Shown in pieces: positions 1 to 64,000 of a stretch of DNA of 64,000 nucleotides (positions within the stretch are counted from its first letter, which is position 1; each line of letters starts with the position of its first letter). Source of the stretch: Acidobacteriota bacterium. GTDB taxonomy: Bacteria > Acidobacteriota > Thermoanaerobaculia > Gp7-AA8. The stretch is taken from positions 124,001 through 188,000 of the forward strand of contig JAFATB010000023.1 in NCBI GenBank assembly GCA_019244185.1, given 5' to 3'. Below the pieces are notes generated by a model. The model ran no database searches. It was not told where the DNA came from and saw nothing but the letters and a program-made list of their open reading frames with translations. The translations under genes and the position numbers were made by a program.

Positions 1-307
1 TGGCGTGGCCGTTCGCCGCGACGACGAGCGGCTTCGGCAGCGCGAACACTTCGAGCAGCATGCGCGAGAGCGCGGGGACGAACTGCTCGGCGTACGCGCG
101 TCCGCCGTCGGTGAGGCGGAAGAGATCGACGCCCGCCGAGAAGATCGAGCCGGTGCCAGTGAGGATCGCCACGCGGATGCTCTCGTCCGCCGCGACTTCC
201 GCGAACGCGCGGGCGATGCCGTCGACGAGCTCGATATCCATCGCGCTCGCTTTTCCGTGCGCGAGGCGAAGCGTGGCGATGGAGTCGGCGTCGGTGCGTT
301 CGATCAT
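1..307 (-). CDS. Enoyl-CoA hydratase/isomerase family protein (3' part outside window)
   Basis: Start ATG at 307; the gene runs off the left edge, so only about 102 N-terminal residues are visible. The fragment reads as a crotonase fold: the first oxyanion-hole signature SAGVDLFRL is at about residues 57-65, and the second signature begins (NGHA, 99-102) at the window edge. The family hydrates or isomerises acyl-CoA substrates, typically in fatty-acid or amino-acid breakdown; the substrate cannot be told from this fragment and the catalytic Glu region is not visible. It starts 10 nt after the stop of the M20 peptidase gene, so it is probably the last gene of a methyltransferase-peptidase-hydratase operon. 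Confidence 0.85.
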   Translation of the reverse strand, partial: MIERTDADSIATLRLAHGKASAMDIELVDGIARAFAEVAADESIRVAILTGTGSIFSAGVDLFRLTDGGRAYAEQFVPALSRMLLEVFALPKPLVVAANGHA

Positions 308-317
308 GCCGCGGATT

Positions 318-1766
318 CTACTGGGCGCGCATCAGCTGCCGGTAGAAGCGGATCGCGTCGAAGTAGCCGCTCACCGCCACGCGCTCGTTCGTGCCGTGAA
401 TGCGGTCGAGGTCGGGCTCGCGCAGCGGCAGCGGCACGAAGCGGTAGACGTTGCGCGTGAGCGGCTCGAAGTGACGCGAGTCGGTCGCGCCCATCAGCAG
501 ATACGGCGCGACGAGCGCGTCGGGATCGACCGCGCGCACGGCGCGTTGCACGCGTTGGAACTGCGGCGCCGACGGATCCGCCACCGGCGACGGCTCCCAC
601 GCCTCGCCGAAGAGACGCACGCGCGTGTGCGGATCATCGATCGCGCGGCGCACGTGCGCGACGACGTCCGCGATCGTGTCGCCCGGCAGGGTGCGGAAGT
701 TGATGACGGCGCGCGCGTACGCGGGGATCACGTTGTCCTTCACGCCGCCGCCGATGATCGTCGGCGCGATGGTGGTGCGCAGCATGGCGTTGATCGAATG
801 CGACTCCTTCGCCTGCAGCGCCAGCAGCGGCTCGAAGAGCCAGAGGTTCGCGAGGACGATGCGCGGCCCGAATGCCACCTCCGGCGCGAGCCAGCGGAAC
901 ATCTCCGCCGCCGCGCCGCGCACGCCCGCGCGGAACGGCGCGTTCTGCACGCGGTCGACCGCGGCGGCGATCGCGCCGACTTCCGTGCGCGGCGGCGGCA
1001 TCGACGAGTGTCCGCCTTTGCCGCTCGCGCTCAGCTCGATGCTGGCGAGTCCCTTCTCCGCGATGCCGATGAGAGCGACCGGCTTGGTCGTTCCCTCGAT
1101 CGCACCGGTCATGATCGCGCCGCCTTCGTCGAGCACGGCGTCGAGCTTCACGCCGCGCGCGGCCAGCAGTTTCGCGATGCGCGCGGCGCCGCGCGAGCCG
1201 CCGAGCTCCTCGTCTTCGCCGAACGAGAAGAGGAGCGTCCGCCGCGGTCGCCATCCTTCGGCGAGCAGCGACTCCGCTGCTTCGAGGATCGCGATCACCG
1301 TCACCTTGTCGTCGAGCGTGCCGCGACCCCAGACGTAGCCGTTCGCGACCGCGCCGCTGAACGGCGGCTGCTCCCACCGCGACTCGGTGCCCGGCTCGAC
1401 CGGCACGACGTCGTAGTGACCCATCAGCAACTGCGGCGCGAGCGACGGATCGCTGCCGCGCCACGTGTAGAGCAAACTGCGCCCGACGACCTCGCGCTGC
1501 AGCGACGCATGCACGCGCGGATACGCCTGCGCGACCCAGGCGATGAACGCGGCGTGATCTGTCGGTTGATTTTGCTCTTCGAACGAGATCGTCCGGAACT
1601 GGATCGCGCGCGAGAACCGCTGCAACGCGAGCGTGCGATCGATCGTCAGCGGCGGCGCGGGCGTGGCCGGAAGCTGCCGCGACGCCAGCGCAAACGCGCG
1701 CGTGATGAGGATGCCGCCGAGGACGACGACGATCAGCAGCAGAATCGCGAGCAGCCGTTTGATCAC
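318..1766 (-). CDS. M20 family metallopeptidase (carboxypeptidase S / PM20D1-like), membrane-anchored
   Basis: A 482-residue protein starting with GTG at 1766; this GTG overlaps the TGA of the upstream methyltransferase gene (GTGA). Residues 5-21 form a hydrophobic signal anchor, so the catalytic part is probably periplasmic. The di-zinc M20 motifs are present: GHYDVV (H117, D119), GRGTLDDK (D152) and FGEDEELGG (catalytic Glu about 186). SGKGGHSS marks the dimerisation/lid domain. The family hydrolyses C-terminal amino acids or N-acyl amino acids; the long form with a membrane anchor resembles yeast Cps1 and mammalian PM20D1. The exact substrate is unknown. No independent promoter is visible, so it is read as part of the operon. 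Confidence 0.9.
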   Translation of the reverse strand: MIKRLLAILLLIVVVLGGILITRAFALASRQLPATPAPPLTIDRTLALQRFSRAIQFRTISFEEQNQPTDHAAFIAWVAQAYPRVHASLQREVVGRSLLYTWRGSDPSLAPQLLMGHYDVVPVEPGTESRWEQPPFSGAVANGYVWGRGTLDDKVTVIAILEAAESLLAEGWRPRRTLLFSFGEDEELGGSRGAARIAKLLAARGVKLDAVLDEGGAIMTGAIEGTTKPVALIGIAEKGLASIELSASGKGGHSSMPPPRTEVGAIAAAVDRVQNAPFRAGVRGAAAEMFRWLAPEVAFGPRIVLANLWLFEPLLALQAKESHSINAMLRTTIAPTIIGGGVKDNVIPAYARAVINFRTLPGDTIADVVAHVRRAIDDPHTRVRLFGEAWEPSPVADPSAPQFQRVQRAVRAVDPDALVAPYLLMGATDSRHFEPLTRNVYRFVPLPLREPDLDRIHGTNERVAVSGYFDAIRFYRQLMRAQ

Positions 1767-2587
1767 GCCGGCCGCGCCTCGATGTACGCCATCGGAATCG
1801 TCAGCGTGAGCGTGCCGTGCGCGTCGAGCCGCGTCCGCAGCTCGCGAAAGACGTCCTGCCGTTCTTCCCGCGCGACGTCTTTCCACGCTTCCAGAAAGCC
1901 GAGCTTGATGAAGTAATGGTCGAGCAGCGCCGTGCCGCTCGCGAAGCGCATCGTGCCGCGGCGCTCGACCACGCGGACGACGTGGAAGCCGCCGTCTTCG
2001 AGCAGCGTGCGCACGCTGTCGACGGTCGCGCGATGTTCGACGTGCTCGTGCAGGCGCTCGATGGCGCGTTCGTCGTTCCGCGCGCGCAGCACGTCTTCGA
2101 AGACGGCGTAGAACTCCTGCATGTGCCCCTGCAGGTTCGTCGTCAGCGCGAGCGTGGCGCCCTCGCGCGCGACGCGGCGGCATTCGCGGATCGCGCCGGC
2201 GCGGTCGTCGAAGTTGTTGAGGCCGAGGTTGGAGACGATGAGGTCGAAGGCCGCGTCGTCGAACAGCATCGACGACGCGCTGCCCTCGTGCAGCACGACG
2301 TTGGGCGTGCCGCGGTCGGCGAGCTTCTGCCGCGCGCGCTCGAGCGCGGCGGTCCACGGATCGAGGCCGTGCACGGTGGCCGCGGATCCGAGGCGATCGG
2401 CGAGCTCGATCAGTGGAAAGCCGGTGCCGCACCCAACGTCGAGCGCGTCGCGTACGTTCGCGAGCGGGACTTCATCGAGCAGCAGCAGGCCGAACATCGC
2501 CGACCAGAGCGGCAGCTCGTCATAGCTGCGGACGACCGCGGGCGACGAGAAGTCGGCGACGAAGTCGAGAAACGCGAGGTCGTCCAC
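1763..2587 (-). CDS. Class I SAM-dependent methyltransferase
   Basis: A 274-residue protein. The start is taken as GTG at 2587, because a TACGAT hexamer (minus strand, 2600-2595) lies 7 nt upstream and no Shine-Dalgarno sequence is seen, as for many genes here. Longer in-frame versions add a low-complexity Arg-rich stretch with no homology. The SAM-binding motif LDVGCGTGF is at residues 49-57, followed by a GLDPW acidic-loop strand and a SNLGLNN motif IV region. This is the BioC/UbiE-like fold; nothing in the sequence identifies the methyl acceptor. It is the first gene of the operon with the M20 peptidase and the hydratase. Confidence 0.85.
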   Translation of the reverse strand: MDDLAFLDFVADFSSPAVVRSYDELPLWSAMFGLLLLDEVPLANVRDALDVGCGTGFPLIELADRLGSAATVHGLDPWTAALERARQKLADRGTPNVVLHEGSASSMLFDDAAFDLIVSNLGLNNFDDRAGAIRECRRVAREGATLALTTNLQGHMQEFYAVFEDVLRARNDERAIERLHEHVEHRATVDSVRTLLEDGGFHVVRVVERRGTMRFASGTALLDHYFIKLGFLEAWKDVAREERQDVFRELRTRLDAHGTLTLTIPMAYIEARPA

Positions 2588-2652
2588 GCGTGCGATCGTA
2601 TCGCACGCGTGGAACGTCGCCCGCGAGGGCGCGTTAGAACAGGCGAAGCGCG

Positions 2653-3198
2653 TTAGAGGCCGGCGCGAATCTGGCGCGCGCGGTCGAGGTGGCTCGCCAC
2701 CGCGGCGCGCTGCGTCTCGAGGAGCGTGCGCATCTCGCCGCGCGAGGAGGGGATGAGCACCGTGTCCATCGTCGTGAGCAGCCACTGGTGCACGTCCACC
2801 TGCGACTGCATGTACATGCGGTCGAATGCCGCGCCGTTGTACGTCGCGAGGTTCGTGACCGTGCGCTGCGCGCCTTCGCGCAGCGTGCGCATCGTGTCGT
2901 TCTCCGCCGGCGTCACGTTGTTGCGCGCGAACGCGTCGCGCGCCGCCGTGAGTGCCGCGGTATGGTCGCTGACCATCATCTGCGCGAACGCGCGCACCTC
3001 GGCGGACGTCGCCCGCGGCGCGGCCGCCTGTCCTTCCTGAATCTCCCCTTCATTCGCCGTCGCGACGATCCCCGCGACGTCATTCGCCGATAGCGCGCCC
3101 GGCATCGTGGCCATGTTTGCGTTCGAGTGCATGCTCCCGCACGCGGTCGCCAGCCAGAGCATGGGCAGGCACAACAGAACGACTGTTCCCTTCTTCAT
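2653..3198 (-). CDS. DUF4142 family lipoprotein
   Basis: A 181-residue secreted protein. The start ATG at 3198 is fixed by a strong GGAGGA about 9 nt upstream. The signal peptide ends in a lipobox (LATAC, Cys at about residue 18). The rest is the helical DUF4142 domain with the usual core: AxxEIQxGQxAxxxATxxEVRxFAQMMVxDHT, then helices carrying Met and His. DUF4142 proteins are ferritin-like helical proteins of the cell envelope with no settled biochemical function. The gene lies 65 bp upstream of, and convergent-free from, the methyltransferase operon, and diverges from the XRE regulator at 3349. Confidence 0.85.
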   Translation of the reverse strand: MKKGTVVLLCLPMLWLATACGSMHSNANMATMPGALSANDVAGIVATANEGEIQEGQAAAPRATSAEVRAFAQMMVSDHTAALTAARDAFARNNVTPAENDTMRTLREGAQRTVTNLATYNGAAFDRMYMQSQVDVHQWLLTTMDTVLIPSSRGEMRTLLETQRAAVASHLDRARQIRAGL

Positions 3199-3348
3199 TT
3201 CGCTGACTCCTCCTTCCACGCGTCGGAGCAAGCCCCGCGCCCGCTGTTGCGCGGCACGCAAACGCGTCCGAAGACCGGTAGCGAAGCAACCCCGAATGTT
3301 CGCAGCGGTTTTTGCGCGGTACGCGAACTGCAGGCATACAATGCCGTG

Positions 3349-3747
3349 ATGCCTCCGCCCTCCCCCTCGATCGGAGACAACCTCCGCCACGCCCGCTCGG
3401 AGCTCGGTCTTTCGCTCGCGAAAGTCGCCGCGCAGGCGGACATCAGCGTGGCCACGCTCTCGCGCATCGAGACCGACAAACAGAACCTCGACGTCGCCCT
3501 ACTCACGAAGCTCGCCCACATCCTCGGCACCGCCCCCGCGGCGCTCTTCGGACAAGCCGACGACGGCGACCGCACGAAAGTCACCCGCACCCTCGCCAGC
3601 CTCCCGCCGCGCGAACGCGCCCGCGTCTTCTTCGACGCCTCCCGCCGCGACGGCGTCTCGATCGACGACCTGCTGTCGATGATCGACGTCCTCCGCGACG
3701 AGCTCTCCCGCCTCCAGCGCAAGAGCCGCGTCCGCCGCCGGAACTGA
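3349..3747 (+). CDS. XRE-family helix-turn-helix transcriptional regulator
   Basis: A 132-residue protein. Residues about 10-68 form an XRE/Cro-type helix-turn-helix: IGDNLRHARSELGLSLAKVA, then a recognition helix in ISVATLSRIE and the closing helix KLAHILGTAPAALF. The C-terminal part (DGVSIDDLLSMIDVLRDELS) is probably a dimerising helix. TACAAT at 3337-3342 lies 6 nt before ATG 3349 and there is no Shine-Dalgarno, so the message is probably leaderless; GTG at 3346 is an alternative start. It lies between the divergent DUF4142 gene and the tRNA. The target is unknown; it could regulate itself or the neighbouring DUF4142 gene. Confidence 0.85.
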   Translation: MPPPSPSIGDNLRHARSELGLSLAKVAAQADISVATLSRIETDKQNLDVALLTKLAHILGTAPAALFGQADDGDRTKVTRTLASLPPRERARVFFDASRRDGVSIDDLLSMIDVLRDELSRLQRKSRVRRRN

Positions 3748-3762
3748 CCGCGCGCCGCGTGC

Positions 3763-3768
3763 TAGAAT
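3763..3768 (+). promoter_or_regulatory. -10 box (TAGAAT) of the tRNA-Gly gene
   Basis: TAGAAT ends 13 nt before the first base of the mature tRNA, a normal distance for a short 5' leader. No convincing -35 box is seen. The same TANNNT hexamer recurs upstream of many protein genes in this window. Confidence 0.6.
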
Positions 3769-3781
3769 CGCGGTCCCTCAA

Positions 3782-3857
3782 GCGGGCATAGCTCAGTTGG
3801 TAGAGTAGGAGCTTCCCAAGCTCTTGGTCGCGGGTTCGAATCCCGTTGCCCGCTCCA
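3782..3857 (+). tRNA. tRNA-Gly (anticodon CCC), CCA encoded
   Basis: A complete cloverleaf is readable: acceptor GCGGGCA/TGCCCGC, D-arm GCTC-AGTTGGTA-GAGT, anticodon stem GGAGC/GCTCT with loop TTCCCAA (anticodon CCC, reading GGG glycine codons), T-arm GCGGG-TTCGAAT-CCCGT, discriminator T, and a genomically encoded CCA at 3855-3857. It sits 34 nt after the XRE gene and 57 nt beyond the 3' end of the SIR2-TPR gene, which faces it. Confidence 0.95.
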
Positions 3858-3914
3858 ATCGATCCACGCTATCGCCTGCCGGCATTGCCACGCCCGCAGC
3901 TCGATGAACACGCA

Positions 3915-5948
3915 CTACTCACATTCATCGATCTCGCGAAGGGCGCGGCGCCGGTCGGCGTCGTTACCGCGCCTGCGCGCAATGTCCGCTGCCGTGGCGA
4001 ACGCGCGCCTGGCGCGCGCCTTTTGCCCCGCGTCGCGCAGCACAATGCCGCGATTGAAGTAATTCGTCCAGAGCCACGGGTCGTTGTGCTTGCGGAGCGT
4101 GGGAGCGGCGGTCGCGAGCTCCGCGATCGCCGCATCGATGTCGCCGTCGAGAATCGCCGTCAGCAGCGCGCGCTGCGTCAACGTCCGCGCTCGTTCCACG
4201 CCGCCTCTCTGTTGCGCGAGCACATCTGCAAGGTGTTCGTCGCTCTCCTCGAGCTTGCGATATACCGCCGGCGCCATTCCTTTGCGATCCCGCAGCACGA
4301 GCGCCTCTTCGTAGAGAAGCCACGCGAGATTGACGCGGACCGCGCGCACCAGATCGGAGCTTCCAGCGACCTGGGCATACGGAAGTGCGCGACGGAACGC
4401 GCGCTCCGCGTCGCGGAATCGGTGCTGGTGAAGCGCGAGGATGCCCGCTTCATTCAGAGCACCGCCGACGCCGTTCCGGTCGCGGAGCCGTGCGTACAGC
4501 CGTGCTGCCCGCCGGTACGCATCCTCGGCCTCCGCGTGCTTGCCGCGGTCGCGAAAGAATGCAGCGAGGCGGTCGTACCCGCGTGCTTCTTGCTCGGGCT
4601 CGTTCCGCGACAGAGCGATCGAATGGCGGAACAGTCGTTCCACTCGCTTCGCCGGCGCACCCGCCTCGAGTTCCATTTCGGCCAGCCGGCGTGACGCGGC
4701 GGCAGGCGTGCCGGGCCGCGTCGAACGGAGTAGTGCGCGGTAGATGGAGCGCGCGAATGCGCGGTCACGTTCCTCGTTGTAAATCGCGAGGTTGTACCGG
4801 TAATCCTGGAGCGTCCACGGGTCACGGCAATGCGGAACGTGGCGCTCGCAGCGGCGCAGCATGCGACCAACGTAGCGGTCGTCCCACAGGCGCATGCTGG
4901 CCATGTTGCTGCCAATGCGCAGCGCGATGCACGAGCGGCCATGTTTCTCAGCGAGGCGGAGCATGCGGCCGCCGACGCGGGCGTAATCACGGGCCAGGCC
5001 GCCGGTCCAGAACATCCGATCGTTGTTCATGAAGACGTCGAGCTTCTCGTCCGCGGTGCGCGCCGCGGCGACCCGCTTTTCCAGCGCCTCGACCGCGCGC
5101 GACTTCTCCTCGGCGAGACGATTGGCCCGCCGCGCTGGTGCGAGCGCTGCGAGGAACGCCGTGATCATCGGGTATTCGCCGTCGACGTACCAGATCGGAC
5201 GGATACCGAGGCGCGCCAGCGCCGCCGCGCGTTTCTTTCGCGACGCGTCGCCCGCGGGCGCGGGAAGAATCGCAAAATGCTGGCGCCGGCCGGCGCGGCG
5301 GATCAGGCGCAAATACCGGTCGCTTTCGACGCGGCAGCCGAGGAACAACACTGGTTTTGCAGAGAACAGCGCGACCAGCATCTCCGCGAGCTGCGCGTCC
5401 TCGGCATAATGCTGGTCGTACTCGCTCCGCGTGAGCACGCGTCCACGCGGCGTTCGCGCGTCGCCGTGAATCTTGATGAGCACGTGCTGTTGCTCGCGCA
5501 AGGCCCGCTTCGCCAACAACGGAAGCCCGCTCCAGAGCTCGTGATCGAACGGCAATTGCGCGTGTAAGAACACCTCCTCGAGGACGTGATCGAAATTAGT
5601 GGTGACGACAGCGCCGCGTGCGAGCCGCGGCACGAGCTCCGCGGCGGTGTCGCGCTGCTTCCGCGGTGCTTTGCCGAAGATGCGTGAAATCTCACGGTCG
5701 AACCACGCGCGGCCGCGCGCCGCGAGGATGTCCTCGGCCGCCTCCTCGAATTCACCGCGGGCGATGCGTTGCCGCACATCGACGGCGGCCTCCGCGCTGC
5801 AGTCTCTGAGGAAACTCGCCCACAGGGGGAAGCCGTACGGAAACGACAAGCCCGCGCCGACGAACGGCGTCACACCCGTGCGCGTGATGGCCGAACGCAA
5901 CGCTGGAATGGCCCGCCCGTTACCAGGAAACTCGTCGATCGGCGTCAC
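3915..5948 (-). CDS. SIR2-domain / TPR protein, candidate anti-phage defence NADase
   Basis: A 677-residue protein. The start is GTG at 5948, with GGAG 8 nt upstream; this leaves a short N-terminus before the SIR2 core, as usual. The N-terminal SIR2-like domain (about 20-290) has GAGLS (31-35), TTNFD (116-120), the catalytic His in IKIHGD (H161) and LFLGC, and lacks the zinc-binding cysteine pairs of deacetylase sirtuins. From about 430 to the end it is helical, with several TPR-like repeats (AEDAYRRAARLYARL, AERAFRRALPYAQ). This SIR2_2-type domain, known from ThsA, DSR and short-Ago partners, cleaves NAD+ during abortive infection. Here the TPR part would be the sensor; that is inference. 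The gene stands alone beside a tRNA gene. Confidence 0.75.
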   Translation of the reverse strand: MTPIDEFPGNGRAIPALRSAITRTGVTPFVGAGLSFPYGFPLWASFLRDCSAEAAVDVRQRIARGEFEEAAEDILAARGRAWFDREISRIFGKAPRKQRDTAAELVPRLARGAVVTTNFDHVLEEVFLHAQLPFDHELWSGLPLLAKRALREQQHVLIKIHGDARTPRGRVLTRSEYDQHYAEDAQLAEMLVALFSAKPVLFLGCRVESDRYLRLIRRAGRRQHFAILPAPAGDASRKKRAAALARLGIRPIWYVDGEYPMITAFLAALAPARRANRLAEEKSRAVEALEKRVAAARTADEKLDVFMNNDRMFWTGGLARDYARVGGRMLRLAEKHGRSCIALRIGSNMASMRLWDDRYVGRMLRRCERHVPHCRDPWTLQDYRYNLAIYNEERDRAFARSIYRALLRSTRPGTPAAASRRLAEMELEAGAPAKRVERLFRHSIALSRNEPEQEARGYDRLAAFFRDRGKHAEAEDAYRRAARLYARLRDRNGVGGALNEAGILALHQHRFRDAERAFRRALPYAQVAGSSDLVRAVRVNLAWLLYEEALVLRDRKGMAPAVYRKLEESDEHLADVLAQQRGGVERARTLTQRALLTAILDGDIDAAIAELATAAPTLRKHNDPWLWTNYFNRGIVLRDAGQKARARRAFATAADIARRRGNDADRRRALREIDECE

Positions 5949-6079
5949 TGAGGAATCTCCGCTTCCACGACACGCGGCTGATGAGGAGCAACACCGCGGC
6001 CACCGCGATACGAGGCATTTGGGCGCACGCGTCGGCTCCGCGACACCCCATCGCACACCTCTTGCACCCGCTGCAACGC

Positions 6080-6511
6080 ATGAAGCGCACACTCGTTTTT
6101 CTCGTCATCTTTGCCGCGGCGTGCGCGTCCGGGAATCAGTCGAATGGCCCGAACGTGCAGGTGGCGTTGCAGCAGACGACCTCGGGGTCGAACATCTTTT
6201 ACTTCCCGGGGCCGGTGAACATTGAATATGTGCTGTCGGTGATGAATCCGACGGCGCAGACGATCACGCTGAAGCGGGTCGATCTCGCGACGCGGGGGCA
6301 GGGGGCGTATCAGTTGCGCACGTCCGGGAACATCAATCTGCGCGTGCCGCCGAACTCCACGGCGTCGCAGGCGATTTACGCGTGGGGGCGTTCGCGTGGC
6401 GGCATGCTGATGTCGGGCGAGCCGGTCACGATGCAGATCACGGCCGTGTTCGACGACGGCACGGGGCGCACGTTCTCGCGGCTCGCGTTGCAGAATCTCG
6501 CGCAGCCGTGA
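6080..6511 (+). CDS. Small lipoprotein with a beta-sandwich-like domain, function unknown
   Basis: A 143-residue protein. ATG at 6080 gives a typical lipoprotein signal (KRTLVFLVIFAAAC, lipobox Cys at about residue 15); the longer in-frame version has no sensible N-terminus. The mature part is strand-rich (VNIEYVLSVMNPTAQTITLKRVDL, then RVPPNSTASQAIYAW and MQITAVFDDGTG), suggesting one immunoglobulin-like sandwich domain. I do not recognise a family. Its 5' end lies 131 bp from the divergent SIR2-TPR gene, and it ends 10 bp before the convergent phosphoesterase gene. Confidence 0.75.
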   Translation: MKRTLVFLVIFAAACASGNQSNGPNVQVALQQTTSGSNIFYFPGPVNIEYVLSVMNPTAQTITLKRVDLATRGQGAYQLRTSGNINLRVPPNSTASQAIYAWGRSRGGMLMSGEPVTMQITAVFDDGTGRTFSRLALQNLAQP

Positions 6512-6521
6512 GCGGCCGGCG

Positions 6522-7865
6522 CTAATGCGGCGGCGCGGAGGTCGACGCCGGGCAGTAGCACGTCATGAACGACGACGCGGTGAGCATGCGGAAGCCGCAC
6601 GCATAGCCCTGCCAGCTCGCGAGCGCGTCGGCGGCGCTCTTCGGCGCGCCCGCGGCCATGAACGTGAAGAACTGCGTGCGCATGGTCGTGTTGTCGTGCA
6701 TGGCGGAGTCGATCGCGGCGAGCGACGCGGTGTCGTAGCGCCGCTGGCCGTACGCCTCGTCGAACGCGTACTCGCGCGCCCACGGCGCGGTGACGTTCGG
6801 GAGGTGGTGGGCGGTGTAGTCGAGCACCTCCGCGTTCTCGTTGATGTGCACGATCTCGAACGCGGGGTTGTTGCCGAAGACCGGCGAGATCGACGGCGTG
6901 ATGTGGATGAACGCGCCGTTCGCGATGCGGAACTCGTCCTGATGCGTGTGCCCCGCGAACGAGCCGCGGATCGTCGCGCGATGATTCGCGGTGATGCGGA
7001 GGTACGGCTCCTGGTACTGGTCTTTCCAGAACGTCTGCGCCTTCACGCCGGGGCAGCTGCCGCCGTACTCCATCGTGTCGTAGACGTCCATGCCGGGCGG
7101 GATGTGAAACAGCAGCCACACGCGCTTGTGCTCGTCGCGCGCGAGGCGCAGCTCGTCGTCGAGCCAGCGCAGTTCCTGCAGGCCGGCGTCGGGACCCGGC
7201 TTGCCGCACGGGTTCTTGTAGTCGGTCGAGAAGAAGTTCGTGTTGATGGCGATGATGCGCAGGTTCCGCACGCCCGGCACGTCGGCGTGGTAGTAGCCGC
7301 CGGTCGGGAAGCGGCGGACGAACGAGCGCGAGTCGACGGCGGGGCTCCAGATGTCGCGGAAGTTCGCCAGAAAGATCGAATTCGGCGCGACCGCGTAGTC
7401 GCCGCAGTCGGAGTCGTTGTTGCCGAGGGTCGGATAGATGCGGACGTGTGGGAAAGCGTCGCGCAGGACGGAGGCCACGTACGCGACGGTCTTCGTCACG
7501 AACGCGGTGTACGCGGTCTGGCTCTTGTCGGTCGCGTACTGCTGGTACTTCTGCTGAAACTTGTGCGCGAGGAAGTCGCCGGAGATCAGCACGAACGCGG
7601 GCTTCGGCAGCTGCGTCTTCATCTCGGCGACGGCTGAGCGCAACAGCGGATCGTTGACGTCGCTGCCGTAGGTGCTGAACGTCGTCGTCGACGATGACGC
7701 GAGAATCGCGGGCCACTGCGCGACGTTGGCTGCCTCGAGTTTCGGCACGAGCGACGGATCGGCGAACGGATCGAAGTGGATGTCGGAGACGGAGAGGAAG
7801 GTCTCCGCGTGCGCGCTGAACGTGAGGCCGATGAGCAGGGCAACTGCCGTCACGAAATTCTTCAT
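6522..7865 (-). CDS. Secreted calcineurin-like phosphoesterase (acid sphingomyelinase-like)
   Basis: A 447-residue protein starting at ATG 7865 with a clear signal peptide (KNFVTAVALLIGLTFSAHA). Metallophosphoesterase motifs appear in order: SVSDIHFDP (DxH metal ligands), ISGDFLAH (GDxxx), LGNNDSDCGDY (GNND), LLFHIPPG (H), and FAGHTHQDEF (GHTH). The pattern and the helical C-terminus with conserved Cys (GYACGF, TCYC) match the sphingomyelinase/ASM-like branch, which hydrolyses phosphodiesters such as sphingomyelin outside the cell. The true substrate is not known. It diverges from the methyltransferase at 7926 (60 bp between starts). Confidence 0.85.
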   Translation of the reverse strand: MKNFVTAVALLIGLTFSAHAETFLSVSDIHFDPFADPSLVPKLEAANVAQWPAILASSSTTTFSTYGSDVNDPLLRSAVAEMKTQLPKPAFVLISGDFLAHKFQQKYQQYATDKSQTAYTAFVTKTVAYVASVLRDAFPHVRIYPTLGNNDSDCGDYAVAPNSIFLANFRDIWSPAVDSRSFVRRFPTGGYYHADVPGVRNLRIIAINTNFFSTDYKNPCGKPGPDAGLQELRWLDDELRLARDEHKRVWLLFHIPPGMDVYDTMEYGGSCPGVKAQTFWKDQYQEPYLRITANHRATIRGSFAGHTHQDEFRIANGAFIHITPSISPVFGNNPAFEIVHINENAEVLDYTAHHLPNVTAPWAREYAFDEAYGQRRYDTASLAAIDSAMHDNTTMRTQFFTFMAAGAPKSAADALASWQGYACGFRMLTASSFMTCYCPASTSAPPH

Positions 7866-7925
7866 AACGCGGATGGTAGTGCGGATCGGCTGGTCCGGCC
7901 TCACTCGCTGCGATATCGTCGCCGC

Positions 7926-8642
7926 ATGACCGACGACGAGGTCCGCGCGCGGATCGCAGCGATTCCGCACTGGTATCACCCGATCGAAGTGCGTCCGGGA
8001 ATCGTCACGCCGGGCGCGAACGCGGCCCGGCTGGTGCTCGGGACGCTCCAGCTTCCCGCCGATTGCCGCGGCCTGCGCGCGCTCGACCTCGGCACGCGCG
8101 ACGGCTTCTTCGCCTTCGAGCTGGAGCGCCGCGGCGCCGAGGTCGTCGCGGTCGATTACGTGGCGAAGACCGACACCGGATTCGCGCTCGCCGCCGAGCT
8201 GCTCGGGTCGCGCGTCACGTACCTTCAACGCAATCTGTACGAGCTCACCGCCGCCGAGCTGGGCACGTTCGACGTCGTGCTGTTCCTCGGCCTCCTCTAT
8301 CACTTGCCCGATCCGCTCGGTGCGCTGCGCATCGTGCGCAATCTCACGGCGCAGCGCATGTATCTCGAGACGCTGGTGCTCGATTTCGGCGCGGAGATGA
8401 ACGAGCTTCCGCTGATGCGGTTCTTCGCCGGCTCGAGCTGGGCCGGCGATCCGACGAACTACTGGGGACCGAACGTGCGCTGCGTCGAGGACATGCTCGG
8501 CGAGAGCGAGTTCGCCGCGCGCCGCGTGGTGCGCCTCGGCGACCGCTGCGTCTTCGCATGCGAGGCGATCTCGAGTCCCGCCGAAGCGTATTACCTCGAG
8601 ATCGCCACCGGCCGCCGCGTGCCGGAGAGCGCCGGCTCCTGA
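7926..8642 (+). CDS. SAM-dependent methyltransferase, CmoB/DUF1698-like
   Basis: A 238-residue protein. ATG at 7926 follows TATCGT (7914-7919) by 6 nt and has no Shine-Dalgarno, so it is probably leaderless. The N-terminus WYHPIEVRPGIVTPG resembles the substrate-binding lead-in of the CmoB tRNA (mo5U34) carboxymethyltransferase family, followed by the SAM motif ALDLGTRDGFFAFELERRGA and the VLFLGLLYHLPDPLGAL segment also typical of that family. It is shorter than CmoB proper (about 320 residues), so a different acceptor is likely. It ends one base before the convergent serine hydrolase gene. Confidence 0.8.
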   Translation: MTDDEVRARIAAIPHWYHPIEVRPGIVTPGANAARLVLGTLQLPADCRGLRALDLGTRDGFFAFELERRGAEVVAVDYVAKTDTGFALAAELLGSRVTYLQRNLYELTAAELGTFDVVLFLGLLYHLPDPLGALRIVRNLTAQRMYLETLVLDFGAEMNELPLMRFFAGSSWAGDPTNYWGPNVRCVEDMLGESEFAARRVVRLGDRCVFACEAISSPAEAYYLEIATGRRVPESAGS

Positions 8643-8643
8643 A

Positions 8644-10506
8644 TCACTTCCGCAAGTCCGCCAGCATCTTCGCGACGTCGGCATCGCGCGGATAGAGCTC
8701 CGCGGCGATCGTGAGGAGCTGGATCGCGAGCGGCTTCGACGGACCGGCGGCGAGGAACGTCGCGATGCGGACCGCGTTGGCGGGACCGAAGTAGCCGGTG
8801 GGATTGAGCGCCGCGGAACGGCGGATGGCCTGGTCGCCGCCGGCGCGATCGCCGGTGAGCATGAGCAGCACGCCGAGGAGACCGTTGGCTCCGTCGGAGT
8901 CGGGGTAGAGCGAGGCCGCGAGCTTCGCGTCGCGCAGCGCCGTGGCGATGTCGCCGCGCATGGCCGCCTGCTGGCCGGTGCCGACGAGCTCTCCGCTGAA
9001 GTTCGGAATGACGGTGGCGGTCGCGAGTGACGGCGCCTCCTTCGCGAGCGTGGCGACGTTGGCGATCGTCGACGTGCGCTTCCAGTCGGCGTTCCATTGC
9101 GCAAGGAGCGCCTTCAGCGGCGCGGCGAGCTTCGGCGCGGCGTCGTAGTCGTGGAAGAACGCGAACGCGCCGTCGCGGTGATAGCGATCGAGATCGGCGG
9201 CGGCGAGCTTCGACGCGACGTACGAGCCGGCGGCGACGAGCTGTTCGCGCGACGGCTGCTTGCCGTCGAGCGTTCCGCTGAGGGCCGCGAGCGCCGCGTC
9301 GACGATCTTGCGATCGTTCGTCGACGGCTTGCCGTAGCGGTCGTAGTACGCGAAGCCTTCGTTGAACGCGGCGATCACCGCCTTGCCCGCGGCCTGTTGC
9401 GCGGGCGTGCCGCGGAACGCGACGCGCTGCGACCAGTCGTCGCCGAGAAAGATTTGCGCGAGGCGGTCGGCGAACAGCTGCAGGTTCGCGCCCTGCATGT
9501 TCGACGCGAGCGCGATCGCGAACTGCTGCTTCGGAATGTAGATGAGCAGCGTGTTCGTCTCGGTCTGCGAGCCGTCGTGCGAGACCGCGAATCGTCCGGC
9601 GACCGGCGTGAGGTCCCAGCCGAGTCCCCAGTCGATCGTGGCGCCGCTCTTCGTCGTCTGCCGCGTCCACATGCGGTCGAGCGATGCGGACGAGAGCACT
9701 TTGCCCGCGGCGACGCCGCGCACGAACGTGAGCATGTCGAGGACGGTCGAGCGCGTGCCGCCGGCGGCGAAGCGGCTGCTGACGTCGACGTATTCCGCGT
9801 TGCGCAGCTTGCCGTCGCGCAGCTCGTAGCCGCGCACGCGATTCGGAATGAGCGCGCGCGGATCGTCCATGCGCGTCGCGCTCATGCCGAGCGGCCCCCA
9901 CACTTTCTCGCGCATCACCTCCGCGTACGGCTTGCCGGTCGCGCCTTCGATCGCGGCGCCGAGGAGCACGTAGCCGTAGCTCGAGTAACTGAAGCGCGTG
10001 CCCGGCTCGGCGACGAGGTCGAAGTCGCGGAAGACGGCCAGCGCCTCGGCGGTGTTCTTCGGCTCGCGGAAGTGCAGCTCCGCCGCGACGTCGCGATAGT
10101 GGCTGATGCCGCCGAGGTGCGCGAGGAGCTCGCGGAGCGTGATCGGCCACGGCTTGCGCGGAAACGACGGCACGTATTTCTGCACTTCGGCATCGAGGTC
10201 GATCGTGCCTTCTTCGGCGAGCTTCAGCACCGCGACGGCGGTCATCGGCTTCGTCACCGACGCGAGGCGATACGACGACTCGGCGGTCGCGGCGACGTGG
10301 TTCTCGAGATCGGCGAAGCCGAAGCCGTGACTCCAGACGAAGTCGCCTTTCATCACGGCGACCGAGAGTCCGGGCAGCGGCGCGGACGCGACCTGCTGCT
10401 GCGCGAACGCTTCGAACGCGCGGAGCTGCTCGTCGTACGGTTGCGCGTGCAGCGCCGCGGAAACGAGCAGACAGACGGAGAGTGCAAGCAGCCGAAGTGC
10501 TTTCAA
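8644..10506 (-). CDS. Serine beta-lactamase-like hydrolase (class C/PBP4* family) with TPR tail
   Basis: A 620-residue secreted protein starting with TTG at 10506; GAGGAGG 6 nt upstream makes this start very clear, and the signal peptide (MKALRLLALSVCLLVSAALHA) begins there. The serine hydrolase domain has SVTK (S83, K86), YSSYG (174-178, the YxN position) and HDG (310-312, the KTG-like triad). Residues from about 470 on form TPR-like helices. It is the last gene of the blaI-M56-hydrolase operon, 29 nt after the M56 gene, so it is presumably under BlaI control. Substrates may be peptides, esters or beta-lactams; the sequence does not decide. Confidence 0.85.
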   Translation of the reverse strand: MKALRLLALSVCLLVSAALHAQPYDEQLRAFEAFAQQQVASAPLPGLSVAVMKGDFVWSHGFGFADLENHVAATAESSYRLASVTKPMTAVAVLKLAEEGTIDLDAEVQKYVPSFPRKPWPITLRELLAHLGGISHYRDVAAELHFREPKNTAEALAVFRDFDLVAEPGTRFSYSSYGYVLLGAAIEGATGKPYAEVMREKVWGPLGMSATRMDDPRALIPNRVRGYELRDGKLRNAEYVDVSSRFAAGGTRSTVLDMLTFVRGVAAGKVLSSASLDRMWTRQTTKSGATIDWGLGWDLTPVAGRFAVSHDGSQTETNTLLIYIPKQQFAIALASNMQGANLQLFADRLAQIFLGDDWSQRVAFRGTPAQQAAGKAVIAAFNEGFAYYDRYGKPSTNDRKIVDAALAALSGTLDGKQPSREQLVAAGSYVASKLAAADLDRYHRDGAFAFFHDYDAAPKLAAPLKALLAQWNADWKRTSTIANVATLAKEAPSLATATVIPNFSGELVGTGQQAAMRGDIATALRDAKLAASLYPDSDGANGLLGVLLMLTGDRAGGDQAIRRSAALNPTGYFGPANAVRIATFLAAGPSKPLAIQLLTIAAELYPRDADVAKMLADLRK

Positions 10507-10535
10507 GAGAAGCCTCCTCGAAGGGTCGGTGTCGG

Positions 10536-11540
10536 TTAGCGAAAGAGGCCGCGGAAGAAGTTGCGCGTGGTGTTGCGCACCGTTTCGCGGAAGCGCGCGC
10601 GGAGCTCGTCGCGCATGCGGAAGAACTCTTCGTTCGATTGTTGCTGCTGCTGATGCAGTTGCGCGGCGGCGTACGGCGGCGGCGGGTATTCCTCGTCGGT
10701 CATCGCGGTGGTGAAGATCGCGCCGGCGACGAGCAGCGCGAGCGCGAGACGCGTGATGAGACGCGAGCGGCGGCGCTTCGGTGAGGCGAGGATGGCGTCG
10801 ATGCGCGGGCTGAGCGCACGTCCGTCCAGAATGCCGCTCGCGAGCGCGCGGCAGCGCGTGCCGGTCATCGTGCGCACGAACTCGAGGATGACGCTCGCGT
10901 ACGCGTGACGGTCGCCGGTGGTCGCTATGGCCTCGCGATCGGCCGTCTCTTCGGCGATGCGCTCGATGGCGGCGGAGGCGAGCCACGCGAGCGGATGGAA
11001 CCAGCAGAGCGCCGCGGCCGCGCGGCCGATGCAGCGCCAGAGCGGATCGCGCCGCGCGACGTGCGCGCGCTCGTGCGCGAGGATCGCGGCGAGCTTCTCG
11101 TCGCTCCACGCCGGCGCGTAGGGCGGCAGCAGGATCGCCGGCGAGACGAGACCCGCGGTCACCGGCACGCGCAGCGCGTCCGCGAGATACGCCTCGCCGA
11201 ACGGACGCGCATTGCGGCGCAGCCTCCGCGCGGCGTTCGCGGCGAACGCGAGGCGCGCGAAGAGCGTTAGCGCGATGGCGGCGTACACGAACGCGATCGT
11301 CGGAAACGAATCGTCGGTCGGCAGTTGCGGCTGCGAACGGAACGGCAATGTCGGATCGGCGCTGAGCAGCGGCAGGCGAAAGCCGATGTCGACTTTCGGC
11401 AGCAGCGTGACGAACGGCGTGACGAGCAGCGCGAGCGCCATGAGGCGCCACGCCGCTTCTTCGAGATCGCTGCGGAAGCGGCGCGCGACGAGAGCGACGG
11501 CGAGCAGCGGCAGCGCGACGAGTGTCGAGGCGACGATCAT
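10536..11540 (-). CDS. M56 (BlaR1/MecR1-type) membrane metallopeptidase without a penicillin sensor domain
   Basis: A 334-residue integral membrane protein. Hydrophobic segments occur at about 2-20, 30-48, 80-100 and 272-288. The zinc protease motif HERAH is at 156-160, with the downstream EETADREAI supplying the third ligand. It overlaps blaI by ATGA. In BlaR1 the protease cleaves the repressor when an extracellular sensor domain is acylated; here the part after the last membrane segment is only about 45 residues, Gln- and Arg-rich (HQQQQQSNEEFF), so no beta-lactam sensor exists. The signal must come another way, perhaps through the co-transcribed serine hydrolase. Confidence 0.9.
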   Translation of the reverse strand: MIVASTLVALPLLAVALVARRFRSDLEEAAWRLMALALLVTPFVTLLPKVDIGFRLPLLSADPTLPFRSQPQLPTDDSFPTIAFVYAAIALTLFARLAFAANAARRLRRNARPFGEAYLADALRVPVTAGLVSPAILLPPYAPAWSDEKLAAILAHERAHVARRDPLWRCIGRAAAALCWFHPLAWLASAAIERIAEETADREAIATTGDRHAYASVILEFVRTMTGTRCRALASGILDGRALSPRIDAILASPKRRRSRLITRLALALLVAGAIFTTAMTDEEYPPPPYAAAQLHQQQQQSNEEFFRMRDELRARFRETVRNTTRNFFRGLFR

Positions 11541-11914
11541 TTCTTTTCCTTTCGCGCGTCGGCGCGCACTTTCTTGACCAGCGCGTCGAGCTCCTGCTGA
11601 TCGACCAGCTCGTCGTTGACGATGCCAACGAGCAGCGCTTCGACGGAGCCGCCGAGGAAGCGGTCGAGGATGTCGCGGATGCCGCTCATGGCGACGCGCT
11701 GCGGCTCGAGCACCGCGCGATACACGTTCGTGCGTCCCTCGGCATCGTGCGCGACGAATCCCTTCTTCTCCATCCGCCCGAGGATCGTACGGACCGTCGA
11801 GTCCTTGAGTTTCTTGCGGCCGGGAAGGGCGCGGGTGATGTCGTCGACGGTGGAGGGGCCGCGACGCCAGAGGACGTTGATGACTTTCGTTTCGAGCTCG
11901 CTGAGATCGACCAT
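11537..11914 (-). CDS. blaI: BlaI/MecI/CopY family transcriptional repressor
   Basis: A 125-residue winged-helix repressor of usual family length. The N-terminal domain reads LSELETKVINVLWRRGPSTV, with the recognition helix in LKDSTVRTILGRMEKKGFV, then the wing with AEGRTNVYRAVLE. The C-terminal part (MSGIRDILDRFLGGSVEALL) is the dimerisation region that the M56 protease normally cleaves. ATG 11914 lies 9 nt after a TACATT -10 box, so the message is probably leaderless. Two CTACA-N3-TGTAG-type operators overlap the promoter, showing autorepression of the operon blaI-M56-serine hydrolase. Confidence 0.92.
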   Translation of the reverse strand: MVDLSELETKVINVLWRRGPSTVDDITRALPGRKKLKDSTVRTILGRMEKKGFVAHDAEGRTNVYRAVLEPQRVAMSGIRDILDRFLGGSVEALLVGIVNDELVDQQELDALVKKVRADARKEKK

Positions 11915-11917
11915 GCG

Positions 11918-11952
11918 CTACACAATGTAGCGCTACAAGTTGTCGCGGTCAA
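11918..11952 (-). promoter_or_regulatory. Promoter and double BlaI-type operator of the blaI operon
   Basis: Reading the minus strand: TTGACC (11952-11947), a 17-nt spacer, TACATT (11929-11924), then 9 nt to the blaI ATG. Two tandem operators overlap it: a perfect CTACA-CAA-TGTAG (11918-11930, flanked by G/C) covering the -10 box, and a second CTACA-AGT-TGTCG (11933-11945) within the spacer. TACA/TGTA half-sites are the known BlaI/MecI recognition core, so repressor binding would block RNA polymerase directly. Confidence 0.85.
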
Positions 11953-12049
11953 GTGGGGGCGATGGATGCGCGACCGTTCGCCGCGCCGGATCGACCGTTC
12001 GCAAACGCTTCGTTGTCAGCCATGAGGCGTGCGGCGGACACTCCCGCGC

Positions 12050-13150
12050 ATGGCGAAATCACGCATCGACTCGCTCGATGCGGTGCGCGGTCTGGTAATG
12101 ATCCTCATGGCGATCGACCACGTTCGCGTATACGCGGGCGTGCCGGCCGGCGGACCGACGGCGGGCATTTTCTTCACGCGCTGGATCACGCATTTCGTCG
12201 CGCCGACGTTCGTCTTCTTCGCCGGAACGGCGGCCTGGCTGCACGGGCGCAAGGTCGCGGACCTCTCCCGTTTTCTCGTCATCCGCGGCTTGTGGCTGAT
12301 CGCGCTCGAGCTCACCGTCATCCGCATTTTCTGGACGTTCAACTTCGATTTCGCGCACTACGTTCTCGCGGGGGTGATCTGGGCCATCGGCTGGTCGATG
12401 ATCGTCCTCGCCGCGGCGCGATATCTGCCGACGAAGATCGTGGCGGTGCTCGCGGTCGCGATCATCGCGTTGCACAACCTCATTCCGCCGATGCGCGATC
12501 CGAGTGCGCTGCTGCGGATCCTCTACTACGGCGGCGGCATCGGACCGCTGGCGATCCTCTACGTGATCGTGCCGTGGGCGGGCGTGATGATGGCGGGATA
12601 CGCGTTCGGCTCGGTCATGGAACTGCCGCCCGAGCGCCGGCGCGCGATCGCGTTCCGCATCGGCTCGCTGGCCACGGCGCTGTTCGTGGTGCTGCGCTGG
12701 CTCGACGTCTACGGCGATCCCCGTCCGTGGCGCGCGGGACACCTCGGCCCGGCGTTCGTGCGCTTCCTCAACACGACGAAGTACCCGGCGTCGCTGCTGT
12801 TCCTGCTGATGACGCTCGGGCCGATCCTGCTGCTGCTGGCGTGGGCGGAGTCGTGGGACAGCAAGGTGCTGACGACGTTCGGCCGCGTGCCGATGTTCTA
12901 TTACCTCCTGCACATTCCGCTGATCCACGCCGCGGCGTGCATCGTCTCGCTGATCCGCGAGCGACGCGTCGATCCGTGGCTCTTCGGAAATCATCCGCTC
13001 GATCCGCCGCCGGTGCCGCCCGGTTATCAGTGGTCGCTCGGCCTGCTCTATCTGGTCTGGGCGATCTGCGTCGCGCTGCTGTTCGTGCCGTGCCGCTGGT
13101 ACGCGCGCGTCCGCGCGACGTCGTCCTCGAAGTGGCTCCGGTATCTTTGA
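12050..13150 (+). CDS. HGSNAT-like (DUF1624/acyltransferase) multi-spanning membrane protein
   Basis: A 366-residue protein with about ten hydrophobic segments. The N-terminus RIDSLDAVRGLVMILMAIDH carries the family signature (D and R in SLDAVRG, His of DH) of heparan-alpha-glucosaminide N-acetyltransferase-like proteins, which move acetyl groups across the membrane onto extracytoplasmic glycans. ATG 12050 starts the conserved region; an upstream in-frame ATG (12029) would add only seven residues. Three bases after its stop begins the sensor kinase gene, so it shares an operon with the LytS/LytTR pair and may be its target or its sensor partner. Confidence 0.8.
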   Translation: MAKSRIDSLDAVRGLVMILMAIDHVRVYAGVPAGGPTAGIFFTRWITHFVAPTFVFFAGTAAWLHGRKVADLSRFLVIRGLWLIALELTVIRIFWTFNFDFAHYVLAGVIWAIGWSMIVLAAARYLPTKIVAVLAVAIIALHNLIPPMRDPSALLRILYYGGGIGPLAILYVIVPWAGVMMAGYAFGSVMELPPERRRAIAFRIGSLATALFVVLRWLDVYGDPRPWRAGHLGPAFVRFLNTTKYPASLLFLLMTLGPILLLLAWAESWDSKVLTTFGRVPMFYYLLHIPLIHAAACIVSLIRERRVDPWLFGNHPLDPPPVPPGYQWSLGLLYLVWAICVALLFVPCRWYARVRATSSSKWLRYL

Positions 13151-13153
13151 TCG

Positions 13154-14212
13154 ATGCGGGCTCGCCCCTGGATGTTCGTGTCGGCGGCGTGGATCGGTCC
13201 GGCGCTCCTGGGCGCGATCAACGAGATCGCGCAGCATCGCCTCAGCGGCGAGCCGATCGACGTGCGCGCGGTGTTGTTCACGAGCCTCGACTGGCTGCTC
13301 TACGCGTTCCTGACGCCGTTCGTCTTCGCCCTCGCGGCGCGCTGGCCGCTGGTGCGCCCGCACCTCGCGACGCGCGCGCTGCTGCATCTCGGTTTCGCGC
13401 TGCTCTTCTGCGCGTTGTGGGCGGGCGCGGGCACGTTGCTGAAGATGACGTTGCAGCCGGACGCGTTGTGGGGAACGCCGGCGGTGCACTTCACGCGCTG
13501 GCTCTTCATCACCCTTCCGTTCGGCGTCGCGGTGTATCTCGCGGTGGTGGGCATCGAGCACGCGATCCGCTACTTCGTGGCGACGGCGCGGCTCTCGGAG
13601 CAACTCTCGAGCGCGCGGCTCGCGGCGCTGCAGGCGCGCGTGAATCCGCACTTTCTCTTCAACACGCTGAACACGATCGGCGTGCTGGTGCGCGACGGCG
13701 ATCAACCGGCGGCGACGCGCATCCTCGAGCAGTTCAGCGACGTGATGCGCCGGACGCTGCGCCGCCGCGCGCACGAGGTGCTGCTCGGCGACGAGCTGGA
13801 GCTCGTGCATCAATACCTCGCCATCGAGCAGGCGCGCTTCGCGGACCGCCTGCGCGCGGAGTTCGAAATCGACGATGCGGCGCTCTCGGCCGCGGTGCCG
13901 AGCTTCGCCGTCCAGCAGCTCGTCGAGAACGCGATCCGCCACGGCATCGCGAAGAGTCCCGAAGGCGGAACGGTGCGCGTGCATGCGCGGCGGGAACGGG
14001 ACATCGTGATCATCGAGGTCATCGACGACGGCGCGGGGCTCACCGGCGATCCGTACGTCGCGGGACACGCGATCGAAAACACGCGCGAGCGCCTGCGCGC
14101 GCTGCACGGCGACCGCGCCTCGCTCGTCATCGCGCCGCATCCGCCGCGCGGCACGATCGCGTCGATGCGCCTGCCGTATCGCGAAGTGGTGCTGGAGGCG
14201 GACGTTGGCTGA
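13154..14212 (+). CDS. LytS/YehU-type sensor histidine kinase
   Basis: A 352-residue protein. Four hydrophobic segments (about 8-22, 43-62, 73-95, 118-140) are followed by the His_kinase domain with the phospho-accepting His in ARVNPHFLFNTLN (H166). The ATPase part has QLVENAIRHGIAKSPEGG (N box) and DDGAGL (G1 box). This is the kinase class that pairs with LytTR-domain regulators, and the next gene encodes one. No periplasmic sensor domain is visible, so the stimulus is probably sensed in the membrane. The stop codon overlaps the TTG start of the regulator gene. Confidence 0.92.
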   Translation: MRARPWMFVSAAWIGPALLGAINEIAQHRLSGEPIDVRAVLFTSLDWLLYAFLTPFVFALAARWPLVRPHLATRALLHLGFALLFCALWAGAGTLLKMTLQPDALWGTPAVHFTRWLFITLPFGVAVYLAVVGIEHAIRYFVATARLSEQLSSARLAALQARVNPHFLFNTLNTIGVLVRDGDQPAATRILEQFSDVMRRTLRRRAHEVLLGDELELVHQYLAIEQARFADRLRAEFEIDDAALSAAVPSFAVQQLVENAIRHGIAKSPEGGTVRVHARRERDIVIIEVIDDGAGLTGDPYVAGHAIENTRERLRALHGDRASLVIAPHPPRGTIASMRLPYREVVLEADVG

Positions 14213-14918
14213 GCGCCGCGTGCTCATCGCCGACGACGAGCCGGCGGCGCGGCGCGGCGTCCGCCAGCTCCTCGGTCGCTACGAGCGTTTCGTCGTCGCG
14301 GGCGAATGCCGCAACGGCGCCGAGGTGCTGGCCGCGCTCGACGCGGTGCAGCCGGACGTCATCTTTCTCGACGTGCAGATGCCGGGTATCGATGCGTTCG
14401 AGGTGATCCGCCGCCGCACGCCGGCACGGATGCCGATCGTGGTCTTCCTCACGGCGTACGACGACTATGCGATCCGCGCGTTCGAGGTGCAGGCGCTCGA
14501 CTATCTCGTCAAGCCGGTGTCCGATGCGCGCTTCGCGGTGACGATGGAGCGCGTCGCGCGCCAGCTCGACGCGTCGCCGGCGCAGCCGCCCGGCTTCGTC
14601 ATCACGACGGCGAGCGGCGTGACGGTGCTGCCGCTGCACGACATCGACTGGATCGAAGCGGCCGGCACGTACGCGCGGCTCTGGAGCGGCCGGCGCAGCT
14701 ATCTGATCCGGCAATCGCTGCGCGACCTCGAAGGACGTCTCCGCGCGCACGGCTTCGCACGCGCGCACCGGCGCGCGCTGGTCTGCCTCGACCGCATTCG
14801 CGCGCTCACCGCGCGCACGGCGGTGCTGGCGTCAGGCGCGGCGATCGAGGTCTCGCGCCGGCAGCGCGCGGCGTTCGCCGAGGCGCTGCGCGCGCGCGGC
14901 AACGTTGCGCGTCGGTGA
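14205..14918 (+). CDS. LytR/AlgR-type response regulator (REC-LytTR)
   Basis: A 237-residue protein starting with TTG at 14205, preceded by GGAGG and overlapping the kinase gene by 8 nt, which implies translational coupling. The receiver domain has the acidic pair D10-D11, phospho-acceptor D56 (LDVQMPG) and K103 (DYLVKP). The LytTR DNA-binding domain occupies about 128-232 (VITTASGVTVLPLHDIDWIE, RSYLIRQSLRDLE, RAHRRALVCLDRI). LytTR regulators bind direct repeats upstream of targets, often envelope or virulence genes; the target here is unknown, the linked membrane acyltransferase-like gene being a candidate. Confidence 0.93.
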   Translation: MAERRVLIADDEPAARRGVRQLLGRYERFVVAGECRNGAEVLAALDAVQPDVIFLDVQMPGIDAFEVIRRRTPARMPIVVFLTAYDDYAIRAFEVQALDYLVKPVSDARFAVTMERVARQLDASPAQPPGFVITTASGVTVLPLHDIDWIEAAGTYARLWSGRRSYLIRQSLRDLEGRLRAHGFARAHRRALVCLDRIRALTARTAVLASGAAIEVSRRQRAAFAEALRARGNVARR

Positions 14919-14963
14919 CGCCGGAATCGCTCGCGTGCACTGCGTGCGATACGATCCCGCGCC

Positions 14964-15590
14964 GTGCGCCGCCTGATTCCTCTTCTCCTCGTGCTGCTCG
15001 CTGCCTGTTCCGCGCCCTCCCCGCAGCCGGCGGTCATGGCGCCGCCGCCCGCCGCGCCCGCGCCGCCGCCATTCGAGGAGCACGTGATCGGCAGCGTGCG
15101 CGTCACCGCGTCGGCGCTCAACGTGCGGCGCGAGGCGAACGTCGACGCCGACGTCATCGTGCAGAAGAAGAAAGGCGACGCGCTCGACGTCCTCGCGAGC
15201 GACGAGAGCTGGACGAAGGTGCGGCTCGAGGACGGTACCGTCGGCTGGGTGGCGTCGCGCTTCGTGAGCTCGGGGAGCGTGGCGACGAAGACGAAAAGCG
15301 CGTCCGGCGCGAGCAAGCGCAAGAGCGGGTGCCCCGCGGATTCCGACTACGCGTTCGTGCAGGCGCCGGTGCTCGCGTTTGCCGAACATGGCGCGCACGG
15401 ACTCGTGGTTGTCGAGGCGAACGTGAACGCGAGCGGCAAAGTGACGTCGACGAAGATCGTCTCGAACTCGACCGGCGACGATGCGCTCGGCCACATGGCC
15501 GAGCGCGAGATCGCCACCGCGAAGTTCTCGCCGCCGATCCGCAACTGCGTCGCGCGCCGTTTCATCTTCACGTACCGGCGCACGTTCTGA
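14964..15590 (+). CDS. Lipoprotein with SH3 domain and TonB-C-like domain
   Basis: A 208-residue protein starting with GTG at 14964; TACGAT (14950-14955) is 8 nt upstream, and no Shine-Dalgarno is present. Signal peptide and lipobox are clear (LLLVLLAAC, Cys 15), then a Pro-rich linker. Residues about 44-105 are a bacterial SH3 domain (VTASALNVRREANVDADVI, GTVGWVASRFV), which often binds peptidoglycan. The C-terminal part (LVVVEANVNASGKVTSTKIV and a final FIFTYRRTF strand) resembles a TonB C-terminal/energy-transducer fold, with Cys pairs that may form a disulphide. Its role is likely in the envelope; partner unknown. Confidence 0.82.
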   Translation: MRRLIPLLLVLLAACSAPSPQPAVMAPPPAAPAPPPFEEHVIGSVRVTASALNVRREANVDADVIVQKKKGDALDVLASDESWTKVRLEDGTVGWVASRFVSSGSVATKTKSASGASKRKSGCPADSDYAFVQAPVLAFAEHGAHGLVVVEANVNASGKVTSTKIVSNSTGDDALGHMAEREIATAKFSPPIRNCVARRFIFTYRRTF

Positions 15591-15597
15591 CGCGAAC

Positions 15598-17070
15598 CTA
15601 TTCGCGCTCGATGGTGATGTTGCCGTTCGAGCTGCGCAGATCGAGGCGGCAGCCGCCGCGGCCGATCGTGCCGACGAGGCTGTCTTCGCGCGCCGCGTTC
15701 GTCGTCACCGGGACGGCGCTGGTGATGTGGCCGAACGTCGTGCGCGCGTTGAGGTCGTAGCCGACCTCGCCCGGCACCGCGACCTTGATCGAGCTGAAGC
15801 TCGTCTCGAGCGAGACCGGATGGCAGCCGCCGCGCAGGCCGCGCACGGAGATCGCGCCGTTCGAGTTGTCGACGTCGACCGCGCCGCCGATGCCGTCGAG
15901 GAACACCGAGGCGAACGAGGTCGAGACCTTCGCGCCGCCGGAGATCTCCTGCAGCGTCACGGTGCCGTTCGCGTTGCGCACGTCGGCCGAGCCGCGCACG
16001 CGCTCGGCGTGCACGCTGCCGAAGCGGTTCTCGGCGTTGAAGGTGCCGTTGATGTCGCTCGCCTTCACGTTGCCGTTCGCGTCGGTGATCGTCGCGGCGC
16101 CGGCGTTCTGCACGGTGATGCTGCCGAAGGTCGTGTCGATGCGCACGCTGCCGCCGATCGTCTTCGCATCGACCGACGCGTTCTCGCCGTTGACCGTGAG
16201 GCTGCCGCGCACGGAGTCGACCTTCGCGGTGCCGAACGTGTCGCGCAGCGTGGCCGAGCCGGTGACGTTCGACAGGTCGATGCGGCCGTTGACGGACGTG
16301 ACGTCGGCGTTGCCGCTGACCGTCGACGCGCGCACGTTGCCGAACGACGTCGACGCTTTCAGCCCGCCGGTGACGTCCATCGCCTCGATGTTGCCGTTCG
16401 CGTTCGTGATCGTCGCGCCGCGCTGCACGTCGGAGACGACGATGTTGCCGAAGCGATTCGACACGCTCAGCGCGCCGTCGACGGTGCGCACGGTGACCGA
16501 GCCGTTGCTGTTCGTCACAGCGAGCTCGCCGTGCGTGTCGGTGGCCTCGATCGCGCCGAAGGAGTTCGTCAGCGTCAGCGGTCCGCGCGAGTCGTCGACG
16601 CGGATCGAGCCCTGGCTGTTGCCGAGCGTGCTGGTCGCGGCGAGGCCGCGCGCGTCGATGTTGCCGAAGCGGTTCTGCGCGCGCAGCGGCGCGTTGGCGG
16701 GCAGCGTCACGCTCATGTCCACCGAATACGAGATGTTGCCGTGGAAATTGTGCAGCTCCGGGAACTCGGTGCGGATCGAGACGCCGCTCGCGCTCGAGCC
16801 GGCGACGATGTGAATCCGTTTGCCGATCTCGGGATCGGACGAGCGGATCGTGGCGCGCACCTCGACGGTCGCCTCGCTGTGCGTGCGCACCGTGAGCGTG
16901 CCGAAGCGGTGATCGACGTCGACGCGTCCGCCGGTGAATGGAAAGTCCTTGCCGTACTTCAGCTCGAAGCGGCCTTCGTCGAGATCGTCCGCCGCGCGGA
17001 GCGGCGCGGCCGCGATGAAGAGGAGAAGCAGCGCGGCGAGCGCGCGCAGTGCATTACTGGTTCGAAACAT
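15598..17070 (-). CDS. Secreted DUF4097-type beta-strand repeat protein
   Basis: A 490-residue protein. ATG 17070 is chosen for its GGAGGA 6 nt upstream and its signal peptide (NALRALAALLLLFIAAAPLRA). The whole mature part is a right-handed beta-helix-like series of about 18-residue turns alternating N-x-F-G-x-I and N-x-N-G-x-I cores (NRFGNI, NSNGSV, NANGNI, NTFGxI), typical of DUF4097/adhesin-like proteins. It overlaps the anti-sigma gene by 17 bp and ends the ECF sigma operon, so it is probably made or regulated under that stress response. The function of such proteins is not established. Confidence 0.85.
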   Translation of the reverse strand: MFRTSNALRALAALLLLFIAAAPLRAADDLDEGRFELKYGKDFPFTGGRVDVDHRFGTLTVRTHSEATVEVRATIRSSDPEIGKRIHIVAGSSASGVSIRTEFPELHNFHGNISYSVDMSVTLPANAPLRAQNRFGNIDARGLAATSTLGNSQGSIRVDDSRGPLTLTNSFGAIEATDTHGELAVTNSNGSVTVRTVDGALSVSNRFGNIVVSDVQRGATITNANGNIEAMDVTGGLKASTSFGNVRASTVSGNADVTSVNGRIDLSNVTGSATLRDTFGTAKVDSVRGSLTVNGENASVDAKTIGGSVRIDTTFGSITVQNAGAATITDANGNVKASDINGTFNAENRFGSVHAERVRGSADVRNANGTVTLQEISGGAKVSTSFASVFLDGIGGAVDVDNSNGAISVRGLRGGCHPVSLETSFSSIKVAVPGEVGYDLNARTTFGHITSAVPVTTNAAREDSLVGTIGRGGCRLDLRSSNGNITIERE

Positions 17071-17686
17071 GGTTGTCCTCCCGCAGCACGTCCTGGAGCG
17101 TCTGCTGTTTTTCCGAATACATGGCCAGCAGCTGCTTGCGGAGATGCGCGTTCTGTCGGTTGCGGTCGATGTTGGCCTGGCATTCGGCGATGGCTTCATC
17201 GAGCAGCATCAGTTTTTCCTTGTACGAGACGATGAGGGGCGACTCGGCCTCTTCGAGCTTCGGCGCGGCGAGGCGTTCGAGCCGGTGGATGGCGGCGACG
17301 TGCGTGTGCTCGGCGCGTTCGACCTCGTCCATCGCCTCGCTGCGAAGGATGGCGTTGTCGAACGAGGTCTCGTGCACCTGCACGCGCAGCGCGTAGTACA
17401 GCGGTCCGCCGAGCACGGCGAGCAGCGCGGCGGCGGCGGCGTAGCGTCGCACGCGGCCGAGGGGCGAGCGCCGGCGCTCGTCCCGCAGCGCGCGCTCGAT
17501 GCGCGGCCAGAGCAGATCGTTGTCCCAAGTCGCGTGGAGCGACGCCGCGGTGGTGGAGAGCTCGTTCCACTCCCGCAGTTTCTCCGCGCACGCGGGGCAG
17601 TCGTTCGCGTGCCGCGCCGCCGTCTCCATGGCGAGGGGCGAGGCGTCGAACAGCAGGTCGTCGAGCTGCGAGCAGTTGATGTTCAT
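17054..17686 (-). CDS. Anti-sigma-factor-like transmembrane protein with zinc-finger N-terminus
   Basis: A 210-residue protein whose ATG (17686) overlaps the sigma-factor stop codon (ATGA). The N-terminus has the ZAS-like pattern H-x3-C-x2-C (ARHANDCPACAEKL), the usual zinc-binding contact of anti-sigma factors. A single membrane segment follows (AAAAALLAVLGGPLYYAL, about 90-107), then a periplasmic helical region that is probably coiled coil (EKLMLLDEAIAECQANIDRNRQNAHLRKQ). Placement directly after an ECF sigma gene supports the role of cytoplasmic sigma binding with a periplasmic sensor. Confidence 0.85.
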   Translation of the reverse strand: MNINCSQLDDLLFDASPLAMETAARHANDCPACAEKLREWNELSTTAASLHATWDNDLLWPRIERALRDERRRSPLGRVRRYAAAAALLAVLGGPLYYALRVQVHETSFDNAILRSEAMDEVERAEHTHVAAIHRLERLAAPKLEEAESPLIVSYKEKLMLLDEAIAECQANIDRNRQNAHLRKQLLAMYSEKQQTLQDVLREDNHVSNQ

Positions 17687-18270
17687 TGGGGTCGCTTCCA
17701 CTTCTCCTGGAGCTCTTTCTTCGTGGCGAAGAGAATCCATTTCGAGTTGCCTTCGGTGATGCCGAGGATGTGGCCGATCTCGGCGTGGCTCAGCCCTTCG
17801 ATCTCGAAGAGCGTGAAGACGCTGCGGCGCTGCTCCGGCAGCTCGCGCAGAAGCTTGAGCAGCGTGATGCGTTTCGCGTCGTCGACGGTGAGCGCGGTGC
17901 GCGTGAGCGATTCGACTTCTTCTTCGAGCGGCAGGTCGTCGAGGCGGCGCTTCCGCTTGCGCAGCACGTCGTAGCAGGTGTTGACGAGGATGCGGTACAG
18001 CCACGTGGCGAACGAGGCCTCGCCGGTATACGTTTTCGCCGCGCGGTGCACTTTGAGAAACGTCTCCTGCACCGCATCCTCGGCATCGGAGACGTTGCCG
18101 AGGTGGTTCCAGGCGATGCTCTTCATCTTGTCGCCGAAGCGGTGGTAGAGGTCCTCGAAGACGCGCGTGTCGCCGGCGGCGCACGCAGCCGCGAGGCGCT
18201 GGTCGTCCGCGTTCGCGGAGGAGCCCGCGGGTGGGACGGAGACGAAGCCGGTCATTGCCGCCTGAAGCAT
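17683..18270 (-). CDS. ECF-type RNA polymerase sigma factor
   Basis: A 195-residue sigma-70 family protein. Region 2 is seen in FEDLYHRFGDKMKSIAWNHLGNVSDAEDAVQETFLKV (with the DAEDAVQ core of 2.2) and FATWLYRILVNTCYDVLRKRKR (2.3-2.4). Region 4 is LRELPEQRRSVFTLFEIEGLSHAEIGHILGITEGNSK. The start is ATG 18270; an internal ATG six codons later is possible. It heads an operon with an anti-sigma-like protein and a DUF4097 protein, a common arrangement for envelope-stress responses. The promoter was not identified. Confidence 0.92.
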   Translation of the reverse strand: MLQAAMTGFVSVPPAGSSANADDQRLAAACAAGDTRVFEDLYHRFGDKMKSIAWNHLGNVSDAEDAVQETFLKVHRAAKTYTGEASFATWLYRILVNTCYDVLRKRKRRLDDLPLEEEVESLTRTALTVDDAKRITLLKLLRELPEQRRSVFTLFEIEGLSHAEIGHILGITEGNSKWILFATKKELQEKWKRPQ

Positions 18271-18318
18271 GTCTGGTCGAGTAGACGTGCCGTCCGGCGA
18301 AACGTTAGAAGATGGCGC

Positions 18319-19200
18319 CTACAGCTCATCGATCGACTTCGGCCAGTCGCCTTTCAGCAGACGCGAGAGCGCGCGATCGGCGAGAAGGCGCCCGTCGGTC
18401 TGGCAGCGCGCGCAATAGTTCGTCTCGTTCTCGGCGTAGACGATGCGCTGCACGGGCGAGCCGCAAACGGGACACGGCTGGTCGTAGCGCCCGTGCACGG
18501 CCATCTCGGGGCGGAACGCGGTGACTTTCTCGGGGAAGCGTTCGCCCGCGTCGGCGCGCAGGCGATCGGTCCATTCGATGAGCGTCGCGCGCATGGCGTC
18601 GTAGAGGCGCGCGAGCTCGTCGTCGGAGAGGTTCGTCGTCAGCTGCACCGGCGAGAGACGCGCGCGATGCAGCAGCTCGTCGGAGTACGCGTTGCCGATG
18701 CCGCTGAAGACGTGCGGATCGGTGAGCGTGCGTTTGAGCGTGTGGCGTTCGCGCGTCAGCGCGGCGCGGAACGTGTCGAAGTCGATTTCCAGCGGCTCGA
18801 GTCCTCCCGGATCGAGCGCGCGCAGCGCGTCTTCGCCGCGCACGATGTGAATCGACGCGCGCCGCTTCGAGCCCGCTTCGGTGAGGACGAGCGTGCCGCC
18901 ATCGAAGTCGAACGCCGCGAGGCCGAGCTTTCCCGGAACTTTCGCGCCGGGAGGAAGCCAGCGAAAGCGCCCGGCGATCATCAGATGGATGACGATGAAG
19001 AGCTCGTCTTCGAGCGCGATGACGATGCGCTTGCCGAGCCGGCGCAACTCGCGGACGCGCTTGCCTTCGACATCGCGCGGACCAGGCTCGACGGTGCGCA
19101 AGACGAATGGGTTGGCGAGCCGGACCTTATGGAGCGTCGTGCCGGCGATCCGCGCCGTCAGCGCCTCCACATAGATCGTGACATCGGGAAGTTCAGGCAC
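18319..19200 (-). CDS. Fpg/Nei family DNA glycosylase/AP lyase
   Basis: A 293-residue protein. GTG 19200 is chosen because it places the catalytic Pro at position 2 and Glu at 3 (M-PELPD), as the mechanism requires. The helix-two-turn-helix segment is near DPHVFSGIGNAYSDELLHRARLSP, and the C-terminal zinc finger is CPVCGSPVQRI...YCARCQ. The enzyme removes oxidised bases (such as 8-oxoguanine or oxidised pyrimidines) and nicks the strand. PELPDVTIYVEAL differs from classical MutM (PELPEVE), so the exact Fpg versus Nei specificity is open. A GATAAT -10 box lies 9 nt upstream, within a 21-bp gap shared with the divergent M23 gene. Confidence 0.88.
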   Translation of the reverse strand: MPELPDVTIYVEALTARIAGTTLHKVRLANPFVLRTVEPGPRDVEGKRVRELRRLGKRIVIALEDELFIVIHLMIAGRFRWLPPGAKVPGKLGLAAFDFDGGTLVLTEAGSKRRASIHIVRGEDALRALDPGGLEPLEIDFDTFRAALTRERHTLKRTLTDPHVFSGIGNAYSDELLHRARLSPVQLTTNLSDDELARLYDAMRATLIEWTDRLRADAGERFPEKVTAFRPEMAVHGRYDQPCPVCGSPVQRIVYAENETNYCARCQTDGRLLADRALSRLLKGDWPKSIDEL

Positions 19201-19207
19201 TCGATCT

Positions 19208-19216
19208 TCATTATCA
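19208..19216. promoter_or_regulatory. Shared -10 region between divergent Fpg/Nei and M23 genes
   Basis: The two start codons (GTG 19200 minus, ATG 19222 plus) are separated by only 21 bp. The near-palindrome TCATTATCA at 19208-19216 provides GATAAT on the minus strand (9 nt from its GTG) and a weaker TTATCA on the plus strand (5 nt from its ATG). It may drive both genes as leaderless messages; this is inference from position. Confidence 0.5.
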
Positions 19217-19221
19217 GTCTC

Positions 19222-19824
19222 ATGCGCACATTCGGGGTACTGCTGGCCGGCTGGCTCGTCGGCGCGGGTGTCGTCGTCGCACTCGCGGCGCCGCGGCGTG
19301 CGTCCGCGCCAGCACCGGTCGCGCACGCGCGGCTCACCGTCGTTTCGGCGGCGCCGCCGGTCGCATCGACGGACAACGGCGCCGAGCTGCTCATCCCGGT
19401 GCGCGGCGTCGTCGCGAGCGAACTGCACGACACGTACGCGCAGGCGCGCAGCGGCGGACGCGTGCACGACGCGATCGACATCCTCGCGCCGCGCGGCACG
19501 CCGGTCATCGCGGCCGTCGACGGCACGATCCGCAAGCTCTTCACGAGCAACGCGGGCGGGCTCACGATCTACGAGTTCGATCGCGACGCGCAGCGCGTCT
19601 ACTACTACGCGCATCTCGACAGCTACGCGGACGGACTCGCGGAAGGTCTCGTCGTCACGCGCGGCACGGTGATCGGCTACGTCGGCACGACCGGCAACGC
19701 GCCGGCGAACACGCCGCATCTCCACTTCGCGATCGAAACGCTGCCGCCGACGAAAGAGTGGTGGAAGGGTACGCCGCTCAATCCGTATCCGCTGCTCACG
19801 ACACGCGCTGCAACGCTTCCTTGA
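19222..19824 (+). CDS. M23 family peptidase (LytM-like), membrane-anchored
   Basis: A 200-residue protein with an N-terminal anchor (RTFGVLLAGWLVGAGVVVALAA). The M23 zinc site is complete: H82 and D86 in VHDAIDI, then H131 in YYAHLDSY and the HLHF pair (H166, H168). G-rich strands GTPVIAAVDGTIRKL are typical. Enzymes with an intact site cleave peptidoglycan cross-bridges or stems, acting in wall remodelling. It ends 29 bp inside the convergent TPR gene. The start ATG 19222 is only 21 bp from the start of the divergent glycosylase. Confidence 0.9.
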   Translation: MRTFGVLLAGWLVGAGVVVALAAPRRASAPAPVAHARLTVVSAAPPVASTDNGAELLIPVRGVVASELHDTYAQARSGGRVHDAIDILAPRGTPVIAAVDGTIRKLFTSNAGGLTIYEFDRDAQRVYYYAHLDSYADGLAEGLVVTRGTVIGYVGTTGNAPANTPHLHFAIETLPPTKEWWKGTPLNPYPLLTTRAATLP

Positions 19825-20665
19825 CCTGCGCCGAGTCTGGCGCGAGCGCGAGCGCTTTCCCGTAGCTCTGCTTCGCCTCCGCCTTCTTTCCCATCTTTTC
19901 CTGCAGACGTCCGAGCCAGTACCACGCGCTGGCCAGATTCGGCTCATCCATCGCCGGCGTGTACGCCAGATACTTCCGCAGCGACTCCTCGGCACGCGCG
20001 TAGTTCGTCTCCGCGTTCACGGCGTTCTGGCCGATGCGAAAGTACGCGGGCATGTACTTCGGGTCGAGCTCGAGGGCCATGTCGAACTCGTGCAGCGAGC
20101 CGCTCCAGTTCTTGTCGTTGCTCATGAGGAACACGCCGAGGATGTAGTGCGCTTTCGCGGACTTCGGCTGCTCGCGGACGGCGTCGACGACTTCCTTGCG
20201 CGCAACGTCGGGCTTCTTCTGATGGAGATAGACGCGCGCGAAGGCGCGGTGGCCGTCGAGCGCGTCGCGCTTGCGGATCTCGCCAGCCTGCGCGAGCGCC
20301 TTCTCTTCGCTGCCGCCCATGAAGCCGGGCGCGAAGAGGTAGTAGTCGATGAGCGACATGCGCGCGTCGATGAGATTCGGATCGAGCTGCACGGCGCGCT
20401 CGAATTCTTCTTTCGTCTTCTTCGCGAGTCCCGCCTTGCTGAAGAGACTGGCCTTCTGCGCGAGCGTGCCGTACGCCTCGCCGAGCATGAGGTGATAGCG
20501 CGCGTTGTTCGGATCGGAGGCGACGGCTTTCTCGTACGCCGCGGCCGCGGCGTCAGCGTCACCGCGCATCAGCGCCGCGTTTCCCGCCGCGGCAAGCTCA
20601 GGAGCGGTCGCCGCGGCCAGGCGGACGGAGAGCAGGCAAACGCCGACAACGATGAGCTTGCGCAT
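19796..20665 (-). CDS. Secreted TPR-repeat protein
   Basis: A 289-residue protein. ATG 20665 gives a signal peptide (MRKLIVVGVCLLSVRLAAA) and follows TACGTA (20679-20674) by 8 nt. Several TPR units are readable: DADAAAAAYEKAVASDPNNARYHLMLGEA, KEEFERAVQLDPNLIDARMSL, LHEFDMALELDPKYMPAYFRIG and AEAKQSYGKALALAPDSAQ. It is probably a periplasmic scaffold or assembly helper, with no catalytic motif. A longer in-frame start exists at 20704 but would precede the signal peptide with a charged extension. Confidence 0.82.
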   Translation of the reverse strand: MRKLIVVGVCLLSVRLAAATAPELAAAGNAALMRGDADAAAAAYEKAVASDPNNARYHLMLGEAYGTLAQKASLFSKAGLAKKTKEEFERAVQLDPNLIDARMSLIDYYLFAPGFMGGSEEKALAQAGEIRKRDALDGHRAFARVYLHQKKPDVARKEVVDAVREQPKSAKAHYILGVFLMSNDKNWSGSLHEFDMALELDPKYMPAYFRIGQNAVNAETNYARAEESLRKYLAYTPAMDEPNLASAWYWLGRLQEKMGKKAEAKQSYGKALALAPDSAQVKEALQRVS

Positions 20666-20707
20666 GTGTCGTGTACGTAATTTGCTGATGTCTGGTTTCA
20701 CCATAGA

Positions 20708-22672
20708 ATGACCGCCCCGCAGATGACGACGGAGACGCTTTCCCGTACAGAGACCGGCGAGCGCGCGACGATTCCCATTCTCGACGCAGCCGCGGTCGCG
20801 CAATCGTCGGAACAGGCACTCGCGCACGCACGCGAGCTGCTCGACCGCATCGCCGCCGCGCCGCTCGACGGCGCGAACGCCCAGACCGTACTCGACGCGT
20901 GGGACGACACCGCGCGCGTGCTCGAGGACGCATTCGGCCCGATCTCGCTGCTCAACAGCGTGCATCCCGACAAGAGCGTGCGCGACGCGTGCGACGGCGC
21001 ACTCGTCCACGAGTCGAGCTTCCTCACGGACGTCTTTCAGAACGAGGCGTTCTACGAGCGCGTGAAGCGCGTGCATCCGCACAGCGTCGCCGAGCGCGAG
21101 CTGCAGAAGCACCTCATCGAGGCGTTCGAGGACAGCGGCGTCTCGCTCGCGCCGGAAAAACGGCAGCGCTTCAAGGAGATCTCGGAACGCCTCACGGAGC
21201 TCGGTCAGGAGTTCGCGAAGAACATCCGCGAGAACGGCGAGCGCGTGCGCTTCACGGCCGAGGAATGCCGCGGCCTGCCGCAGGCGTGGCGCGACCGCCA
21301 GCCGCGCGACGAGCAAGGCAACATCGTGGTCGGCTTCGACTATCCCGACTACGTGCCGTTCATGATGAACGCGCTCGACGAGGACGCGCGGCGCCGCTAC
21401 TGGACGGCCAATACGCTCCGCGGCACGCCGCGCAATCTCGACGTGCTCGACGAGATCGTGTCGCTGCGCAAGGAGATCGCGGAGCTCTACGAGGTCCCGA
21501 GCTTCGCGCACTATGTGACGAAGCGCCGCATGGTGGAAAATCCGGAGACGGTCGCGCGCTTCCTCGACGACGTCCGCAGCGTGGTCACCGAAGCCGAACT
21601 GCGCGACCTCGGCCGCCTCGCCGAACTGAAAGCGGAGCTCTCCGGCGTCGACGTCGAAGACGCACGCGTCCAACGCTGGGACATCTCGTTCTACCGCGAA
21701 CGCCTCCGCGAACGCCGCTACGCCATCGACCAGGAGCAGCTGCGGAAGTATTTCCCGACGGAATCGACCGTGCGCTGGATGCTCGACATCAGCGAGCGGC
21801 TCTACAACGTGCGCTTCACCCGCGCGGACGTTCCCGTCTGGCACGACGAGGTGATCTACATCGACGTGCACGACGCCGCCACCGGCGCCCTCATCGGCGG
21901 CATTTATCTCGATCTCTATCCGCGCGACGGCAAGTACAAGCACGCCGCCGCGTGGCCCGTCCGCGGCGTGAGCCGCCGCACCGGCCGTAAGCCGATCAGC
22001 GTCCTCGTCACCAACTTCAATCGCCAGGGCCTCACGCACGACGAGCTCGAAACGCTGCTCCACGAGTTCGGTCACGTGCTGCACGGCGTGCTCTCGAACA
22101 CGCATTACCTCGCGCACGCCGGCACGTCCGTCCAACGCGATTTCGTGGAAGCGCCCTCGCAAATGTACGAGGAGTGGGCCAGCCGCATGGAGAGCCTCTC
22201 GCTCCTCCGCGCGCACTGCGCCGATTGCCCGCAGATCGATCAGTCGCTCGTCGAGCGCCTCAAATCCGCGAAGAAATTCGGCGCGGGCATCGACTACGGC
22301 CGCCAGCTGCTCTACGCCTCGTTCGACATGGAGCTCTCCAACGAACATCCCGGCCGCTGCCTCGAGGTCTGGGCGCGCATGGAAGGCCTCACACCCATGG
22401 GCCACGTCGACGGCACGCAGTTCCCCGGAACCTTCGAGCACATCGCGTCCGGTTATGCCGCGGGCTACTACGGCTACATGTGGGCGAAGGTGATCGCCCT
22501 CGATCTGGTCTCGGCGTTCGGCACGGACCTCATGAACCGCGAGACCGGCCGCCGCTTCCGCGAGATGATCCTCAGCCGCGGCAGCGAAGAACCCGCCCGC
22601 GATCTCATCGAACGCTTCCTCGGCCGCCCCGTCGCCAGCGACGCGTTCTTCTCGCACATCATCGGGTCGTGA
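20708..22672 (+). CDS. M3 family oligopeptidase (thimet/OpdA-like)
   Basis: A 654-residue zinc peptidase of usual family length. The active site HEFGH is at 452-456, with the downstream Glu in FVEAPSQMYEEW, and family segments such as GRKPISVLVTNFNRQ and ASGYAAGYYGYMWAKV. M3 enzymes are cytoplasmic and degrade short peptides, including cleaved signal peptides. The first ATG (20708) overlaps a TAGAAT hexamer (20704-20709); if that is the -10 box, translation must begin at the second ATG (20723), giving MTTETLS. The gene ends just before a large palindrome. Confidence 0.93.
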   Translation: MTAPQMTTETLSRTETGERATIPILDAAAVAQSSEQALAHARELLDRIAAAPLDGANAQTVLDAWDDTARVLEDAFGPISLLNSVHPDKSVRDACDGALVHESSFLTDVFQNEAFYERVKRVHPHSVAERELQKHLIEAFEDSGVSLAPEKRQRFKEISERLTELGQEFAKNIRENGERVRFTAEECRGLPQAWRDRQPRDEQGNIVVGFDYPDYVPFMMNALDEDARRRYWTANTLRGTPRNLDVLDEIVSLRKEIAELYEVPSFAHYVTKRRMVENPETVARFLDDVRSVVTEAELRDLGRLAELKAELSGVDVEDARVQRWDISFYRERLRERRYAIDQEQLRKYFPTESTVRWMLDISERLYNVRFTRADVPVWHDEVIYIDVHDAATGALIGGIYLDLYPRDGKYKHAAAWPVRGVSRRTGRKPISVLVTNFNRQGLTHDELETLLHEFGHVLHGVLSNTHYLAHAGTSVQRDFVEAPSQMYEEWASRMESLSLLRAHCADCPQIDQSLVERLKSAKKFGAGIDYGRQLLYASFDMELSNEHPGRCLEVWARMEGLTPMGHVDGTQFPGTFEHIASGYAAGYYGYMWAKVIALDLVSAFGTDLMNRETGRRFREMILSRGSEEPARDLIERFLGRPVASDAFFSHIIGS

Positions 22673-22704
22673 CGCGGTCGCGGTGGCGACAGAGAACCGG
22701 ACCG

Positions 22705-22857
22705 GGAGCGCCTCCGGCGGGGCGGCACGGCCGCCAGCGCTAAGGGCCTAGCCTAGACGCACGTGCGGTCGCGGTTAACGTCGTTGACTGCAGCCGCACG
22801 TGCGTACTGGCTAAGCCCTTAGCGCTGGCGGCCGCGCCGCCCCGCCGGAGGCGCTCC
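22705..22857. repeat. Long palindromic repeat (64-nt arms, 25-nt loop)
   Basis: The left arm (22705-22768) and the right arm (22794-22857) are reverse complements at 59 of 64 positions by direct comparison; the loop is 22769-22793. The outer part is built of GGAGCGCCTCCGGCGGGGCG, the inner part contains GCGCTAAGGGC and ends in CGCACGTGCGG. It fills the gap between the convergent M3 and DUF4403 genes, so it could fold as a very strong bidirectional terminator. There is no T-run; its size suggests a REP/MITE-like element instead. Confidence 0.85.
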
Positions 22858-22860
22858 TCG

Positions 22861-24252
22861 TCAGGGTCTCAGTTCCACCTCCGCGACGCCTGTGGCGATG
22901 ATGTGCACGACGATCGCGGTTGGTGTCGCAGTGACGCGTTGCGGTTCGATGGCGTCGGCGTGGCCGCGGAGTTGGACGTTGGGGGCGAGGGGGCGGGTGA
23001 GGGCGCGGGTGATCTCGTTGCGGGTCGCGGCGATGCGGGGGCCGACGGGGAAGCGGGCGGACTCGCGCATGCGCTGGCGGATCGTGTCGTGGGCGGCGCG
23101 TTCGGCGATGCGCACGAGGAAGCCGCGGCGTTTCGGATCGAGCGAGTATTCGAGATCGGGGACGGTGATCGTGGAGGAGGCGGCGTCGAATTGCGGAGTG
23201 CCTTCGAGGAACACCGCGCCGTGATAGTTGCGGAGTACGCCGCCGCGGTAATCGATCATCGCCTCGACGGCGACGCGGTTGTTCGGGGCGGGGGAGAGCT
23301 TGATCGACTCGATCGTGAGCGGGCGGCCGTTCACGTTGTACTTCTGGCCCGCGACTTCAGAAGAGGCGAGGCGCGTCGCGTCGTCGTAGGAAAGCTCGAG
23401 ATCGAAGGGCACGCGGATGCCGGTGGGCGTCTTGCCGGTGGCGACGCGGAGCGTGGGGAGCGGTTTGCGTGCGGGGGTGGGTTGGGGGCCGACGACCACG
23501 CGCGTTTGCGCGCGCATCGAGAGCGTGCTCGTCACGATCGTGCCGGAGCCGGTGATCGGGCCGAGCGCGACGTCGATGGGATCGAGCACGAGCCACACGC
23601 GATCGGCGAGGGCGACGGGTGTCTGCAGCGCGTTCCACATCTGCTGCGCCTGCGGGCGGATGCTGGTGAGGGATGGAGTGGTGCGGTCGATCGTCTTCGC
23701 GGCGAGGTTCAGTTGCTCCTCGACGACGGGAGCGACGAAGCGCGGCGTGATGTCGAAGCCGAGCCAGTTCGTCTCGCACGGCTTCGCGTAGTTCACGGGG
23801 AGGAGTCGCGTCGTCGAGCGAAGGCGCCACGCGGGATCCCAATCGAACTTCGCGTGCAGGGTGACTTCCGCTTCGCGTCGCGCCTCGGCCCAGCCGCAGG
23901 AGATGCAGGGGAAGCGGCCGCGGCACGCCTGCAGGCCGTACTTGACGGTCGTCGAGGCGTGCAGTCCGCCGCCGATCATTTGCAGGCGCAACGGTGCGCG
24001 CGCGACCGTGTACTCGATGTCGATGCCGCGTTCCGTCGTCTTGTCGGAGAACGTTTTCGGCACGCGCGCCTCGATCTCCGGGACGAGCGGCGCGAGGTTT
24101 GCGCGGATCGGCACGGCGATCGTCGACAGCTCGGCGGGCGCGGCGGCGGGTGCCTGGGCCGCGAGACGTCCGGCGAGGAGAACCGTCAGAGGGAACAAGA
24201 GACGGGGGAATCGCGCGTTACCTCGTATGATCGCAACGAGAACCTTGTTCAT
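22861..24252 (-). CDS. Secreted DUF4403 family protein
   Basis: A 463-residue protein. ATG 24252 gives a signal sequence (FPRLLFPLTVLLAGRLAAQ after a short charged stretch); a shorter start within that region cannot be excluded. The mature sequence shows the DUF4403 arrangement: AELSTIAVPIRANLAPLVPEIEARVP at the start, two related lipid-binding-like halves, and LPTLRVATGKTPTGIRVPFDLELSYD. DUF4403 proteins have a tubular, BPI/SMP-like predicted fold and are envelope proteins with no proven role. An unusual CISCGW Cys cluster is near residue 140. It diverges from the membrane protein at 24292. Confidence 0.78.
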   Translation of the reverse strand: MNKVLVAIIRGNARFPRLLFPLTVLLAGRLAAQAPAAAPAELSTIAVPIRANLAPLVPEIEARVPKTFSDKTTERGIDIEYTVARAPLRLQMIGGGLHASTTVKYGLQACRGRFPCISCGWAEARREAEVTLHAKFDWDPAWRLRSTTRLLPVNYAKPCETNWLGFDITPRFVAPVVEEQLNLAAKTIDRTTPSLTSIRPQAQQMWNALQTPVALADRVWLVLDPIDVALGPITGSGTIVTSTLSMRAQTRVVVGPQPTPARKPLPTLRVATGKTPTGIRVPFDLELSYDDATRLASSEVAGQKYNVNGRPLTIESIKLSPAPNNRVAVEAMIDYRGGVLRNYHGAVFLEGTPQFDAASSTITVPDLEYSLDPKRRGFLVRIAERAAHDTIRQRMRESARFPVGPRIAATRNEITRALTRPLAPNVQLRGHADAIEPQRVTATPTAIVVHIIATGVAEVELRP

Positions 24253-24291
24253 GTCCGCACTCGCAACCGGCCGTCGCCTCGGAGTCATCCC

Positions 24292-25830
24292 CTGAAGCGG
24301 ATCTCATTCCTTCCGCTCTTCTTCACGGCGCTCGCCATCGTCTTCGCGGTCGCGGTCTGGATCCGCATCCGGACGTTCGACCGCGACGAGGTCAGCGACG
24401 CGACGACGACCTCACTTGCGCGCACGTCGACATCGGCGAGCAGCGGCGCGGCGAATGCGGGCGGCGAGAACACGATGACGGTCGTTCCCGTCGGCGATGC
24501 GAATGCGCCGACGAGCCTCGAGGCCGCGGCGCGTGCGCGCGAGCAGCGCTACAACGAACTGCTGCGCAGCCAGCCGCCCGCGGCGGCGCCCGCGCCCGCA
24601 CCGGCCGCGCCGTCGCTCTTTCATCGCATCGTCGCGCCGATCGCGAGTGCGCTCGGCATCGGGGCGAAGCCGACGCCGCCGCAGCAGCAGGCGCAGTCCG
24701 CGACGCAGCGTCCGGTGGCGCAGCAGCCGCCGCAGCCGGACGACCATGCGCGCACGCCGCAGGAAGAGCGCGATCCCGACTCCGACGTCACGCCGCCGCA
24801 ACTGCGCGGCTGCGAGTTCACGCCGGCGCAGGTGCAGGACGGCGACGACACCATCTTCAGCGCCATCGTCGTCGACGACCTCTCCGGCGTGCGCAGCGTC
24901 TCGGGCGTCATCGCCAGCCCGTCGGGCGCGCCGCAGGGGTTCGCCGCGCAACGCGAAGGAGAGAGCGACCGCTTCGTCTCGAAGATCAGCATTCCGAAGG
25001 AAGCGGCGGAGGGGATCTGGACGGTCAAGTACTTGACCTTGTCCGACAACGCCAGCAACAGCATCAACCTCAACGCGGCGCAGGGGCAGCTGCCGGGCAG
25101 CGCGGCGTTCCGCGTCACGTCGTCGCGCTCCGACTCGACGGGGCCGGCGCTCAAGGCCATCTGGCTGGACCGGCCGTCGATGAAGGCGGGGGATCAGAAC
25201 ACGATCTTCGTGACCGCCGAGGATGACAAGTCGGGCGTGGCGCTGGTGAGCGGCGTGTTCATCAGCCCGTCGAAGCAGGCGCGCATCGGCTTCGGCTGCC
25301 GCGCGGGCAACAACCCGACCACATGGGAGTGCGCGGTGGCGCCGCCGACGTGTCTCGACTGCGGCACGTGGCAGCTCGAGCAGGTGCAGCTGCAGGACAA
25401 AGCGAACAACACCTCCACGTTCCGAGGGGACAACCCGATGGTCGCGCCGGTGCATCTCGACATCGCGGGCGAGAGCTGCGATGCGGGTGCGCCGTCGGTG
25501 TCGTCGCTCACGCTCGATCCGCCGGTGGTGTCGAATGCGGAGTCGACGGTCATCAACGTGCACGCGATCGTGGCGGACGACGGCTGCGGCGTCGCCAGTC
25601 TCAGCGGCCAGGCGGCCGGTCCCGCGATATCGAACGGCGCGCGGCTCTACTTCTCGTTCGATCCGTCGGCGGACGGCACGAACTTCATCGGCCACATCAC
25701 CGTGCCCAAGCATGCGGCGAAAGGCGTGTGGACGATCGCGTGGATTCAGGCGCTGGACAAGGGTCACAACCTGCGCGCGTACGCGGCGAACGATCCGGTG
25801 ATCGCGAGGGTGACGTTCCGCGTGGAGTAG
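24292..25830 (+). CDS. Membrane-anchored extracellular protein with Ig-like domains; start codon uncertain
   Basis: The open frame encodes one N-terminal membrane segment (FLPLFFTALAIVFAVAVW), a Pro/Ala/Gln-rich linker, then three related beta-sandwich modules of about 115 residues with repeated GVRSVSGV / GVALVSGV / GVASLSG cores and Cys pairs. No ATG, GTG or TTG precedes the membrane segment within the frame; the only candidate is CTG 24292, which overlaps the stop (24293-24295) of a 14-codon ATG reading frame starting at 24251. Either CTG is used by reinitiation or there is a one-base frameshift joining the two frames. The first in-frame ATG is about 60 codons later and would lose the anchor. 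The function is unknown. Confidence 0.65.
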   Translation: MKRISFLPLFFTALAIVFAVAVWIRIRTFDRDEVSDATTTSLARTSTSASSGAANAGGENTMTVVPVGDANAPTSLEAAARAREQRYNELLRSQPPAAAPAPAPAAPSLFHRIVAPIASALGIGAKPTPPQQQAQSATQRPVAQQPPQPDDHARTPQEERDPDSDVTPPQLRGCEFTPAQVQDGDDTIFSAIVVDDLSGVRSVSGVIASPSGAPQGFAAQREGESDRFVSKISIPKEAAEGIWTVKYLTLSDNASNSINLNAAQGQLPGSAAFRVTSSRSDSTGPALKAIWLDRPSMKAGDQNTIFVTAEDDKSGVALVSGVFISPSKQARIGFGCRAGNNPTTWECAVAPPTCLDCGTWQLEQVQLQDKANNTSTFRGDNPMVAPVHLDIAGESCDAGAPSVSSLTLDPPVVSNAESTVINVHAIVADDGCGVASLSGQAAGPAISNGARLYFSFDPSADGTNFIGHITVPKHAAKGVWTIAWIQALDKGHNLRAYAANDPVIARVTFRVE

Positions 25831-26252
25831 AGGAGAGCGCGGAAAAAGTTAAAGACTCGCGGTCTCTGATTCCGCGAGTCCATTCCTCGGTCCGTTAACA
25901 GCGATCAGAGCGCATTCGAACCGAAACCATTCCGAAACGCCTCTGCCTCTCGGAACGAAACGCAAACCGTTGACAGCTGCAGAGGAGCATCCGGTTCGCT
26001 CGCCTCGGCATCCAGCAACCCCGAAGCGCCCCTCAGCCCGTTGACATCGTGCATGGCGCGTTCGAACTGAGGTGAGCATCAATCTGAGTTCGCGGGTTGC
26101 GATCGTCAAGTGGGTCGACAAAATTTTTTTTGCGACGGTTTGGTTGACGACTTGGCTCGGTCGTGACGCCGCTCGGAAATTCGAGTAGGATACGCGTCCC
26201 AACCGTTCTCGCGGCCGAGAACCAATCACTGAAAGGTACGCAGGAAATCCCC
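25831..26252 (+). other. Intergenic region with promoter and leader of the S1-protein gene
   Basis: I see no gene in these 422 bp. It is clearly less GC-rich than the flanks. TAGGAT at 26186-26191, 17 nt after GTGACG, is the best promoter and gives a leader of about 55 nt. TTGACA occurs at 25970-25975 and 26041-26046 without a partner -10 box. An imperfect inverted repeat (CGTCAA 26104-26109 and GTCG 26114-26117 against CGAC 26133-26136 and TTGACG 26144-26149) surrounds an A4T8 tract, just upstream of the promoter. Confidence 0.5.
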
Positions 26253-27668
26253 ATGAGTCAGTCGAGAGAGAACGCCGAGGCTACGTCTTTTGCCGAGGCG
26301 ATGGAGAATTTGGACCTCAAAACTCCCCAGCAGGGCGAGCTGCTTCGCGGGACGATCGTCTCGATTTCGGGAGAGGATGCCTACATCTCTTACGGTGGCC
26401 CCTCGGAAGCGGTGATGGACACCGCGGAGCTCGAGGGCCTCGACGTCGGTGACTCCATCGAGGCGACGGTCGTCAAGACGTCCCCCGAAATCCGCGTGTC
26501 GCGGAAGCTGATCAAAGGCAAGGCGTCGCTCGAGCAGTTGCGCGGCGCGTTTGAAAATCGCCTTCCGGTCGAAGGCCGCGTCACCGGCCGCAACAAGGGC
26601 GGCTTCGAAGTCAACATCAGCGGCCTGCGCGCCTTCTGCCCGCTCTCGCAGATCGCGCTCGGCAAGATCGAGAACCCCGACTCGTTCGTCAACCAGACGG
26701 TCGAGTTCCGCGTCACCGAGCTGAGCGAAGACGGCCGCCGCATCGTCGTCTCGCGCGCCGCGCTGCTCAAGGAAGCCGCCGCCGAACGCGCCGCCGAAAC
26801 GCGCGCGCGCATCGTCCCCGGCGCCGAGCTCACCGGCCGCGTGAAAACGCTCACGCCCTTCGGCGCCTTCGTCGACCTCGGCGGCGTCGACGGCCTCCTC
26901 CACGTCTCGGAGATGAGCCGCCGCCGCGTGACCGATCCCAAAGAAGTCGTCCAGATCGGCCAGGAAGTCCACGTCAAGGTCATCAAGATCGAGAACGACG
27001 GCAAGCGCATCTCGCTGTCGATGAAAGATCAGGAGCCCGATCCGTGGTACGACGTCGCCGAGCGCTACGCGCCGGGCACGCCGTTCTCGGGCCGCATCGT
27101 CCGCTCCACCGACTTCGGCTACTTCGTCGAAGTGGAGCCGGGTCTCGACGGACTCGTGCACGTCTCGCAGCTGCCGCACGGCATCAAGCCGGGCGATACG
27201 GAAGTCGCCATCGGCTCGAACGTCCAGGGCTGGGTCCGCGAAGTCGATCCGTCGAAGAAGCGCCTCTCGCTCTCGCTCCGCGCGGTCGCCACGAGCGATC
27301 CGTGGGAGTCGGCCTCGCAGCGCTACGGCATCGGCCGTGTCGTCGAAGGCACCGTGGATCATGGCGGCGCGCCCGGCATCTTCGTCGAGCTCGAGCCGGG
27401 TCTCACCGGTCTCATCCCGAACTCCGAGATCTCCGTCGCGCCCGGACAGGATCCGTCGCAGGCGCATCAGCCCGGCGAGAAGCTGATGGTGCGCATCATG
27501 AGCATCGACGCGCAGCGCAAGCGCATCTCGCTCAGCCACGAGGCCGCGAAGGCCGCCGCCGAGCGCGAGGAGTACACGAAGTTCATGGACGAGCGCGGCG
27601 ACGACAACGCCGGCGAGAGCGCGATGGCGCTCGCGTTCAAGCGCGCCATGGAAAAGAAGAACCGGTAG
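26253..27668 (+). CDS. rpsA: 30S ribosomal protein S1-like RNA-binding protein (five S1 domains)
   Basis: A 471-residue protein with five S1 OB-fold modules, starting near residues 30, 112, 198, 285 and 372. Modules three to five carry the classical motif (ELTGRVKTLTPFGAFVDLGG, VDGLLHVSEMS; DFGYFVEVEPGLDGLVHVSQL). S1 proteins help load structured or weakly led mRNAs on the ribosome. ATG 26253 is chosen for its AGGAA spacing and the conserved acidic N-terminus. E. coli S1 has six modules; shorter versions are usual in several phyla. It has its own promoter and a strong terminator at 27696-27721. Confidence 0.88.
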   Translation: MSQSRENAEATSFAEAMENLDLKTPQQGELLRGTIVSISGEDAYISYGGPSEAVMDTAELEGLDVGDSIEATVVKTSPEIRVSRKLIKGKASLEQLRGAFENRLPVEGRVTGRNKGGFEVNISGLRAFCPLSQIALGKIENPDSFVNQTVEFRVTELSEDGRRIVVSRAALLKEAAAERAAETRARIVPGAELTGRVKTLTPFGAFVDLGGVDGLLHVSEMSRRRVTDPKEVVQIGQEVHVKVIKIENDGKRISLSMKDQEPDPWYDVAERYAPGTPFSGRIVRSTDFGYFVEVEPGLDGLVHVSQLPHGIKPGDTEVAIGSNVQGWVREVDPSKKRLSLSLRAVATSDPWESASQRYGIGRVVEGTVDHGGAPGIFVELEPGLTGLIPNSEISVAPGQDPSQAHQPGEKLMVRIMSIDAQRKRISLSHEAAKAAAEREEYTKFMDERGDDNAGESAMALAFKRAMEKKNR

Positions 27669-27695
27669 TCCACACGTTGACCGAATCCGAAGCAG

Positions 27696-27721
27696 GCCGC
27701 CCCGAAACGGGCGGCCTTTTT
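27696..27721 (+). terminator. Rho-independent terminator of the S1-protein gene
   Basis: Perfect 8-bp stem GGCCGCCC/GGGCGGCC (27696-27703 and 27710-27717), loop CGAAAC, followed by TTTT. It lies 27 nt after the S1-protein stop codon and just ahead of the epimerase gene, which has its own Shine-Dalgarno sequence. Confidence 0.9.
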
Positions 27722-27739
27722 GTATTGCGAGGAGACCTC

Positions 27740-28591
27740 ATGCACATCTTCATCACGGGAGCCACGGGTTACATCGGCGGCGCGGTCGCGAAAGCGCTCC
27801 GCGGCGCGGGACACGACGTCGCGGCGCTGGTCCGCCCCGACGCGGAAACGCGCGCCCTCCGCGACCTCGGCGTCGTGCTCGTCACGGGCGATCTCGAGTC
27901 GCTGCCGTCGCTCGCCGACACGCTCGGCAGCTACGACGCAATCGTCCACGCGGCGTTCTCGAACCGCCAGGGACCCGACACCGACCGCATCGCCGTCGAC
28001 GTCTTCACCGCCGCCGGCAAGCCGCTCGTCTACACCTCCGGCGTCTGGGTTCTCGGCAACACGACCTCGGCCAACGAGTCGACGCCGGCGCAGCCGCTCG
28101 CGCTCGTCGCGTGGCGCGTCGGACACGAAGAGCGCGTGCTCGCCGCCGGCGGCACGGTGCTGCGTCCCGGCTGCGTCTACGGCGGCAAACAGTCGCTCCT
28201 CGCCGACTGGTTCGCGGCCGCGGAGCAGAACCGCGCGCTGCAGCTCGTCGGCGACGGCACCAACCGCTGGGCGCTCGTCGACGTCGACGATCTCGCCGAT
28301 CTCTACGTGCGCGCCGTCGAGCAGCGCACGGGCGGCGTGCTGCACGGCATCGACGACTCGCACGAGCCGCTCGAAGCGTGCGCCCGCGCCGTCGCGCCGA
28401 ACGGCACGATCGAGAAGACGCCGCTCGCCGCCGCGCGCGAGAAGTTCGGCCCGTTCGCCGACGCGCTGGCCGTCGATCAGGTGATCTCCAGCAAGGAGAC
28501 GCGCGCGAAGACCGGCTGGTCGCCGCGGCGCACGTTCGTGCAGTCGATCGACGAGCAGTGGCGGGAGTGGCGCGAGTCACAGCGCGCGTGA
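27740..28591 (+). CDS. NAD(P)-dependent epimerase/dehydratase (extended SDR family)
   Basis: A 283-residue protein. ATG 27740 has GAGGAGA 5 nt upstream. The Rossmann nucleotide-binding motif TGATGYIGG is at residues 7-15, followed by a VTGDLE acidic strand end and YTSGVWVLG. The usual YxxxK catalytic pair is not clear at that point, so catalytic activity of the epimerase type is uncertain; it may be an atypical SDR binding NADP. The substrate is unknown. No promoter is obvious after the S1 terminator, whose downstream flank is only 18 bp. Confidence 0.85.
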   Translation: MHIFITGATGYIGGAVAKALRGAGHDVAALVRPDAETRALRDLGVVLVTGDLESLPSLADTLGSYDAIVHAAFSNRQGPDTDRIAVDVFTAAGKPLVYTSGVWVLGNTTSANESTPAQPLALVAWRVGHEERVLAAGGTVLRPGCVYGGKQSLLADWFAAAEQNRALQLVGDGTNRWALVDVDDLADLYVRAVEQRTGGVLHGIDDSHEPLEACARAVAPNGTIEKTPLAAAREKFGPFADALAVDQVISSKETRAKTGWSPRRTFVQSIDEQWREWRESQRA

Positions 28592-28625
28592 TCAACGATT
28601 CCGCGCGCGCCGCGTATAACGCTGC

Positions 28626-30086
28626 GTGAACCTGCGAACGCTCGCGTCTCTCCTGCTTTTCGTGGCGTGCGGTTGCGTCTCCTCGGCGCATCGCGCGGAT
28701 CGACTGGATCGTGCGGATCGAGTGTTGCGTACGCTGCCGCCCGCGGTCGTCGTCGCCGGACGTCCCGTGCCGCATGCGACGCTTGCCGATCGCATGGCGG
28801 GCGCGCACATCCCCGGCGTCAGCATCGCCGTCGTCGAGAACGGACGGATCGCGTGGGCGCGCGGCTTCGGCGTGCAGGAAGCCGGCGGCCGCGACGCCGT
28901 CACGGCGCACACGCTCTTTCAGGCCGCGTCGATCAGCAAGGTCATCGCGGCGACGATGACGCTGCGGCTCGTCGACGCGCAGAAGCTCGATCTCGACGCG
29001 GACGTGAACCGCGCGCTGCGCTCGTGGCAGGTGCCGGAGAATGCCTTCACCGCGACACAGAAGGTGACGCTGCGCCGCATTCTCAGCCACACCGCCGGCC
29101 TCACCGTGCATGGCTTCCCCGGCTACCGCCCCGACGGCGCGCTGCCTTCCGTGCTCGACGTGCTCGACGGACGCGCGCCGGCGACGAACGCGCCGGTGCG
29201 CGTAGACACCGTTCCCGGCTCGACGACGCGCTACTCCGGTGGCGGCATCGTCATCGAACAGCTCCTGCTCACGGACGTCACCGGCCGCGCGTTCCCGCAG
29301 CTCGCGCGCGAGCTCGTGCTCGATCCGCTGCAGATGCGCGACAGCACGTTCGAGCAACCGCTGCCGCCGCCGCTCGCGGCGCGCGCCGCACGCGGTCACG
29401 ATGAGGACGGCGGCGTGATCCCCGGCGGCTGGGCGATCGGTCCGGAGATGGCGGCGGGCTGGCTGTGGACGACGGCGGCGGATCTGATGAAGTGGGCGAT
29501 CGCGATCGATGCGTCGCGCGCGGGAACGTCCGGCGCGCCGCTCTCGCGCGGACTCGCGTCGCAGATGCTAACGCCGCAGAAAGATGTCTACGGCCTCGGG
29601 CCGGTGCTCGAGGGCAGCGGCCGCGCGTTCCGCTTCAGCCACGGCGGAAACAATCCCGGTTACACGACGCAGTTCATCTACTTCCCGGAGACGCATCAGG
29701 GCGCGGCGATCCTCGTGAACCGCGTCGGCGCGGATCAGCTGATCGACGAGCTCACGCGCGCGATCGCCGAGGAGTACGACTGGCCGGCGCTGAAACCGCT
29801 GCGCGTCACGCCCGCGACGCTCGCCGACGCGGCGATTGCGAACCTCACCGGTGCGTACGCGCTGCAGTTCCCCGGTTCCGATCCGCCGTCGCCCGCGACG
29901 ATCGCGTGGAAGAACGGACGGCTCGCGCTCGATGCGCCGCCGATCATCACGGACGACGAACTGATCCCGATTTCGGCGACGGAGCTCGTCAGTCCGGCGT
30001 GGGGCTATCGCATCCGCGTCGCGGGACGCGGCTTCACGCTGACGTACAACGGAACCGACATGACCGCGACGCGCGTCGAGCGCTGA
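28626..30086 (+). CDS. Serine beta-lactamase-like hydrolase, lipoprotein/secreted
   Basis: A 486-residue protein starting with GTG at 28626. TATAAC (28615-28620) is 5 nt upstream and there is no Shine-Dalgarno, so leaderless expression is likely. The N-terminus has a lipoprotein-type signal (LASLLLFVACGC). The class C-like fold has SISK (catalytic Ser and Lys, about residue 100), a YSGGG segment at the YxN position, and HGG (about 340) at the KTG position. The C-terminal about 90 residues form a beta-rich extension. Members cleave esters, D-amino peptides or beta-lactams; the substrate cannot be deduced. Confidence 0.87.
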   Translation: MNLRTLASLLLFVACGCVSSAHRADRLDRADRVLRTLPPAVVVAGRPVPHATLADRMAGAHIPGVSIAVVENGRIAWARGFGVQEAGGRDAVTAHTLFQAASISKVIAATMTLRLVDAQKLDLDADVNRALRSWQVPENAFTATQKVTLRRILSHTAGLTVHGFPGYRPDGALPSVLDVLDGRAPATNAPVRVDTVPGSTTRYSGGGIVIEQLLLTDVTGRAFPQLARELVLDPLQMRDSTFEQPLPPPLAARAARGHDEDGGVIPGGWAIGPEMAAGWLWTTAADLMKWAIAIDASRAGTSGAPLSRGLASQMLTPQKDVYGLGPVLEGSGRAFRFSHGGNNPGYTTQFIYFPETHQGAAILVNRVGADQLIDELTRAIAEEYDWPALKPLRVTPATLADAAIANLTGAYALQFPGSDPPSPATIAWKNGRLALDAPPIITDDELIPISATELVSPAWGYRIRVAGRGFTLTYNGTDMTATRVER

Positions 30087-30093
30087 GCGGCGA

Positions 30094-30882
30094 CTACGCG
30101 CGTGCGAATGCGAGCAGCAGCTCGTTCACGCGTTCCGCCGCGTCGTGCTGCACGAAGTGGCCGATGCCGTCGATGCGCTCGAGGGTGAGGTTCTCCACGA
30201 ACGCGCGGCTGCCTTCGAACGTCTCGGGCAGGAACACCGGCTCGCGCGTGCTCCAGATGAGCAGCGTCGGGACGCGGATCGGCTGCATCGACTTGCCGAT
30301 CGCGCCGCGCGACTTCCGCATCGCGCGGTAGTAGTTGAGCATCGGCGTCAAATGCCACGCCGCGATGCGCGCCTCGATTTCCTCGGGCGTGAAGCGCGCG
30401 GCGCGGCGCAGGAATGCGCGGCCGATGAGACGTAGCGTCAGCTCGGGGAGCAGCGGCAGCTGAAAGAACAGTTGATAGAGCAGGCGCACCTTCTGGCGGA
30501 AGCTCTTCTTCATCACGCGCCGCAGCGACGCGGGATGGGGGATGTTGAGGATGACCAGCTTGCGCACGAGCTCGGGGCGCATCATGGTGAGAACCCACGC
30601 CGTGACGGCGCCCCAGTCGTGGCCGACGAGGATGCACGGTGCGCCGAGGGATTCGATCAGCGCGGCGACGTCGCCGGCGATTTCCTGCAGGGTGTACGCC
30701 TCGACACCTTTCGGTGTGGGCGAGTCTCCATATCCGCGGAGGTCGGGAGCGACGGCGCGAAATCCAGCGCGCGCGAGCGCCGCGAGTTGCGGGCGCCACG
30801 TGATCCGCGATTCGGGGAAGCCGTGAAGGAGGACGACGAGCGGGCCGTCGCCCTCCGAGTCATACGAGAGGTGTTCGATCAA
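30094..30882 (-). CDS. Alpha/beta hydrolase (epoxide hydrolase-like)
   Basis: A 262-residue protein with the oxyanion motif LLHGFPES (HGxP, about 19-26), nucleophile elbow VGHDWGA (Asp in the GHDWG motif typical of epoxide hydrolases and haloalkane dehalogenases, about residue 95), and a catalytic His in GIGHFVQHD (about 244). The Asp nucleophile rules out an ordinary serine esterase. A cap domain with the usual substrate-orienting tyrosines is present (NYYRAM). Its ATG overlaps the stop of the upstream Gly/Ser-rich protein gene (ATGA), making it the third gene of that operon. Confidence 0.88.
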   Translation of the reverse strand: MIEHLSYDSEGDGPLVVLLHGFPESRITWRPQLAALARAGFRAVAPDLRGYGDSPTPKGVEAYTLQEIAGDVAALIESLGAPCILVGHDWGAVTAWVLTMMRPELVRKLVILNIPHPASLRRVMKKSFRQKVRLLYQLFFQLPLLPELTLRLIGRAFLRRAARFTPEEIEARIAAWHLTPMLNYYRAMRKSRGAIGKSMQPIRVPTLLIWSTREPVFLPETFEGSRAFVENLTLERIDGIGHFVQHDAAERVNELLLAFARA

Positions 30883-31535
30883 TCTTTGTCGCGATTGACC
30901 GCAGCGTAGATGAGTCCCGCGCCGAGCGCCAGTGCGGCGACGCCGGCCGCGACTTTTCCGGGGTTGTCCTTCGCGTAGCTGGTCGCGCGCGTGGAGCCGT
31001 CCTTCAGATAGTCGCGGGCGGTGTTGAGGTACTCATCGATGTCGACGTTCTGGAACTGACCTTTGAGGTTCCCGATCATATCCTCGGTGATACCGAGGCG
31101 GCCGAGGAACTGCTCGAGTCCGCCGCTGCCCTTCAGCGCCTGGCCGCAGTGCGGGCAGAGGCCGCTGTCGGTGTTGTTCTGCGTGCCGAGCGCGCCGCCG
31201 GACGAAACGCCGGTGCCGGTCGACGAGCCGCCGCCGAGTCCGGAGGTGCCGGAGCTGGTGCCGAAGCCGCCCGAGGCGCCGCCGCTCGAGCTCGTGCCGA
31301 GACCCGCGCCGCTGCTGCTGCTGTTCGTGCCGAGGCCCGAGCTGCCGGAGCCGAAGCTGCTGCCGCCCGATGTCGAACCGCTGCTGCTGTTCGCGAGCGA
31401 GCCGCCGCCAGCGTTCGTGCCGCCGCCCATGCTGCCGCTCGTGCCGGTGGTGCCGAGGCCGCTCGTACCGCCCGGCTTCGACGCGCCCGTGTCCGATGCG
31501 CTGTTCCAGTTGTTGGTTGGATTGTCCTGAGCCAT
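30879..31535 (-). CDS. Gly/Ser-rich protein with CPHCG motif and C-terminal membrane segment
   Basis: A 218-residue protein. ATG 31535 has GGAGG 8 nt upstream. Residues about 18-128 are almost only Gly, Ser, Thr, Leu and Asn in irregular GTSG/SSGG repeats, probably disordered. Then come CPHCGQ, a helical segment (EQFLGRLGITEDMIGNLKGQF), and a CsbD/YqjD-like end (YLKDGSTRATSYAKDNPGKVAAGVAALALGAGLIYAAV) resembling stress-induced membrane-anchored proteins. The function is unknown; linkage with a hydrolase and a QQ-rich protein suggests a stress operon. The family is not recognised. Confidence 0.72.
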   Translation of the reverse strand: MAQDNPTNNWNSASDTGASKPGGTSGLGTTGTSGSMGGGTNAGGGSLANSSSGSTSGGSSFGSGSSGLGTNSSSSGAGLGTSSSGGASGGFGTSSGTSGLGGGSSTGTGVSSGGALGTQNNTDSGLCPHCGQALKGSGGLEQFLGRLGITEDMIGNLKGQFQNVDIDEYLNTARDYLKDGSTRATSYAKDNPGKVAAGVAALALGAGLIYAAVNRDKD

Positions 31536-31549
31536 GTTTCTGTCCTCCT

Positions 31550-31993
31550 TCAATCTCGCGACGTGCCGCGCGACTCTTCCGGTTCGTAGGTGCGCCCGTG
31601 CGTGCCGATGCGCGGGTCGCCCGATTTGTTCGTGAAACGGTCCTCGTCATTCCAGCGGTCGTCGGCGACGCCGCGGCTGAACTCCTGATCGCGTTGATGG
31701 TCCGCGCCATCGCTGCGGAAGCTGGCCTTCGAGCTCGTCAGCGGCGGAACATAGGCGCTGTCGAGCACGTCGATGGGAATGTCGGTCTGCGGTCTGCGCG
31801 TCGGGCGGGCCTGTTGCGCTAGCTGCGACGGCTGCGTCTGCTGCTGCGACGAGCGCGCCTGCTTTCCTGCTGACGGTGAGACCTCCGCGGCGTCCGCCTT
31901 CCCGTGACCGCGCGTGAAGAATCCGCGCACGGCTCCGGCGATGCGTCCGAATCGAGTCGTTTCTCCCGTTGTCGTTTGCTGCTTACGTGGCAT
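31550..31993 (-). CDS. Hypothetical low-complexity hydrophilic protein
   Basis: A 147-residue protein with no recognised family. ATG 31993 is preceded by AAGGAAG and starts with a basic stretch (PRKQQTTTGETTRFGRIAG); the middle is Gln/Ser-rich (SSQQQTQPSQLAQQ) and the end is strongly charged and disordered (DDRWNDEDRFTNK, RTYEPEESRGTSRD). No membrane segment or cysteine cluster is present. The stop is 14 nt from the Gly/Ser-rich gene, so it is the first gene of that operon. Its composition resembles desiccation or stress-associated proteins, but this is a weak analogy. Confidence 0.6.
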   Translation of the reverse strand: MPRKQQTTTGETTRFGRIAGAVRGFFTRGHGKADAAEVSPSAGKQARSSQQQTQPSQLAQQARPTRRPQTDIPIDVLDSAYVPPLTSSKASFRSDGADHQRDQEFSRGVADDRWNDEDRFTNKSGDPRIGTHGRTYEPEESRGTSRD

Positions 31994-32060
31994 GCGTTGC
32001 TTCCTTTCTGGTGCAACTTCGCACGCCTTCTCACATTGCAATTCAGGTGCTGGAAACGCC

Positions 32061-33284
32061 TCACTTCGCGTACGTCACGCGCCAGATTGCGCCCGCTCCG
32101 TCATCGCTCACGAGCAGCGATCCGTCGCGCAGCACGACGACGCCCGCCGGACGTCCCCAAACCGTCGCCGCCTCAGGATCGCCGCTCCAGCCGACCACGA
32201 AATCGTCGTAGCCGCCGGCCGGCTTGCCGTTGCGGAACGGAATGAAGATGACTTTGTAGCCGGTGCGCTGCGTGCGGTTCCACGAGCCGTGCAGCGCGAC
32301 GAAGAGTCCGCCGCGATACGACGCGGGGAACATCTTGCCTTCGTAGAAATTCATGAGGATCGGCGCGGAGTGCGCCTGGATCAGCAGCGACGGCACGATC
32401 GACTTCGCGACGAGCTCCGGATGTTCGCCGGTATGCCGCGGCTCGGGATGTTTGCCGATGTACGCGAACGGCCAGCCGTAGAACGCGCCGCTCTTCACTT
32501 CGGTGGCGTAATCGGGAACGAGATCGTCGCCGAGGCCGTCGCGCTCGTTGACGCACGTCCAGAGCGTCTGATCGGCGGGATTCCACGCGAGGCCGATCGG
32601 ATTGCGCAGTCCCGAGGCGAAGATCCGCTTGCCGCTGCCGTCGGGATTGAACTCGGTGATCGCCGCGCGCATCGGCTCGTCGGTCTCGTCGTTGACGTTG
32701 GAGTCGGAGCCGACGGCGACGTACATCTTCGAGCCGTCGCGATTGAAGATCACGTTGCGCGTGGAGTGTCCGCCTTCGGGCAGCGCGGCGAGACGCACGG
32801 GCGCGCCGCTCGCGGCGGTCTGGCCGGATTTGTACGCGTAGCGCACAATCGCGTTGCCGGTGCCGACGTAGAGCTGATCGCCGCGGAACGTGAGGCCGAA
32901 CGGCTCGTCGACGTCGCTCGCGAACGTGAAGTGCTGCTCCGGTTTGCCGTCGCCGTTCGCGTCGCGATAGATGAGGATCCGGCCGCCGGCGGTGTCGGTG
33001 ACGAAGACGTCGCCGTTCGGCGCGACCACCATGTTACGCGGATCGCCGAGATCCGTGGCCCACGTGTCGATGTGAAAGCCGGGCGGCAGCGCGAGCTTCG
33101 CGCCGGCGGGACGGGTGCGTACGACGCGCGGCGGATTGCCGGCGCTGTGCGTCGCGTACGGACGCGGCATCGACTCGGCGCGGATGTCGTAATGATGCAG
33201 CGCCGGCGGCGCCGCGGGCTGTGCATCGCCGCGCGCGCACGCGAGGACGACAGTGGTAGCGAGGATCATGCTCGCGCTCTTCAT
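32061..33284 (-). CDS. PQQ-dependent sugar dehydrogenase-like (sorbosone/glucose dehydrogenase family) secreted beta-propeller
   Basis: A 407-residue secreted protein with a signal peptide (MKSASMILATTVVLACA). Propeller blades carry the family wording LPPGFHIDTWATDLGDPRNMVVAPNGDVFVTD, FGLTFRGDQLYVG, FASGLRNPIGLAWNP and GRPAGVVVLRDGSLLVSDDGAGAIWRVTY, as in soluble PQQ sugar dehydrogenases. These oxidise aldose sugars in the periplasm with PQQ; no PQQ synthesis genes are in the window. Upstream, TACTAC (33296-33291) lies 6 nt before the ATG and overlaps the -10 box of the divergent gamma-glutamyltransferase gene. Confidence 0.85.
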   Translation of the reverse strand: MKSASMILATTVVLACARGDAQPAAPPALHHYDIRAESMPRPYATHSAGNPPRVVRTRPAGAKLALPPGFHIDTWATDLGDPRNMVVAPNGDVFVTDTAGGRILIYRDANGDGKPEQHFTFASDVDEPFGLTFRGDQLYVGTGNAIVRYAYKSGQTAASGAPVRLAALPEGGHSTRNVIFNRDGSKMYVAVGSDSNVNDETDEPMRAAITEFNPDGSGKRIFASGLRNPIGLAWNPADQTLWTCVNERDGLGDDLVPDYATEVKSGAFYGWPFAYIGKHPEPRHTGEHPELVAKSIVPSLLIQAHSAPILMNFYEGKMFPASYRGGLFVALHGSWNRTQRTGYKVIFIPFRNGKPAGGYDDFVVGWSGDPEAATVWGRPAGVVVLRDGSLLVSDDGAGAIWRVTYAK

Positions 33285-33290
33285 GATTGA

Positions 33291-33297
33291 GTAGTAT
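33291..33297. promoter_or_regulatory. Overlapping divergent -10 boxes (PQQ dehydrogenase / gamma-glutamyltransferase)
   Basis: Only 20 bp separate the two ATGs (33284 minus, 33305 plus). The plus strand reads TAGTAT (33292-33297), 7 nt from its ATG; the minus strand reads TACTAC over 33296-33291, 6 nt from its ATG. The two hexamers overlap by five bases, so one AT-rich patch probably opens for both directions, making two leaderless transcripts. Confidence 0.6.
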
Positions 33298-33304
33298 GCA
33301 AATC

Positions 33305-35242
33305 ATGAGACCGCGCGCCATTGCCTTGCTGCTCGTTTCCGCCGCGATCGCCGTTCCGTCGTTCGCGCAGCGCACGCAGAAGCCGCCGCTGCATGGCGCG
33401 CACTGGATGGCCATCACCGGCAAGCCGCTCTCCGCGACCGCGGGCGCGATGATGTTTCAGAAGGGCGGCAACGCCGTCGACGCGGCCGCCGCGATGCTGG
33501 CGGCCGTCTGCACGCAGTGGGACACGCTCTCGTGGGGCGGCGAGACGCAGGCGCTCATCTACAACCCGCACACGAAGAAGGTGATCGGCATCGACGCGCT
33601 CGGCGTCGCGCCGACCGGCGCCACCGCGCAGTACTACCTCTCGAAAGGTCTCAAGGTGCCGCCGGAGTACGGCCCGCTCGCCGCGCTGACGCCCGGCACG
33701 CCGGGCGGTCTCATGACGATGCTGGCCGAGTACGGGACGCTGTCGCTCAAAGACGTGCTCGCGCCGGCGATCCAGATGGCGGACGGCTTTCCGATCGAGG
33801 CGCAGCTGGCGAGCACCATCGAGAAGAACAAGTCGTGGCTCAAGCAGTGGCCGTACTCGCGCACGACGATGCTCACGCATCTGCGCGACGCGAACGCGAG
33901 CGCATCAGCGAGCGCAACGACCGCGTCGACGCAAAGCAGCGTGACGCCGGCGCACGACGTCGTGGGCGGCGCGGCGTCGTCGCCCGCATCGACGCGCGAG
34001 GCGCCGGAGCCGGGCGAGATGTTCCACCAGCCCGAGCTCGCGGCGACGCTGCGCAAGCTCGTCGACGCGGAGCAGCAGGCCTTGAAGCGCGGCAAGTCGC
34101 GCAAGGAAGCGATCTACGCCGCGTATGACCGTTTCTATAAGGGCGACATCGCGCAGGAGCTCGCGCGCGGGACGCAGGAGCAGGGCGGTCTCATCACGAC
34201 CGACGATCTCGCGCGCTGGCAGGTGAAGATCGAAGAGCCGGTGATGACGAACTATCGCGGCGTCGACGTCTACAAGCTCACCGTCTGGACGCAGGGTCCG
34301 TCGATGCTGCAGGCGCTGAACATCCTCGAGAACTTCGATCTCAAGTCGATGGGCTACAACAGCGCGCGCTACATCCATACGCTCTATCAGGCGCTCAACC
34401 TCGCGTACGCCGATCGCGACTTCTACTACGGCGATCCGTACTTTCCGCCGGCCGAGCCGGTGCGCGGACTGCTGTCGAAGGACTACGCGCGCGAGCGCGC
34501 GAAGCTCGTCAATCCCGAGCGCAACGATCCGAACATCGGACCCGGCGATCCGTATCCGTATCAGAACGAGAAGAATCCGTTCCTCGACACGCTGCGCGAC
34601 TGGAACGCGACCGCGGCAAAACCGGTCGCGAGCTTCGAGCGCTTTCACGAGCAGTTCCTCGCCGGCACGACGTCGATCGAAGCCGCGGACGAGGAAGGGT
34701 GGGTCGTCTCCGTCACGCCGAGCGGCGGCTGGGTTCCCGCGGTGATCGCGGGGCACACGGGCGTCGGTCTCTCGCAGCGCGCGCAGAGCTTCGACACCGA
34801 TCCGAAGCAGAACCCGTTCAACGTGATCGAGCCGGGCAAGCGCCCGCACGTCACGCTCACGCCGACGCTGGCGATGAAGAACGGCGCGCCGTTCCTCGCC
34901 TTCGCCGTGCAGGGCGGCGACACGCAGGACCAGAACCTTCTGCAGTTTTTCCTCGACGTCGTCGAATTCGGCATGACCCCGCAGGAAGCGACCGAGGCCG
35001 CGAACTTCAACACGTTCCAGGTGCGCAAATGGCTCGGCGACCGCCAGTCGGTTCCCGGCCGCATCCTCCTCAACGACCAGACCCCGCCGTGGGTGCGCGG
35101 CGAACTGCAGAAGATGGGCTACACGCTGACGTTCGAAGACCGCACGTCCGGCCCCATCAACGCGATCGAGTTCGACCAGAAGCACGGCACCATGTGGGGA
35201 GGGAGCTCGAATCATGGGGAGGACTATGGGATTGGATGGTGA
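33305..35242 (+). CDS. Gamma-glutamyltransferase-like protein, secreted
   Basis: A 645-residue protein with a signal peptide (MRPRAIALLLVSAAIAVPSFAQ). The Ntn-hydrolase fold is visible: GGNAVDAAAAMLAAV, GTPGGLMTMLAEYGTLSL in the large subunit, and the expected autoprocessing site GTTSIEAAD with catalytic Thr about 455. The usual third residue His of TTH is Ser here (457), and the lid/GxG part reads VTPSGGWVPAVIAGHTGVGLSQR, so it belongs to a divergent branch. Residues 197-237 are a Ser/Ala/Thr-rich insertion. Typical members hydrolyse glutathione or transfer its gamma-glutamyl group in the periplasm. Confidence 0.83.
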   Translation: MRPRAIALLLVSAAIAVPSFAQRTQKPPLHGAHWMAITGKPLSATAGAMMFQKGGNAVDAAAAMLAAVCTQWDTLSWGGETQALIYNPHTKKVIGIDALGVAPTGATAQYYLSKGLKVPPEYGPLAALTPGTPGGLMTMLAEYGTLSLKDVLAPAIQMADGFPIEAQLASTIEKNKSWLKQWPYSRTTMLTHLRDANASASASATTASTQSSVTPAHDVVGGAASSPASTREAPEPGEMFHQPELAATLRKLVDAEQQALKRGKSRKEAIYAAYDRFYKGDIAQELARGTQEQGGLITTDDLARWQVKIEEPVMTNYRGVDVYKLTVWTQGPSMLQALNILENFDLKSMGYNSARYIHTLYQALNLAYADRDFYYGDPYFPPAEPVRGLLSKDYARERAKLVNPERNDPNIGPGDPYPYQNEKNPFLDTLRDWNATAAKPVASFERFHEQFLAGTTSIEAADEEGWVVSVTPSGGWVPAVIAGHTGVGLSQRAQSFDTDPKQNPFNVIEPGKRPHVTLTPTLAMKNGAPFLAFAVQGGDTQDQNLLQFFLDVVEFGMTPQEATEAANFNTFQVRKWLGDRQSVPGRILLNDQTPPWVRGELQKMGYTLTFEDRTSGPINAIEFDQKHGTMWGGSSNHGEDYGIGW

Positions 35243-35247
35243 GTCAA

Positions 35248-35376
35248 AAGCTGAATGAAGAACGCAGAACGCAGAATGAAGAATTGAGAAAAGGAGAGAG
35301 CGCGCGCTTTGCGCGCGCGCCGTTGGTCCTCATTTCTACGTTCTTCATTCTGCGTTCTGCGTTCTTCATTCAGCTT
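35248..35376. repeat. Heptad-arm palindromic repeat, copy 1
   Basis: The arms 35248-35283 and 35341-35376 are perfect reverse complements (36 of 36). Each is built from 7-nt steps of AGAAYGM type (AGAACGC, AGAACGC, AGAATGA). The 57-nt loop ends in TTGAGAA and TTTCTACG, which copy 2 shares, and contains a second small hairpin (GCGCGCGC-TTT-GCGCGCGC). It lies just behind the gamma-glutamyltransferase stop and ahead of the epimerase gene. Confidence 0.9.
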
Positions 35377-35413
35377 CTAAATCCAGTTTCCCGCCGCACG
35401 CGTACCGTCTGGC

Positions 35414-36085
35414 ATGAACGTCTTCCTCACCGGCGCCTCCGGCTACCTCGCCTCCCGCCTCATCCCCGAGCTTCTCTCGCGCGGCCACACCGTGCGCGGG
35501 CTCGTGCGGCGCGGTTCGGAGCGGAAGCTGCCGCGCGGCGCGGAGGCGGTCGTCGGCGATGCGCTCGATGCGTCGACGTACTCGCATGCGATCGCGCCGT
35601 CCGACACGTTCGTGCATCTCGTCGGCGTCGCGCATCCGTCGCCGGCGAAAGCGGCGGAATTCCGGAGCATCGACCTGGTGTCGATCCGGCAGGCCGTCCA
35701 TGCGGTACGCGGGAGTTCCGTCCGGCATTTCGTCTATCTCTCCGTCGCGCAACCCGCGCCGGCGATGTGCGAGTACGTCGCCGTGCGAGCGGAAGGGGAG
35801 CGGCTCGTGCGCGACAGCGCTCTCGCCGCGACCTTCGTCCGCCCGTGGTACGTCCTCGGCCCCGGCCACCGCTGGCCCTACCTGCTGCTCCCTGCGTACT
35901 GGATCTGGGGCGCGTTTCCGTCACAGCGCGACACCGCGCGCCGGCTGTATCCCGTGAAGCTCGCCGACGTCGTGCGCGCGATGGCCGACGCGATCGAGCA
36001 TCCGCCGAGCGGCGTGCGCGTCATCGAGGCGCCGGAACTGCGCGCGCGCGAGCCGCTCACGCCGGCACGCGTCGTCACGACATAA
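35414..36085 (+). CDS. NAD(P)H-binding SDR-type protein (NmrA/epimerase-like)
   Basis: A 223-residue protein. ATG 35414 follows TACCGT (35403-35408) by 5 nt. The Rossmann motif TGASGYLASRL is at 6-16 with R33-R34 in VRRGSERK, which suggests NADP binding, and a GDALD strand end. The catalytic YxxxK is absent: the usual position reads VYLSVAQPAPAMCEYVAV, with a Ser and a Tyr but no clear Lys. It is short for an extended SDR and may be a regulatory or atypical reductase. The substrate is unknown. The heptad palindrome copy 1 lies immediately upstream. Confidence 0.8.
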   Translation: MNVFLTGASGYLASRLIPELLSRGHTVRGLVRRGSERKLPRGAEAVVGDALDASTYSHAIAPSDTFVHLVGVAHPSPAKAAEFRSIDLVSIRQAVHAVRGSSVRHFVYLSVAQPAPAMCEYVAVRAEGERLVRDSALAATFVRPWYVLGPGHRWPYLLLPAYWIWGAFPSQRDTARRLYPVKLADVVRAMADAIEHPPSGVRVIEAPELRAREPLTPARVVTT

Positions 36086-36126
36086 CGCGTCCCGACGTTC
36101 GCGCGCGCAACGCCGTATCAACGGAC

Positions 36127-36756
36127 ATGCATCGCGCCACACTCGTCCTGCTCGTTCTCCTGCTCGCCGCGTTGCCGGCATCGGCCGGCTGGTGGCCGTC
36201 GTTCAGTCCGCGCACGCTGCAGCTCGAGGTCGGCGATCAGACGTCGGTCGAGGTGCATGCGGTGTGGAGTGGCCTCGTCGACTACGGCAACGGCATCCAC
36301 TGGACGTTCCGCAGCGACGACTCATGGGTGGCGACGGCGAACGCCAGCGTCAACGATCAGGGCTCGCACCTCGTGCCGATCGAGGCGGTCGGTCCGGGCA
36401 CGGCGCGCATCTGTCTCGGCAACAGCGGCGACTCGTGCTACGTCACGATCTTCGTTCGCTGCGGCGAGGAAGCGCCCGTGCGCGCGGCGCAGCCGGTCCT
36501 GCGCGCCGAACTGCACCAGCCGGTGACGCTGTCGGTGGTCACGCCGATCGCGCAGCGCACGCACTTCACGTGGTTCCGCGGCCGCATGGGCGACCGCTCG
36601 CAGCCGCTCGACGCCGCGAGCGCCGAGATCACGTTCGCGCCCGACGCGTACGACGCGCAGTACGTTTGGGTCTCTGCCGTGACGTCGTGCTCGACGAGCA
36701 GCGCGGAGTTCCGCATCGACGTGCCGCGTCCGCGCCAGCACGCGGTGCGTCACTAA
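36127..36756 (+). CDS. Secreted beta-sandwich protein, function unknown
   Basis: A 209-residue protein with a signal peptide (MHRATLVLLVLLLAALPASAG). ATG 36127 lies 5 nt after TATCAA, consistent with other starts here. The mature part begins SFSPRTLQLEVGDQTSVEV, has paired Cys (ICLGNSGDSCYVTIFVRC and VSAVTSC) and looks like two Ig-like domains, the first resembling BIG2-type bacterial Ig. It overlaps the convergent pilT gene by 4 bp (CTAA shared by both stops). The family is not recognised. Confidence 0.75.
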   Translation: MHRATLVLLVLLLAALPASAGWWPSFSPRTLQLEVGDQTSVEVHAVWSGLVDYGNGIHWTFRSDDSWVATANASVNDQGSHLVPIEAVGPGTARICLGNSGDSCYVTIFVRCGEEAPVRAAQPVLRAELHQPVTLSVVTPIAQRTHFTWFRGRMGDRSQPLDAASAEITFAPDAYDAQYVWVSAVTSCSTSSAEFRIDVPRPRQHAVRH

Positions 36757-37970
36757 CGCGACGTACGCAACACCGACTCGAGCTCGTCGGGCCGCGACGA
36801 GCGCACGCGCGCGTCGTCGATCGTGATGAGGCCGTCCGCGACGAGCTTCGCCAGTGAGTCTTCGAGCGAGATCATGCCCTGCCGCTTGCCGAGCGTGATC
36901 TCCGTGGCGAGGTTCTGCAGGCGCTCGTTGCGGATGTGATTGCGCACGGCCTGATTCGCGAGCAGCACTTCCACGGCGACGGCGCGGCCCTGATTGTCGG
37001 CGCGCGGAATCAGCTGCTGCACGACGATGGCGTTGAGGCTGAGCGCGAGCTGTTGCTTGATCTGCGTCTGCTGCGCCGGCGGGAAGACGTCCACAATGCG
37101 ATGGATGGCCTGCGCGGCGTCGCTCGTGTGCAGCGTCGAGAGGATCAGATGTCCCGTCTCCGCGGCGGTGAGCGCGGTGGCGACGGTCTCGAGGTCGCGC
37201 ATTTCGCCGACGAGGATGACGTCGGGATCCTGCCGCAGCGACGCGCGCAGCGCCGCGGCGAATGAAGGCGCGTCGCGTCCCACTTCAACCTGCTCGATGA
37301 TCGACTTTGCGTTGCGGTGCTCGTACTCGATCGGGTCTTCGATCGTGATGACGTGCCGCGCGTCGTTGCGATTCACCTCGCCGACGAGCGCCGCGAGGGT
37401 CGTCGACTTGCCCGAGCCGGTCGGGCCGCAGACGAGCACGAGTCCGCGCGTCGGCTTCACCAGTTCGCCGAGCGCCGGCGGCAGACGCAGTTGCGTGAGC
37501 GTCGGCACTTCCGTCGGCAGCGCGCGCACCGACGCCGCCCACGTTCCACGCTGCCGGTGCACGTTGACGCGGAACCGCCCCGCGCGCCGGTCATCCTCGG
37601 ATGCCGGGCCCGCGAGCCGCAGCGAGAAGTCGGCGGCGCCTTCCGCGTCGATCTTCTCGCGCAGCCGCAACGTCAGAAGGCTGCCGAGGAGATTGTGGAT
37701 GTCGTCGGAGGTGAGCGGAGCGTCGGCCGTGCGCGCGAGACGTCCGCCGACGCGCAGCACCGGCGGCACACCGGCGACGATGAGCAGATCGCTCGCGCCG
37801 CGCTGCGCCATGTCGATGAGCAGCTTCTCGAGCGGATTCCCTTCCGCGACGGTCGCGGACGGCCACGCCGCCGCCGGAGTGGCGGCACGCGCCTCGTCGG
37901 GCGCCGGCTCGACGTCGTTGAGCTCGCGCACGAGCTGCTCGAGTTGCGGATCGCGAATCAGCTTGGCCAT
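36753..37970 (-). CDS. pilT: PilT/PilU-like type IV pilus retraction ATPase
   Basis: A 405-residue GspE-family ATPase. ATG 37970 begins the natural N-terminus; an upstream in-frame start at 38000 adds ten residues. The PAS-like N-domain is followed by Walker A GPTGSGKST (182-190), the Asp box region ITIEDPIEYEH, Walker B DPDVILVGEMRD, and the His box ILSTLHTSDAAQAIHR. The ATPase pulls pili for twitching motility or DNA uptake. About 40 residues between the N-terminus and GNPLEKLL are acidic and Ala-rich, longer than in E. coli-type PilT. No other pilus genes are adjacent. Confidence 0.92.
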   Translation of the reverse strand: MAKLIRDPQLEQLVRELNDVEPAPDEARAATPAAAWPSATVAEGNPLEKLLIDMAQRGASDLLIVAGVPPVLRVGGRLARTADAPLTSDDIHNLLGSLLTLRLREKIDAEGAADFSLRLAGPASEDDRRAGRFRVNVHRQRGTWAASVRALPTEVPTLTQLRLPPALGELVKPTRGLVLVCGPTGSGKSTTLAALVGEVNRNDARHVITIEDPIEYEHRNAKSIIEQVEVGRDAPSFAAALRASLRQDPDVILVGEMRDLETVATALTAAETGHLILSTLHTSDAAQAIHRIVDVFPPAQQTQIKQQLALSLNAIVVQQLIPRADNQGRAVAVEVLLANQAVRNHIRNERLQNLATEITLGKRQGMISLEDSLAKLVADGLITIDDARVRSSRPDELESVLRTSR

Positions 37971-38087
37971 GCGCTCTCGTGTACGAACGAAGCGTGCCAC
38001 AGGTCACGCCGCACGTTCACCGCTCGTTTGCCGCGCGCGGTTTCGTTTCGCGGAACGCGGGGGTCGAACGATGACGAGGAGGAAGTC

Positions 38088-38861
38088 ATGTTCGAGACCT
38101 CAGTCATCCGCGCCCAGGCCGCCGCAGCACGAGGCCGCGTTCCGCTGCTCGGCATCTCCATCGTCGCGCACAGCGCCGTCGTGATCGGCGCGGTCGCGGT
38201 CAGCATCGCCTCCGTCAGCTTCCCCATGCACGCGCCGAAAGAGTTCGCGCGCGCGCCGCTGCTGATGCAGGTCAGCGTTCCGCCGCCCCTCGGCAATCCG
38301 AACGCCGGCGCGCCGCACAAGCCGCAGCAGCCGCAGCCCGCGCAGAAGCCGCAGACGCCGCCGCCCACCGCGATCACCGCACCGCCACAGACGCCCGCGA
38401 CCATCACGCCCGCCGCGCAGCCGCCATCGACCGCGTCGAACGATGCGCCGGCCACCGGCAGCGGCACCGAATCCGGCCCCATCGGCCAGCCGTGGGGCGT
38501 CGCCGGCTCGCTGGGCGATCTCGATGCGCCGCCCGCGACGTCCACGATTCCCGCGACGCCGCCCGTCGAAGAGCGCGTCTATCGGGTCGGTGAAGTGAAA
38601 GCGCCCGTGCTGCTGCGCCGCGTCGAGCCGACGTATCCGCCGATGTTCGTCCGCGCGCACATGCCGGGCAAAGTCGCGCTGCACTGCATCATCGACAAGA
38701 ACGGACGCGTGCGCGACGCGCAGGTCGTGTTCGCGACGAACAGCGCGTTCGCCGACGCCGTGCTGCGCTCACTCGACGGCTGGCGCTACACGCCCGCGTC
38801 GCTGCACGGCGAAGCGGTGGATTGTTACCTCGATCTCTCCGTCGACTTCGGCGTGCACTGA
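38088..38861 (+). CDS. TonB-like energy transducer protein
   Basis: A 257-residue protein. ATG 38088 has GAGGAGG about 5-6 nt upstream. An N-terminal membrane helix (VPLLGISIVAHSAVVIGAVAVSIASVSF) is followed by a Pro/Gln/Lys-rich periplasm-spanning linker (KPQQPQPAQKPQTPPP), then a TonB C-terminal domain (residues about 170-255: PVLLRRVEPTYPPMFVRAHMPGKV, then ALHCIIDKNGRVRDAQVV). TonB transmits proton-motive force to outer-membrane receptors. ExbB/ExbD genes are not in the window. Two TonB-C paralogues occur elsewhere here (14964 and 61520). Confidence 0.87.
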   Translation: MFETSVIRAQAAAARGRVPLLGISIVAHSAVVIGAVAVSIASVSFPMHAPKEFARAPLLMQVSVPPPLGNPNAGAPHKPQQPQPAQKPQTPPPTAITAPPQTPATITPAAQPPSTASNDAPATGSGTESGPIGQPWGVAGSLGDLDAPPATSTIPATPPVEERVYRVGEVKAPVLLRRVEPTYPPMFVRAHMPGKVALHCIIDKNGRVRDAQVVFATNSAFADAVLRSLDGWRYTPASLHGEAVDCYLDLSVDFGVH

Positions 38862-38877
38862 TGTACGGAAGCGGCGC

Positions 38878-39807
38878 TCATGACTCCGGCGCCACTTCAT
38901 CCGCGGACACGATCGGCGGCTTCGACCACGACGTCACGTACACGACGCCGACGATGCCGCCGATCGTGAGCAGCGAGCCGAAGGCGGCGAGCGCGGTGAT
39001 CGGCTCGTGGATGAGCGTCGCGCCGAGGATCATCGAGACGATGACGGCGAGCTGCGAGATCACGCCGACCGTCATCGCGTCGACCCAGCGCAGCGAGAAC
39101 GTGAGCAGCAGCTGCGCGGCGATGGCGAAGAGCGACGTCGCCGCGAGCGAGGTCCACTCGTCGCCGCGCGGCGTCTGCCACGAGGAGATGCCGCCCGGCG
39201 CCGTCGTGAAGAGACCGAGCAGGCAGAAGCTCGCATAGACCGCCCACGAGTTCTCGCCGCGCCGCGCCGCGCGCATCGCCGTCACCGCCACGCCCGACGA
39301 AACCGCCGACATCACGCCGACGAGCTCCCACCGTCCGAAGCCGAGGATGTCGCCCGGCTGCGCGTGCGCATGCACGACGAGGAAGACGCCGGCCAGTGCG
39401 ATCGGCGCGGGAATCAGCACCTTCGCGCTGATGCGCTCTCCAAGAAAGAGCATCGAGAAGATCCCGCTGAAGAGCGGCGCGGTGTAGTTGAGGAGCGTGG
39501 CCACGCCGACGCTGATGTGCGCGATGGCGATGAAGTAGCAGAGCACCGCGATCCCGCCGAAGAAGCCGCGCAGGAACAGGAGGTCGAGCCGCTGGAACGT
39601 GAGCGCGCTGCGGCGGTAGCGCGGCACGAGCAGCGCGGGCAAGAGCCCGACCGCGAAGCGGATCATCGCCACCTCGGAACCGGACAGCCGCGCCGAGGCG
39701 AGCTTCGCCGCGAATGCCATCGCGCCGAAGCACGTCGCCGATGCGGTCATGAGCAGGAGCGCGCGCTGCGTCGCGCGCACGTCGCGAGGCGGATTTGCTA
39801 TCGTCAA
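38878..39807 (-). CDS. EamA/DMT family transporter
   Basis: A 309-residue integral membrane protein with about ten hydrophobic segments in two EamA halves (ALLLMTASATCFGAMAFAAKL and YTAPLFSGIFSMLFLGERIS; LVGVMSAVSSGVAVTAMRA and VISQLAVIVSMILGATLIHEP). The start is TTG 39807; GATAAT (39823-39818) lies 10 nt upstream with no Shine-Dalgarno. Drug/metabolite exporters of this family move amino acids or small metabolites; the substrate is unknown. Only 17 bp separate it from the divergent GNAT gene. Confidence 0.87.
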   Translation of the reverse strand: MTIANPPRDVRATQRALLLMTASATCFGAMAFAAKLASARLSGSEVAMIRFAVGLLPALLVPRYRRSALTFQRLDLLFLRGFFGGIAVLCYFIAIAHISVGVATLLNYTAPLFSGIFSMLFLGERISAKVLIPAPIALAGVFLVVHAHAQPGDILGFGRWELVGVMSAVSSGVAVTAMRAARRGENSWAVYASFCLLGLFTTAPGGISSWQTPRGDEWTSLAATSLFAIAAQLLLTFSLRWVDAMTVGVISQLAVIVSMILGATLIHEPITALAAFGSLLTIGGIVGVVYVTSWSKPPIVSADEVAPES

Positions 39808-39824
39808 CCGGGGGGAGATTATCC

Positions 39825-40292
39825 ATGAGCGAAGTGCTGGTGCGCGCCGCGAGTCGCGACGATGCGCCGACGATCGTCGCGTTTCAGCTGGCCATGGCGC
39901 GCGAGACCGAGGAGCTCGCGCTCGACGTCGACGTGCTCGCGCGCGGCGTCGAAGCGGTGTTCGCCGATCCGTCGAAAGGCCGCTACTTCGTCGTCGAATG
40001 CGACCGCGAGGTGGTCGCGTCGCTGATGATCACCTACGAATGGAGCGACTGGCGCAACGGCACCGTCTGGTGGATCCAGAGCGTCTACGTCCTTCCCGCG
40101 CAGCGCAAGCGCGGCCTCTACGCATCGCTGTACCGCCACGTCCAGTCGCTCATCGCCGATGACGCGAGCGTCCGCGGCATCCGCCTGTATGTGGACGAAC
40201 GCAACGTTCCGGCACAACAGGTTTACGCGAGGCTGGGGATGAATGGGGAACACTATCGCGTGTTCGAGTGGATGAAAGAGATGAAAAGCTGA
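39825..40292 (+). CDS. GNAT family N-acetyltransferase
   Basis: A 155-residue protein. ATG 39825 has GGGGGAG 8 nt upstream. The GNAT fold has strand SLMITYEWSDWRNGTVWWIQSVYVLP (motif A entry) followed by the acetyl-CoA loop AQRKRGLYASLYRHVQ (Q/RxxGxG/A-like, here RKRGLY), then GIRLYVDERNVPAQQVYARLGM. It transfers an acetyl group from acetyl-CoA to an unidentified amine. The stop codon TGA lies inside the left arm of heptad palindrome copy 2, so its last codons border the repeat. Confidence 0.88.
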   Translation: MSEVLVRAASRDDAPTIVAFQLAMARETEELALDVDVLARGVEAVFADPSKGRYFVVECDREVVASLMITYEWSDWRNGTVWWIQSVYVLPAQRKRGLYASLYRHVQSLIADDASVRGIRLYVDERNVPAQQVYARLGMNGEHYRVFEWMKEMKS

Positions 40293-40388
40293 ATGAAGAA
40301 TGCAGAACGCAGAATGAAGAATTGAGAAGGGGAGGCCGGTCCTCTTTCTACGTTCTTCATTCTGCGTTCTGCGTTCTTCATTCAGCCT
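40286..40388. repeat. Heptad-arm palindromic repeat, copy 2
   Basis: The arms are 40286-40321 and 40353-40388, reverse complements at 34 of 36 positions, and nearly identical to copy 1 at 35248-35376. The loop is only 31 nt, and shares the TTGAGAA start and TTTCTACG end with copy 1. The GNAT stop codon is in the left arm; the Shine-Dalgarno of the M16 gene begins right after the right arm. Confidence 0.9.
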
Positions 40389-40402
40389 CTAAAAGGAGTT
40401 CC

Positions 40403-43141
40403 ATGCGCCGCCTCCTGCTGATTTCCGTGCTCCTCGCCACCAGCGCGTTTGCGCTGCCTCCCAACGTCGAGCAGCTCGACACCTACAAAGGCGTCACGCA
40501 GTACCGGCTCAAGTCGAATCAGATGACGCTGCTCCTCGTGCCGGATCACACCAGTCCCGTGTTCACGTTCATGGTCGTGTATCACGTCGGCTCGCGGAAC
40601 GAGGCGCCGGGGAACACCGGCTCGGCGCATCTGCTCGAGCACATGATCTTCAACAAGTCGACCGAGCATTTCGGCCGCGCGAAAGGGCACAAGACGTTTC
40701 AGGAAGTGCTCTACGAGGCGGGCGCGGACTTCTCGTCGACGAACATGACCACGTGGTACGACCGGATGAACGGCTACTCGACGCTGCCGTCGGACAAGCT
40801 CGAGCTGGCGATGCAGATCGAGGCCGATCGTCTCGGCCGCGCGCTCATCATCGACACGGAACGGCAGTCCGAGATGTCGGTCGTGCGCAACGAGTACGAG
40901 ATCAGCGAGAACAATCCGTTTCAGGTGCTGCTGAAGTCGACCGTTGCCGCCGCGATTCAGGCGCACCCGTATCACTGGTCGACGATCGGCTACCGCTCGG
41001 ACATCGAAGGCGTGTCGACCGATCAGCTGCGCGCGCACTACAAGAACTTCTTCTGGCCGAACAACGCGGAGGCGGTACTCGTCGGCGACTTCGATCCCGA
41101 CGCCGCGCTGGCATTGTTCGATCGCGAGTTCGGCAGCTTCGCGCCGTCGCCGCAGCCGATCCCGCGCGTCATCACGGTCGAGCCGCCGCAGGAAGGGGAG
41201 CGCCGCGCGGTCGTGCAGCGTCCCGGCACGATCGGCATGGTGATGCTCGGCTACATGCGTCCCGGCGCGTCGCATCCCGACTTCATGCCGTTCGAGGTGC
41301 TCGCGTCGATCCTCAGCGACGGCGTCAACGCGCGGCTCAACCGCGCGCTCGTCGAGACGGGCCTCGCGACGAGCGTGAACGCGAACAACTTCGCGTTGCG
41401 CGATCCGTATCCGTTCCTCGTCGATGCGACGCTCGCCGGCGGCAAGACGCACGCGGAAGTCGAGAGCGCGCTGAAGGCCGCGCTCGCAGACGTGGCCACG
41501 AACGGCGTGACGGATGAGGAGCTGAAGCGCGCGCAGAAGCAACTCGAGCTCGCCGTCACGCGCGGCCGCGATGGCACTTACCAATACGCCGCGAACCTCG
41601 GCGAGGCGATCGCGTCCGCGAACTGGAAATGGTTCCTCGACTACGTCGACGCCGTCAACGCCGTGACGAAAGACGACATCAAGCGCGTCGCCGCGACGTA
41701 CCTCATCCCGAACCACGCCACCGTCGGCTGGTTCGTTCCGACCGCGAACACGAAGACCGCCGACGCCGCCGTTCCCGCGACGCCGGCCGCATCGCCCGCG
41801 CGCATCGGGAGCGCTTCGTCGACGGAGACGGCAACGACGAAGGCCGCGAAGCCCGCGCCGGCGAAGACCACCTTCGCGCAGCGCACCACGCATCGCGTGC
41901 TGCGCAACGGCATCACGCTCGACATCGTCGAGAACCACGCGCGGCCGACCGTCGCGCTGCGCGGCGTCGTCTTCGCGGGGGACACCGCGGCTCCGGCGAA
42001 TCAGCCCGCCATCGCCGCGCTCACCGCGAAGATGCTCGAGCGCGGCACGAAGACGCGCACGAAAGAAGAGATCGGACGGCTCATCGACGACGTCGGCGCG
42101 ACGCTCTACTTCACGCCGGCCGCGACGGAAGTCTCGATCGTCTCCACCGGCATGGCGCGCGATCTGCCGCTCGTGCTCGACGTCCTCGGCGACGAGCTGC
42201 AGCATCCGGCGTTCGCCGCCGACGAGCTGGCGAAAGCGAAGAAGGAGTACGAGACCGACGTGCTGCGCGCCGACGACAACACGTCGCAGCGCGCGATGGA
42301 GCGCCTGAACCAGCTCGTCTATCCCGAGGGGCATCCGTATCACCCCGCGGGGCGCGAGAAACTGCTCGCCAGTAGCAACGCCATCGGCGCGGAGCAGCTG
42401 CGCGCGTTCCACGCCGCGCACTACAACGGCGCGGGGCTGATCCTCGCCATCGTCGGCGACGTCGACACCGCGAAGACGATCGCGCTCGTCGAGAAGTTGC
42501 TCGGCGGTCTGCCGAAAGGCGAGCGCGTCTCATTCACGCAGCTCGCGCGCACGAATGCATCGACCGGCGGCGCGCGTGAGGCGCTCACGATGCGCGGCAA
42601 GGCCAACATGAACATCGTCATGGGATCGGCCAGCGGGTTGCGCCGCACCGATCCCGACTACGAGGCCGCGCTCGTCGCGAACGCCGCGCTCGGCCAGAAC
42701 GCGCTCTCCTCGCGCATCGGCAAGCGCGTCCGCGACACGGAGGGACTCTCGTACAACCTCTTCTCACGGTTCGGCGCGGATCTCATCGACGGCCTCTGGT
42801 ACGTCAACGTCAACGTCGCGCCGCAGAACCTCGCCAAGGCGATGCAGTCGACGCGCGAGGAGATCGACAAGTTCGCGCGCGAGGGCGTGACGGACGAGGA
42901 AGTCGCGGCGCAGAAGAGCTTCTTCGCCGGCAACTATCAGGTCGGCCTCGGCTCGAACGGCGGCATCGCGGCGGCGCTCGCGAGTGCGGAGAAGTACGGC
43001 TTCGGCCCGAAGTACCTCGACGAGTTCCCGGCGCGCGTGCGCGCGGTGACGAAGGATCAGGTCAACGCGGCCATGCGCGCGCATCTCTTCGCGGACAAAC
43101 TCAATCTCATCGTTGCCGGAGATCTGGAAAAGCTGCCGTAG
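40403..43141 (+). CDS. M16 family zinc peptidase, two-domain, secreted
   Basis: A 912-residue protein. ATG 40403 has AAAAGGAG 4 nt upstream and begins a signal peptide (MRRLLLISVLLATSAFALP). The first half has the inverted zinc motif HLLEH (76-80) and the downstream Glu (NEYE). A Pro/Ala/Thr linker (about 460-505) joins a second M16 half that lacks HxxEH (starts THRVLRNGITLDIVENHARP), as usual for the non-catalytic partner. Full-length fused M16 proteases of this type (pitrilysin/PqqL-like) act in the periplasm on peptides. It is the last gene before the peroxiredoxin. Confidence 0.92.
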   Translation: MRRLLLISVLLATSAFALPPNVEQLDTYKGVTQYRLKSNQMTLLLVPDHTSPVFTFMVVYHVGSRNEAPGNTGSAHLLEHMIFNKSTEHFGRAKGHKTFQEVLYEAGADFSSTNMTTWYDRMNGYSTLPSDKLELAMQIEADRLGRALIIDTERQSEMSVVRNEYEISENNPFQVLLKSTVAAAIQAHPYHWSTIGYRSDIEGVSTDQLRAHYKNFFWPNNAEAVLVGDFDPDAALALFDREFGSFAPSPQPIPRVITVEPPQEGERRAVVQRPGTIGMVMLGYMRPGASHPDFMPFEVLASILSDGVNARLNRALVETGLATSVNANNFALRDPYPFLVDATLAGGKTHAEVESALKAALADVATNGVTDEELKRAQKQLELAVTRGRDGTYQYAANLGEAIASANWKWFLDYVDAVNAVTKDDIKRVAATYLIPNHATVGWFVPTANTKTADAAVPATPAASPARIGSASSTETATTKAAKPAPAKTTFAQRTTHRVLRNGITLDIVENHARPTVALRGVVFAGDTAAPANQPAIAALTAKMLERGTKTRTKEEIGRLIDDVGATLYFTPAATEVSIVSTGMARDLPLVLDVLGDELQHPAFAADELAKAKKEYETDVLRADDNTSQRAMERLNQLVYPEGHPYHPAGREKLLASSNAIGAEQLRAFHAAHYNGAGLILAIVGDVDTAKTIALVEKLLGGLPKGERVSFTQLARTNASTGGAREALTMRGKANMNIVMGSASGLRRTDPDYEAALVANAALGQNALSSRIGKRVRDTEGLSYNLFSRFGADLIDGLWYVNVNVAPQNLAKAMQSTREEIDKFAREGVTDEEVAAQKSFFAGNYQVGLGSNGGIAAALASAEKYGFGPKYLDEFPARVRAVTKDQVNAAMRAHLFADKLNLIVAGDLEKLP

Positions 43142-43201
43142 AATGACGGTGTCATGTCGTTGCTCGGCTTCGTGCGCATGTTTTTTCGTGGAGGTTCGCA
43201 G

Positions 43202-43639
43202 ATGCTTCAGCCCGGCGACACCGCGCCTGACTTCGATGCCGTCGATCACAACGGCAACCGCGTGCGGCTGCGCGACCTGCGCGGCAAGAAGGTCGTGCTC
43301 TGGTTCTATCCGAAAGCCGACACACCCGGTTGAACGCGTGAAGGTTCCGGGTTCCGGGACCTCGCGGGCGAGTACGAGAAAAAGAACGCGCGCATCCTCG
43401 GCGTGAGCTTCGATACGCCGGAAGAGAACCGCAAGTTCGCCGAGAAGTTCAAATTCAACTTCCCGCTCCTGTGCGACACCGACCGCAAGATCGGGCTCGC
43501 GTACGGCGCGGCGACGAAGGCATCGGACGAATACGCGAGCCGCATCGCCTACGTCATCGACGAGAACGGCAAGATCGCGCAGGCGCACCCGAAAGTCGAC
43601 GCGTCGAGCTATCCGGCGATGCAGCTGAACGACTTGTAA
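43202..43639 (+). CDS. bcp: Selenocysteine-containing peroxiredoxin (Bcp/PrxQ family), TGA read as Sec at codon 44
   Basis: A 145-residue thiol peroxidase reading through TGA at 43331-43333. The start ATG 43202 has GGAGG 7 nt upstream and begins MLQPGDTAPDF as in PrxQ; in-frame ATG 43154, 9 nt after a TAGAAT overlapping the M16 stop codon, is an alternative. The catalytic motif is PKADTPGUTREGSGFRD (P37, T41, U44), where family members have Cys; R114 (ASRIAYVID) completes the site. The PrxQ resolving Cys at +5 is Ser 49; Cys 91 is the only other Cys. A hairpin fit for a SECIS follows TGA directly. Prx enzymes reduce peroxides; Sec would raise activity. Ordinary annotation would split it. Confidence 0.85.
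43334..43366 (+). promoter_or_regulatory. Predicted bacterial SECIS hairpin
   Basis: Starting 9 nt after TGA (43331-43333), GGTTCCGG (43343-43350) pairs with CCGGGACC (43354-43361, one G-T) around a 3-nt apical loop GTT (43351-43353). Below, CGCG (43335-43338) can pair with CGCG (43363-43366). The distance from TGA to the loop is 17 nt and the loop starts with G, meeting the general rules for bacterial SECIS elements (loop 16-37 nt downstream, G in its first two positions). Confidence 0.7.
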
Positions 43640-43709
43640 CAGCGTTCGCTGCAACTATTTCCGCTCTCGAACGAATACAGCCTCCAGACAAGCTCTCGGA
43701 GGTCTGTAC

Positions 43710-44936
43710 ATGAGCGCGAAGCGGAAACGGAAGATCACCATCGTCTCGGTCATCCTGCTGATCGTCGTCATCGGCGGCGCGGTGGCCATCAAGGCGAGCA
43801 CGAAAGACAAGAAGGCGCCGGAATCGCCGGTGAAGACCGGCAAGGCGGAAGTGGCCGACATTCAGGTCAAGGTGACCGAGGTCGGCACCGTCGAGCCGGA
43901 AGTGAAAGTCGACGTCAAGTCGGCGCTCTCCGGAAAAGTCGTCGAGATCCTGCATCGCGACGGCGACGTCGTGCGTCGCGGCGACGTTCTCGCGCGCGTC
44001 GAGCCCGACCTCAATCAGGCGCAGTCGCTCGCCGAGACGAAGAGCTCCCTCACCGCGACGGAGATCCGCTTCAACGAGGCGAAGAAAAACTACGAGGCGG
44101 ACAACCAGCTCTTCCTCCAGGGGCTGCTTGCGCCGAAAGCACATCGCGACACCGAGACCGCCTACTTCGAAGCGCGCGAGGAGTACGACAAGGCGCGCCA
44201 GAAGTACGCCATCGTCGAGAAGAGCGGCATTCCCATCAGCCAGTCCGCCGAGAACTTCCAGGGCTCGAACGTCGTCGCTCCGATGGACGGCGTGGTCCTG
44301 ACCAAGAACGTCGAGATCGGCGAGTCGATCACCTCCGGCGTCTCGTCGTTCAACGCCGGCACCGTGCTCTTCACGGTTGCCGACACCTCGCGCATGATCG
44401 TGAAGGCGGGCGTCAACGAAGTCGACATCGGCAAGATCCACGTGGCCATGCCGGTGAAGGTCACGCTCGACGCGTATCCGAAAGTCGTCTTCAAGGGCAA
44501 GATCGACCGCATCGCGCCTGCCGTGCGCATCGACGACAAGGTGCGCGTGTTCGACGTCGAGATCCGTCTCGACGCGCAGGGCCGCGAGCTCCGCTCCGGC
44601 ATGACCGCGAACATCGAAGTGATCGGCGAGCGCAAGGACAAGGTCCTCAGCGTGCCGGTGGAATCGGTCTTCAAGCGCGACGAACAGGAAATCGTCTACG
44701 TGAAGAAGGCGGTCGATCCGAAGGCGCTGGCCGCGGAGCCGAAGAAGCTCGAAGGCGAAGCGAAGAAGCAGGCCGAGAAGGACGCATGGAAGAAGTTCTT
44801 CGAGAAGCGTCCGGTGGTCACCGGCCTCGCCGACAACGGGCGCGTCGAGATCCTCAGCGGCGTGAAGCCGGGCGACGAGATCGCCATCGAAGATCCGACC
44901 GTCACCAAAGACAAGAACGACGACAACGACGATTAG
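43710..44936 (+). CDS. MacA/HlyD-like periplasmic adaptor (membrane fusion protein)
   Basis: A 408-residue protein with an N-terminal anchor (KITIVSVILLIVVIGGAVAI). The lipoyl-like and beta-barrel segments follow the MacA pattern: VTEVGTVEPEVKVDVKSALSGKVVEIL, GDVVRRGDVLARVEPDLNQ, a helical hairpin from about 100-175, NVVAPMDGVVLTKNVEIGESI, then a membrane-proximal domain. It ends in an acidic tail (DKNDDNDD). It is the first gene of a four-gene operon with an ATPase and two permeases, so it forms the adaptor of an ABC exporter, substrate unknown. Confidence 0.88.
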   Translation: MSAKRKRKITIVSVILLIVVIGGAVAIKASTKDKKAPESPVKTGKAEVADIQVKVTEVGTVEPEVKVDVKSALSGKVVEILHRDGDVVRRGDVLARVEPDLNQAQSLAETKSSLTATEIRFNEAKKNYEADNQLFLQGLLAPKAHRDTETAYFEAREEYDKARQKYAIVEKSGIPISQSAENFQGSNVVAPMDGVVLTKNVEIGESITSGVSSFNAGTVLFTVADTSRMIVKAGVNEVDIGKIHVAMPVKVTLDAYPKVVFKGKIDRIAPAVRIDDKVRVFDVEIRLDAQGRELRSGMTANIEVIGERKDKVLSVPVESVFKRDEQEIVYVKKAVDPKALAAEPKKLEGEAKKQAEKDAWKKFFEKRPVVTGLADNGRVEILSGVKPGDEIAIEDPTVTKDKNDDNDD

Positions 44937-44944
44937 TTGCTGAC

Positions 44945-45000
44945 GCTGGCGCGATCGCGCGTGGCCGGCGGGCACCGGGCAAACGCGCGATCGCGACAGC
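44945..45000 (+). repeat. Inverted repeat between adaptor and ATPase genes
   Basis: CGCGATCGCGCGT (44950-44962) is perfectly complementary to ACGCGCGATCGCG (44983-44995), and the flanking GCTG/CAGC extend the stem past one mismatch. There is no T-run, so it is not a classical terminator. It may slow 3' decay of the upstream mRNA or separate expression of the adaptor from the transporter. Confidence 0.7.
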
Positions 45001-45019
45001 CGAGGCGACGGAGCACATC

Positions 45020-45793
45020 ATGAGCGCAGTCTTCAAATTCGAAGCATGGCGGGAAGCGGAACCGGTCGTACCGACCGCGGCCGCGACCGGCAAGAGCCTC
45101 ATCCAGCTCGAGCGGATCACCAAGACGTACGACTCCGGCGAGAACGCGGTGCAGGCACTGCGCGGCGTCGATCTGCGCATCGAGCGCGGCGAGTTCGTCT
45201 CCATCATCGGACCGTCCGGCTCCGGCAAGTCGACGCTCATGCACATCCTCGGCTGCCTCGACTCGCCCAGCGAAGGTCGCTACTGGCTCGACGGCGAAGA
45301 CGTGGCCTCGATGTCCGCGCGCGCGCTCGCACGCGTCCGCAACCAGAAGCTCGGCTTCGTGTTCCAGACGTTCAACCTCCTGCCGCGCGCGACGATCCTC
45401 AAGAACGTCGAGCTGCCGCTGCTCTACGCCGGCATCGACAGCGACGAGCGCCGCACGCGCGCGTTCGAAGCGCTGAAGCGCGTCGGCCTCGCCGAGCGCG
45501 CCAAGCATCGCCCCAGCCAGCTCTCCGGCGGCCAGCGCCAGCGCGTCGCCATCGCGCGCGCGCTCGTCAACGAGCCGTCGATGATCCTCGCCGACGAGCC
45601 GACGGGCAACCTCGATCAGAAGACCGGCTCGGACATCATCAAGCTCTTCGAAGAGTTCGCGTCGTCGGGACAGACCATCATCCTCGTCACGCACGATCCC
45701 GGCATCGCGCGCCGCACGCCGCGCCGCGTGAAGATCGTCGACGGCGTGATCGTCGACAACGACACCCTCGACGAACCGGGCGCGGAGGAGTAG
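45020..45793 (+). CDS. ABC transporter ATP-binding protein (MacB/LolD-like)
   Basis: A 257-residue ATPase. After a 30-residue leader, the motifs run: Walker [11 protein letters not shown]-loop [20 protein letters not shown], signature LSGGQRQR, Walker [10 protein letters not shown]-loop LVTHD. It is closest to the MacB/LolD class, which powers extracytoplasmic substrate transport rather than classic import. Its ATG is 83 nt after the adaptor gene, across a strong hairpin; it overlaps nothing and is followed at 3 nt by the first permease gene. Confidence 0.92.
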
Positions 45794-45796
45794 GCC

Positions 45797-47026
45797 GTGC
45801 TCATCCTCGAAGCCATCATCGACGGCATCCGCGACATCAAGGATCACTTCGGCCGCACGCTGCTGCAGCTCCTCGGCATCATCCTCGGCGCCGGCTCCAT
45901 CGTCGCGACCTTCTCGCTCTCCGTCGCCGGCAAGGAAGCGTCGATGAAGTACTACCGCGTCAGCGGCGGCATCGAGCGCATCTGGATCGGCAACAAGCCG
46001 ACCGGCAAGGTGACTCTCGACGCGAAGGCGCTGGCGTCCCAGGGGCTGACCTACGCCGACGCGATGGCGCTGCGCTCCGAAAGTAAAGAGATTGACCTCG
46101 TCTCGCCCGTCTCGCAGGGGCAGATGGACGTCGGCTACGAAAAGCTCACCAAACGCCGCGATGTCATGGGCGTGACGCCGGCGTACTCGCCGATCAGCTT
46201 CTTCCACGTCGACCGCGGCCGCTTCATCACCGACACCGACCTCGCCACTGCCGCCCGCGTCGTGGTCCTCGGCACCACGCGGGCCACCGAGTTCTTCGGC
46301 AGCGACGACCCGATCGGCAAGACCATGACCATCGACGGCGCCGGCTATCTCGTCGTCGGCGTCATGCAGGAGAAGTACTTCAGCTTCGATCAGAAGCACA
46401 ACGCGCTGCGCTGGATGAACCGGCAGATGTACATCCCGATCACCACGATGATGACGCGCAAGGGCGAGCCGCTGAAGCAGGGCAAGATCTCGTTCATGCA
46501 CGCGCGCATGAAGGACGTGGCGCGGCACAAGGAAGCGGTCGCGGAGATCGAGCGCATCCTCTTCCGCCAGCACGGCGTCAAGGACTTCGACGTCTTCTCG
46601 CGCGTGGCGAACCTCAAGCGCAACGAGAGCGAAGGGAAGATGTACGACGTCACCTTCATGATCTGCGGTCTGATTTCGCTGCTGGTCGGCGGGATCGTGA
46701 TCATGAACATCCAGCTGGCCTCGTTCAACGAGCGCGTGCGCGAGATCGGCACGCGCAAGGCCGTCGGCGCGACGCCCGCGCAGATCTTCTTCCAGATGCT
46801 CACCGAGTCGGTGCTCGTCTCCGTCTTCGGCGGCGTGATCGGCATCTTCGTCGGGCGCCTCTTCACGCAGGGCATCTCCGCGCTCACGCGCAACCCGGCC
46901 ATCATCACCACCGGCGTCATCATCAACGCGCTCGTCTTCGCGGCCGGCACGGGGCTCGTGTTCGGCATGTATCCGGCCATCCGCGCGTCGCGGCTGAATC
47001 CCATCGAAGCCTTACGTACGGAGTAA
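45797..47026 (+). CDS. MacB/FtsX-family ABC transporter permease
   Basis: A 409-residue permease starting GTG at 45797, 3 nt after the ATPase stop. One N-terminal helix (TLLQLLGIILGAGSIVATFSLSVAG) precedes a MacB-type periplasmic domain of about 240 residues (SVAGKEASMKYYRVSGGI at its start). Three C-terminal helices form the FtsX domain (GLISLLVGGIVIMNIQLASF, TESVLVSVFGGVIGIFVGRL, IINALVFAAGTGLVFGMYPA). Together with the second permease it would make the membrane part of a tripartite system, exporting an unknown substrate or acting in mechanotransduction as MacB does. Confidence 0.9.
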   Translation: MLILEAIIDGIRDIKDHFGRTLLQLLGIILGAGSIVATFSLSVAGKEASMKYYRVSGGIERIWIGNKPTGKVTLDAKALASQGLTYADAMALRSESKEIDLVSPVSQGQMDVGYEKLTKRRDVMGVTPAYSPISFFHVDRGRFITDTDLATAARVVVLGTTRATEFFGSDDPIGKTMTIDGAGYLVVGVMQEKYFSFDQKHNALRWMNRQMYIPITTMMTRKGEPLKQGKISFMHARMKDVARHKEAVAEIERILFRQHGVKDFDVFSRVANLKRNESEGKMYDVTFMICGLISLLVGGIVIMNIQLASFNERVREIGTRKAVGATPAQIFFQMLTESVLVSVFGGVIGIFVGRLFTQGISALTRNPAIITTGVIINALVFAAGTGLVFGMYPAIRASRLNPIEALRTE

Positions 47027-47031
47027 CGACC

Positions 47032-48258
47032 ATGCAAATCGGCGAATCGATCCGGACGTCCTACGAGGAAGTGAAAGCGCATCCGCTGCGGTCACTCTTC
47101 ACGCTCGTCGGCGTCATCCTCGGCACGCTCGCGCTGGTCGTGGTGATGTCGGTGCTCGACGGCATCGATCGCTCCGTCAAGCAGGGCATCAACGACCTCG
47201 GGCTCGACGGCGTCGTCGTGGCCTCGCCGCGCACGCCGGTCGACCGCATCGAGAAGGCGAAGGCGCACCTCTCGCGCGGCCTGCGCGTCGAAGACCTCAA
47301 GGCGTTCGACGGCACCGACAACATCAGCGACATCGCGCCGGTCGGCGAGACGCGCGCGGTCGTCACCGCCGGCACCGTGACGCGCCGCATCGAGGTCTAC
47401 GGCGTGACGCCGGAGTTCGCGGAGATCCGCAACCGCCTCACCTCGCAGGGCCGCTTCATCAGCGAACGCGACAACCTCGCCACCGCGCCGGTCTGCGTCA
47501 TCGGCTTCAAGCTGAAGTCGCAGCTCTTCGGCGGCGAGGAAGCGATCGGCCAGAAGATCAACATCGGCGGGCGCCGCCTCACGGTCGTCGGCGTGGGACA
47601 GAAGTTCGACATGAACTTCGTCGACGACGACGACATGCGCAAGGAGATGGGCGGCGCGTACATCCCGTGGACGGTTTATCGCGACATGTTCGGCCGCACC
47701 GACGCGGTGTCGTACATGCTCGCGAAGGCGATCACGCCGAAGAAGAGCGTCGACGCCGAAGACGAAGCCACCGCGCGCTTCCGCCAGGCGCACAACGGCA
47801 TCGGCGACGTCAAGATCGACAACCCCGGCAAGGAGATCCTCAAGGAGCGCGGGCAGATCGACATCATCCTGCGCAACTGGCGCATCGTCTTCTTCGCCAT
47901 CGCCGGCATCTCGCTGCTCATCGGCGGCGTGGGCATCTTCTCGGTGCTGAAGATCTCGATCTCGGAACGCCTCTTCGAGATCGGCCTGCGCAAGTCCCTC
48001 GGCGCCACCGACGCGGAGATCTTCGTGCAGTTCCTCATCGAGTCGGTGACGCTCTCGTTCGTCGGTGCCGCGGTGGGACTCGCCGGCGGCTCGGTCCTCG
48101 TGAAGGTGATCTCCGGCTTCTTCCCGGCGGGACTGCCGGTGTCGAGCTTCGGCCTCACGATCGCCAGCAGCTTCGCCATCGCGGTCGGCTTGTTCGCGGG
48201 GTTGTATCCGTCGCTGACCGCGTCGCGGCTGCAGCCGGTGGACGCGCTGCGCGGCTGA
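47032..48258 (+). CDS. MacB/FtsX-family ABC transporter permease (second)
   Basis: A 408-residue permease, 5 nt after the first. It has the same layout: N-terminal helix (SLFTLVGVILGTLALVVVMSVLD), MacB periplasmic domain (IDRSVKQGINDLGLDGVVVAS, VYGVTPEFAEIRNRL), and three C-terminal helices (FFAIAGISLLIGGVGIFSVL, FVGAAVGLAGGSVLV, FAIAVGLFAGLYPS). Having two permease genes rather than one suggests a heterodimeric transporter with a single ATPase. The stop lies 25 bp from the convergent repeat-protein gene. Confidence 0.9.
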   Translation: MQIGESIRTSYEEVKAHPLRSLFTLVGVILGTLALVVVMSVLDGIDRSVKQGINDLGLDGVVVASPRTPVDRIEKAKAHLSRGLRVEDLKAFDGTDNISDIAPVGETRAVVTAGTVTRRIEVYGVTPEFAEIRNRLTSQGRFISERDNLATAPVCVIGFKLKSQLFGGEEAIGQKINIGGRRLTVVGVGQKFDMNFVDDDDMRKEMGGAYIPWTVYRDMFGRTDAVSYMLAKAITPKKSVDAEDEATARFRQAHNGIGDVKIDNPGKEILKERGQIDIILRNWRIVFFAIAGISLLIGGVGIFSVLKISISERLFEIGLRKSLGATDAEIFVQFLIESVTLSFVGAAVGLAGGSVLVKVISGFFPAGLPVSSFGLTIASSFAIAVGLFAGLYPSLTASRLQPVDALRG

Positions 48259-48283
48259 CGCCGCGCAGCGTGTCACCATCGCA

Positions 48284-50110
48284 TTACCGCGTCAGCGCCA
48301 CGAAAGCCGCGGCGGCCAGCAGCATCGCAAGCAGGAGCAACCCGCGCGTATCGAGCGCCGGAACCGCGGTCGTGACTGCCGCCGCGGCGGTCGTCGACGA
48401 GAACGTGTCGGAGACGCCGCCGATCGTCAGCACCGTGTTCGTCGTGGTGCTGTTCGTGGCCGCGGACGTGTGCTGCACGCGCACGCTGTCGCCGTTGTTG
48501 ACCGTGCCCGCGACGGACGTGAACGCGCCGCCGTTGATCGAGTAGGCGCCGCCCGCGACGGAGATGGGCGCGGCGCCGTTGATGCCGCTGACGGTGATGC
48601 TGTTCGACGTGATCGTCGAACTGAGCACTACGTTCGTCTTATCGATGAAGATGAACGCATCGGGCGTCGTGTCCTGCGCGAGCGTCGTGGACGTGAACGT
48701 GTCGGAGACGCCGCCGATCGTGAGCGTGGTGTCGGTGTTCGTCGAGAAGCTCGCCGATGACGTGTGCTGTACGCGCACGCTGTCGCCGTTGTTGACCGTG
48801 CCCGCGACGGACGTGAACGCGCCGCCGTTGATCGAGTACGCGCCGCCCGTCACCGAGATCGGCGCGGCGCTGTTGATGCCGCTGACGGTGATGCTGTTCG
48901 ACGTGATGGTCGTGCTCAGCGGCACGTCCGTCTGATCGGTGAAGGTGAACGCATCGGGCGTCGTGTCCTGCGCGAGCGTGGTCGATGTGAACGTGTCGGA
49001 GACGCCGCCGATCGTGAGCGTGGTGTCGGTGTTCGTCGAGAAGCTCGACGACGAGGTGTGCTGCACGCGCACGCTGTCGCCGTTGTTCACGCTGCCCGCG
49101 ACGGACGTGAACGCGCCGCCGTTGATCGAATACGTGCCGCCGGCGACGGAGATCGGCGCGGCGCTGTTGATGCCGCTGACCGTGATGCTGTTCGACGTGA
49201 TGGTCGTGCTCAGCGGCACGTCCGTCTGATCGGTGAAGGTGAAGGCGTCCGGCGTCGTGTCCTGCGCGAGCGTCGTGGACGTGAACGTATCCGAGACGCC
49301 GCCGATCGTCAGCGTGGTGTCGGTGTTCGTCGAGAAGCTCGCCGACGAGGTGTGCTGCACGCGCACGCTGTCGCCGTTGTTCACGGTGCCCGCGACGGAC
49401 GTGAACGCGCCGCCGTTGATCGAATACGTGCCGCCCGTCACCGAGATCGGCGCCGCGCTGTTGATGCCGCTGACGGTGATGCTGTTCGAAGTGATGGTCG
49501 TGCTGAGCGGCACGTCCGTCTGATCGGTGAAGGTGAAGGCGTCGGGCGCGGTGTCGGGCGGCAACACCACCGTCGCGTCGATCTCCATCATCTCGAGATT
49601 CGTGTGGCCGCTGAGCGAGATCCAACTCGCGCCGCTGGTCGTGCTCGCGGCGAACGTCGCCGGAATCGTGCCGCTGCCCGCGACCGTCGTGTCGCTCGTC
49701 GAGCTCCACAGGCCGGTGTTGATGTCGCCGGGCGCCATGACGATCCAGTAGCTGGTGCTCGGCGACAGCAGCATCGCCGCGTTCGGCGTGACGCTCTGCG
49801 TGCCGAGGGTCGCGGTCAAGGTCGACGTGTCGAAGCTGCCGAGTTGCGCGAGCGGCTGATCGCTCCCCGAGTCGCTGTAGAGAAAGATCGAATACGGCTG
49901 GCCGGCGTTGTTCTTCGCGCCGCGGAACTGCAGCGTGGTGACGTTCCAGCTCTGCGCGTCGGTGGTGAACTTCTGCGCGAGCCAGAACGTGCTCTGCGGC
50001 GAGTCGTTGCTCGCGGGCGTGTTCGCCATCGTGGAGACCAGCACGGCGCCGCGGGCCGACGCGGTCGCGAAAACGAGAATTGACAAGACAAACCGGATCC
50101 GTTGAAGCAC
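48284..50110 (-). CDS. Secreted repeat protein with four 98-residue Ig-like repeats and a C-terminal sorting-signal-like tail
   Basis: A 608-residue protein. GTG 50110 has AGGAGG about 5 nt upstream and gives a signal peptide (LQRIRFVLSILVFATASARG). The N-domain (about 20-180) is beta-rich with a SSSTSYW-type core, resembling choice-of-anchor domains. Then come four tandem repeats of about 98 residues (FTFTDQTDVPLSTTITSNSI, SINGGAFTSVAGTVNNGDSV, DTTLTIGGVSDTF). The tail AVPALDTRGLLLLAMLLAAAAFVALTR has the shape of IPTL-CTERM/PEP-CTERM sorting signals: a short motif, a hydrophobic helix, and Arg at the end. It is probably surface-anchored or exported. The partner is unknown. Confidence 0.78.
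   Translation of the reverse strand: MLQRIRFVLSILVFATASARGAVLVSTMANTPASNDSPQSTFWLAQKFTTDAQSWNVTTLQFRGAKNNAGQPYSIFLYSDSGSDQPLAQLGSFDTSTLTATLGTQSVTPNAAMLLSPSTSYWIVMAPGDINTGLWSSTSDTTVAGSGTIPATFAASTTSGASWISLSGHTNLEMMEIDATVVLPPDTAPDAFTFTDQTDVPLSTTITSNSITVSGINSAAPISVTGGTYSINGGAFTSVAGTVNNGDSVRVQHTSSASFSTNTDTTLTIGGVSDTFTSTTLAQDTTPDAFTFTDQTDVPLSTTITSNSITVSGINSAAPISVAGGTYSINGGAFTSVAGSVNNGDSVRVQHTSSSSFSTNTDTTLTIGGVSDTFTSTTLAQDTTPDAFTFTDQTDVPLSTTITSNSITVSGINSAAPISVTGGAYSINGGAFTSVAGTVNNGDSVRVQHTSSASFSTNTDTTLTIGGVSDTFTSTTLAQDTTPDAFIFIDKTNVVLSSTITSNSITVSGINGAAPISVAGGAYSINGGAFTSVAGTVNNGDSVRVQHTSAATNSTTTNTVLTIGGVSDTFSSTTAAAAVTTAVPALDTRGLLLLAMLLAAAAFVALTR
48379..49555 (-). repeat. Four tandem 294-bp repeats inside the secreted repeat protein gene
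   Basis: The minus-strand units run about 49555-49262, 49261-48968, 48967-48674 and 48673-48380, each exactly 294 bp (98 codons). Units 1-3 differ by only a few scattered bases when read side by side; the last unit is more diverged (FIFIDKTNVVLS for FTFTDQTDVPLS). The near-identity at silent positions points to recent duplication or gene conversion. The copy number may vary between strains and assemblies. Confidence 0.85.
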
Positions 50111-50305
50111 ACGAACCTCCTGCTCTCTCTCTCCTGCGGATGGTTGGGGATCTCGATCGACGCGATCGTATCCGCCGCCCGCCCGGCGCGATGACAGGCT
50201 TTCGTTACATTGCGCGCGGCGCCGCTCAGAACTTGAAGAGGAGCGCGGCGAAGAGCGCGCCGCGCGCCGCCTCCCCACGTCACGCGCGCGATAGACTTTC
50301 CGCCG

Positions 50306-51556
50306 ATGCGCAAGCTGATCCTCGCACTCGCCACCGTTGCCGTCGCTGCAACCGCGGTCGTAGCGGTCGCCGCGTCCGCGCGGCAGCCGCCGGAGCCCGC
50401 GCGGCGCGATCCGCGCTTCGAAGTCAAAGTCACCGACGAGATCCGCCGTCACAGCCGCATCGAGGAAACGCTTTACTTCGCCGGCACCGCCTACTCCCTC
50501 GGCGTGCTCGTGCTGCTCCTCGCGAGCGGCGCGGCGCCGCGGATGCGCGATCTCTCGTTGCGGCTGACGAAGAAGCCGTTCGTCGTGGCGATGCTGACGG
50601 TGGTGCTGTTCGTGCTCGCGACGACGCTACTCGAACTGCCGCTCACGTACTACGCGGACTTTGTCGTGCCGCATCAGTTCGACCTGTCGGATCAGTCGCT
50701 CGGCTCCTGGCTTCTCGACGGCGCGAAAGGGCTCGCGGTGAGTCTCGTGCTAAGCGCCATCGTCGGCGCGCTCGCGCTCGAGGCGATCCGACGTTACCGC
50801 CGCTGGTGGCTCGTGCTGTGGCTCGGCAGCATTCCGCTGATCCTGCTCATGGTGGTCGTGCAGCCGATCGTGCTCGATCCGATCTTCAACAAGTTCGAGC
50901 CGCTGCAGAACCAGCAACTGAAGACGAAGCTGCTCGACCTCGCCTCGCGCGCGGGCATCGAAGGCGGCCGCGTCTACCAGGTCAACAAGTCGAAGCAGAC
51001 GAAGACGATGAACGCGTACGTCAACGGCATCGGCCCGACGAAGCGCATCGTGCTGTGGGACACGCTGCTCGCGAAGATGACCGACGACGAGATCCTCGCG
51101 GTGATGGGCCACGAGATGGGCCACTACGTGCTCAATCACATGTGGAAGGGCCTCGGCTTCGGCCTCGCCATTTCATTCGTCGTGTTCTTCGCCGGGCAGA
51201 AAATCTACGACCGCGGCATCGAGACGCGCGGCGCGCGCTGGGGCCTCACCGGCCGCGGCGATCCCGCATCGCTGCCGTGGCTCCTCCTCATCGCCGGCGT
51301 GATCGGCTTCTTCCTCTCGCCCGTGACGAACGGCTTTTCGCGCCACATCGAGCACGAGGCGGACGTCTTCTCGCTCGACCTCACGCACCTCAACGAGCCG
51401 ATGGCCCGTGCGTTCGTCAAGTTTGCCGAGGACTCGAAGCGCGACCCGGATCCCAACCGCTTCCTCGAGTGCTGGCGCTACTCGCATCCGGCGCTCGGAC
51501 GGCGCATCGACTTCGCGCTGGCGTACAAGCCATGGGAGGAACGGAAGACGCGTTGA
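50306..51556 (+). CDS. M48 family metallopeptidase (Ste24/CAAX protease-like)
   Basis: A 416-residue multi-spanning membrane protein. ATG 50306 follows TAGACT (50292-50297) by 8 nt. The zinc motif HEMGH is at 269-273 and the third ligand Glu in RHIEHEADVF (about 349-351). Seven or so membrane segments and the Phe/Trp-rich linkers match Ste24-type CAAX proteases rather than the shorter HtpX. The bacterial role is membrane protein quality control or peptide cleavage, substrate unknown. The 195-bp gap to the divergent repeat-protein gene holds no other gene. Confidence 0.9.
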   Translation: MRKLILALATVAVAATAVVAVAASARQPPEPARRDPRFEVKVTDEIRRHSRIEETLYFAGTAYSLGVLVLLLASGAAPRMRDLSLRLTKKPFVVAMLTVVLFVLATTLLELPLTYYADFVVPHQFDLSDQSLGSWLLDGAKGLAVSLVLSAIVGALALEAIRRYRRWWLVLWLGSIPLILLMVVVQPIVLDPIFNKFEPLQNQQLKTKLLDLASRAGIEGGRVYQVNKSKQTKTMNAYVNGIGPTKRIVLWDTLLAKMTDDEILAVMGHEMGHYVLNHMWKGLGFGLAISFVVFFAGQKIYDRGIETRGARWGLTGRGDPASLPWLLLIAGVIGFFLSPVTNGFSRHIEHEADVFSLDLTHLNEPMARAFVKFAEDSKRDPDPNRFLECWRYSHPALGRRIDFALAYKPWEERKTR

Positions 51557-51565
51557 AGTGAGCGC

Positions 51566-51976
51566 CTACGCCGCGAGCGCCTTGCGGAGCGTGCGCAGGC
51601 CGATCGACACCTCGACGCCGAAGGCCACGAGCAGAATTGCCAGCGCGGCGAGGATGATGTCGTAGCGCGGCGTACGCGAGTCGCTCACGTAAAACGCGCA
51701 GCCGCAGATTCCGACGACGATGAGCAGAAGGTACCGAATGCGCGCCTCCACGTGCACGAGCGCGCCGCCGTTCGGACCCGTCTCGATACGGCCGTGAAGG
51801 ATCGGGTTCACGGAGTGGGAGCTCGGGGCGCGCTTCAGGCGGAAGGTGTTCTCGCCGACTTCACCCTGAAACGCGGCGCGCTTCGCGGATGGCATCCGCG
51901 GCCGGATCAGCGCCCGCACGCGCGCCATCGCCTCTTCCGGCGGCAGCGGCGTCTCGATCGTCGTGCGCCAGTACAC
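51566..51976 (-). CDS. Small membrane protein, function unknown
   Basis: A 136-residue protein starting with GTG at 51976, 3 nt after the stop of the cyclic-nucleotide-binding gene. The N-terminal half is basic and hydrophilic (WRTTIETPLPPEEAMARVRALIRPRMPSAKRAAF). Two hydrophobic segments follow (YLLLIVVGICGCAFYV and IILAALAILLVAFGVEVSI). No family is recognised. Its position as third gene in the operon suggests that it works with the cNMP-binding and V4R-like proteins. Confidence 0.65.
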   Translation of the reverse strand: MYWRTTIETPLPPEEAMARVRALIRPRMPSAKRAAFQGEVGENTFRLKRAPSSHSVNPILHGRIETGPNGGALVHVEARIRYLLLIVVGICGCAFYVSDSRTPRYDIILAALAILLVAFGVEVSIGLRTLRKALAA

Positions 51977-51979
51977 GCG

Positions 51980-52414
51980 TCAGACTCGCCGCGAGACGTC
52001 GCGCAGGCGCTCGACGAGGAGCTCGCAGAGCGCGACCGCGAACTTGGCGAGGAGTTGCGGGTCGAACGCGAGCGCCTCCGACAGCGTCCGCTTGTCCCAC
52101 GCGCGCACGACGGCGTCTTCGCCGGCGACGACAGAGACTGTCCGCGGCGAGTCGTCGAGGAAGGAGACTTCGCCGAGGACGTCGCCGGGACCGACGGTGG
52201 CAACGGTGACGGAGTGGTTGTCGCGTTGGGCGACGATGTCGAGGTGTCCGTCATCCACCGCGAACAAGGTCGAGTCGTTGTCGCCGGCGCGGATGAGGAA
52301 CTCGCCTTCGCTGACGCGGCGCAGTTCGGCGATGTGCTCGATGCGCGCGCGCTCGTCGTCGGTGCAGTAGCGGAACAGCGGATGATCGGATTCGGCGGGG
52401 AAGATCTTGTTCAT
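51980..52414 (-). CDS. Cyclic-nucleotide-binding (Crp-like cNMP) domain protein, no DNA-binding domain
   Basis: A 144-residue protein consisting of one cNMP-binding domain: RRVSEGEFLIRAGDNDSTLFAV, then the phosphate-binding cassette DVLGEVSFLDDSPRTVSVVAGED (GE and R of the usual GExxL...RxA), and a C-terminal helix. There is no helix-turn-helix, so it is not a Crp-type regulator; it may gate or control its partner. Its ATG overlaps the V4R-like stop (ATGA), and the small membrane protein follows at 3 nt. Confidence 0.85.
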   Translation of the reverse strand: MNKIFPAESDHPLFRYCTDDERARIEHIAELRRVSEGEFLIRAGDNDSTLFAVDDGHLDIVAQRDNHSVTVATVGPGDVLGEVSFLDDSPRTVSVVAGEDAVVRAWDKRTLSEALAFDPQLLAKFAVALCELLVERLRDVSRRV

Positions 52415-52977
52415 TGCCAGAGCACGTCCCACTCGCAGGCGTCGGCGCCTTTGGCCGCGCACTGCGTCTGCCGCACGACGACGTTCTTGACGCCGGTCAG
52501 CTCCGCCATCCGTTCGATCCAGCCGGTGACGCGCGAGCAGCCGGCGAGCTCGCTCGGGAAATTCACGAGCCGGATGTGCGCGCTGGTCGCGGTCTGCTTC
52601 TCGACGCGCAACTCGCCGCGGTTGTAGAGCGAGCTCCACATCTGCGACGCCTTGCCGAGCAACGCCGTCGGCGTCATCACCAGCGCGAAGAAGCGGTAGA
52701 TCCCTTTTACCGCGTCGCCCGCGGCCTCGCGTCCGGCGCGGCGCGCGAACGTCTCGACCGTTTCGCCTTTCGCGTTCGCGGCTTCTTCGGTGAAGACGTT
52801 GAGCACGTGCACGGGGACGGTTTCCGTCGCGAGCATCGGGCTGCGAAAGCGCTTGCCAAACTCGGCGGGCAGCGCGCGGAAGACGGTTTCGCGCTGTTCC
52901 GGCGTGAGCTCCGCATCGATGAACTTCTGCAGGCTGCGCACGGGCGAGCCTTTGACCGTGACGCTCTCGTCGATCAT
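52411..52977 (-). CDS. V4R/DUF2378-like sensor protein
   Basis: A 188-residue protein. ATG 52977 has GAGGG upstream. The N-terminal half is helical (RSLQKFIDAELTPEQRETVFRAL). The C-terminal half is the region usual in bacterial 4-vinyl-reductase/heme-NO-like sensor domains: FFALVMTPTALLGKASQMWSSLYNRGEL, HIRLVNFPSELAGCSRV and the end VVVRQTQCAAKGADACEWDV, with the CxxxGADxCEW motif. It is the first gene of an operon with a cNMP-binding protein, so it may sense a small ligand upstream of it. The DUF2378 assignment is tentative. Confidence 0.65.
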   Translation of the reverse strand: MIDESVTVKGSPVRSLQKFIDAELTPEQRETVFRALPAEFGKRFRSPMLATETVPVHVLNVFTEEAANAKGETVETFARRAGREAAGDAVKGIYRFFALVMTPTALLGKASQMWSSLYNRGELRVEKQTATSAHIRLVNFPSELAGCSRVTGWIERMAELTGVKNVVVRQTQCAAKGADACEWDVLWQ

Positions 52978-53024
52978 CACAGAACCCTCATCTTGTGCTC
53001 GGAAAGTTGCTGACCGGCGACGAG

Positions 53025-53030
53025 TATAAT
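53025..53030 (+). promoter_or_regulatory. -10 box (TATAAT) of the transketolase gene
   Basis: A perfect consensus TATAAT hexamer, 43 nt before the transketolase ATG, which has its own GGAGGA. No good -35 hexamer is found at 16-18 nt; a TTGC-type sequence is weak. The same region is also upstream of the divergent V4R operon. Confidence 0.65.
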
Positions 53031-53073
53031 CCGCTTTCTTCGTTGCCCCGCCGCCCCAGCTTTTGGAGGATTC

Positions 53074-55191
53074 ATGACCGACTCCACGCCTGGCAGCACC
53101 GCCGCCGAAGGTGCCGCCGCGATCGCCGACGCAGAAAGCAGCAACCGTCCGTCGCTGTCCGGCAAGCGCGAGCTCGAAGAGCTCTGCGTCAACACGATCC
53201 GCTTCCTCGCCGTCGACGCGGTGCAGAAGGCGAACTCGGGACATCCCGGCACGCCGATGGGCATGGCGGACATGGCCTTCGTGCTGTGGACCGAGTTCCT
53301 GCGGCACGATCCGCTCGAGCCGCACTGGCAGAACCGCGACCGCTTCATCCTCTCCGCGGGCCACGCGTCGATGCTGCTCTACTCGCTCCTCCATCTCACC
53401 GGCTATCCGGACATGACGATGGACGAACTGCAGCACTTCCGGCAGTGGGGCTCGAAGACGGCGGGGCATCCCGAATACCGCCACGCCACCGGCATCGAAG
53501 TCACGACCGGCCCGCTCGGCCAGGGCTTCGCGCACGGCGTCGGAATGGCGCTCGCGTCGAAGATGCTGCGCGTGCGCTTTACGACCGAGGATCCGTTCAC
53601 GCCGGTCGACAACCACATCTACGCGATCTGCTCCGACGGCGATCTGATGGAAGGCATCAGCTCCGAAGCCGGCTCCATCGCTGGCCACCTCGGCCTCGGC
53701 AATCTCATCTACTTCTGGGACGACAACCACATCTCGATCGAAGGCGACACGCGCCTCGCGTTTTCGGAGGACGTTCGCAAGCGCTTCGAGGCTTTCGGGT
53801 GGCACGTGCAGTCGATCGACGGTCACGATCGCGCCGCGGTGCGCAAGGCCATCCGCAAGGCGCAGCGCGAGACGGCGAAGCCGTCGCTCATCTGCGCGCG
53901 TACGGTGATCGGCTGGGGCAGCCCGAAGTATCACGGCACCGCGCGCGCGCACGGCGAGCCGCTCGGCGCGGACGAAGTGAAGGCGACGAAAGCGGCGCTC
54001 GGCTGGCCCGAGGAGCCGGCGTTCTACGTGCCGCCGGAAGTGCGCGAGGAGTTCGCGAAGCGGACGAAGAAGCTCGCGCGCGAACGGAAGAAGTGGGACC
54101 GCGAGATGACGGGCTGGCGCGCGCGCAACCCGCAGCTCGGCGAAGAGTGGGATCGCTACTGGTCGCAGTGGCTGCCCGACGGCTTCGACACGGTGCTGCT
54201 CGAAGGCGCGAAGACCGACAAGCCGATCGCGACGCGCGCGCTGTCGGGACAGGTGATCCAGAAGCTCGCGGAGATCGCGCCGTTCGTCGTCGGAGGTTCC
54301 GCGGATCTCGCGCCGTCGACGAATACGCTGATCAAAGACTCCGGCGACATCGCCCGGCCCAAAGAAGAAGAGAAGCGGCCGCCCGCGGACGTGCTGTTCC
54401 TCAATCGCAATCTGCACTTCGGCATCCGCGAGCACGCCATGGGCGCGATCGTCAACGGCATGACGCTGTACGGCTCGTGGCGCTGCTACGGCGCGACGTT
54501 CCTCATCTTCTCGGACTACATGCGTCCGTCGGTGCGTCTCTCGGCGCTGATGGGCATCCCGTCGATCTTCCTCTATACGCACGACTCGGTCTTCCTCGGC
54601 GAAGACGGTCCGACGCACCAGCCGATCGAGCAGCTCTGGTCGTTGCGGCTCATCCCGAACCTCTTCCTCTTCCGTCCCGCGGACGGCGCGGAAACGGCGA
54701 TGGCGTGGGTGCGCGCGGTGCGCAGCACGGACAGCCCGACCGCGATCGTGCTCACGCGGCAGAAGCTCGATCTCCTTCCGCGTCCGCTCGACTTCGATCC
54801 GCAGCGCATCCTGCGCGGCGCGTACGTGCTCGACGGCTACGAGAACGGCGACCTCACGATCATCGCGACGGGATCCGAAGTGCCGCTCGCGGTGAAGACG
54901 GCGGACCTCCTGCGCGGCGAGGGCGTCAACGCGCGCGTGGTCTCCGCGCCATGTCTCGATCTCTTCGACCAGCAGCCGGCGTCGTATCAGGACGAGGTGA
55001 TGGGCGACCGCGCGCGCGTCGTGGCCATCGAGGCGGGTCGCAGCGACGGCTGGTACAAGTACGTCGATCGCGACGCGCTGGTCATCGGCATCGACCACTT
55101 CGGCGCGAGCGCGCCGTACGAGCAGATCGCCGAGCATTTCGGCTTCACGCCCGAGCAGGTCGCGGCGCGCATTCGGGACTGGCGGAAATAA
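53074..55191 (+). CDS. tkt: Transketolase
   Basis: A 705-residue enzyme of standard length. ATG 53074 has GGAGGA upstream. A 30-residue N-terminal extension rich in Ala/Ser/Glu precedes the conserved core. Thiamine-diphosphate binding residues are present: SGHPGTPMGMADM, GPLGQGFAHGVGMA, CSDGDLMEG with SSEAG, DDNHISIEG. The second half has the Pyr domain (RNLHFGIREHAMGAIVNGM, FSDYMRPSVRLSALM, HDSVFLGEDGPTHQP). It moves two-carbon units in the pentose phosphate pathway, making erythrose-4-phosphate and sedoheptulose-7-phosphate. It appears to be transcribed alone. Confidence 0.97.
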   Translation: MTDSTPGSTAAEGAAAIADAESSNRPSLSGKRELEELCVNTIRFLAVDAVQKANSGHPGTPMGMADMAFVLWTEFLRHDPLEPHWQNRDRFILSAGHASMLLYSLLHLTGYPDMTMDELQHFRQWGSKTAGHPEYRHATGIEVTTGPLGQGFAHGVGMALASKMLRVRFTTEDPFTPVDNHIYAICSDGDLMEGISSEAGSIAGHLGLGNLIYFWDDNHISIEGDTRLAFSEDVRKRFEAFGWHVQSIDGHDRAAVRKAIRKAQRETAKPSLICARTVIGWGSPKYHGTARAHGEPLGADEVKATKAALGWPEEPAFYVPPEVREEFAKRTKKLARERKKWDREMTGWRARNPQLGEEWDRYWSQWLPDGFDTVLLEGAKTDKPIATRALSGQVIQKLAEIAPFVVGGSADLAPSTNTLIKDSGDIARPKEEEKRPPADVLFLNRNLHFGIREHAMGAIVNGMTLYGSWRCYGATFLIFSDYMRPSVRLSALMGIPSIFLYTHDSVFLGEDGPTHQPIEQLWSLRLIPNLFLFRPADGAETAMAWVRAVRSTDSPTAIVLTRQKLDLLPRPLDFDPQRILRGAYVLDGYENGDLTIIATGSEVPLAVKTADLLRGEGVNARVVSAPCLDLFDQQPASYQDEVMGDRARVVAIEAGRSDGWYKYVDRDALVIGIDHFGASAPYEQIAEHFGFTPEQVAARIRDWRK

Positions 55192-55206
55192 ATCAATTGC
55201 ACCGGG

Positions 55207-55240
55207 GGCGTGACGCGGCTCACAAACGCCGCGTCACGCC
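55207..55240. terminator. Hairpin after transketolase (no U-tract)
   Basis: A perfect 13-bp inverted repeat: GGCGTGACGCGGC (55207-55219) with GCCGCGTCACGCC (55228-55240) and loop TCACAAAC. It lies 15 nt after the tkt stop codon. No T-run follows, so it may be a Rho-dependent or RNA-stabilising element; TAGAAT of the next gene begins 6 nt later. Confidence 0.55.
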
Positions 55241-55277
55241 GTTCGTAGAATCCGCGCGCGAGTCCGGGAGTGCGTGT

Positions 55278-55526
55278 ATGAACGAACGACTGAACGGTGA
55301 ACGGGTGTCCCTGGTCAACTACGACCTCCTGCGCGAGCTGTGCGACCAGTGCCGCAGCGAGCGCTTCCACTTCGTGCCGATCGGCGCGGCGCCGGCCACC
55401 GGCGCGTGCCGCCAGTGCGGCGCGGAGTCGAAGCTGGCCGACGTGAGCGACACCGGCATCTGGCGGCTCATGACGCAGCCCGACGGCGAAGTGGTCATCG
55501 TTCCGCTGATCGCCAAAACTGCGTAG
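55278..55526 (+). CDS. Small zinc-ribbon-like protein, function unknown
   Basis: An 82-residue protein. ATG 55278 has GGGAG about 7 nt upstream and a TAGAAT box at 55246-55251. It has two Cys pairs, CDQCRSE and CRQCGAE, spaced about 23 residues apart, which could form a zinc ribbon, followed by a strand-rich tail (WRLMTQPDGEVVIVPLIAKTA). No family is recognised. It is followed by a bidirectional terminator. Confidence 0.7.
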   Translation: MNERLNGERVSLVNYDLLRELCDQCRSERFHFVPIGAAPATGACRQCGAESKLADVSDTGIWRLMTQPDGEVVIVPLIAKTA

Positions 55527-55574
55527 GCTTTTACGCGCTCGGAGAGCGGCCCCTCATCACCTGACGGGGTGCGG

Positions 55575-55602
55575 AAAGGACAGGCGCCGCGGCCTGTCCT
55601 TT
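55575..55602. terminator. Bidirectional Rho-independent terminator
   Basis: A perfect 11-bp stem: AAAGGACAGGC (55575-55585) with GCCTGTCCTTT (55592-55602), loop GCCGCG. The T-rich side (TTTCGCGTTTTT) serves the small zinc-ribbon gene from the left; the A-run on the other side serves the convergent smc gene, whose stop codon is at 55610. Confidence 0.85.
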
Positions 55603-55609
55603 CGCGTTT

Positions 55610-58600
55610 TTACGCGTCCATTTCGGCGAAGTTGACGGACACGAGCCGCGAGCAGCCCGCCTCTTCCATCGTCACGCCGTAGAGCACGTCCGCCGCTTCC
55701 ATCGTCCGCCGCGAGTGCGTGATGACGATGAACTGCGTGTCGCGCGACATGTCGCGCACGAGGCGCACGAAGCGCTCCGTGTTCACCTCGTCGAGCGGCG
55801 CGTCGACCTCGTCGAGGATGCAGAACGGCGACGGCTTGTAGCGGAAGATCGCGAACAGCAGCGCGATCGCGGTCAGCGCGCGCTCGCCGCCGGAGAGCAG
55901 CGCGATGGACTGGTTCTTCTTGCCCGGCGGCTGCGCCACGAGCTCGATGCCGCTCTCGAGCACGTCTTCCTCGTCGAGCAGCTGCATGCGCGCGGTGCCG
56001 CCGCCGAAGAGCGACGTGAAGATGTGCGTGAAGGACTCGTTGACCTGCGTGAACGCTTCGCGGAAGAGATCGCGCGAGGTGAGGTTGATCTTGCGGATGG
56101 TCTGGCGCAGCGACTCGATCGACTGCACGAGATCGTCGCGCTGCGTGCGCAGGAACGACTCGCGCGTTTCGAGCTCGGTGTGCTCGTCGATGGCGAGCAC
56201 GTTCACAGGGCCGATCTTCTCGATCTGATCGCTCAGCTTCGCGACGTCGCTCTCGAGCGTCGCGCGCGACTCCTCGTCCGTGGGCGGCTCGACGTCGGCG
56301 AGCGCGTCGATGCCGGCGTGGAGATCGAACGAGATCTGCTCGCGCAGGATGTCGAACGCCGACTTCGCGCGGTCGACGCGGCGTTCCGCCTCGAAGAGCG
56401 CGTCCTTCGCCGCCGTCCACTGCTCGCGCGAGCTGTGCGCGCGCGACTGCAGTTCCGCGACGCGCGCGTCGAGCTCCGCGACTTCGGCCTCGACGCTGGT
56501 GCGCAGCTCGCCGAGCTCTTGCAGCTTGGTCGCCGACTGCGCGAGCTGGCCGCGCGACGCTTCGAGCGCGACGCCGGTGTCGCCCTGACGGCGCACGAGC
56601 GTTTCGATCTCCTGCTGCAGCTGCGTCGCGCGCGATCCGAGCGACACGACGATGCGCGAGAGGTTCTCATGCTCGCGCTGGATGGAGTTCACGTTGCCGC
56701 TCGCGGTCTCGACGTCGACGCGCGCTTTCGACGCCGCCTCCGTCACTTCCTCGAACGCCGTGCGCGACGCGGCGAGCCGTTCTTCCGCGACGCGGATCTG
56801 CTCGTGCAGTTCCGCCTCGCGCGCCTGCAGCTGATCGACGTCCGCGATCGCGGCGTTCTTGCGGCCGAGGAGCTGTTCCTTTTCGTCGGCGTAAAGAGTC
56901 TGTTCCTCGGAGGCGACGGCGAGGTCTTTCTCGAAGCGTTGCAGCTCGGTCCCGGCGCGCTCGCGCTGGCTGCGTTTCTCGCGCAATTCCTGATCGGCCG
57001 TGCGCGCGCGCTCGTCGGCGATGATGCGCGCGTCGTCCGCGGCACGCAGCTCTTCTTCCAGCGTCTGCAGCTCCGCGGCGAAGCCGCTCGCGCGCGACTC
57101 TTCGCTGCCCGCGAGCGCTTCGAGATCGGCGATCTCGCGCTTGATCGAGAAGACGCCCGGCGTCGCGCCTTCGGTCTTGCCGCCGATGACGAGCGGTCCG
57201 CGCACGATGTCGCCTTCGAGGGTGACGAACGTGGCGCTCGGGCGTTCCTTCGCGCGCTCGATCGCCTCGGAGAGCGCCCCGACGATGTACGCCTCGGGGA
57301 TCGCATGGCGCACGGCATCGGCGACGCGTCCTTCGCCGACGACCGAATGCGCCGCGTCGCCGCGACGCGAGCCTTCGCCGGCCGGCTGATAGTCGAGGAG
57401 GATGAACGCGCCTCGGCCCGCGCCGCGTTCGCGCAGACGGCGAATCGCTTCGGAGGCGGTGGCCGTGTCGTCGACGACGATCGCCTTCGACACTTCGCGG
57501 AGGAGCGTGTCCAGCGCGGCTTCGAAGCCTTCCGCCGCGCGCACCGATTCCGCGGCGGCGACGGCGTTCGGGATCAGCTCGAGGATCGCGCGCCGCACGT
57601 CTTCGTCCTGCGCTTCGAGCGAGACCAGCAGCGTGCGCAGCGAGTCGATCTTGTACGTCGTCTGCGACACGCGGTCGCGCGCGCCGGCGAGCGACTCGCG
57701 GAGCGCATCGCGGCGCGCGAGCAGCTCGTCGCGCCGCGCGACGGCATCGCGCGCGTTCTGCTGCGCGGTGGCGAGCGCCTGTTCGGCGTCGCGCACCGAC
57801 TGCTCCCATTCGTACATCTGCGCGCGCGCGCCGTCGCGGCTCTCGGCCGCCTTGCGCGCGCTCTCGGTGAGCTTGGTGAGATAGAACTCGCACTTTTCGA
57901 CCGCGATCTCGATCTGGTGCACCTGATTGCGCGCTTCCGAGATGCGGGCGATGGTGCGCATGAGCGACTCGCGCGAGTCGGCGAGCGATTTCTCGTGCTG
58001 CCGCACCGCGTCGCCGCGCTCCTGACGGTCGCGCTCGGCCTGATCGGCGATCTCGCGGAGGCGGTTGCGCTCCGCGCGCGCGGCTTCAAGCTGCTGCGTC
58101 TTCTCGTCGAGCGCGGCCTGCTGCTCCGCGCCCTCGGCTTCGAGCGTCGCGATCTGCGCGCGCGCGTTGTCGACGCGCTGCACGAGATCGCCGAGGTTCG
58201 TCTCGGATTGCTGGAGGAACGAGCGGAGGCGCTCGACTTCGCCGGTGAGGCCCGCGAGCTCCTCGCGCACGTGCGACGCGCGCGAGGCGCGCGTGGCGTG
58301 CAAGCCGCGCGTTTCGTTCAGCTCCGACTCCGCGCCGCCGAGCGTCGCCGAAAGCTCGCTCTCGCGCTGCTGCGCTTCCGCGAGCGCGGCGGAGGCCTGC
58401 TCTTCTTCGAGCTGCGCCGCAACGATGCGTCCTTTGTACAGCGAGCGTTTCGCCGTCGAGAGCTGGTCCGCGAGCTCTTTGTGCCGGCGCGCCTTCGAGG
58501 CCTGGCGCTTGAGCGAGTTGAGATTCCGCGTCACCTCGGAGAGCGTGTCGTCGATGCGCAGGAGGTTCTGCTGCGTCTCTTCGAGCTTCAGCTCCGCGGC

Positions 58601-59137
58601 GCGGCGCTTGGTCTTGTACTTCGTGATGCCGGCCGCTTCTTCGATCAGGCGGCGGCGATCCTGCGGCTTGTTGGAGAGGATCAGATCGATCTTGCCCTGC
58701 TCCATCACGCTGTAGTTGCGGATGCCGAGGCCGGTGTCCATGAGGATGTCGGAGATGTCCTTCATCCGCACGCGCTTGCCGTTGAGGCGGAACTCCGACT
58801 GCCCGTCGCGGAAGACGCGGCGGTTGATGGTGATCTTGCCGTCGTCCGCCATCGGATGGTTGCCGTCGCCGTTGCTCGTGCCGAGCGTGAGCGTGACTTC
58901 TCCCATCGACAGCGCGCGCTTGCGGGCCGAGCCCTGGAAGATGACGTCTTCCATCGTCTCGCCGCGGATGTGGGAGGCGCGGTTCTCGCCGAGGACCCAG
59001 ATCAGGGCGTCGCAGATGTTCGATTTCCCGCAGCCGTTCGGGCCGACGACGGCCGTCATGGCCGCGGGGAAGGTGAGGTGGGCGGGGTCGTAAAACGACT
59101 TGAAGCCGTGGATGTCGAGCTTTTCGAGACGAAACAT
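55610..59137 (-). CDS. smc: Chromosome segregation protein SMC
   Basis: A 1175-residue protein, normal bacterial SMC length. Walker A is GPNGCGKS (residues 32-39), followed by GQSEFRLNGKRV and the conserved ATPase start. Two long coiled coils flank a hinge domain around residues 515-650 (AVAAAESVRAAEGFEAAL, VVDDTATASEAIRRLRERG and a GPLVIGG strand). The end has signature LSGGERALTAIALLFA and Walker B CILDEVDAPLD. It forms a dimeric ATPase condensing and segregating chromosomes with ScpA/ScpB, which are not in the window. A TAGGAT box lies upstream but without a clear -35 box. Confidence 0.97.
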   Translation of the reverse strand: MFRLEKLDIHGFKSFYDPAHLTFPAAMTAVVGPNGCGKSNICDALIWVLGENRASHIRGETMEDVIFQGSARKRALSMGEVTLTLGTSNGDGNHPMADDGKITINRRVFRDGQSEFRLNGKRVRMKDISDILMDTGLGIRNYSVMEQGKIDLILSNKPQDRRRLIEEAAGITKYKTKRRAAELKLEETQQNLLRIDDTLSEVTRNLNSLKRQASKARRHKELADQLSTAKRSLYKGRIVAAQLEEEQASAALAEAQQRESELSATLGGAESELNETRGLHATRASRASHVREELAGLTGEVERLRSFLQQSETNLGDLVQRVDNARAQIATLEAEGAEQQAALDEKTQQLEAARAERNRLREIADQAERDRQERGDAVRQHEKSLADSRESLMRTIARISEARNQVHQIEIAVEKCEFYLTKLTESARKAAESRDGARAQMYEWEQSVRDAEQALATAQQNARDAVARRDELLARRDALRESLAGARDRVSQTTYKIDSLRTLLVSLEAQDEDVRRAILELIPNAVAAAESVRAAEGFEAALDTLLREVSKAIVVDDTATASEAIRRLRERGAGRGAFILLDYQPAGEGSRRGDAAHSVVGEGRVADAVRHAIPEAYIVGALSEAIERAKERPSATFVTLEGDIVRGPLVIGGKTEGATPGVFSIKREIADLEALAGSEESRASGFAAELQTLEEELRAADDARIIADERARTADQELREKRSQRERAGTELQRFEKDLAVASEEQTLYADEKEQLLGRKNAAIADVDQLQAREAELHEQIRVAEERLAASRTAFEEVTEAASKARVDVETASGNVNSIQREHENLSRIVVSLGSRATQLQQEIETLVRRQGDTGVALEASRGQLAQSATKLQELGELRTSVEAEVAELDARVAELQSRAHSSREQWTAAKDALFEAERRVDRAKSAFDILREQISFDLHAGIDALADVEPPTDEESRATLESDVAKLSDQIEKIGPVNVLAIDEHTELETRESFLRTQRDDLVQSIESLRQTIRKINLTSRDLFREAFTQVNESFTHIFTSLFGGGTARMQLLDEEDVLESGIELVAQPPGKKNQSIALLSGGERALTAIALLFAIFRYKPSPFCILDEVDAPLDEVNTERFVRLVRDMSRDTQFIVITHSRRTMEAADVLYGVTMEEAGCSRLVSVNFAEMDA

Positions 59138-59317
59138 TTTGATGTGCGGGTGGTCCGACTAGCGCGCGATCCTAGCAGGGAAACCGCGGTGCCGATACAC
59201 ACGAATTTGGCTCGTGTAAACCGCTGACGCCAAAGGGAAATTCGCCGTTGACAGCGCGGACGCGCAGCGGTTCCTGTGCAGTGGGCCCGGTCGTCACTGC
59301 TCGTACAATCCCGCCTC

Positions 59318-60316
59318 GTGACGCTCGACGACTTCCTCCTCCGCGAGATCGAACTCGGCTCGTTCCCTGCGGCGGCGTATGCGATCGGGACCGTCGACGG
59401 CGGCATCGAGCGCGAGCGCGCGTTCGGCGAGGCGGTCGCGGTGCCGCTGCGGATTCCCGCGCACGTCGACACGATCTTCGACTGCGCGTCGATCACCAAG
59501 CCGCTCATCACCGGCACGCTCGTGCTGCAGGCGGTCGCGGAGCAGCGCATCGCGCTCGACGACGAATATCGCGGCTTCACGTTTCGCGAGCTGCTCACGC
59601 ATACGTCTGGATTGAAATCGTGGCTGCCGCTCTACGCGCTCGGCGATTACCTGCAGGCGATCGAGGAGCGCGGGCGCGAGCATCCGCGCGGCGCGGTGGT
59701 GACGTACTCCGATCTCAACTTCGTGCTGCTCTACTTCGCGCTGCAGGAGCTCTTCGGCGATTACATCGAAGCCGCGCGCACGCGGATCTTCGCGCCCCTC
59801 GGGCTGCACGACGCGACGTTCCATCCCGCGCCGTCGCTCCTGCCGCGCATCGCGGCGACGGAGTGGGGACAGCGTTTCGAGTACGGCATGTGCGCGACGC
59901 GCTCGATCGCGTTCACGGGATTCCGCCAGGGCCTCATGTGGGGCGAGGCGAACGACGGCAACTCGTTTCACCACGGCGGCACGTGCGGCAACGCCGGCCT
60001 CTTCACGACCGCGCGCGAGGTGTTTCGCATCGCGCAGGGTTTCGCGAGCGGCGAGCTCGTGCCGCGCGAGCTCGTCGTCGAAGCGACGCGCGCCTACAAA
60101 GAAGATCGCGGCCTCGGATGGCAGCTCGCGGGTCCCGGTTTATCGGAGCGCTCGTTCGGGCACATGGGCTTCACCGGCACGTCGGTGTGGGTCGATGAGG
60201 GACGCGTCTACGTGCTGCTGACGAATCGCGTGCATCCGTGCGCGGCGCCGATCGCGATGCATCGCATCCGCGGCACGTTTCACGAGCTCGCGCGCCAGCC
60301 CCAGCGTTCGGCCTGA
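59318..60316 (+). CDS. Serine beta-lactamase-like hydrolase, cytoplasmic
   Basis: A 332-residue protein. GTG 59318 is chosen because TACAAT (59304-59309) lies 8 nt upstream without any Shine-Dalgarno. Motifs are SITK (catalytic Ser/Lys, about 58-61), YSDLN (YxN) and HMGFTG (KTG position, near 282). No signal peptide is visible, unlike the two other serine hydrolases in the window, so it probably acts inside the cell. Such enzymes may cleave esters or D-peptides. Its 3' end overlaps the convergent TPR gene by 37 bp. Confidence 0.85.
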   Translation: MTLDDFLLREIELGSFPAAAYAIGTVDGGIERERAFGEAVAVPLRIPAHVDTIFDCASITKPLITGTLVLQAVAEQRIALDDEYRGFTFRELLTHTSGLKSWLPLYALGDYLQAIEERGREHPRGAVVTYSDLNFVLLYFALQELFGDYIEAARTRIFAPLGLHDATFHPAPSLLPRIAATEWGQRFEYGMCATRSIAFTGFRQGLMWGEANDGNSFHHGGTCGNAGLFTTAREVFRIAQGFASGELVPRELVVEATRAYKEDRGLGWQLAGPGLSERSFGHMGFTGTSVWVDEGRVYVLLTNRVHPCAAPIAMHRIRGTFHELARQPQRSA

Positions 60317-60870
60317 CGCCGCAGCGCGGTCGCGCGCTCGGTCTCGCCGTTCGCCTCCGCCAGCTTGGCGAAGAGAAAGAGCGTCTCGGAGAGCAGCGGA
60401 TCGGGATCGGTGTAGTCGTCGCGGAAGCGCGTCTCGAGGAGCTCGACGTTGTCGCGATAGAGGCGCAGCGCGGCGTCGCGGTCGCCGGCGCGCAGGAGGA
60501 TGTACGCGAGCGCGAGCGCCTGGAACTCCTGGATCTGCGGACACTGCGCGATCTGCAGTTCCATGAGCCGCCGCGCCTCGTTGAGGTCGCGCCCGAGGTG
60601 GGCGAGGGAGAGCGCGATGCCCTCGCGCGCGGCGGGATCGTCGGATTGCTGATACGACGCGATCGCTTCGTCGAAGCGGCCGAGGAGCTTGAGCGCTTCG
60701 GCGCGATGCAGCGCGTCGCCGGTGCGATTCGCCTCGAGCACCGCGTCTTCGTAGCGGCGCTGCTGGATGAGCTGCTGCGCGTTGGTGATCGGCTTCTGCG
60801 CGAGCATGTACGCGACGAGCCAGCCGAGTCCTGCGATGGTGAGGAGCAGGACCCAGAACCACGCGCTCAT
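60280..60870 (-). CDS. Membrane-anchored TPR protein
   Basis: A 196-residue protein with an N-terminal anchor (MSAWFWVLLLTIAGLGWLVAYML) followed by TPR-like helices (ITNAQQLIQQRRYEDAVLEANR, ALKLLGRFDEAIASYQQSDDP, AYILLRAGDRDAALRLYRDN). It overlaps the previous zinc-ribbon gene by ATGA and the convergent serine hydrolase gene by 37 bp at the 3' end. As the last gene of the operon it probably brings protein-protein contact to an envelope system of unknown function. Confidence 0.8.
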   Translation of the reverse strand: MSAWFWVLLLTIAGLGWLVAYMLAQKPITNAQQLIQQRRYEDAVLEANRTGDALHRAEALKLLGRFDEAIASYQQSDDPAAREGIALSLAHLGRDLNEARRLMELQIAQCPQIQEFQALALAYILLRAGDRDAALRLYRDNVELLETRFRDDYTDPDPLLSETLFLFAKLAEANGETERATALRRQAERWGWRASS

Positions 60871-61523
60871 CGCGGATGCGCGGCCGGCCGCGGAACGCCC
60901 GGACGGGCGGGCTGCGGCGCGACGCCGACGCGCGCCGGCTGCGGTCCGGGACGCGCGGCGCCCGGCGGCATCGGCTGCGTGCCGGGGGGCACGGCTCCGG
61001 CGGGCGCGGGAGCGGCAGCGCCGTTCTTCGCCGCGGCCGCCGCCGCGGCTTCCTGCTGGGCCGCCTGTTGCGCGGCGATCACCTCGGGCGGCGTGACCGC
61101 GCCCGACTCGACGACGAACGTGCGCATCGTCTGCGGGCGTCCCTCGTACTGGAAGTCGAGATCGGGCATCGACATCGGCGCGGTCTCGTCTTTCTGATTC
61201 GCGAGATCGGTGACTTCCGTGAGCGGCACCGCGGGCGCGTCGCTGACGTTCGAGAGGTTGCGGCGCATCACGATCTGATGGATGCCGGCGAGCAGCAGAA
61301 ACGCGACGAGCAGCGAGAGCACGATCACGATGCCTTGGCGCTGCCGCGCGTATTCGAGCACGCTCTCGGACTTTGTCACGGTGCGCGGCTGAAAGACTTC
61401 CTGCAGCAGCGCCTGCGTGTCGATGCGCTCGCCCGTGGCCGGGTTCGCGCCGCAATACGGGCAGAGTTTCGCGGCGGCGTCGATCTGATGGCGGCACGCG
61501 GCGCAGACTGCGGAGCTCATCAT
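60867..61523 (-). CDS. Zinc-ribbon membrane protein with Pro/Ala-rich tail
   Basis: A 218-residue protein. The N-terminus has a zinc ribbon (CAACRHQIDAAAKLCPYCG), then about 50 residues, one membrane helix (IVIVLSLLVAFLLLAGIHQIV) and a long periplasmic Pro/Ala/Gly-rich tail. It overlaps the TonB-C-like gene upstream by ATGA (61520-61523) and the TPR gene downstream. The N-terminal ribbon resembles that of the neighbouring gene (CVRCARAIDAIATICPFC), so the two may be related by duplication. The function is unknown. Confidence 0.78.
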   Translation of the reverse strand: MMSSAVCAACRHQIDAAAKLCPYCGANPATGERIDTQALLQEVFQPRTVTKSESVLEYARQRQGIVIVLSLLVAFLLLAGIHQIVMRRNLSNVSDAPAVPLTEVTDLANQKDETAPMSMPDLDFQYEGRPQTMRTFVVESGAVTPPEVIAAQQAAQQEAAAAAAAKNGAAAPAPAGAVPPGTQPMPPGAARPGPQPARVGVAPQPARPGVPRPAAHPR

Positions 61524-62494
61524 CGGAATGATATTTCAACGCTGTACGGCGACGCGACAGGCTCGCCGTTCTCGGTGGCGGGCTTGAAGCGCCAACCCTG
61601 AATCGCGGCGATCAGCGAGGGAAGGTTCGCGCCGCCCGACTGGCGGACGTTGACTTCCTTGACGCGGCCGTCGGCGCCGATGAGCAGATCGAGCCGCACC
61701 GGTCCGTTCGCGCGGAGACGCGGCACCGGCTGGAACTGCGGCACGGGACGCGTGCGGATCGCGGCGCGCCGCGGCGCGCTGTTCTGCGCGCCGTTCTGTG
61801 CGAACGGCGGCGGCGGCGGCGCGGCGTTGCTCGCGCTGGTCATCGACGGCGGCACCATCGCGGGCGCCTGTCCCGGCATCGCGGCCACGGGAGCCGGACG
61901 CGGACGGCGCGGCGGCAGCGCGCCTTGCGCGTAGGCGGCGCCGGTGATCGAGCGCGGATCGACGAGCGCGGCCATGCGGCTCTTCTCCGCCGCGGCGCGC
62001 TGCGCCATCTGCGCGTACTCGGCCGCGGAGACCGCGGTCGCGTCGGTGCGTTGATATTCGGCCGGGACGCCTTCGGCGGGTGCGGCGCCGGTGGGCGCGC
62101 TGGTGATCGGCTGTTCGATGCGATCGACGCCGCCGCTGTCACCGACCGGCACGAGCGGCGTATCGGCACGCTTCACGGCGGGCACGCGCGCCTGCGCCTG
62201 CTGTTGTTGCTGCGCCTGTTCTTCCGGCGTCGGCGGCACGACTTTCGGCGCGCCGTCGCGATTGATGACGTAGCCGATGGCGAACGACGCCACGAGCAGC
62301 ACGGCGCCGGCGATGCCGAAGAGAATCCGCTTCCGCAGCTTCTGCTCGGCGGGCGGTTTGTAGTCGACGATGGGGGCGGGTGCGCTCTGCTGCGCCGTCA
62401 CGGGCTCCGCCTGGTTCCAGTTGCAGAACGGGCAGATCGTGGCGATCGCATCGATGGCGCGCGCGCAGCGGACGCACGGTTTTCGTTCCGTCAT
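61520..62494 (-). CDS. Zinc-ribbon membrane protein with TonB-C-like domain
   Basis: A 324-residue protein. ATG 62494 starts TERKPCVRCARAIDAIATICPFCNW, a zinc ribbon; longer in-frame starts add only low-complexity residues. One membrane helix (ILFGIAGAVLLVASFAIGYVIN) separates it from a long Pro/Ala/Gln-rich linker and a C-terminal TonB-like domain (LRANGPVRLDLLIGADGRVKEVNVRQSG, then IQGWRFKPATENGEPVASPYSVEISF). This inside-out layout, with a cytoplasmic ribbon and a periplasmic TonB domain, may couple cytoplasmic signals to the outer membrane. Partners are unknown. Confidence 0.8.
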   Translation of the reverse strand: MTERKPCVRCARAIDAIATICPFCNWNQAEPVTAQQSAPAPIVDYKPPAEQKLRKRILFGIAGAVLLVASFAIGYVINRDGAPKVVPPTPEEQAQQQQQAQARVPAVKRADTPLVPVGDSGGVDRIEQPITSAPTGAAPAEGVPAEYQRTDATAVSAAEYAQMAQRAAAEKSRMAALVDPRSITGAAYAQGALPPRRPRPAPVAAMPGQAPAMVPPSMTSASNAAPPPPPFAQNGAQNSAPRRAAIRTRPVPQFQPVPRLRANGPVRLDLLIGADGRVKEVNVRQSGGANLPSLIAAIQGWRFKPATENGEPVASPYSVEISFR

Positions 62495-62523
62495 GGCCGC
62501 TCCAAAGTGCAACCGACGTACCG

Positions 62524-63501
62524 TCACGGGACGATGCGGACGCGGCCGTTCTGCCAGAAAGCGATTCCGCCCGCCGTGAGCGCGTACGCGCCGGGGGCGA
62601 TGCCGGTGGCGACGACCGTGCTTTTCTGCCTCGTCACGCGGTACAACGTACCGCTGCTCGAGTCGTACGCGAGCCACCGCGAGCCGCGCGCCACGACGCG
62701 ATCGATGCCGGTCGGGAACTCCGACGAGCGGTTCGCGAAGAGGCCGAGCCCGAGGACGCCGCGCAGGAAGCCGCGGGCGACGGCCTGCGTCATCGACTGC
62801 GTGCCTTCGGTGAGCCAGACTCGCTTGGCAGATGGATCGGCGACGGCGAGGATGGGCGCCGTCAGCGCGCTGCCGCCGCCGGCGAGCGCGACATCGACCG
62901 GCACGGCACCGGCCGCGAGCGTGTCGCTGACGCGCAGCGTTCGCAGATCGACGACGCGGACGCGCGCGTCGCGTGGAAAGAGCAGATACGCGTTCGCGCC
63001 GTCGACTTCGAGGTCCGAGGCGAACGGCGCAATCGTCGCGCGCCGCACGACGCGGTCGCGTTCGATCTCTTCGAGCACGCCATCGACGCGCGAGTAGACG
63101 TAGAGCCGGCCGTTCGCCGCGCGCACGAACGCGGGATCGGCCGCGAGCGGAATCGACGCGCCGCCGACGTGCTGCAGCACGCGCGCGTCGCGCGCGAGGA
63201 CGTACAGCTCGCCGCTCACGAAGAGCGCCGCGATGGGCGTCTCCGCGGTTGCGACGCGCGTGACGCGTCCGCTCGCGAGCTCGACGATGACCGCTTCGTT
63301 GTGCAGCGCGTCGAGCACCGCGACGCGATCGGAAGATGCAGCGATGGAGGTGGCGTTTGCGACGCCGTCGACGCGCCAGCGATCGGCGAGCTCGACCCGC
63401 CCGTCGTGCGCCGCGACGACGCCGCGCGGCGTGTCGATGAGGAGTTGGGCGGTGGCGAGGGGGGCGGCCAAGAGCGCGAAGAGGAGCACGAGTTTCTTCA
63501 T
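62524..63501 (-). CDS. Secreted beta-propeller-like protein
   Basis: A 325-residue protein with a signal peptide (KKLVLLFALLAAPLATA). The mature part is regular beta strands spaced by about 45 residues with short repeats of the type VAVLDALHNEAVIVELASGRV and RVVDLRTLRVSDTLAAGAVP, typical of a YVTN/NHL-like propeller. It overlaps the upstream gene by ATGA (63498-63501) and precedes the TonB-C-like gene by 29 nt. The ligand or partner is unknown. Confidence 0.75.
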   Translation of the reverse strand: MKKLVLLFALLAAPLATAQLLIDTPRGVVAAHDGRVELADRWRVDGVANATSIAASSDRVAVLDALHNEAVIVELASGRVTRVATAETPIAALFVSGELYVLARDARVLQHVGGASIPLAADPAFVRAANGRLYVYSRVDGVLEEIERDRVVRRATIAPFASDLEVDGANAYLLFPRDARVRVVDLRTLRVSDTLAAGAVPVDVALAGGGSALTAPILAVADPSAKRVWLTEGTQSMTQAVARGFLRGVLGLGLFANRSSEFPTGIDRVVARGSRWLAYDSSSGTLYRVTRQKSTVVATGIAPGAYALTAGGIAFWQNGRVRIVP

Positions 63502-64000
63502 CGCCCGCCCTCGACCCGCACCGGCTCGAGCAGCAGCGCGTCCTCGTCTCCCGCCCGCGTCACGCCGAGAATCCGATACGTCAGGCGCAGCGGTGCGGAC
63601 GTGTCGAACGTGCCGGCGAAGATCGTCGGTTCGGAGAAGCGGAACGCGACGCCATAGATGGTGCCGCTCGCGAGCGTCGTCTGCGCGTTGGCCACCTGCG
63701 CGCTTTCGAACGTCGCCAGGCTGGTGAACGTCATCGCATCGAGGGCGACGCGTTGCTCCGGCGCGAGCGCGTCGTACCCATCGCGCAGCGCGCGTAGTTC
63801 GGCGGCGGTCGGATTCGGCGACGGCAGTGCTGCGATGCTCGCGTTCGCGTGCTCGGCTTCGACGCGCAACGTCCGCAGCGTTTCGTTCGCGGGGAACTTC
63901 GCGAGCAGCGCGTCGAGCGTTTCGCGCGCCGCGCGCGATTCGCCGCGGACGAGCTGCGCGATCGCGCGCCGCACTTCGCTGCCGGTCGAGCCGTTCGATG
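63498..64000 (-). CDS. Envelope-associated protein fragment, function unknown (5' part outside window)
   Basis: The frame is open to the right edge, so the N-terminus lies outside the window; 167 residues are visible. It begins with TPR-like helices (RRAIAQLVRGESRAARETLDALLAKFPANETLRTLRVEAEHANAS), followed by beta strands (MTFTSLATFESAQVANAQTTL, YGVAFRFSEPTIFAGTFDTSAPLRLTYRILGVTRAG). No family is recognised. It is at the head of the visible operon of zinc-ribbon, TonB-C, propeller and TPR proteins. Confidence 0.7.
   Translation of the reverse strand, partial: SNGSTGSEVRRAIAQLVRGESRAARETLDALLAKFPANETLRTLRVEAEHANASIAALPSPNPTAAELRALRDGYDALAPEQRVALDAMTFTSLATFESAQVANAQTTLASGTIYGVAFRFSEPTIFAGTFDTSAPLRLTYRILGVTRAGDEDALLLEPVRVEGGR

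Follow-up and report, generated by a model that had tools for sequence, protein, structure and literature searches.

The 64,000-nucleotide stretch of DNA analysed here, called the window, spans bases 124001-188000 of contig C26 in a 5.3 Mb genome. It carries a gene whose product joins a SIR2 module of the type I RM clade to a TPR arm in one stand-alone protein. Our best explanation, to which we assign a probability of roughly 0.6, is that this SIR2-TPR protein is a horizontally acquired, single-protein anti-phage NADase in which a TPR sensor arm replaces the restriction complex as the trigger of a SIR2 domain from the RM-operon clade. The term 'SIR2-TPR', in that spelling, was not found in the literature searched. 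The features of the locus are:

3915..5948, minus strand: SIR2-TPR gene, 677 aa, GTG start; open frame with Pfam SIR2_2 and TPR_12
5139..5948, minus strand: SIR2 (NADase-type) domain, residues 1-270, with N118 / D120 / H161; from alignment with type I RM SIR2 proteins, AF2 and fold matches
3915..5054, minus strand: predicted TPR superhelix, the proposed sensor, about residues 299-677; from AF2 and fold matches
3782-3857, plus strand: tRNA-Gly(CCC), intact and convergent with the SIR2-TPR gene; from ARAGORN, the sole tRNA found in the window

Results

An intact gene encodes a SIR2 domain and a TPR arm

The SIR2-TPR reading frame is intact over 677 codons from a GTG at position 5948, and a GGAG 8 nt upstream of this start provides a plausible ribosome-binding site. 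A promoter scan of positions 3700-6200 found no sigma-70-type site near the gene. Pfam assigned residues 113-252 of the product to SIR2_2 (PF13289, E 2.8e-23) and recovered TPR_12 (E 8.2e-9), while NTPase, SLOG, STALD and TIR domains were absent in searches down to E 1. Together with the modelled TPR superhelix described below, these matches agree with the initial annotation of the locus, made from the sequence, which had described a SIR2 core joined to a TPR-like C-terminus.

The motifs named in that annotation are also intact, including the catalytic Asn, Asp and His: GAGLS starts at residue 31, TTNFD at 116 and IKIHGD at 158. Six residues (G31, G33, S35, N118, D120 and H161) were invariant in an alignment with five type I RM relatives, and the same six were invariant against eight relatives from viral contigs. 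The only cysteines in the SIR2 part are Cys50 and Cys205, with no CxxC zinc pair; the zinc module of deacetylase sirtuins is therefore absent, as had been claimed. Published accounts give N133 and H171 as the catalytic residues of DSR2 (PMC10981675) and state that Avs5 immunity needs N110 and D112 of its TTNXD motif (PMC12931631). N118, D120 and H161 of the window protein lie in motifs equivalent to those holding the catalytic residues of DSR2 and Avs5, and its SIR2 domain probably hydrolyses NAD+.

Since the full-length AF2 model was weak in the SIR2 part (pLDDT 27-74 by block), the SIR2 domain was modelled by itself, as residues 1-275 aligned with the eight viral-contig relatives, which gave a pLDDT of 85.2 and a pTM of 0.86. 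This model superposed on KomC with Z 25.7 (rmsd 2.4, 247 residues aligned), on BcThsA with Z 25.6 (rmsd 3.0, 261 aligned), on SeThsA with Z 25.1 (rmsd 2.7, 258 aligned) and on DSR2 with a best Z of 23.5 (rmsd 2.9, 252 aligned). Z scores ranged over 19-26 for ThsA and 20-23.5 for DSR2, and were about 20 for Avs5 and about 14-16 for Sir2-HerA. By their titles, the 50 fold matches listed all belonged to Thoeris, KomBC, DSR2, SPARSA, Avs5, Sir2-HerA or human FAM118B. By its motifs and its predicted ThsA/DSR2/KomC-like fold, the domain classifies as a defence-type SIR2 (SIR2_2).

The SIR2 module groups with SIR2 proteins of type I restriction operons

Eleven plasmid records matched the window protein, all in the SIR2 part only, and the TPR part alone had no plasmid match. 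In the best three of the 11 records, from Ketogulonicigenium (36.6% identity), Vibrio (28.4%) and Photobacterium (28.2%), SIR2 is annotated between the type I S and R subunits, with one more hypothetical gene between S and SIR2 in Photobacterium. The next relatives (33% and 32% identity) come from two genomes in the same class as the window, and both lie 3' of hsdM and hsdS; one locus continues into a whole hsdR, and the other holds only the start of hsdR, followed by another ORF near the contig end. Two loci on viral contigs complete the set: L125, by ORF order a near-copy of the Ketogulonicigenium locus, and L124, with an Abi_2 gene between SIR2 and hsdR. At all seven other loci of the clade that were found (six of them distinct), SIR2 thus follows hsdS and precedes an hsdR gene or its start. 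Every one of these loci is a type I restriction operon of the order hsdM-hsdS-SIR2-hsdR, and we refer to the clade as type I RM-operon SIR2. The comparison of homologue neighbourhoods proposed in the initial annotation led to restriction operons. A link of Sir2 proteins with type I RM systems was already stated in 2012 (PMC3506569).

As a side observation, L124:2509-11089 is a type I RM operon in which both SIR2_2 and Abi_2 (PF07751, E 1.5e-51) lie between hsdS and hsdR.

A SIR2-domain tree of 29 rows, built from 33 hits after leaving out L074, L126, L061 and L129, grouped six of the RM loci with the window; the seventh, L074, had been dropped as a near-copy of L125. Support for the clade of RM SIR2 proteins plus the window was 95/92 in this tree and 100/99 in one of 19 rows, from which ten long branches had been removed. 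The window nests within the RM group in the 29-row tree, but this nested position is not significant: RM proteins as one clade beside the window were not rejected (AU p 0.357 and 0.251). Two features make the placement of the window within the clade unsure: its terminal branch is long (1.35-1.5), and its residue composition is unusual in the 29-row tree. Against a profile of five RM SIR2 proteins, the window protein scored 178 bits, compared with 101 for the highest-scoring non-RM protein of the 33 hits; SIR2_2 proteins from seven of the 12 further places where the family carries this domain reached 18 bits at most. On these sequence comparisons, the SIR2 module is assigned to the clade of type I RM-operon SIR2 proteins.

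The window protein nevertheless differs from its relatives in both architecture and setting. The RM-operon proteins are 340-400 aa long, lack TPR repeats and lie inside the operon, whereas the window protein stands alone with a TPR arm; the two share 27-38% identity, the catalytic motifs and a PIWY end motif (P.WY in L124). No hsd match was found within L044, the 20 kb around the window gene, which does not lie between hsdS and hsdR. In the alignment, the RM proteins have about 75-110 extra residues before the SIR2 domain that are absent from the window protein. We speculate that this extension docks to the RM complex, and its absence would fit a module cut loose from such a complex. The literature searched, available in part, held no description of what triggers the RM-embedded SIR2 subunits.

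Outside the clade, six other SIR2_2 proteins of the phylum were scanned, and STALD, TIR, CHAT, pYEATS and TPR occurred as second domains in one each, with no second hit in the sixth. Examples are SIR2_2-CHAT at L094:4976-7285, SIR2_2-TIR at L046:267-1826 and SIR2_2-pYEATS at L047:1042-2436. Such varied partners are as expected of an interchangeable effector.

The C-terminal arm is predicted to form a TPR superhelix

In the AF2 model, the C-terminal arm is a run of helices from about residue 299, with a pLDDT of 69-92 in each ten-residue block past residue 320. Structure prediction, which the initial annotation had named as a check on the C-terminus, gave a TPR superhelix, and the matches to other TPR superhelices among the best 15 rows listed had Z scores of 22-26. 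They included LGN (Z 26.3, rmsd 5.0, 322 aligned), the peptide-sensing RapI (Z 24.1, rmsd 5.1, 339 aligned), NprR (Z 22.5, rmsd 6.8, 333 aligned) and OGT (Z 22.4, rmsd 4.2, 313 aligned). The superposition identifies the modelled arm as a TPR superhelix and says nothing of its ligand.

The protein resembles several defence systems and differs from Thoeris, Avs5 and the RM operons

DSR2 combines an N-terminal SIR2 with a C-terminal sensor in one protein (PMC10981675). The window protein has the same single-protein layout and a similar fold, but DSR2 chains are about 1000 residues long and the window's proposed sensor is a TPR superhelix. Among the PADLOC Dsr models only residues 111-205 matched, to Dsr1, and no model named Dsr2 was listed down to E 1. 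Avs5 likewise has SIR2 at the N-terminus and, in some members, TPR-type repeats at the C-terminus (PMC12931631). Both elements are common to Avs5 and the window protein, and the SIR2 folds match at Z of about 20; the central STAND NTPase of Avs5, however, has no counterpart in the window protein (Pfam to E 1).

The SIR2 fold is also shared with ThsA of Thoeris (Z 19-26), and the PADLOC model ThsA1 matched residues 17-208 (E 1.2e-18). ThsA carries a C-terminal SLOG/STALD domain where the window protein has TPR repeats and no STALD to E 1, and none of the 10 neighbours scanned with PADLOC is a ThsB-type TIR gene. KomC and Sir2-HerA share the fold as well (Z 25.7 and about 14-16, respectively). 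KomBC, the system named Kongming, and Sir2-HerA are multi-gene systems, as their entry titles also indicate, and we know of no TPR arm on their SIR2 subunits, again in line with the titles. The window protein is thus like DSR2 and Avs5 in outline and kin to RM-embedded SIR2 in its SIR2 domain; the features tested place it outside Thoeris, Avs5 and the RM operons.

The gene is rare among relatives and atypical in codon usage

A single match spanning both domains was found only in the genome of the window (G000), that is, in 1 of 18 family genomes, 1 of 148 class genomes and 1 of 396 phylum-sample genomes, where the class and phylum-sample searches scored 8 and 3 candidates per genome and several family genomes are drafts. 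Some match was obtained in 29 class and 73 phylum-sample genomes, each single match being confined to either the SIR2 or the TPR part. The gene is missing from G017, a relative in the same genus. The initial annotation had taken a conserved position in all relatives as evidence against a defence role; the gene is instead confined to one of the 18 family genomes. SIR2_2 domains of any kind occur in seven of these 18, at 12 other places in six other genomes.

No close relative with the same architecture was found in the genomes, viral contigs, phages and plasmids searched. The whole protein had no relative in viral contigs by pattern scan and no match among phage records, which counts against the defence reading, and the genome-contig search gave one weak TPR match to the window protein. 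A distant member of the phylum, G136, encodes a protein of the same SIR2-TPR architecture, recovered as two weak separate matches (27% and 29%), and its SIR2 domain lies far from the window in the tree, in another SIR2 clade. This G136 protein (L091:7192-8931) sits amid genes that by eye resemble those of isoprenoid and lipid biosynthesis, so the SIR2-TPR architecture need not mean an island.

The TPR relative in G015 is broken: L030:9292-9933 matches residues 467-671 at 35% identity with a TGA inside, and no SIR2 part was found in the 2.45 kb examined. The remnant precedes, by about 5 kb, an hsdM gene accompanied by an hsdS-like stretch and a Fic gene. Within L030:8836-9933, this decayed TPR relative stands beside pieces resembling a broken tyrosine recombinase; a 44-residue piece matched Phage_integrase at E 0.014, which falls short of the curated cut-off, and two others matched nothing, so that we treat this recombinase as a hint only.

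The window has 54 called genes with at least 100 codons, and of these the SIR2-TPR gene had both the lowest GC3 (0.795; mean 0.895; z -3.4) and the lowest codon score (z -3.1). Its overall GC is normal (0.673; mean 0.681). The codon usage and the patchy distribution fit arrival from elsewhere, as with patchy defence genes, and are no proof of transfer; we regard the gene as probably acquired horizontally.

The adjacent tRNA gene gives no evidence of an island

ARAGORN placed the 3' side of tRNA-Gly(CCC) 57 nt from the SIR2-TPR stop codon, the distance originally reported. The absence of a duplicated tRNA end also held within the window: the tRNA 3' end was not found a second time and no half-copy rose above shuffled sequences, nor was any tRNA-Gly(CCC) half-copy seen among this genome's matches. 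Half-copies of this tRNA that are at least 40 nt long, at least 90% identical and not at a contig end occurred in five of the 18 family genomes (G005, G007, G013, G015 and G017); hits at or beside contig starts (G010, G011) were left out, and a G012 half-copy at 89% would make six. Half-copies of a control, tRNA-Glu(CTC), were equally frequent (5/18; G008, G009, G013, G014 and G016) under the length and identity cut only, with no contig-end filter. tRNA genes are thus frequent integration sites in this family, and tRNA-Gly(CCC) is not special among them.

In the relatives, 5' halves end at tRNA position 42 and 3' halves start near 27-30, and phage-type integrases lie within a few kilobases of tRNA-Gly(CCC) in G007, G008 and G017. 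L135 and L024-L027 (G007) and L023 (G017) hold tRNA-Gly(CCC) integrations with halves 1-42 and 27/30-76 and related tyrosine recombinases, with crossover near the anticodon loop. Entry of the window gene by tRNA integration was considered and is not supported: no scar was found in the window and no integrase among the nine neighbours scanned, and the control tRNA was halved as often. The tRNA is a possible door, not evidence.

The lipoprotein-like gene at 6080-6511, which has up to four matches per genome, lies downstream of the tRNA here, beyond the SIR2 gene. Homologues lie upstream of the same tRNA in G003, G016, G014, G007 and G008, although in G007 the homologue is upstream of the tRNA 5' half and in G008 one called gene intervenes. 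No clean empty site was found; the flanking gene order was rearranged in the window. Directly before the tRNA gene, at 3349-3747, is a small Xre-type regulator with a CapH-like match (E 4.2e-13) that is probably generic HTH.

PADLOC matched three of the 10 neighbours, and the models concerned, for methyltransferase (mad2) or HTH proteins, are all generic. The tested neighbours are hence not defence genes, which counts against the defence reading. PHROGs matched six of nine neighbours, to methyltransferase, HTH regulator and unknown-function families and, for a beta-lactamase-like protein, a tail-lysin family; no integrase was among the nine, consistent with the earlier statement that phage and integrase genes are missing nearby.

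Discussion

The initial annotation had proposed a stand-alone defence system beside a tRNA gene. The defence candidacy has gained from the RM-operon clade, the defence-type predicted fold, the patchy distribution and the atypical codons, while the tRNA has lost its value as evidence for an island. Several other explanations have to be weighed against an anti-phage NADase. The protein could be an orphaned effector, a SIR2 from a type I RM operon that needs an unlinked partner, with the TPR arm serving as an adaptor and not as a phage sensor. TPR arms often serve as protein-protein adaptors in general, and both the gene order at all seven close loci and the position of the window inside the RM group of the 29-row tree speak for this explanation. 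We consider it rather unlikely, however, given that the 20 kb locus holds no hsd match, that the N-terminal RM extension is missing and that the nesting in the RM group is not significant.

The same arm could sense a cellular peptide or stress, as in Rap or NprR, in which case the NADase would be a toxin or act in a stress response, with phage not its target. The fold matches to RapI and NprR and the lack of defence neighbours among the 10 scanned favour such a role, but TPR superhelices match each other broadly, as the scores for LGN and OGT illustrate, so the peptide-sensor match is not specific; a role in conflict agrees better with the patchy distribution and the RM-operon SIR2 clade, and we judge the cellular role unlikely. 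Quite improbable, in our assessment, is a horizontally gained passenger that is intact without present function and heading for decay like its G015 relative. That broken remnant, with no SIR2 part found nearby, is indeed the one close TPR relative known from the family; against this, the window gene has kept its full reading frame and catalytic motifs, and its ribosome-binding site is plausible.

We therefore return to a single-protein anti-phage NADase, for which defence role, trigger, autoinhibition and oligomerisation are what we infer for the window protein. The TPR superhelix would bind a cue of infection, for which a phage protein or peptide is the likeliest candidate, and binding would relieve inhibition or drive assembly of the SIR2 domains. 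Because no NTPase switch was found, the switch would be either of these two, release from autoinhibition or SIR2 assembly. The SIR2 domain would then hydrolyse NAD+, as in DSR2 and Avs5, and the infected cell would stop growing or die. How the protein arose is more tentative: an effector swap may have occurred, in which an RM SIR2 subunit was captured by a TPR sensor to give a stand-alone immune receptor that lacks the NTPase switch of Avs/NLR proteins and moves between bacteria as cargo.

If true, this explanation would link the SIR2 subunits of type I restriction operons with self-contained SIR2 receptors like DSR2, and would show that one NADase module can answer to a restriction complex in one setting and to a repeat-protein sensor in another. 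As a stand-alone relative of the RM-embedded SIR2 subunits, the window protein offers a simple test case.

Follow-up and report, generated by a model that had tools for sequence, protein, structure and literature searches.

Intergenic heptamer-arm hairpins in an acidobacterial genome as probable ORF-less members of an S23/IVP element superfamily

Intervening sequences (IVS) carrying an S23 ORF are found in the 23S rRNA of Coxiella, Leptospira and Brucella, and short, ORF-less forms are found in Salmonella. S23/IVP genes are common and structures of the protein have been solved; we know of no role for the family. In Coxiella, the 23S rRNA IVS contains an S23 ORF, has an inverted-repeat stem with GACAGAT heptamers and is cut by RNase III, and a mobility role for the IVS ORF was suggested earlier (PMC4990558). 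In Xanthomonas, intergenic GGGAATC heptamers form ~70 inverted pairs; most of the repeats occupy the same intergenic positions in two species, with variation in sequence and length (PMC4692102). Polymerase slippage has been proposed for heptamers, a proposal taken here as it is cited in PMC4692102. A search drawing mostly on literature outside subscription journals found no paper joining S23/IVP, the 23S IVS and intergenic heptamers.

Two palindromes in the window (the whole 64,000-nt stretch of DNA analysed here) share features with both systems. Their arms are built of 7-nt units and they lie between protein genes, and another member of their family in the same genome holds an S23/IVP gene in its loop.

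The hairpins of the window and their family

Recomputation confirmed 36-nt arms in both hairpins, perfectly complementary in copy 1 and with two mismatches in copy 2, and loops of unequal length whose outermost bases are common to both (Table 1). The 7-nt repeat also held: with 3 mismatches or fewer allowed, the window contains 15 matches to the unit trimer, against 0.03 expected. By the window gene calls both copies sit between plus-strand genes, and, as originally described, copy 2 holds the stop codon of the upstream gene, with the RBS-like motif of the next gene starting 4 nt past its 3′ arm. Pairing runs beyond the 36-nt core and is interrupted by a small mismatch inside the stem, where AATTGAG faces CTACGTT; the stem of each copy is thus ~42–51 nt long. 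The suggestion that these elements provide RNA hairpins stands for the predicted fold (z-scores of –12.3 and –13.4 for copies 1 and 2, vs. dinucleotide shuffles), but RNA-level selection was not seen, as the sense strand had no G.U bias (41 G.U vs. 32 A.C). A known RNA family was also rejected, as an Rfam search gave nothing at gathering score, with sub-threshold miRNA-like hairpins only.

Table 1. Coordinates of the hairpins, their neighbouring genes and related loci
Feature	Position	Strand	Remarks
Hairpin copy 1, ORF-less	35248..35376	.	palindrome and fold; extended pairing 35241-35383
Copy 1 5′ arm	35248..35283	+	purine-rich heptamers GAATGAA GAACGCA GAACGCA GAATGAA ...
Copy 1 loop, 57 nt	35284..35340	.	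edges AATTGAGAA / TTTCTACG and nested GC-rich hairpin GCGCGCGC..GCGCGCGC
Copy 1 3′ arm	35341..35376	-	complement of copy 1 5′ arm
Hairpin copy 2, ORF-less	40286..40388	.	palindrome and fold
Copy 2 5′ arm	40286..40321	+	includes TGA stop (40290-40292) of upstream gene
Copy 2 loop, 31 nt	40322..40352	.	between arms
Copy 2 3′ arm	40353..40388	-	followed by RBS-like AAAGGAG (40392-40398) of next gene
Gene 5′ of copy 1 (neighbour, outside element)	33296..35242	+	gene call
Gene 3′ of copy 1 (neighbour)	35414..36085	+	gene call
Gene 5′ of copy 2 (neighbour)	39825..40292	+	gene call; stop inside 5′ arm
Gene 3′ of copy 2 (neighbour)	40403..43141	+	gene call
Loops with nested GC-rich hairpin	G000 C2:117165, C7:297852, C7:303773, C26:364401, C26:397036		
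Loops with second palindrome	G001:C4:134958-135136 (L141), 214961-215134 (L145), G001 ortholog of C26:277396		
imuB-IVP-dnaE2 loci	L070:470-1010, L332, L324, L328		

The genome of the window (G000; 5.3 Mb, 26 contigs, 98.9% complete) holds a dispersed family of such elements. At up to 2 mismatches, the unit trimer gave 528 matches (258 + 270), and the reversed control gave none. In 1.24 Mb of the genome, read in stretches, 41 clusters were found, which scales up to an estimated ~170 hairpins. Placed with gene calls from a simple script rather than an annotation, 39 of the 41 are intergenic, in DNA that is ~93% coding. The original prediction of a dispersed palindromic family is thereby supported, and the alternative it had set against this, a local duplication, is not borne out by the genome-wide search. 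The 41 clusters showed no preference for tandem, convergent or divergent gaps; 8 lie between divergent genes, about a fifth, which equals the genome share.

A de novo scan for tandem units of 4–15 nt showed period 7 to be prominent, with 54 arrays and 15 inverted pairs under strict criteria, as compared with 4 arrays and no inverted pairs in a Markov control. Arms co-vary within elements (pairing 0.781 vs. 0.719, permutation p = 5e-4), and many copies end in AAAAGC...GCTTTT. A subset of loops has in common a nested GC-rich hairpin with ACGTG and CCACCAC flanks and a variable stem (Table 1).

Hairpin sites and units in a sister species

The sister species G001, of the same genus, has hairpins built from several units (GAAGGCA, GATGGCG, GAATTGT, GTGCTGG, GAAAGCA, AAGGATG, AAAAGGG, GAACGCA and 8-nt units). 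Among 73 conserved adjacent gene pairs, a hairpin was present in G001 only at 17, in G000 only at 2, and in both, with different units, at 3; a test for sharing beyond chance gave a Fisher p of 0.12. The sister-only sites are in line with the predicted spread of the family; the comparison is between species with ~66–89% DNA identity in the aligned flanks and is not polarised by an outgroup. The G001 counterpart of the copy 1 site carries a hairpin with GAAGGCA arms, and at the copy 2 site synteny breaks and no hairpin was seen in G001.

In the comparison of the two species, a typical insertion starts at a stop codon and ends ahead of the next start, and genes overlap at several element-free sites. 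Overlapping genes at many of these sites argue that the element-free state is ancestral there. Flanking target duplications, proposed earlier as a check, did not appear consistently between sites with and without the element; apparent duplications at two overlapping-gene sites (C26:277396 and 279774) were accompanied by no consistent pattern elsewhere. Arms have 5–7 units each (medians 6.3 and 5.7), and a fixed five-unit arm matching the S23 pentamer is not supported as a rule.

Other repeat structures were observed in the same species. One array (G001:C4:236917-237187, L146) runs to ~33 heptamer units of mixed type, the usual number being 5–7. The loops of several G001 heptamer hairpins contain a second palindrome, GTCATCCTGAG...GAAGGATCTCGAAAT... 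(Table 1), and look as if one element had been inserted in another. Another family of long palindromes, AGTTTATCCCGCGCGAGAGACGCGGGATCTC..., is intergenic and without heptamers (G001:C4 near 197746, L144, and the G001 ortholog of C26:310507).

S23/IVP genes and the arms around them

One family member in G000 (C2:178732-179163, L193), located between imuB and dnaE2, has arms near-identical to those of the window copies and a loop of ~370 nt that holds a 120-codon gene (C2:178770-179132). The gene belongs to the 23S_rRNA_IVP family (S23, “four helix bundle protein”; PF05635, 1.9e-20; TIGR02436, 1.7e-25), and a genome-wide profile search found no other PF05635 gene in G000. An AlphaFold model of the protein (pLDDT 93.5) matches 2rld and 2gsc, two structures of the S23 family, with a weaker match to the DGR protein Avd; IVP has no recognised catalytic domain. 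The window copies and the IVP loci share the inverted-repeat heptamer stem of the IVS, and in G000 the S23/IVP ORF is confined to the C2 member, the window copies being ORF-less. Short non-coding copies that share arms with a gene-bearing element, as in MITEs, are found in G000 (L193) and in G001 (7/7 tested); the gene shared is S23/IVP, not a transposase acting on the ends.

The IVP gene between imuB and dnaE2 is orthologous across four genera (Table 1). Its arms consist of GAACGCA in G000 and G011 and of GAAGGCA in G001; genome-wide, the GAAGGCA trimer has 3 exact matches in G000, 0 in G011 and 118 in G001. G001 retains some GAACGCA hairpins, so turnover there is incomplete. The place of this IVP is kept while the arm units change, which is unusual for a selfish element. 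For all 7 G001 IVP genes tested, the arms recur at least 3 times on contig C4, which has none of these genes, as compared with 12 of 115 foreign arms (p = 7.5e-7). A similar picture came from three genomes of other phyla: each has dispersed copies of the arm unit of its own IVP, and most of the other genomes lack that unit, although the matches cluster on one contig in G044 and on two in G041. The correspondence has exceptions: no matching IVP was found, among those read, for the ORF-less GATGGCG and AAAAGGG units of G001, and G008 is rich in AGAAYGM hairpins with no IVP found, perhaps reflecting its draft assembly.

Arms of this kind accompany IVP genes widely. Among the relatives, an inverted repeat encloses each of the 27 IVP loci for which full flanks were available; in 24 the period is clearly 7 or 8 nt, and most loci have their own unit. 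Applied to Y1 loci, the test gave 0/22, and applied to random short genes 3/374, a count that includes the IVP gene itself. Further IVP loci agreed in 35 of 40 cases. In a scan of named genomes that spanned many phyla, inverted repeats were present at 45 of 74 IVP loci (43 of period 7 or 8 and 1 of period 9), the other 29 falling under the repeat threshold, vs. 2 of 141 control intervals. On viral contigs the figures are 25 of 38 loci, 24 of them periodic, vs. 0 of 69 controls. Read along the sense strand of the ORF, the G-rich arm is the 5′ one in 81 of 92 cases (p = 2.5e-14). No 23S motif was found in the IVP loci scanned, and 20 loci gave no Rfam match. Similar IVP proteins (DLVAFQRA...) in several genera (L341, L343, L346, L351 and L356) have arm units of 8 rather than 7 nt, and an 8-nt-unit IVP element of Granulicella mallensis (L234), by the look of its sequence, apparently sits between the two phenylalanyl-tRNA synthetase genes.

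Co-specificity of protein and unit was considered and rejected. Between genomes, the two are correlated (Mantel r = 0.19, p = 2e-4), but pairs above 60% identity account for the signal, which vanishes between the relatives and the named and viral set (r = 0.016, p = 0.24) and therefore reflects co-inheritance rather than specificity. Similar units also stand beside very different IVP proteins (L338 and L299).

Interpretation and comparison with known systems

We consider it likely that the window hairpins belong to a superfamily of small selfish IVP/S23 elements that includes the 23S IVS, and that they are among its non-autonomous, ORF-less (MITE-like) representatives. Read from sequence, this case comprises shared arms, intergenic sites, element-free sister sites, an association of IVP with such arms across phyla, and hairpins that track the arm type of the resident IVP. 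The full-length form would consist of a purine-rich tandem-heptamer arm, an IVP/S23 gene of ~120 codons and a complementary arm. The IVP protein may recognise these arms, either in RNA or in extruded DNA, and could act in trans as a helper for the spread of ORF-less copies. Insertion may borrow host replication or repair, a step proposed because G000 has no transposase or reverse transcriptase of the kinds tested: RVT_1 (PF00078) was absent from G000, G003, G004, G007, G008 and G013, several of them repeat-rich relatives, and a reverse-transcription route was rejected on this ground. Members that landed in rRNA would be the 23S IVS, and those in mRNA would be tolerated between genes, the hairpin probably being cut by RNase III by analogy with IVS RNA.

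The same hairpins could instead be binding sites of a host regulatory network, with IVP as an RNA-binding regulator and with recombination or selection, not selfish behaviour of the DNA, as the cause of their spread. We regard this as unlikely. Strand-polar arms, co-variation of arms within elements and the tracking of the resident IVP arm type would all fit a regulator, as would the one IVP locus kept over four genera, whose conserved place is atypical of a purely selfish element and counts against our preferred reading. However, 17 of the 22 element-bearing conserved gene pairs carry the hairpin in the sister species only, and neither a bias among gap types nor a sense-strand G.U bias accompanies the hairpins. 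Quite improbable, in our judgement, is an origin by replication error alone, in which slippage expands the 7-nt units, template switching perfects the palindromes, no element-encoded factor takes part and IVP is a passenger. The slippage origin cited in PMC4692102 for heptamers, the variable unit number, the homogenised arms and the G001 array of up to 33 units speak for it, but it does not account for 36-nt arms that recur, near-identical, by the dozen at sites with no relation to one another, for the bracketing of IVP genes in many phyla or for hairpin units that match resident IVPs.

A family of REP/RAYT type, mobilised by a Y1 transposase, would also be palindromic, intergenic and of high copy number, and the original prediction had called the elements MITE/REP-like. 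The MITE-like part is retained in dispersed palindromes, but the search for a TnpA-REP transposase removed the REP part: PF01797 has no match in G000, which has the most copies yet lacks the gene at 98.9% completeness, a higher Y1 count does not go with more copies over 18 family genomes (rho = –0.39, p = 0.11), and the Y1 loci of relatives lack the periodic-arm bracket. This leaves the REP/RAYT explanation highly improbable. Bidirectional terminators or mRNA-stability hairpins are suggested by the AAAAGC...GCTTTT ends, but divergent gaps are not depleted, sites differ between sister species and loops vary, so that such a role is very hard to credit.

Membership of the IVP/S23 superfamily, if correct, has wider meaning. 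The ~170 elements with IVP-matching arms suggest that very small mobile elements of a class so far largely overlooked are found across bacteria. A stronger version, which we put forward tentatively as somewhat short of probable, is an undescribed, widespread class without its own transposase, in which S23/IVP recognises its own inverted arms of tandem 7- or 8-nt units and drives, in trans, the spread of ORF-less hairpins in bacteria, archaea and their viruses, the 23S IVS and intergenic heptamers being its two faces. The origin of the 23S IVS is a decades-old question, and intergenic heptamers have been reported separately without explanation; the link would tie both to S23/IVP. With it, the protein acquires a candidate ligand in its own arm, the hairpins that it should bind can be predicted, and the old proposal that the IVS ORF serves mobility is opened to direct test.

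Among known systems, the DGR accessory protein Avd has a four-helix-bundle fold as in IVP, and G000 is without an RVT_1 reverse transcriptase. REP/REPIN elements with TnpA-REP (RAYT) are likewise high-copy intergenic palindromes; the arms here are tandem heptamers and there is no Y1 transposase. MITEs resemble this family in being short and non-autonomous and in having the same inverted repeats as a full-length, gene-bearing copy elsewhere in the genome, but here the shared gene is not a transposase and target duplication is not consistent. The TAACTGA direct repeats of Beggiatoaceae (PMC4679880) and the tandem heptanucleotides of Calothrix are also intergenic heptamers scattered over phyla, but form direct arrays, almost never inverted, for which a helper gene was not proposed. 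The Xanthomonas GGGAATC repeats share 7-nt units, inverted pairs and intergenic location with the window family and differ in their unit, in being described as G-quadruplex and in having no S23/IVP link in the text (PMC4692102). Closest is the 23S IVS, which, like the full-length form, has an inverted-repeat stem with an S23/IVP ORF in its loop and, in Coxiella, heptamers as well (PMC4990558); unlike it, the elements here lie between protein genes in ~170 copies, and their unit turns over between species. The window elements are thus IVS-like rather than strict IVS, as they are located outside 23S rRNA genes.
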